A stretch of 64,000 bases of DNA from Misgurnus anguillicaudatus. Lineage: Eukaryota > Chordata > Actinopteri > Cypriniformes > Cobitidae. A program made the position numbers and the translations under genes. Positions 1 through 64,000 of this stretch are shown one piece after another (within the stretch, counting starts at the first letter, position 1; the number at the start of each line of letters is the position of its first letter). The stretch is taken from NCBI RefSeq assembly GCF_027580225.2, contig NC_073358.2, forward strand, positions 7,197,501 to 7,261,500. The letters run 5' to 3'. The notes below the pieces were generated by a model. The model was not told where the DNA came from, made no database searches, and worked only from the letters and a program-made list of their open reading frames with translations.

Positions 1-1544
1 AAAAATAATAAAGAAAGATGATGATCATCATCACCTTATCAGTTAGCACTGAAATGTAGATGTAATGTATTTCCAAATCTAAACCCAACTTGTGCGGAAT
101 GTTGCCTAATAGACTGCAACACGATAAAACAGGCACTTTCAGAATGCATAAAAGACGCACCGCCAAGGCAGGTCTAACTCACTCTGTGCCTTCTAGTAAT
201 GACTAGAACAACTCTTTTGTATAATTATTATTACTTTTTCATTTTTCAAAAAGACAAGTGTCAACTTCTGTTAAGTGCAACATGGACGATGCAATGCTTT
301 GCTGATGCGAGCCGCGAGAAAGCCCTTGTCTGTTTTAGAAAGAATGCAGCAAAGATATTTAATGCTAATGTATGAGTTTCATTCATTTATGATGAGGTCC
401 GTGCGTTCTAGTTAACAATGCAATGCAAGCGAACGCGCCGTGCCATGTCATGGTTATTATATTGTCTATATTTGCTTTTAATTTATTAAATACATGCAAT
501 TGGTTGATAAAACATTTATTAAAATTAAGACACAATTTATACAAAACGAAATTCACTTTAAAGAAAGGCTTTCTACAAAGCAAAACCTAATTAAGTGGTA
601 AAAATGTCTAATGATTTACAAAAACAAAACTTAATCTGCACTTTACTGTTAAAAGACGTGAATGTTAATAATTTGGAATACAACCAGGAAAGACTTTCGT
701 TTTAATTATTTAATTGCTGGATTTTACAAAAAATATTTTTATTTTATATGCTGGAATATGCAGAAATATAAGTTAACAGAAGTAGGACTTTCTTTATTTC
801 ATTAAAATATGGCGGAATGTGCAGAAAATAGGTTTAAATGTTCAGCAATTTTCTTCAAGTCTGAGACTGTTGCTTTGATTAAATTTTAGCTTGATGCAAT
901 GTGAGTGCACAAAACCAAACGCCGTGACCTCGCGCCAGAACCCAAATGCCGTGACCTTGCGCCAATTGTTTTTATTGGTTTATAAGTACAAACAGGCGAT
1001 TTACGAAATATTGAGTATGAGGGATTTGTTCACTTCACACAAAAATATCCTGGAAATTGGAATGAGATGGCTAACTGTAGTCGCGTTTAGTCCACTGTCT
1101 ATAATAGCCTAATTTAGAGATAATTTTTTTAACCGACAACTGGTTAATTCTGTTTGACCTTTTGTATTTATCTTTTTTATAAACTGCTAGTTGTTGCTAA
1201 TAAAAGTTGTTAATATTGTTGTGCATGTTATTTTGTTATTTCAGTATTAGTGTTTGGTATTCAGTTTCTGAAGGGTTTAGCCAACATTATAGTGACGCTG
1301 TCTGATTACGTCATAATTTTATAATTATTCACGGTAATACCGTATACCGGGGTAAAATAGGGAGGCGGTTTGATGGTATCAAAATTTGGATACCGCCCAA
1401 GCCTAAACTACATGCTTATGAATTACACTTCATATGCTTTACACAGACCAAGTATAATCCAAAATGGACTCAGTGTTGTGTATCACATCAATTTGTAAAC
1501 TGTACATGATGTAAATGTATTATGAACTGTACAAGAGAACTCAC
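1..1544. other. Intron of the unrecognised gene, no exon seen
   Basis: AT-rich sequence with scattered short open frames, none with splice sites or family similarity. At about 1285-1400 there is a fragment of an inverted-repeat element (TACCGTATACCGGGG ... GGATACCGCCCAAGCC). Nothing else is supported. Confidence 0.5.
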
Positions 1545-2102
1545 CTGTGTGCTCCAGTGCAGAGGCGCTGAGCAATCCGTCCGTCCCCTGATCATACACT
1601 CTTTGACTGTGTAGACTCCTCTCTCCACTCCTCCTGGTTCACAGATCCCAAGTGTGGCCAATTCTTGCATCAGATCCGACTGACTGACCGCTCTGCGCTG
1701 CCTCGACAGGGGAGACGTGCAGGTGTACCCGGTCCTCGAAGGCGAGCGTCCCCTCAGGCCATTCATCCGGGGAACCGGCCCTTTAACCTGCATCCGACTG
1801 GAGCTTTCGCTCCGACGGGCGATGGGGGGGTCTGATTGGAGTGCAGCTCGACCTCGTTCGGGGTCCTGAGGGAAGAACAGGACGCGAGGGCCGGGGTTTA
1901 GGTAGCGAGAGGTGGAAGGCGCATACCTAGAAAGCTGGGGTTGACCACGGACGATGTATCCCAGGGTGCGGTTGCAGGGGTCGAAGGAACTGTAAGGGCT
2001 TAGGAGGGTGGAGCCGGTGGTGTATTTGGGGGATGAGTAGACTGGAGACATGACAGAGATGCGAAGAAGACAGACGTCAGCCCCAAGGAAGAGAGAGCCA
2101 AA
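1545..2102 (-). CDS. First coding exon of an unrecognised gene (partial; continues off the left edge)
   Basis: Acceptor TTTTTCTAACAG at 2103 and donor CACAG|GTGAGT at 1544. ATG at 2051-2049 begins 169 codons in phase 0 (MSPVYSSPKY ... LHWSTQ). The 51 nt before it are 5' UTR. The encoded part is rich in Ser, Arg, Pro and Tyr, with no signal peptide, membrane segment or domain I can name, and looks intrinsically disordered (SRYAPSTSRYLNPG, RRSESSSRMQ, RSPSRTGY). A slightly helical end (SQSDLMQELATLGI) follows. The exon is GC-rich and codon-like, in contrast to the intron around it. It could be the disordered N-terminus of a scaffold, or of an enzyme such as a ubiquitin protease, but nothing here proves it. 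Confidence 0.72.
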
Positions 2103-2399
2103 CTGTTAGAAAAACAGCAAAGAATCTTGACTGTAACATGAGAAATGAGAACTTAATTGTATGTCTTGCTCATTCAAACGCTAGCAGGTGCTCAAAGACG
2201 AACATGATAAATGACACAGTATCAGTTGGACATGAGCTATATTGCTAGAGTTACTGTAAGCAGCTAATGTACACATGTACACAGATTTTCATAAAAGGCT
2301 ATAAATGGCAAATACAGGTTATATTGTTGCATTTTAATTTGATAGTGATAGATGATGTTATCAATGAGAAATTAGGTGGTATCGTGATACTGTAAGATT

Positions 2400-3092
2400 T
2401 CAATATTCCACTTGCACTTTATATAATAAACATACGCTGTCACTGTAATAAAACTATAAACGACACATCAAACGCACACTGCCATTGAAAGATAACTATA
2501 AACACCACACCAAATACACACTGTCATGGTAAAATAACAATAAATAACACATTAGATGCACAATGCCACTATAAGATAACTATAAACACCTCAACAAACG
2601 CACACTGTTAAAGCTGCAGTGTGTAATTTTTAGAAGGACCTCTTGACAGAAATGCAAATAATATACAAAACTATATTATCAGGGGTGTATAAAGACCTTT
2701 TTATAATGAACCGTTATGTTTTTCTTACCTTAGAATGAGATGTTTTTATCTACATACACAGAGGGTCCCCTTACTGTAAGTGGAAGTCGGCATTTTGTGC
2801 CGCCATGTTTCTACAGAAACCCTTAACGGACAAACTTTTTTACTAAGTTGTCTCCGTCAATTACATGTTTTTCCATTAGTGGCTACCATAGCTTCTCTAT
2901 GCGTTTCAAAAGCGAGGGGTGAGCGGTGGCCTGAGCCGTTAATTTACACACTGCACCTTTAAGGCAAAATAACTATAAAACACAACATTAAATGCACACC
3001 GTCACTTTAACATTTAAATTAACACCTTATAAACACACACTGGCACTATAACAAATATAAACACCTCATAAACCAACCCTGTATCATGAAAT
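2400..3092. repeat. Minisatellite block 1, about 40-45 bp unit, interrupted
   Basis: Degenerate tandem copies of a unit like ATAAACACCACATCAAAC..CACTGTCACTGTAAGATAACT. The block is split at 2609-2962 by a TTAA-flanked element. The same unit continues at 4535-4780, 6430-6560 and 10200-10560, so the whole is probably one array broken by insertions. Confidence 0.75.
2609..2962. mobile_element. TTAA-flanked inverted-repeat element (AAGGTGCAGTGTG family), copy 1
   Basis: Ends are TTAAAGCTGCAGTGTGTAA and TTACACACTGCACCTTTAA, with TTAA at both edges (2609-2612, 2959-2962). No coding capacity. Other copies are at 20051-23569 and 38411-38734. TTAA targets are typical of piggyBac-type transposition; the assignment is inferred from termini only. 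Confidence 0.75.
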
Positions 3093-3920
3093 TATGTACC
3101 TATAGTCATGTAAATTTGTGATTCTTTTCCCTGTCACTGTTAGCCTGGGTCTCCCCATGCTGCCTTGCGCGCAAATTTATTCACGCTGCAAGTCTGGAAT
3201 CAAGTCTGCAAGCATGGAAACTATGGCTCTTTTTTGCCCCTGAAATAGGGAACCAATCACAGAACGGGGAGGGGGCAGCCGATAAAAGTCGTTTACGTTT
3301 GAATTGATGTCGCTCTACATACGTCATCTGGTATAATTGAAACGATTGGCTATGAGCTACGTACCAACGCATTTGATAGACATTCGTAGCGCCCAATAAA
3401 CGGCTCTGGGCATTCGTAAACCATGCCTCAAATACGAGAAAATTAGCATATGGTTAGCCAGGCTATGTCACTGTTACGTTTTTCCACATTTTTACGTGAC
3501 CATATCACGTATTTCTGTTTACGTGTCATTGTCACATATTGGTTACTCAACTGCTTTTTCTTATTTTCCAACCATTGTCGCTTCGGTTTAGGTTTAGATT
3601 TGGTGTTTGCGTTAGGATGTCACTTTAAGCATTGGTTTATACTATTTTTTCTGATTTATTTTTTTTATATTTTCTGATTTTTAAACCATTGTCGCCTGCC
3701 GTTAGGGTTAGAGTTGGGTTTGGGTAAGGATGTCATTTTATGTAAATCTAACCCTAAACCGAAGCGACAATGGTAAGAAAATAGGACAAAACAGTCGAGT
3801 AACCAATACGTGACAATGACACGTAAACAGAAATACGTGATACGGTCACGTAAAAACGCGGAAAAACATGACAGTGTCACGGAAAAGAATCACAAATTTA
3901 TGTGACTGTAGGTACGTAGT
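3093..3920. mobile_element. Long inverted-repeat element with internal insertion
   Basis: Arms ATTATGTACCTATAGTCATG... and its complement ending CTGTAGGTACGTAG lie at about 3093-3140 and 3870-3918. Inner arms (TCACGTATTTCTGTTTACGTG etc.) pair at 3465-3600 and 3750-3870. The left arm is split by a further segment at about 3143-3470 that starts TAGCCTGGGTC and ends TAGCCAGGCTA. No protein. Confidence 0.6.
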
Positions 3921-3923
3921 TTC

Positions 3924-4529
3924 TAGGGCTGGGTATCGATTCAGATGTTCCAGATCGATTCGAATTCGATTCACAAGCTATCAAATAGATTCAATTTCGA
4001 TTAACAAGCTATCAAATGGATTCGATTTCGATTCTCGATTAAATTTTCAATTCCAGTTCTCAGGTTGGTTTTTATACTCGATTCTTGATTCAAATCAATG
4101 AATATAGATTTAATACAAATACTATATTAATAAAAAAGAACAATGAACAGCAGTTTACAAGTGGGTAATTAATTAAACACTATCGTCGTCGTCTTGCTTG
4201 AGAAATCTAAAATGCTTCCATACCTCTGACTTTTTATGTGAAGGTGGCATCAACGTCAAAAATGAGGCACCTGAAACCGCCATTTTAAGCACTGAATGAA
4301 TAAATGACAGGCTCGCCTCTCGCTCCTTGGTATCATCGCGCAAGGCAAAAAAAGAGGGTGACATCTATTGAAGAAGCCTAGTAATTAGATTAACGTTAAT
4401 CTTAAATTCAATGTTTGCGGAAATAAATCTAAAAGAAAAAATAGATTCTGCTCTTTGAGAATAGATTTTGAATCGACCATGTAAAAAAAACAATTAATCA
4501 AAAAAAAAGAATTTTTTTGCTCAGCCCTA
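3924..4529. mobile_element. hAT-type short element, TAGGGCTGGGTA termini, copy 1
   Basis: Begins TAGGGCTGGGTATCGATTC and ends TTGCTCAGCCCTA. Flanks GTAGTTTC/GTAATTTA look like a decayed 8-bp duplication. A related copy with a perfect duplication is at 31742-32130. Internal ATCGATT-rich sequence, no protein. Confidence 0.65.
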
Positions 4530-4534
4530 GTAAT

Positions 4535-4780
4535 TTAGTGATACTGGGTTGCATAAACATACACTACCACTGTAATATAAATATTAACACCTCAAAAACA
4601 TAAACTACCACTGTAACATAAATATAAACACACGCACTGCCACTGTAGGATAAATATTAACACCTCATAAACATACACTGGCACTGTAACATAAATATAA
4701 ACACAGATAACCAAAATCAACACATCAAATACACACTGTCAATGTAAGAGAACTACTGAGGTATAAACACCACATTTAGG
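4535..4780. repeat. Minisatellite block 2
   Basis: The same CATAAACATACACTACCACTGTAA-type unit as 2400-3092, about five degenerate copies, lying between two mobile elements. Confidence 0.7.
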
Positions 4781-6379
4781 GCCAGATTTACTAAACGGGG
4801 CAAATTAGCATCAGAGCACAATTCCAAAAAAGCGCAGATGGGAGTGGTAATGTCTTCAGGTTATTTACTGAAAAAGCGCAAATTAAATAACACAGGCGCA
4901 CAACAGCTGATTTCCATAATGACCAACGCAATCTAACAGCAGTGTAAACTAGTTAAGGGTCGCATAAGCAGAGCTGATCTTAAAGCTCACTTAACACACG
5001 CTGTTTCTGCATTTCTGATGTTAATCTGGAGTACCTATAGAGTAGTATGACATCCTTTATATCTCTGAAGAGTCTTTAGTTTAATCAGATTTATAAAAAA
5101 AAGATTAGCTTTAACGAATCTTTCCGATAACGTACGAAAAAATGAAGAAGGAGGAGTTACTACCGTGGGAGGAGCGAGTACGAGTCATGCAACACTATAC
5201 AACACCTTTTTAACTGATGATTCACTACATGTTCGTGTCATTTATATAATATGCACGCGACTATTTCCAACATAAGACAGTCTTACTTACCGCGTGCAAC
5301 TCGTCATGACCCGGTTGGGAAAATCCACTGCATCAAACACACACGCAAAACTCCGCTGCTACCCCGGATAATAAACTATATCCATTGTTTCCATAAGGCT
5401 GGATGTCCTCTTCTTACATCCAAAAACACACTTCTTCTTTCGTGCCATTGTTGACTTTTGAAATTAAACAAAGCTGAGTGGCGTGATAAGCTGTTAGCAG
5501 CTCTAGCGTCTCCCGCTGATTGACGGGTGGGCAGGGTTTTCCGGGGGAAGTTTTCCGGTGGAAGCCCATATAAAGAAGTAATACATATCGAAAACCCCTG
5601 AAACGTCAGTTAGAACTGTAATCGAAAAAAACTTTCCGAAACTTGTACGAACCCTGGCGAAGTGCATTCGGCACAGAAATACTCTGTAACACGTCCAACT
5701 GCTGTTTTGACACTTTGCCTACGTTTAGCATGAGGAAACAACTCTATAACTGTGTTAATAAGTCAGAATGCTTGAAATACCATTAAACCCCCCCTTTAAG
5801 TTCAGCACCACAGACATCGCAGCAGAAAATTTGCGGTGTGAAATCCCAGCTATAAGGTTGACAAGAAGTTGTAAAGGTATTGTGTGACTTTAGTGACTCC
5901 TATTTTATTTACTTCTGCAAATTAAAAAATAACATGGCTTGACAAACAATATTTTTGATAATATGTTTCTCTGGCATTCCAAATAAACTGTTACATGTTA
6001 AAACAATCACCTGCATTGTATCACGTGGTCTCTGCTCTCTCTGATGCCTCTTTTATTTAGCAAAAATTGCAGCCATTTCAAGCACAAAATAATTTAAGAC
6101 ATGCATTTTTCGGCATTAAATAATGCCGAAAATACCAGTCATAACACATGCGCAAATATTAGTAAATGGTGTTGTTCAATAATCCCCCTACTAAAAATGT
6201 TGCATCTAAAAGGAAAACTCCCAGAAATGCATATGCAATAAGATCAGTCGCAAAAATAACTAGACCACACCTTTCCAGCGCTAATGATTCACTGCGCATC
6301 TTTAGTAAATCTCCCCATCGTAATTTACTACCAAAATGATGGTTTGCGCTGGTGTAAGCTGTTAGTAAATCTGGCCCTA
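4781..6379. mobile_element. Element with AGGGCCAGATTTACTAA termini, hosting a second element
   Basis: Left end AGGGCCAGATTTACTAA, right end TTAGTAAATCTGGCCCT: 17-bp perfect terminal inverted repeats. The interior between 4980 and 5799 is a separate repeat inserted in it. No transposase frame was found. Confidence 0.75.
4980..5799 (+). repeat. 0.8-kb dispersed repeat, copy 1 (nested)
   Basis: TTAA at both ends. Starts TTAAAGCTCACTTAACACACG and ends ACCCCCCCTTTAA. Near-identical copies are at 29870-30677 (same orientation) and 49074-49869 (opposite), one in each of three different introns. A short open frame at 5251-5454 recurs in the copies but shows no domain. Confidence 0.75.
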
Positions 6380-6429
6380 AATGTTCATTTGGGCCAGTTC
6401 TGTGCCAAAGGAAATTTGCTGACTGGGAC

Positions 6430-6560
6430 ACTGTTACTGTAAGGCAACTATAAACACAACATCAAACATATACTGCCACTGACAGATAACCAAAAACAAC
6501 ACATCAAAATACACACTGTCACTGTAAGAGTATTATAACCACACATTAAATTATATTTAA
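6430..6560. repeat. Minisatellite block 3
   Basis: Three degenerate copies of the same unit. It is preceded by a segment (GGGCCAGTTCTGTGCC...) that recurs before block 4 at about 10164. Confidence 0.65.
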
Positions 6561-7027
6561 TGATAATTTGGTTAGGGCATGTTTTTAAAGACCATTCTTG
6601 GAACCAAATTTTTATTTGTCACTAAAACATTCCTACATTATTGCATTTTTTACTGGTGATGTTTTAGAACATTTCTGTGTAAGTCTATGAATCCCAATTA
6701 TAGTGTATATAATTGTAGTATACGGAAAAAATTAAAAACTATTTTGTCATAGTGGTGCATCTCTAGCTTCCAGGTTATAATGCAGCTAACATTTGCTATA
6801 TTCCTCTTCCATGTAGATGCCATCAGGCAGAATCCTCTTACTGGAAGATCTTCAGATAAAGAAACTGAAATGACTATTGTAAAATGGCTTCATCAGGCTG
6901 GAGACTGAGATGGTGGGAGAAGGGAATGTATAAAAAATTACGAAGCTCAACAGTATATAACGCTCCTTAGTGAATTATAGACAGAATAACCAACATTAAC
7001 ATTTTGAGCATTGTTCTGTTCTCCTTT
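6561..7027. other. Intron sequence without recognised feature
   Basis: AT-rich sequence between a minisatellite and a mobile element; no coding or repeat structure was identified. Confidence 0.4.
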
Positions 7028-7035
7028 GATTTGAA

Positions 7036-7791
7036 TAGTGCTGTCTCACGATTATTCGTGACTAATCGTTTGCAGAATAAAAGTTTTTGTTTACATAATA
7101 TATGTGTGTGTACTTTGTATAATAATTATGTATAAATACACACACAGACACACATGAATTTAAAGGAGTGGTCTACCCTTTTGCCATATTGAACTGTGTT
7201 ATTGCCTCAACCTGGATGAATTAATACATACCTATCTTTTTCGGTGCGTGCACTGTGCAGCGCGTTGTGGATGTGTTGGCGTTTGGCCTAACCCCATTCA
7301 TTCCTATGGTACCAAAAAAAAGTTTTACTTTGTGGCACCATACTTACTGGTATAACTCCTCATGTAACAGTCTTTAAATAGGGAAAACACGGAAGTGTTT
7401 GGTGGCTTCCCTGTTTGGTACCATAGGAATGAATTGGTCTAGGCTAAATGCTAACACATTCACGACGCGCTGTACAGTGCACGCATTGAAAAAAGATAGA
7501 TATGTATTAATTCGTCTAAGCTGAGGTAATAACATAGTTTAATGTGGCAAAAGGGCAGACTATTCCTTTAATTAAGAAATATTTGCATGTGTATATACAT
7601 GTTTATATTTATATATAATTTATATAAATATAAATATTTATTATATTAATATTTTTTTCTTAAAATTCTACATGTATGTTTGTGTATTTATATATACATA
7701 ATTATTATACACAATACACACACATATATTATGTAAACAATAACTTTTATTCTGCAAACGATTAGTCGTGACTAATCGTGAGGCAGCACTA
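7036..7791. mobile_element. hAT-type element with perfect 8-bp target duplication, nested insertion
   Basis: Ends TAGTGCTG...CAGCACTA with long inverted arms containing ATTAGTCGTGACTAATCGT-like sequence. It is flanked on both sides by GATTTGAA (7028-7035 and 7792-7799). The centre is occupied by a TTAA-flanked foldback element at 7160-7571. Not protein-coding. Confidence 0.8.
7160..7571. mobile_element. TTAA-flanked foldback element (GCGCTGTACAGTGCACGCA family), copy 1
   Basis: Arms of about 190 bp run inward from TTAAAGGAGTGGTCTACCC and its complement. The family is recognisable by CCCATTCATTCCTATGGTACC and AAATAGGGAAAACA. Another complete copy is at 62914-63422 and a right half is at 18797-18995. 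Confidence 0.75.
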
Positions 7792-7921
7792 GATTTGAAT
7801 TTAAAAGTATAGATGTTCTACAATATTCACAAAGTGAAAAAGTACACAATTACTTTGGGTATCTGTATTTTGTGAACTGTACTTTAAGGTGTACATGATA
7901 TTAGCTTGTTGCCTATATATT

Positions 7922-8787
7922 TAGGTCACGCTCACACTATCCAAACCAAACTGAGCTCGGGCGCGTTTGAGCCCCAAAGCCTGGTTCGTTTGACTAGTGT
8001 GATCGCTCTGTACCGTGCCGGGGCGTGGTTTGGGTAATCGCACCCTGGGCGGATTGCAGAGTTGAGCTACAGTGCAGTTCACTTGGGCTCAGGCGCAGAA
8101 GGCGCTGTGTGATCACTTATCATGCCAGAGCGCGTTTCAAAAGGAAAGACGTCAATTGCGTGACCACTCACCTTCATCTGCCTTTGTAAAAAAACTTCTG
8201 ATGCGCACAGCAGGGTTACGTGAATATCTACGCTGCACACCCGGCAGATCAACTAAGCAATATGTAGTCGTTTGGTGCACGATGACACACAGCCCTCTCA
8301 CATGCTGTAGTCTTTTGGTGCACGATGACACACAGCCCTCTCACATGCCATCATGTGAGAGGGCTGTGTGTCATCGTGCACCAAACGACTACGAATAAAA
8401 AAAACACACTTGGCATTACGATGGGTTCCAATGTTAAGAGAGCACTTTACTTCCTGCTTTATTCAAAACAATCACATCCTAATGATGAAAGTGACGTCCA
8501 AAGCCTGGTTCGTTTGACTAGAGTAATCGCTCTGTCCTGGGCCCGGGAAGGGGGACAATCGCGCTGCGACATGGTTTGGGTTGTATAGTGTGAGTGCGCC
8601 CAGGTGCTCTGGCGCGATTTGCGATCACATTGCGCATTCCATGCCTGAGCCCAAGTAAACCATGCTTGAGCCCACCTCTGCAAGCCGGCCAGGGCACGGT
8701 ACAGAGCGATCACACAAGTCAAACAAACCAGGCTTTGGGGTTCAAACGTGCCCGGGTTTGGTTTGGATAGTGTGAGTGCGCCCTTAG
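7922..8787. mobile_element. Inverted-repeat element, TCACACTATCCAAACCAAAC termini
   Basis: Arms of about 110 bp at 7922-8040 and 8680-8787 are near-complementary (CAAAGCCTGGTTCGTTTGAC). A third internal arm copy lies at about 8500-8600, so the element is composite. The centre holds a duplicated and inverted 42-bp block at 8261-8394. The open frames here are by-products of the GC-rich arms. Confidence 0.65.
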
Positions 8788-9074
8788 TCTAGCAAATCTT
8801 TTCACCACTTTGTCCTGACATACCTCATAGCTTTTTCATAGGTTTTGACACGCTCAGGTGTAATTATATTTTTAATGTAAAATTTCTTTTACAATGCTAA
8901 TTCGCATGCTTTGATGTTATATTAAAATACTTAATTTGGTTACATATTTCAGTAGTTGTTTGATTAACTGGGAAAATAATAGAGTATGACTTTTACATAA
9001 ATTACAATTTATTTTTGTGTGTAATACCATTTGATTTGCTGTGTAAATGATACTTGAAAAATTTGGTGTGGTGT

Positions 9075-9980
9075 AAATGTAAGAGGACAGCTAGTGAATA
9101 AGCGCTGTGCAGTAAGTAAACCATACTCTCCGACCTCAAGAGATGCTAGCAACAGATACTAGGGGTCATGCCTTTAGCCTCCTTATTGAGTGCCCGGTTC
9201 AAGTCCCGCAGTGGTGCCGTGACCCGGATGGGAGTGATGTTTAGGGAGGTGAGTGTAACGGAGGCCAGCAAGTGAGAGCTGTGCAGTATGTAAACCATAC
9301 TCCCCGACCTCAAGAGGTGCTCTAGCAACAGACGCTAGGGGTCATGGCCTTTTGCCTCATTGTTGAGTGCCCCACCCCATTCTAGACTGATCCCCAGCTC
9401 GAGTCCCACACAGTGGTGCCGTGACCCGGATGGGAGTGATGTTTAGGGAGGTGAGTGTAACAGAGGCCACCTAGTGAGTAAGAGCTGTGCAGTAACCATA
9501 CTCCCCGACCTCAAGAGGTGCTCTAGCAACAGACGCTAGGGGTCATGGCCATTAGCCTCCTTGTTGAGTGACCCACCCCATCCTGGACTGATCCCCGGCT
9601 CGAGTCCCACATAGTGGTGCCGTGACCCGGATGGGAGTGATGTTTAGGGAGGTGAGTGTAACGGAGGCCAGCAAGTGAGAGCTGTGCCGTATGTAAACCA
9701 TACTCCCCGACCTCAAGAGGTGCTCTAGCAACAGACGCTAGGGGTCATGGCCTTTAGCCTCCTTGTTGAGTGCCCCACCCACACAGTGGTGCCGTGACCC
9801 GGATGGGAGTGATGTTTAGGGAGGTGATTGTAATGGAGTAAACCTCACTCCTTGATCTAAAGAGGTGCTTTAGCGACAGGTCATGGCCTTTAGCCTTCTT
9901 GTTAGATCGCCTGACTCCCATGCCGGACTAATCGCCGGTTTGAGACCTGCTCAGGGCGGGTGCGAGTAGGACAGGTTACA
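9075..9980 (+). repeat. Tandem tRNA-derived SINE units
   Basis: Four to five units of 170-205 bp (the phrase GGGAGGTGAGTGTAAC recurs at about 9245, 9449, 9649 and 9821). Each has a tRNA-like head: A-box-like TAGCCTCCTTGTTGAGTG and B-box-like GGTTCAAGTCC / GGCTCGAGTCCC. The last unit (9836-9980) keeps the longest tRNA-like stretch. Not a functional tRNA gene. Confidence 0.6.
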
Positions 9981-10199
9981 TAAATATGGTTCAATTCTGC
10001 CTTTTGGTCTTTCAGCCACATGTGGGCCACATAAGGGCTTTTAGTCCTTGACTAAAGTCATACAAGCTATACAACAATTACATACAATGTGTTGTGGGTA
10101 AAAAGAAGTTGGCGAGATTTGGGCCAGGGACAGGTTCACTTTCTTAAGTGGGCCACGGGTCCACTGTGTTTATTTGGGCCAGTTCTGCGCCAAAGGAAA

Positions 10200-10560
10200 T
10201 TTGCTGACTGGGACACTCTTAATGTAAGATAACTATCTATAAACACCACATCAAATACTCCCTGTTACTGCAAGAGAACTATAAACACCACATTAAACAA
10301 ACACTTTCATTGTAAGGTAAAAATAAACACCACATTAAACACTTCCTGTCACTGTAAGGTAACTAAAAACACCAAATTAACTCTGCTTAACACTTAAAAA
10401 AACACACACTAATACTGTAAGGTAAGAAACACCACATTAAATGCACACGGACACTGTAAACACCCCCACACACACAATTACAGTAAGGTTACTATAAACA
10501 TCACTCTGCCACTGTAAGATAACTAAACACCACATCAAACACACAGTGTGTTAGCAGTTA
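10200..10560. repeat. Minisatellite block 4
   Basis: Seven or more degenerate copies of the ATAAACACCACATTAAACAC/CACTGTAAG unit, the same family as blocks 1-3, ending near the CpG-rich promoter. Confidence 0.7.
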
Positions 10561-10720
10561 CACTACACAACACTGCGAAAACGGCAAACTGCAATAAAAA
10601 CGGCTCAGTAAAAGCATAAACGATATGAACAGACGGTTGCTAGAAGCATCGCTGGCTGACCTGTGCAAGTTATGTCACATCTTTAATCCTGCGCTAGCCT
10701 AGAGCCCTTCAAATCCTTAC

Positions 10721-11000
10721 CAGAGGAATTCCAGTTCATCTTCCAAAATAATCCCGATGTTCCCTAAATATCGAGCTCTCCTTCATCCAAGATTCATCCG
10801 AGGACCGTATGACAGGAACGCAGCAGGACTGCTCGCTCGGTATGTTGATGTGACGGCATACCAGCACATAGAGCCCAGCTCGTGTATCAGCGCTTTTCTG
10901 AAGTCAGGATTAAAGGAACCGCCTCCCAAGCGGTCGTCATAGCAACCCGGCCCATTCCCGCCCGGCCGCTCGCGAGCGGGGCGCGTTCTCTATCTTCTGT
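10721..11000 (-). promoter_or_regulatory. CpG-rich 5' exon/promoter of downstream gene
   Basis: GC- and CpG-rich sequence unlike its AT-rich surroundings, densest at 10945-10985. On the minus strand it ends in a good donor, CCTCTG|GTAAGG at 10721. It is therefore read as the first, untranslated exon of the gene whose coding exon is at 1545-2102. Several short ATGs are present; the last (10739-10737) opens a 14-codon upstream frame that crosses the splice junction and stops at 2077, 25 nt before the main ATG. The 5' boundary is an estimate. Confidence 0.6.
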
Positions 11001-11044
11001 TCTGCTGCAGAAGCAGTGACTAATGCACTAAGAATAGAGTCATA

Positions 11045-12079
11045 AAATCGATGTGAAAAGCTCACTTTATTCTCAAATGAATCATATCGGATCAAAAACA
11101 AAATAAACAACCTCTAAAATAACAAAACATTAACATATGAACATCAAGGCCTTGGTCACCATTAAGCTAATGTATGTATTCACGTTACCGTGTTGTTATG
11201 GGCGTCCCAAGCCTACAAGAAATGTTCACTTTTTCATTTTGTAGAAAACAGTCCTTAACATTCACCATTATTATCATCATCGTCATCATCAAGTCAAGTA
11301 TTGTTCGTATAGTCAGACTAAACTACAGTTAAGTTGATGACCATAAAGACGAACACACCTCAGTGATTCATACAGTACATTAAGTATTTATAATACAGGG
11401 CAAAACTGTTCACGTCCATTAAACATGGTCTATATATACAGCTTAAATAAGTGAAGCTTTAAAAGTCGCCTACTTAAGGATGCACAGAAAGTATGCACAG
11501 AAATACAACAATACATGTTGCTTGGCATTGTTGATATCAGTATGGCAAAAAAATGGGGTTTAAATAAGAAACACAATGCAAAGATGGTATGCATTTCATC
11601 AAATCAACTACATAAAAACAAACAACATAACTTGTGTTGAAAATCATCATACATTCTTGCAACACATGCTCTTGCATTTTGGTGATTCAGAAAAGTCATT
11701 AAAAAAGTAACATAGCTAATATTTTATTTTTGCTGTGAAATACAGTATCACTACATTTCAAAGTGACATTTTTTTCTTGTTGGTCTCTGGTGTTTAGATG
11801 TTACGCCAAAGGTAAGATCTGACTTCTTTCAGGGTGTTTTTTCTTATTATGTTGGATCATATAGTTGGTTGTTTTATGTCCATGCTGGTGAAGAATCGCC
11901 TGGTTGATCACAGTTTTGGCTTCGATGAAGGGAACTGCTCAGAGATGATCCTCTCTTCAAGGCTGCCAATGCATCATGAAAATGCCTTCATTGGCTCTTT
12001 TTTGCTTTTAGTCCCCTATTGGTCTGTATGCATCTCTCTCTTTCTCTTTCTCTCTCTCTCTTGGTCTTGCTGGTGGGTG
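11045..12079 (-). other. tecta: tecta 3' UTR with poly(A) signal
   Basis: About 1 kb of mostly unique sequence after the stop codon. An AATAAA hexamer on the minus strand at 11071-11066 is the best poly(A) signal; the end given is an estimate just beyond it. A pyrimidine/purine simple repeat (CT-rich on plus) lies at about 12031-12061. Confidence 0.6.
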
Positions 12080-53880
<41,801 letters not shown>

Positions 53881-53945
53881 CCTAAACACCTGAGAAACAC
53901 ATGCATGGCATTTATGTCTTTTGAAATTCTTAAAATGTGAAATGT

Positions 53946-54095
53946 AAAGTGTACCTGTATTTCAATTGGTAGAGCATTGCGTTAGCAACGCAAAGGTTGT
54001 GGATATGATTCAAATGTAAACACACATAGAAAGAGTTTAGATTGAATGCACTGTGAGTCACTTTGGAGGAAAGCATCTGTCTTTGAAACCTCATG
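53946..54095 (+). repeat. DANA/HE1-like tRNA-derived SINE
   Basis: tRNA-like head TTGGTAGAGCATTGCGTTAGC, then AACGCAAAGGTTGTGG (degenerate B box GATATGATTCAAAT), and the conserved tail-side motif CACTGTGAGTCACTTTGGAGG. This arrangement is known from cyprinid SINEs. Too degenerate to be a tRNA gene. Confidence 0.7.
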
Positions 54096-54099
54096 AATG

Positions 54100-56012
54100 A
54101 TGTCCCGCTTCCAGTCATGAGTCAATGACATATGATAAATTTAATGGAAAGCTATTCAAAAAAGTAACAACTAGGCCAAGACACATTTGTCTCCAATCTT
54201 TCCCAGTTTAAAGAGCAGTCTCCCAGGGCTCCCATGAGGGCATTCTGCCCCCTTCTCCCCCTGCATGGTGGGCCTGTCGTCCTAAGCTGAAAAGGTTCTA
54301 TTATGTGATGGCGAACAATGTGCAGGGATCACATTCTCCAGCGCTACCGTGTGAGTGGGCTGTGGTGATGCAGTTCTGGGCCATCACCGTGCCAGTAGGT
54401 TTGCGTCTGGGAGAACTCACCTTGCTCCTCTCCATCGTCTGAAGGGTCCATTACCAGGTGTTTATGTGCTATGACTTGTTGGCATCAGAGGAAGGGCCTT
54501 GAACATCGAGGCTAATGGGTTTAATTTAGCAGGCTTGAGTGCACAGAGTCTTAACGGCAACCCTGAGGGGCTAAAGTTTTAGTTTCAGTCCCTTCAGATT
54601 TACATAACCTTACCATGTCAAAATAAATAGGCATCCTTGTAAATTCCAGAATCTGGTGATGCTAAGGATGAAGATGATGTAAAACTGATCTTAAGTATAA
54701 AGGCATACAATTGATTCAAAGAGGAGGGCCAGATGTTTTCCTAGAAAGGGTAATAACAAAACCAGGAGTGAAGCTGGTTTAAACTAATGCAAACTACATT
54801 CCAGTCTAATCTACATGCATCTTACAAGGGATTTGTCAGTTATCTTCAATACTAAATGCATAGTATTCAAATACAACATAGTCGTGAAATAATTATATAG
54901 GCCGCTTTAAGCCTATTTAACATCTTTGGGAATGTTGGACTAATGCATAACATGAGAAACACTGTAAAATATTTGCTGTAATTATGCAGCTGGTTGCCAG
55001 TAACTTACTGTAGAGGATAAAGACTGAAAATGTTTCATGTTCATTTAACTTTGAACAATTTGTGGCCAGTAAATAACATAAATGTAAAATCTACAGTAAG
55101 TTACTGTAGCTAGTTGCCAGTAATACCCAGTAATACTGTAATTTCTACAGAAAATTTTCATAGTGTACATAATTTATATAACTATAATTCAGTCAATTGA
55201 AGGTTACAGTCGCCACATTCATGGATCCACTAATCACAGAAACCCACAAACTTGCTCATTCAGCACACAAAGCAAGAACCTTAAACCATTAGGATAAAAA
55301 AAATGAACCTCAGGATTTGTGTTACTGTGAAAACTCTTTACCAAGAAGTAATAAATTAAATGTAAATGCCTGCCACACTATTTATCATATAGCAAAACAA
55401 GTATTTTGTTCTCATAAAGATAAATCCTAAAAGTATCTTACTAGAAATTGGTGCAATTGTTAGTATAAACATAATAAAGGAAAACCTAAAACTACTTTTG
55501 CATTCACATATAGCAACAGACACTACTGTAAATATGAATACAATCTATTTAATTGAGAATGTGATTCAGACTCTTAACTAAAATCCATTTCCTTAAGAAA
55601 AGCCTATGTTTGGATAGGATGCTGCACAGACAAACTTGCCATTTGGTGGGATTCCCAAGTGCACCATGAGATGCCGTGTGTGAAGCCAAAAGGCAAATCC
55701 ACATCGCATAGATAGACTGGCAAAGTTCATTTGGCTAACCTTTCAGAAACTGATCTCAAACGAGCTGCCCGTCTGACAACTGGCATTATTACCAGCGATG
55801 TTATCAAATTGACTTTGTTACCATTTGGCTGTTAAAACCTATCATTTACATTTTCACGCACAAAGTGTTTTGCCTAAAGAGAGAGAAGGTGGGTGTTAAA
55901 GAGGCAAAGAGCAACTGAACATCACTTACAAAGAGAAAGCAAGACAGGAAAACAGCACAAGAACTTTTTACAAAAGAGCACCAGAGATCGCAACTCAGAA
56001 ATCGGCACTTAC
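54100..56012 (-). other. tecta: Rest of tecta first intron
   Basis: Largely unique sequence. A palindrome with CAGTAACTTACTGTAG arms lies at about 54961-55165. No coding exon was found. Confidence 0.5.
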
Positions 56013-56060
56013 CTGCCTTCAGAGGACGGAAGTTCAGCACGTCACCTGTACATCAGCTTG
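56013..56060 (-). other. tecta: tecta probable non-coding first exon (5' UTR), 5' end not defined
   Basis: On the minus strand a good donor (GGCAG|GTAAGT) sits at 56013, following non-repetitive sequence and lying upstream of the start-codon exon, whose own acceptor begins at 53889 before the ATG. That acceptor implies at least one upstream 5' UTR exon. The transcription start cannot be placed; I see no TATA box. The given right edge is only nominal. Confidence 0.35.
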
Positions 56061-58640
56061 TAAGTCACATCCAAGTGGGTACCATCAACGCTGTCTCAAG
56101 AGCGGAGGGACTCTGCTCTTGGATGCAAAAACAAAAGGGGAGGGGGAGAATGCTCAGAGCTCTCCTAAATCCTTAACTCACACAGAACACTCTGCTGGTC
56201 CAATTCCACCAGACTACCACCAAAGACAAGAATGGCAAACACGGCCCAATCCGTGCCTCGGGGTGCACTTGATTTCAAAGAGCAAGTCTGGAGAAAGCGA
56301 TCCCAGAATGAGAGAACTAAGGAAAAGTGAGTGAGTGAGTTCCCTGTACAGCTCTACTGGAGGGAGACGCATCAGAGACAGGTGCTACCTTTTGCATAAG
56401 GGATAGTGTTAAACTTAATCTGAGATCTGTTTTTTGGGCAAGGGGAGGACAGGAGAGGGAGAAGGAAGGAAAGAGGGGTGGGGATGAAGAGAGGGGCTGA
56501 AACTTTTGAAAGAGGGAAAGTAAGAGAAAAGAACAAGAGAAGAGTGGATGAGAGAAACTGAAGGGGAGGGGGTTGAGGTTTGGACCAGTGAAGGGTGGCG
56601 TTTGCTAAGCAAGTGAAGGGAAATATTGAAACTAGACCCGTAACCACAGAGAGGATTTCTGAAGAAAATGTCAGGCCTTTGGACCGAACTCCAATTCCCT
56701 AGACGGCAGCCCTCTCTATAGCTAGTGCACAGTCCACTGCATCTCTTCAGGGTTTCTTCGGCCCACCCTAGGGGCATTTATTTACAAAAAGAAACACGGC
56801 AGAAAAACATTGCTTTATTTGGTTGAAAAAAGAGAGAGGATCTTAGGTTACCACATTAACATAAATCAGTTTGGACACTGTGTGTATGTGTATCAGTGCT
56901 TCCCCTCCAGTCTTACTGAGCAACCTGCACTAATTAAAGACAACCTCATTTGACACGGCTCACTCAACCCTGGGTTAGACTCCAAATGGGACTCATTTCC
57001 ATAGATGTGCTGCTGAGATAACAACGAAAAGGGGGAAAATCATTGGTGCATCCGTGATGACAGGGTCTGGGAAGGAGATGGGAGAGAGATCTGAGTCAGA
57101 CTTAACATTGTTTCTGGGAGGACAGTGGACGAAACTAGATACCGGAGGTGGGCAGGATGTGTGAAAGCCGACTGGACGGACGCAGACCCCAGATTCCCTG
57201 TGACCAATGTAGAGATCCCAGTGGAGGGTTCCTTTACACCTTGTTGCTTTGTTGTGTAAATCCAGCCCATACTCTTAACCAAACTAGTGCACAACAAGGA
57301 CACAGAGAATTTGACTAAGAACGTAATGTGGTCCCAGACTGACTGATGGACAGTTGGATCATCTTGTGCAGGAATGGCCAGAAAATACACGAGCAGAAAT
57401 AAAGAGTGAGTACAGAAGGGACACAGCAAACCCTATCCCCTTCTTACTGTGTAATGAGCTTGCTAATAGTTCTTATCATTCTGTCTTTTTTTGTCCCTCA
57501 TTCTATATAATCTAAACTGAAAAACAATAAATGTTGTGATTGTGGAGTAGGTCAGCCCACCTGAGATAATTCTGATTCCTTACAATCAGTTTCAGTCTCT
57601 CAATGAACAAGAGACCGCTATGAACTTCACGATAAGCGTTACCTCTACTGTCTGGGCGTAGGAGTCAAGTGTCTGATAAAATGTAATCACAAACTGTCAG
57701 CTCCATCAACCACCTGCCAAGTAAACCTGGCAGATTAAATCAGGCTGACCGAATTACCATAATGTCAACGGGTACAACGGGACCTTTGGAGCCATCAAAC
57801 CATTTGCGTGGGAAAGAACTCATGCAAAGTTGAAAGCACTAATGCTGCAGTTGCTTGCTGGTAGGTCCACCAGGCCTGACCCTGAAAGCGGGAAAAGGTC
57901 CTGGACAAGAACCTTGCCGGGTCATCCAATATCTTCATTTTCATCCAAACCCCCTTCATGGATCCCATCCCCAAGCAGTTGCTTTTACCTCATTTTCTTA
58001 CTGTTTCCCAACAATGTCAAGCCCCCTGAAGGTAACTGAAACCTTCCCAGAAAACATCTCCCCCTCCTGGCCACACAATGAGCCTCCTTCAGCCTTCGTT
58101 GGTTCATGGTGCACAGGGTAGATCAAGCTACCAGGTGCCCAGCCAGCTCTTTTGCTCTAGCTATGGAGTAAGGCGATAAAAAAAGTTAAAATCCCCAATC
58201 CAAAACACACCGAATCCCCAGGCAGCTCTCTGTGTGACCTTGTCTTTGTTGCTCACTGCTGCTTTTATGCCCTTGTAATCCCTTCTGTCACTCTTCCCTT
58301 GGACTTGCACAACTATTGGCATTGCCGATTCACCAGGCTACTGCTTAACACTGGAAAGCTATGCTGCCCAAATAGTAAGGCCAATAATGAGAGGGAAGTT
58401 TCAAGTCAGGTTGGACAGAGCTGTGTGATTGTGTGACAGTGACTCCAGATTTGGCACGTGTAGCTTTCACCTGTAGGCGTGACAGACCACTACTTCAAAG
58501 TCAACAGCACCAATTAGACATGAGTTTTTGGTCAGACATTCTGCTGCAGTGATCTAGGAGGCAGGCTTCATGTGATTGTCTGGCTGGATTGACACGAGTT
58601 AGATGCTAGAATTTGTTTAGGATCTTGGTGAGGCCTCATG
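56061..58640. other. Upstream region of tecta, unique sequence, no gene seen
   Basis: About 2.6 kb with few repeats, unlike the rest of the window. Open frames of up to 129 codons exist on both strands but lack domains, splice context or consistent coding character. A purine-rich tract lies at about 56436-56585. As the likely promoter-proximal region of tecta it could hold regulatory sequence, but no specific site can be named. Confidence 0.45.
56436..56585 (+). repeat. Polypurine tract
   Basis: About 150 bp almost entirely A and G on the plus strand (GGGAGGACAGGAGAGGGAG..., few pyrimidines), so polypyrimidine on the tecta sense strand. Confidence 0.7.
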
Positions 58641-58645
58641 CCCTG

Positions 58646-59910
58646 TTTACACCTGGTATTAGGATGCGTTTTGGTTAATCAGATCACAAGTGGACGATAC
58701 TTTAGCATGTTTTCGGGTTCGTTCTCTGGAAGTCGCGTTGGTCGACCGCATACGTCATCAAGGTTTAATTTTTCGGGTTTAATTTCAGAAAAGCAACCGT
58801 TACATTTCAAGGTAAGAATGAAACTACAATGATTGTATGTCTTAAAAGAAATAAATCTTAATTTTCTAATGTATTTAACTGAATTGTGAGAACCTTGATG
58901 ATGACGTATGCGGTCAAGCAACGCGACTTCCGGAGAACGAACCCGAAAACATGTTCAGGAGGTGTCCGGCGGAACTGGCACGAATGGCCACCCTACGATA
59001 CTTAAAGGGATAGTTCGGCCAAAAATAATATTAAACCCATGATTTACTCATCCCCAAGCCGTCCGAGATGCATATATCCATCATTTTCCAGACTAACACA
59101 TTTTCAGTTATTTTAGAAAATGCCTTAGATCTTCCAGGACTTCACAGTAAAGTTACGGGGTCCACGTCCTTCAAGTCCAAAAAATTTGCATTTATCCTTC
59201 CCCAAATAAATCCAAATGGTTCCAGGATAAAAAAAAGGGTAATGTATATTTAAAACTTTATAAACAAAAATAACTAGCTTCTGATAATGCTGCCATCTTA
59301 GACTCCTCATTATTCAGGAGAGAGTATTAGCGTAGTGTACGCACTTTTCTTAGTGACATATGACAAATGCGGAGGGCAGGGGCACAAAGCAGCAGCAGAG
59401 AACCCTCCGATAACTGCGTCCGCTCTCATCTTAAATTCGGACGTGACTAAAATGCCAGCGACGCTGCGTTATCGGAAGCTAGTTATTTTTCGTTTATAAA
59501 GTTTTAAATATGGATATTTCTACAACAACACACCGTGTGGATTACCCTCAGAAGGCCTTTGTTTATCATCCTGGAGCCGTTTGGATTTATTTGGGGAAGG
59601 ATAAATGCAAATTTTTTTAACCTGAAAAACGTGGACCCCGTAACTTTACTGTTAACGACTGGAAGATCTAAAACATTTACTAAAATAACTGAAAATGTGT
59701 TTGTCTGAAAACTTATGGACATATGCATCTCGGACGGCTTGGGGGTGAGTAAATCATGGGTTTAATATAATTTTTGGCCGAACTATCCCTTTAATACAGG
59801 TGTAAATGGGGTGTAAAATGTTTTGAGCTCATCCACTTTTGACCACATTTAGAGGTAGTCAAAAGCGCATTCAACCGGATTGCTTTTGTGGTGTAAATGC
59901 TCATGTGGTC
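58646..59910. mobile_element. Inverted-repeat element (GTTTACACCTGGTATTA), with nested TTAA element
   Basis: The left end CCCTGTTTACACCTGGTATTA recurs at 63652. Inner arms at 58700-58760 and 58895-58965 pair (GTCGCGTTGGTCGACCGC and complement). A complete TTAA foldback element is inserted at 59002-59794. The right limit is uncertain. Confidence 0.55.
59002..59794. mobile_element. TTAA foldback element, GGGATAGTTCGGCCAAAAAT ends
   Basis: Arms of about 250 bp from TTAAAGGGATAGTTCGGCC and its complement; the arms share CAAGCCGTCCGAGATGC and TTATCCTTCCCCAAATAAAT. No protein. Confidence 0.78.
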
Positions 59911-60095
59911 GAGAAGCCACAAAGGATACTCTCCACCTATTGATCTAACACGTGATGTACTGAGTACAATGTTTTAACATCTTGTCCTGACTTCTAGCGT
60001 GAACCCACAGTGTCCAGCTCAGTCTTTAGACCAGTGTTACTCGGCAAGCTTTAATTTGGATATTGGATATTTGGATATGTAGAATGAATCACATA

Positions 60096-61007
60096 TTAAA
60101 GGAATATTCCATTTTCTTAAAAGAAAAATCCAGACAATCCACTCACCACCATGTCATCCAAAATGCCGATGCCCTTCCTTGTTCAGTCGAGAAGAAACCA
60201 CGTTTCCTGAGGAAAACATTGCAGGACTTTTCCCACTTTAATGGACTCCAACAGACACCAACAACCAACACCCAACTCAACACGTAACATGTTTTTTCAA
60301 CGGAGTTTCAAAGGACTATAAACAATCCCAAACGAGGCATAAGGGTCTTATCTAGCAAAACTTTTTGACAAGAAAAATAAAAAATATGCTCTTTTGAACC
60401 AAAGCTTTTCGTCTAGGTCCGGTCCAGCGCGACCTAACGTAAATGCGTAGTGACGTAGGGAGGTCACGTGTTACATATATAAAACGCACATTTGCGGACC
60501 ATTGTAAACAATAAACTGACACAAAGACATTAATTAGTATCAGTTGACATACAACAACGTAGGAACGGTCCTCTTTCAACACACTTGTAAACACTGGGGC
60601 GGAGTTTTGCGTCCGTCCTCTGTGACCTATTGACGTGATGACGTATTGCGTGGGGTCACCTGGCGCATAACGACCAGATCTAGACAAGAGGTTGTGCTTT
60701 AAAAGTGTATATTTGTTATTTTTCTTGTCAAAAATGACAATCGTTTTGCTAGATAAGACACTTATGCCTCGTTTGGGATTGTTTATAGTCCTTTGAAACT
60801 CCGTTGAAAAAAACTGTTACGTGTTGAGTTAAGTGTTAATTGTTGGTGTCTATTAAAGTCCACTAAAATGAGAAAAATCCTGCAATGTTTTCCTCAAAAA
60901 CATAATTTCTTCTCGACTGAACAAAGAAAGACATCAACATTTTGGATGACATGGTGGTGAGTAAATTATCTGGATTTTTCTTTTCAGAAAATGGAATATT
61001 CCTTTAA
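60096..61007. mobile_element. TTAA foldback element, GGAATATTCCATTTTC ends
   Basis: Complete copy of the 34325-35178 family. Arms are about 270 bp. The outer 205 bp of the arms differ by about 26 changes, 23 of them T (right arm, complemented) versus C (left arm); inside that, the arms match almost perfectly. Confidence 0.8.
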
Positions 61008-61052
61008 GTCCTGTAATAATAAAACAAAAGTTAACAAAGAATTTACCTAACA

Positions 61053-61365
61053 CACCCTACTAAAAATTTAGCTAAGACCAGCATAAGCTGGTGAGCTGAT
61101 TTGAGCTGGTCTCCCAGCTTGGTTTTTGCTGGTGTAGCAAGCTGGTCTAGTTGTGTTTTGGTCACTTTTTAAGCTGGCCTTGCTGTGTTTTGGTCCCTCT
61201 TTAAGCTGGTCTAGCTGTACTTAGCTGGACAGGCTGAAAGACCAGCTGACTTACCAGCTTGCCCAGCTTTGCCAGGCTGGAAGGACCAGCTTAGACCATT
61301 TGCTGCCACCTTAAACCAGCTACCAGCTTATGCCGGTCTTAGCCGGATCCTTCAGCAGGGTAGAC
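61053..61365. mobile_element. AGCTGG-rich foldback element, copy 2
   Basis: Arms AGACCAGCATAAGCTGG and CCAGCTTATGCCGGTCTTAG around AGCTGGTCTAGCTG-rich sequence. Confidence 0.65.
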
Positions 61366-61412
61366 AGAGAAAGAAACATTAAAAATCAATTACACCAAAC
61401 CCATACCAGTGT

Positions 61413-62900
61413 TTTATTTATTCTAAACATCTTTCAATATGGCATTCCACAGAACAACATATTACAATACCATTCGTTTTAATAACACAAATCACACAAC
61501 TATTTTCCATATTAGCATTCGCGTAATCATTAACACTGAAAAATTACCCATGGCACAAGCCAACGGCCCGCGTTACACTCTCATGATTATACAGATAAGC
61601 ACAATAACAAAGTAAATATGTCAGCACCTGCTCTGTTAACAACATTGTGGCATAGAAGCCAGATGTCCTTTGGGAGCAGAACAGAGAGGATCAAGTGTCA
61701 TTACCAAAGCCAAAACACAATGAGAACAAAATATGAGCAATGAGAAACGTGTAGAGACACAAGCACAGATGAAAGACCGGAGAAAGGACAGCAGGATGTG
61801 AACACGCTATAGTTTGTGAATCAAAGGAAAACAATGCAGTTCTAGTGAGGCAAAATTTGTATGCAAATTAGGTCATTACAAAGCATTTTGGGGATCTGCG
61901 ATTGAGAAAGAGAGAAGTGTGGCAACAATATAGTATAATAAAAGTCGGACAAACTATGAAGATCAAACTACATTTTTTTCGATAAAGGACAATGCTAGGA
62001 TCTATGAGCAAAACTGAGTCATAAATTAAGACTTAATTTGGTTTTCTGTCATAATAACAAATGATCAATGTGACATAATCCGTCTCAATGACCAAAAACA
62101 TCCATGTGGGCTCTTTTTCTATCAATAGGGATAATACATATAACCTCCTTAGCTTATCTTGAACCCCTAATGGTTTCTGAGCCCCCTGTTAAACACCGTC
62201 CTCTGGGATTGGGTTCCATAGGGACAGTTTGGTAACTAGAGAGGGAGTCTATACTATATCAGTCACTCCGACATTAGAGCCATTCTGCCGGGAAACGGTA
62301 TGGGAATGAACAGGACAAGCCCTGGTAATACAAGCCCTGAAATGTATAGACTAAAATATGCTGAGCAGGGTCTAAGTTTAACGGCAAAACATAAATGGGA
62401 AAAATCTATAATTTACATATGACTGTCCTTTAATGTCTCCATGAGATTATAATAGATTAAAATAATAAAATAAATAAAAAATATTGAACAACAGGGACAT
62501 CAACAAATAAGTCCACATTGCACAAAACTGGGGTCCCGGGACCACCAGAAGGCTCCCTAGAAAATTTAAAAGCAAAAATGGTAAAAGTCTACTATGTGTA
62601 GCCAAATATTTAAGAACGGAAACGATATGCTGCCTTTATAACATCGCATTTACTGTTCATCCAAAACAGTTTAAATGTTTCTTTATGTCTATGGCTGTGC
62701 ACCATTAGACAAACCTTATAGGTCTCCTTCTACCAATATAAGTCTCTAATGACATATACAAACCCAGGAGGGTTACAGGTTTTTAAGTGACCCTGTTGTA
62801 ATTTAAGCAGATAGGAAGTTACTTTGTGGCTGGTGTTACATCTGAGGTTTACTTTCTATATGGCCTCTGTTAATTCTTGCAACCAGACCACTTTAGTACC
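61413..62900 (-). other. Possible 3' UTR of an upstream minus-strand gene
   Basis: 1.5 kb of unique, AT-rich, repeat-free sequence. Overlapping AATAAA hexamers on the minus strand at 61413-61422 are placed just where the unique block ends and repeats resume. In mammals TBCEL lies immediately upstream of TECTA in the same orientation, so its 3' UTR is a reasonable guess. No coding sequence is visible. Confidence 0.3.
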
Positions 62901-62913
62901 TCACTGCTGCATC

Positions 62914-63422
62914 TTAAAGGAAACACCACGTTTTTCAATATTTTACTATGTTCCCACCTCAACCTAGACAAAACAATACATCCCTATTTTTTTCAATGCG
63001 TGCACTTAATCCCCGCACAGCGCGTCGTAAACGCGTCAGCACCTAGCCTAGCCCCATTCATTCCCCAGGATCCAAACAAGGATGAACCCAGAAGCCACCA
63101 AACACCTCCATGTTTTCCCCATTTAAAGATTTCTCCACTTAAAAAAATCACCACGTTTTAGTTTGTACCACCATACTTACGCATGTAACTACTCATGTAT
63201 CAGTCTTTAAATAGGGAAAACATGGAAGTGTTTGGTGGCCTCCAAACTCATCCCCGCCTGGATCCCAAGGAATGAATGGGGCTAGGCCAAACGCCAACAC
63301 ATTCACAAGGCGCTGCACAAAGATAAAGTGCACACACCGAAACAAGATAGGTATGTATTCATTTCTCTAATCTGAGGCAAGAGCCCAGTAAAACATTGAA
63401 AAACGGTGGTGTTTACCTCTAA
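62914..63422. mobile_element. TTAA foldback element, copy 2 of the 7160 family, T-to-C rich
   Basis: Left TTAAAGGAAACACCACG, right GTGGTGTTTACCTCTAA (right TTAA mutated). Contains the family landmarks CAGTCTTTAAATAGGGAAAAC and GAATGAATGGGGCTAGG. Compared with the relative at 18797-18995, both arms show a marked excess of C in place of T. Confidence 0.75.
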
Positions 63423-63668
63423 AGGTACAGGCAGCATACAGGTACAACTGTTGCAACTTCATGCTGCTTTAAAACTAGGCAAGGTTTGTTGTCTTGGTCT
63501 GACTGCTTTAAATACAAAGTCAATAAAGTGATCGTATGCATCATTCACAAACTTTATTTCTGAACGCCACAAGTATACATACCCAGCCACAACAAATGCA
63601 TGCTTTTAAAAGTGACAATATGAAGAAAGCGCAATGAATTTAGATTTAGGCCCTGTTTACACCTGGTA

Positions 63669-63976
63669 TTAAAGTGATAGCTCACCCAAAAATGAGCATT
63701 AATTCACTTAACATCATGTTGTTACAAACCTGTATACATTTGTTTTTTCTGAGGAAGATATTTTGAGGAATGTTTGTAACCAAATAGACCACAAGCCCCA
63801 TCGACCTTCACAGTATTCTTTTTCTTACTATGGATGTCAATGGGGCTTCTGATGGGTTTGGTTAAAATAACTTCATTTGTGTTCATCAGAACAAAGAAAT
63901 TTATACAGGTTTGTAACAACATAAGGGTGAGTAAATGATGACAGATTTTTAATTTTGGGGTGAACTATCCCTTTAA
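63669..63976. mobile_element. TTAA foldback element, AGTGATAGCTCACCCAAAAATG ends
   Basis: Intact TTAA at both edges, arms of about 130 bp (GTTACAAACCTGTATA.., complement TATACAGGTTTGTAACAAC). It is inserted directly after a GTTTACACCTGGTATT end of another family. Confidence 0.75.
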
Positions 63977-64000
63977 GATGCATTTTGGTCGATCGAATCA

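What the first reader, a model, noticed from the sequence alone, without database searches (positions are those of the whole stretch)
60136..60268. Dense one-direction T-to-C tract in one arm of a foldback element (60096-61007)
The left arm (60096-60300) and the complement of the right arm (60781-61007) align end to end. I count 23 sites with T in the right-arm version and C in the left, no site the other way, and only about three other differences. Examples: TGTTGATGTCTTTCTT vs TGCCGATGCCCTTCCT; ACTTTAATAG vs ACTCCAACAG; ATTAACACTTAAC vs ACCAACACCCAAC. The relatives at 34325 and 36508 support T as ancestral. On the minus strand this is A-to-G, the signature of ADAR hyper-editing of a dsRNA hairpin, but it is fixed in DNA. 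Ordinary decay would mix directions, CpG decay gives C-to-T, and GC-biased conversion would raise both A-to-G and T-to-C on one strand. Possible explanations are deamination of dA in an RNA:DNA hybrid, reinsertion of edited RNA sequence, or error-prone repair synthesis. All of these are inference.
Basis: partly seen in the sequence, partly recalled or inferred. Interest (0 to 1): 0.88.

Follow-up and report, generated by a model that had tools for sequence, protein, structure and literature searches.

The report
ADAR-like editing scars in foldback DNA
In this animal genome (likely a fish), many copies of palindromic repeat elements carry dense stretches in which A has become G on one DNA strand only, confined to the arms that can pair and showing the neighbour preference of ADAR RNA-editing enzymes, so RNA-style editing has likely been written into chromosomal DNA.

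Summary
The left arm (60135-60273) of foldback element 60096-61007 has 22 T>C and no C>T against its other arm, and T is ancestral. Four more elements in the window carry such tracts; the cleanest is one unit of a tandem array that differs from a sister unit by 13 A>G and no other substitution. In 63 two-armed genome copies (126 arms), T>C and A>G per arm are strongly over-dispersed (variance/mean 8.8 and 8.0) while C>T and G>A are Poisson-like (0.98, 1.0). Of copies chosen by their loop alone, 11 of 29 have a tract. Changed A's follow 5' T .55 > A .28 > C .15 > G .08, the ADAR order. Loops of edited elements stay at background (8 of 1294 A's; opposite strand 11 of 1271). Repeats outside foldbacks show no such run (0 of 186 alignments). 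Best reading: ADAR-type deamination of one strand of the base-paired foldback, now in DNA. The least certain step is how it got there: most likely an edited hairpin RNA was copied back; direct deamination of DNA is the main rival. Reads were not available, so an assembly artefact is unlikely but not excluded.

The parts
60096..61007 (.). Foldback element E60, TTAA at both ends (60096-60099, 61004-61007)
   Evidence: sequence, inverted repeats, arm alignment
60135..60273 (-). Tract: 22 A>G on the minus strand (T>C on plus) in the left arm
60743..61007 (.). Right arm of E60, unedited partner and ancestral reference
60430..60670 (.). Part of the loop between the arms, used to pick and test genome copies
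34325..35178 (.). Related foldback E34
35004..35156 (+). Tract in E34 right arm: 17 A>G on plus among 34 substitutions against its left arm; a smaller group of five A>G at 34539-34567
62914..63422 (.). Foldback of family B, edited on the minus strand in both arms (22 A>G in 62954-63099, 21 in 63240-63419, against B18); its right TTAA reads CTAA
7191..7285 (+). Weaker tract in the left arm of a family-B relative near 7160-7580: 13 A>G on plus against B18
16816..17196 (+). Unit of a palindromic 381-bp tandem array (16446-18436) with 13 A>G on plus at 16833-16908 and no other substitution against unit 17578
18800..18994 (.). Family-B arm used as unedited reference (B18)
25820..26072 (.). Family-E arm used as outgroup (E26)
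36508..37119 (.). Degraded family-E relative, outgroup

Best explanation
One strand of the foldback was likely deaminated at its base-paired adenosines by an ADAR-type enzyme while folded as a hairpin, likely as RNA, and the edited sequence would then have been copied back into the chromosome, leaving A-to-G tracts in the DNA. Shown: dense one-strand A>G tracts with A ancestral; absence of such runs from the non-foldback repeats examined; in family E, restriction to the arms with the loop at background; the 5' neighbour order T>A>C>G; boundaries and site subsets that differ between copies; and, in the tandem array, a tract on one unit among near-identical ones, so it is younger than their duplication. 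Inferred: that the enzyme is ADAR, that the substrate was RNA, that this happens in germ cells, and that the patch entered by reverse transcription or RNA-templated repair.
For: Polarity. Over-dispersion only of T>C and A>G (variance/mean 8.8, 8.0; C>T 0.98, G>A 1.0; arms with six or more 23, 15, 0, 0 of 126). Present in 11 of 29 two-armed copies chosen by loop identity. Context: 383 of 1415 A's in 34 tracts, 5' T 149/270, A 169/600, C 43/285, G 22/260, p=5e-16; one vote per site, 139 sites.588/.296/.160/.091, no permutation of 20,000 as extreme for T or G; five window tracts, three of them from other families, same order. Stem restriction: loop 8/1294 on the edited strand against 11/1271 on the other, arms 336/3357; family B 0/23 in the loop against 27/106 in the arms. 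Controls: 0 of 186 alignments outside foldbacks with a run of 7 or more. In situ: tandem unit. Enzyme and substrate occur together in a fish: zebrafish palindromic repeats are edited heavily (one ANGEL copy at 62 of 63 adenosines), editing levels are highest in ovary and testis, and edited sites show 5' G depletion and 3' G enrichment (PMC8096273, passages and one section).
Against: No step of copying RNA into DNA was seen. A folded RNA should be edited in both arms on one genomic strand: this holds in 12 of 16 elements with at least four net edits in each arm (p=0.077) and fails in L014, L015, L037 and L043, and twelve elements are edited in one arm only. In the tandem unit only the 5' half is edited, 13/40 against 0/40. 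E34's tract is on the template strand of the minus-strand gene around it, so the gene's own pre-mRNA was not its source, unless E34 moved later. The 3' G preference is weak: p=0.036 pooled, 0.059 by site. Some site sets recur in several copies and may be inherited. One assembly only, no reads.
Confidence: 0.5

Rival explanations
1. ADAR deaminates deoxyadenosine directly in the DNA strand of an RNA:DNA hybrid at the element, and replication fixes the change.
For: Gives the same direction and context, needs no reverse transcription, and explains one-arm tracts. ADAR1p110 edits the DNA strand of hybrids at A-C mismatches, and an ADAR catalytic domain does so in vitro (PMC7955049, passages). E34's tract is on the template strand.
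Against: A hybrid over the element would not spare the loop. Full-length ADAR1p110 did not significantly edit fully matched telomeric hybrids (PMC7955049).
Confidence: 0.25
2. A low-fidelity polymerase that puts G opposite T (pol iota is the recalled example), acting in fold-back repair synthesis, copied one arm from the other.
For: Gives pure A>G on the new strand and stem-only synthesis. One-arm events lie on the 3' arm of the edited strand in 8 of 12.
Against: Needs two events for two-arm elements, 12 of 16 of which are on one strand. No neighbour order T>A>C>G is known to me for such a polymerase. Misincorporation by pol iota was not detected in wild-type loach extracts by one assay (PMC5831811, abstract).
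Confidence: 0.1
3. Sequencing or assembly artefact at inverted repeats, such as miscalled nanopore reads, or edited RNA reads used in polishing.
For: Nanopore reads fail at inverted duplications (PMC7229812, passages). The platform and the reads are unknown to me.
Against: One of several near-identical tandem units is affected and the others are not. The errors would have to follow the 5' neighbour order, be substitutions of one direction only, and leave C>T and G>A Poisson-like. Tracts differ between copies.
Confidence: 0.08
4. Diverged subfamilies and recombination: the C version is an old lineage, or arms were converted from an edited progenitor.
For: Some site sets recur across copies, and L013-L015 share T>C sites.
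Against: Boundaries and subsets differ between copies, rare T>C and A>G changes (seen in at most two arms) are still over-dispersed (1.96 and 2.43, against 0.89 and 0.91), and the tandem unit has its tract alone. It does not explain the one-direction origin.
Confidence: 0.05
5. Selection or drift that keeps the hairpin of one transcribed strand, allowing only changes to G-U pairs.
For: The edited strand folds more stably than its complement in all five edited elements folded.
Against: It would also allow C>T on that strand, which is 1 against 22 in E60 and 0 against 13 in the tandem unit. The difference in stability follows from A>G itself.
Confidence: 0.02

Closest known systems
ADAR hyper-editing of palindromic repeat RNA (zebrafish ANGEL and others, PMC8096273; passages and one section seen)
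   Same: Direction, 5' G depletion, palindromic repeat substrate, dense clusters, found in a fish
   Different: That is RNA compared with an unchanged genome; here the change is in the DNA assembly
APOBEC DNA editing of retroelements (recalled)
   Same: Deaminase-like clusters in genomic repeats
   Different: APOBEC gives C>T/G>A; here these are Poisson-like, and the elements are foldbacks without a known RNA stage
A-to-G hypermutated proviruses attributed to ADAR (recalled)
   Same: A-to-I edits turned into DNA
   Different: Those pass through obligatory reverse transcription; here one tract lies on a single unit of a tandem array
Reverse-transcriptase model of somatic hypermutation (PMC5704389, passages)
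   Same: ADAR edits in RNA hairpins copied back into the locus
   Different: Somatic antibody genes and disputed; here a repeat family throughout a genome assembly
Repeat-induced point mutation in fungi (recalled)
   Same: Hypermutation aimed at repeats
   Different: RIP is C>T and is not limited to pairing arms
TTAA-flanked foldback MITEs such as ANGEL or Kolobok-type elements (recalled)
   Same: TTAA at both ends, long inverted arms
   Different: Family name not tested; no repeat library was available

Membership tests
ADAR-type A-to-I editing signature | A>G only, on one strand | tested here: met
ADAR-type A-to-I editing signature | 5' neighbour order U>A>C>G (order recalled) | tested here: met
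ADAR-type A-to-I editing signature | 3' G preferred | tested here: inconclusive
   p=0.024 in window tracts, 0.036 pooled, 0.059 by site
ADAR-type A-to-I editing signature | Limited to double-stranded regions | tested here: met
   loop at background; family B
ADAR-type A-to-I editing signature | Both arms of a hairpin edited on the same strand | tested here: inconclusive
   12 of 16 two-arm elements, p=0.077; 12 one-arm elements
ADAR-type A-to-I editing signature | Depends on ADAR enzyme | not testable with these tools
   needs mutants
APOBEC/AID or RIP (cytosine deamination) | C>T/G>A clusters | tested here: not met
   0 of 126 arms with six or more; variance/mean 0.98 and 1.0
GC-biased gene conversion | A>G and T>C on the same strand of a tract | tested here: not met
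   E60 tract: 22 T>C, 0 A>G on plus
TTAA-flanked foldback MITE | TTAA at both ends and long inverted arms | tested here: met
TTAA-flanked foldback MITE | Ends matching a named autonomous transposon | not tested
   no repeat library at hand

The most novel reading that the evidence does not exclude
Foldback repeats in this genome are rewritten by RNA editing: ADAR edits their hairpin transcripts in germ cells, and patches of the edited RNA are copied back into the chromosome, a heritable flow of A-to-I edits from RNA to DNA that has marked about a third of the sampled copies of a large non-retro repeat family and goes on after insertion.
Probability: 0.4. Interest if true: 0.97.

Novelty: new variant of a known kind. 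Interest (0 to 1): 0.88.

Why it matters
Deaminase hypermutation of germline DNA is known for cytosine (recalled). An adenine counterpart with ADAR rules, aimed at palindromic DNA, did not appear in the listings of six searches of open-licence papers. If real, it is a new mutational process and a direct way to test whether edited RNA can be written into a vertebrate genome. It would make repeats change fast and in one direction, and would confound both RNA-editing maps and repeat dating in genomes rich in palindromes.

Tried and rejected
CpG decay, APOBEC/AID and RIP: rejected, since T is ancestral and C>T/G>A are Poisson-like over 126 arms. GC-biased conversion: rejected for E60, where only T>C occurs on plus. 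Selection for the hairpin: disfavoured, C>T is missing. Search for contaminant copies in bacterial genome contigs: 10 loci, short chance matches only. Two viral-contig scans: nothing. Rfam at gathering thresholds: no match in the window. A protein search gave 18 homologues without names, so the host is not identified; 'fish' rests on recalled repeat types and is likely, not shown. The foldback 52341-52598 has a mild skew (G.T 14 against C.A 3, each counted twice) and was not pursued. Genome searches with family B, the tandem unit and a Tc1-like control did not complete, so families B and T rest on the window and the flanks.

Rows dropped: 16 of 79 loci without two alignable arms (at least 200 columns and 80% identity), leaving 63, of which 34 of 40 arm-selected and 29 of 39 loop-selected; 5 of 265 arm columns with under 75% majority (4). 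Context tracts needed at least six edits and at most two of the opposite type. The loop test needed at least eight edits on one strand and at most three on the other, leaving 20 elements; it covers 60430-60670 only. The repeat control left out alignments under 80 columns or over 98% identity.

Full report
What was claimed.

Check. The arms are 60096-60361 and 60743-61007, with TTAA at both ends. Between 60135 and 60273 there are 22 T>C, one inserted C, one other substitution and no C>T. Further arms in the window carry T at these sites in the majority, so it is the left arm that changed.

Other tracts in the window. In a self-comparison of the window (367 alignments, each pair seen from both sides) all 42 runs of six or more identical substitutions involve a foldback element, and all pair C with T or G with A. 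E34 (34325-35178) has 17 A>G on plus at 35004-35156, among 34 substitutions against its other arm. A foldback of another family, B (62914-63422), has 22 and 21 A>G on minus in its two arms, beside 13 and 16 other substitutions against the reference arm; as stem mismatches it has 91 C.A against 8 G.T, each counted twice. A family-B relative near 7160-7580 has a weaker tract, 13 A>G on plus beside 14 others. In a palindromic 381-bp tandem array, unit 16816 differs from unit 17578 by 13 A>G and no other substitution (two one-base indels in A or T runs), while three other units differ from 17578 by 1, 4 and 10 mixed substitutions. That tract is younger than the duplication of the units, and no transposition was needed. 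By eye, the centre of the tandem unit shares a short stretch with the centre of family B; their arms do not look alike. Most other foldbacks in the window show no skew.

Genome copies. The genome search first answered: 1.12 Gb in 61 contigs. Forty copies were listed by arm identity (of 2706 first-look candidates) and forty by loop identity (of 679). From 79 loci, the window's own copy among them, I could pair two arms in 63. Over these 126 arms T>C and A>G have variance/mean 8.8 and 8.0, C>T and G>A 0.98 and 1.0; arms with six or more number 23, 15, 0 and 0. An arm with a net of six or more is present in 28 of 63 elements: 17 of 34 chosen by arms and 11 of 29 chosen by loops. Boundaries and site subsets differ between copies, though some sets recur and may be inherited or be hotspots.

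Context. In 34 tracts 383 of 1415 A's are changed: 5' T 149/270, A 169/600, C 43/285, G 22/260 (G against the rest p=5e-16); 3' G 70/211 against 313/1204 (p=0.036). With one vote per site, 139 sites give .588.296.160.091; 3' G is then p=0.059. The five window tracts, three of them from families B and T, give T 31/57, A 47/112, C 13/43, G 4/34 (permutation p=2.5e-4 for G). ADARs are known for this 5' order (recalled); G depletion 5' and enrichment 3' in zebrafish is in PMC8096273 (passages).

Structure. In 20 strongly edited family-E elements the edited strand of the loop has 8 of 1294 A>G, no more than the opposite strand (11 of 1271), while the arms have 336 of 3357 (p=1e-38). The arms were selected for edits, so loop against opposite strand is the fairer test. 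Of the 20, 13 were chosen by arms (my sum of their rows: loop 6 of 837, arms 235 of 2300) and 7 by loop identity. Family B agrees: 0/23 in the loop, 27/106 in the arms, p=0.004. In the tandem unit 12 of 13 changed A's are predicted paired, and all 13 lie in the 5' half.

Controls. In 240 kb of window and flanks with family E masked, 186 alignments of repeats outside foldbacks have no run above 4. Of 292 foldback alignments 28 have runs of 7 to 14: 27 transitions, which trace by my reading to four elements (62914-63422, 7179-7316, the tandem unit 16816, and a family-B copy in L042 at 1802-1990), and one T>A run in L037. So the restriction to foldbacks rests on family E plus these few elements against 38 kb of control alignment.

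Strands. If one strand of a hairpin is edited, both arms should carry edits on one genomic strand. This holds in 12 of 16 elements with at least four net edits in each arm (p=0.077; exceptions L014, L015, L037, L043). Twelve elements are edited in one arm only, eight on the 3' arm and four on the 5' arm of the edited strand.

Mechanism. Direction, neighbour order and restriction to the pairing arms together point to an ADAR-type deaminase acting on a duplex (inference). Loop sparing argues against a hybrid over the whole element and against ordinary error-prone copying. Full-length ADAR1p110 did not significantly edit matched RNA:DNA hybrids but did edit A-C mismatches, in both RNA and DNA strands (PMC7955049, passages); other authors leave open whether DNA is edited in repair (PMC8448848, passages). 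I therefore put an edited RNA hairpin copied back in patches first and direct DNA deamination second. Against copy-back: E34's tract is on the template strand of the gene around it (VWD, C8, NIDO and ZP-N exons on minus), and no copying step was seen. In family B the right TTAA has become CTAA by a change of the same kind, a one-base hint that editing followed insertion.

Limits. One assembly, no reads, host unnamed. An artefact is unlikely, because one edited unit sits among near-identical neighbours and the changes follow an enzyme-like neighbour rule, but it is not excluded.

Novelty. Six searches of open-licence PMC papers listed no report of A>G tracts in the DNA of foldback elements. Only the listed part of the matches was seen (for instance 20 of 300), as titles and abstract openings; passages, a section or an abstract were read in seven papers.

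Noticed in passing
28122-51965: Minus-strand exons with ZP-N, VWD, C8 and NIDO domains: a tectorin-like gene by domain content (name recalled). E34 lies between its exons.
   Followed up: partly
63419-63422: Right TTAA of the family-B foldback reads CTAA, a T>C like those of its tract.
   Followed up: partly
52341-52598: Palindrome with a mild G.T excess in its stem (14 against 3, each counted twice).
   Followed up: no
L015, L017, L043, L049, L063: Arm positions 222, 243, 251, 252 and 256, mostly with 220, are T>C together in five copies: an inherited block or a hotspot.
   Followed up: no
61071-61343: Another short foldback (GCTAAGACCAGC ends) beside E60, not tested for tracts on its own.
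   Followed up: no
27004-27498: Minus-strand reading frame that looks like a Tc1-type transposase (by eye, not scanned); meant as a non-palindromic control, but the genome search did not complete.
   Followed up: no
L037:2700-2887: A palindrome with a run of eight T/A differences, the one non-transition run of seven or more.
   Followed up: no
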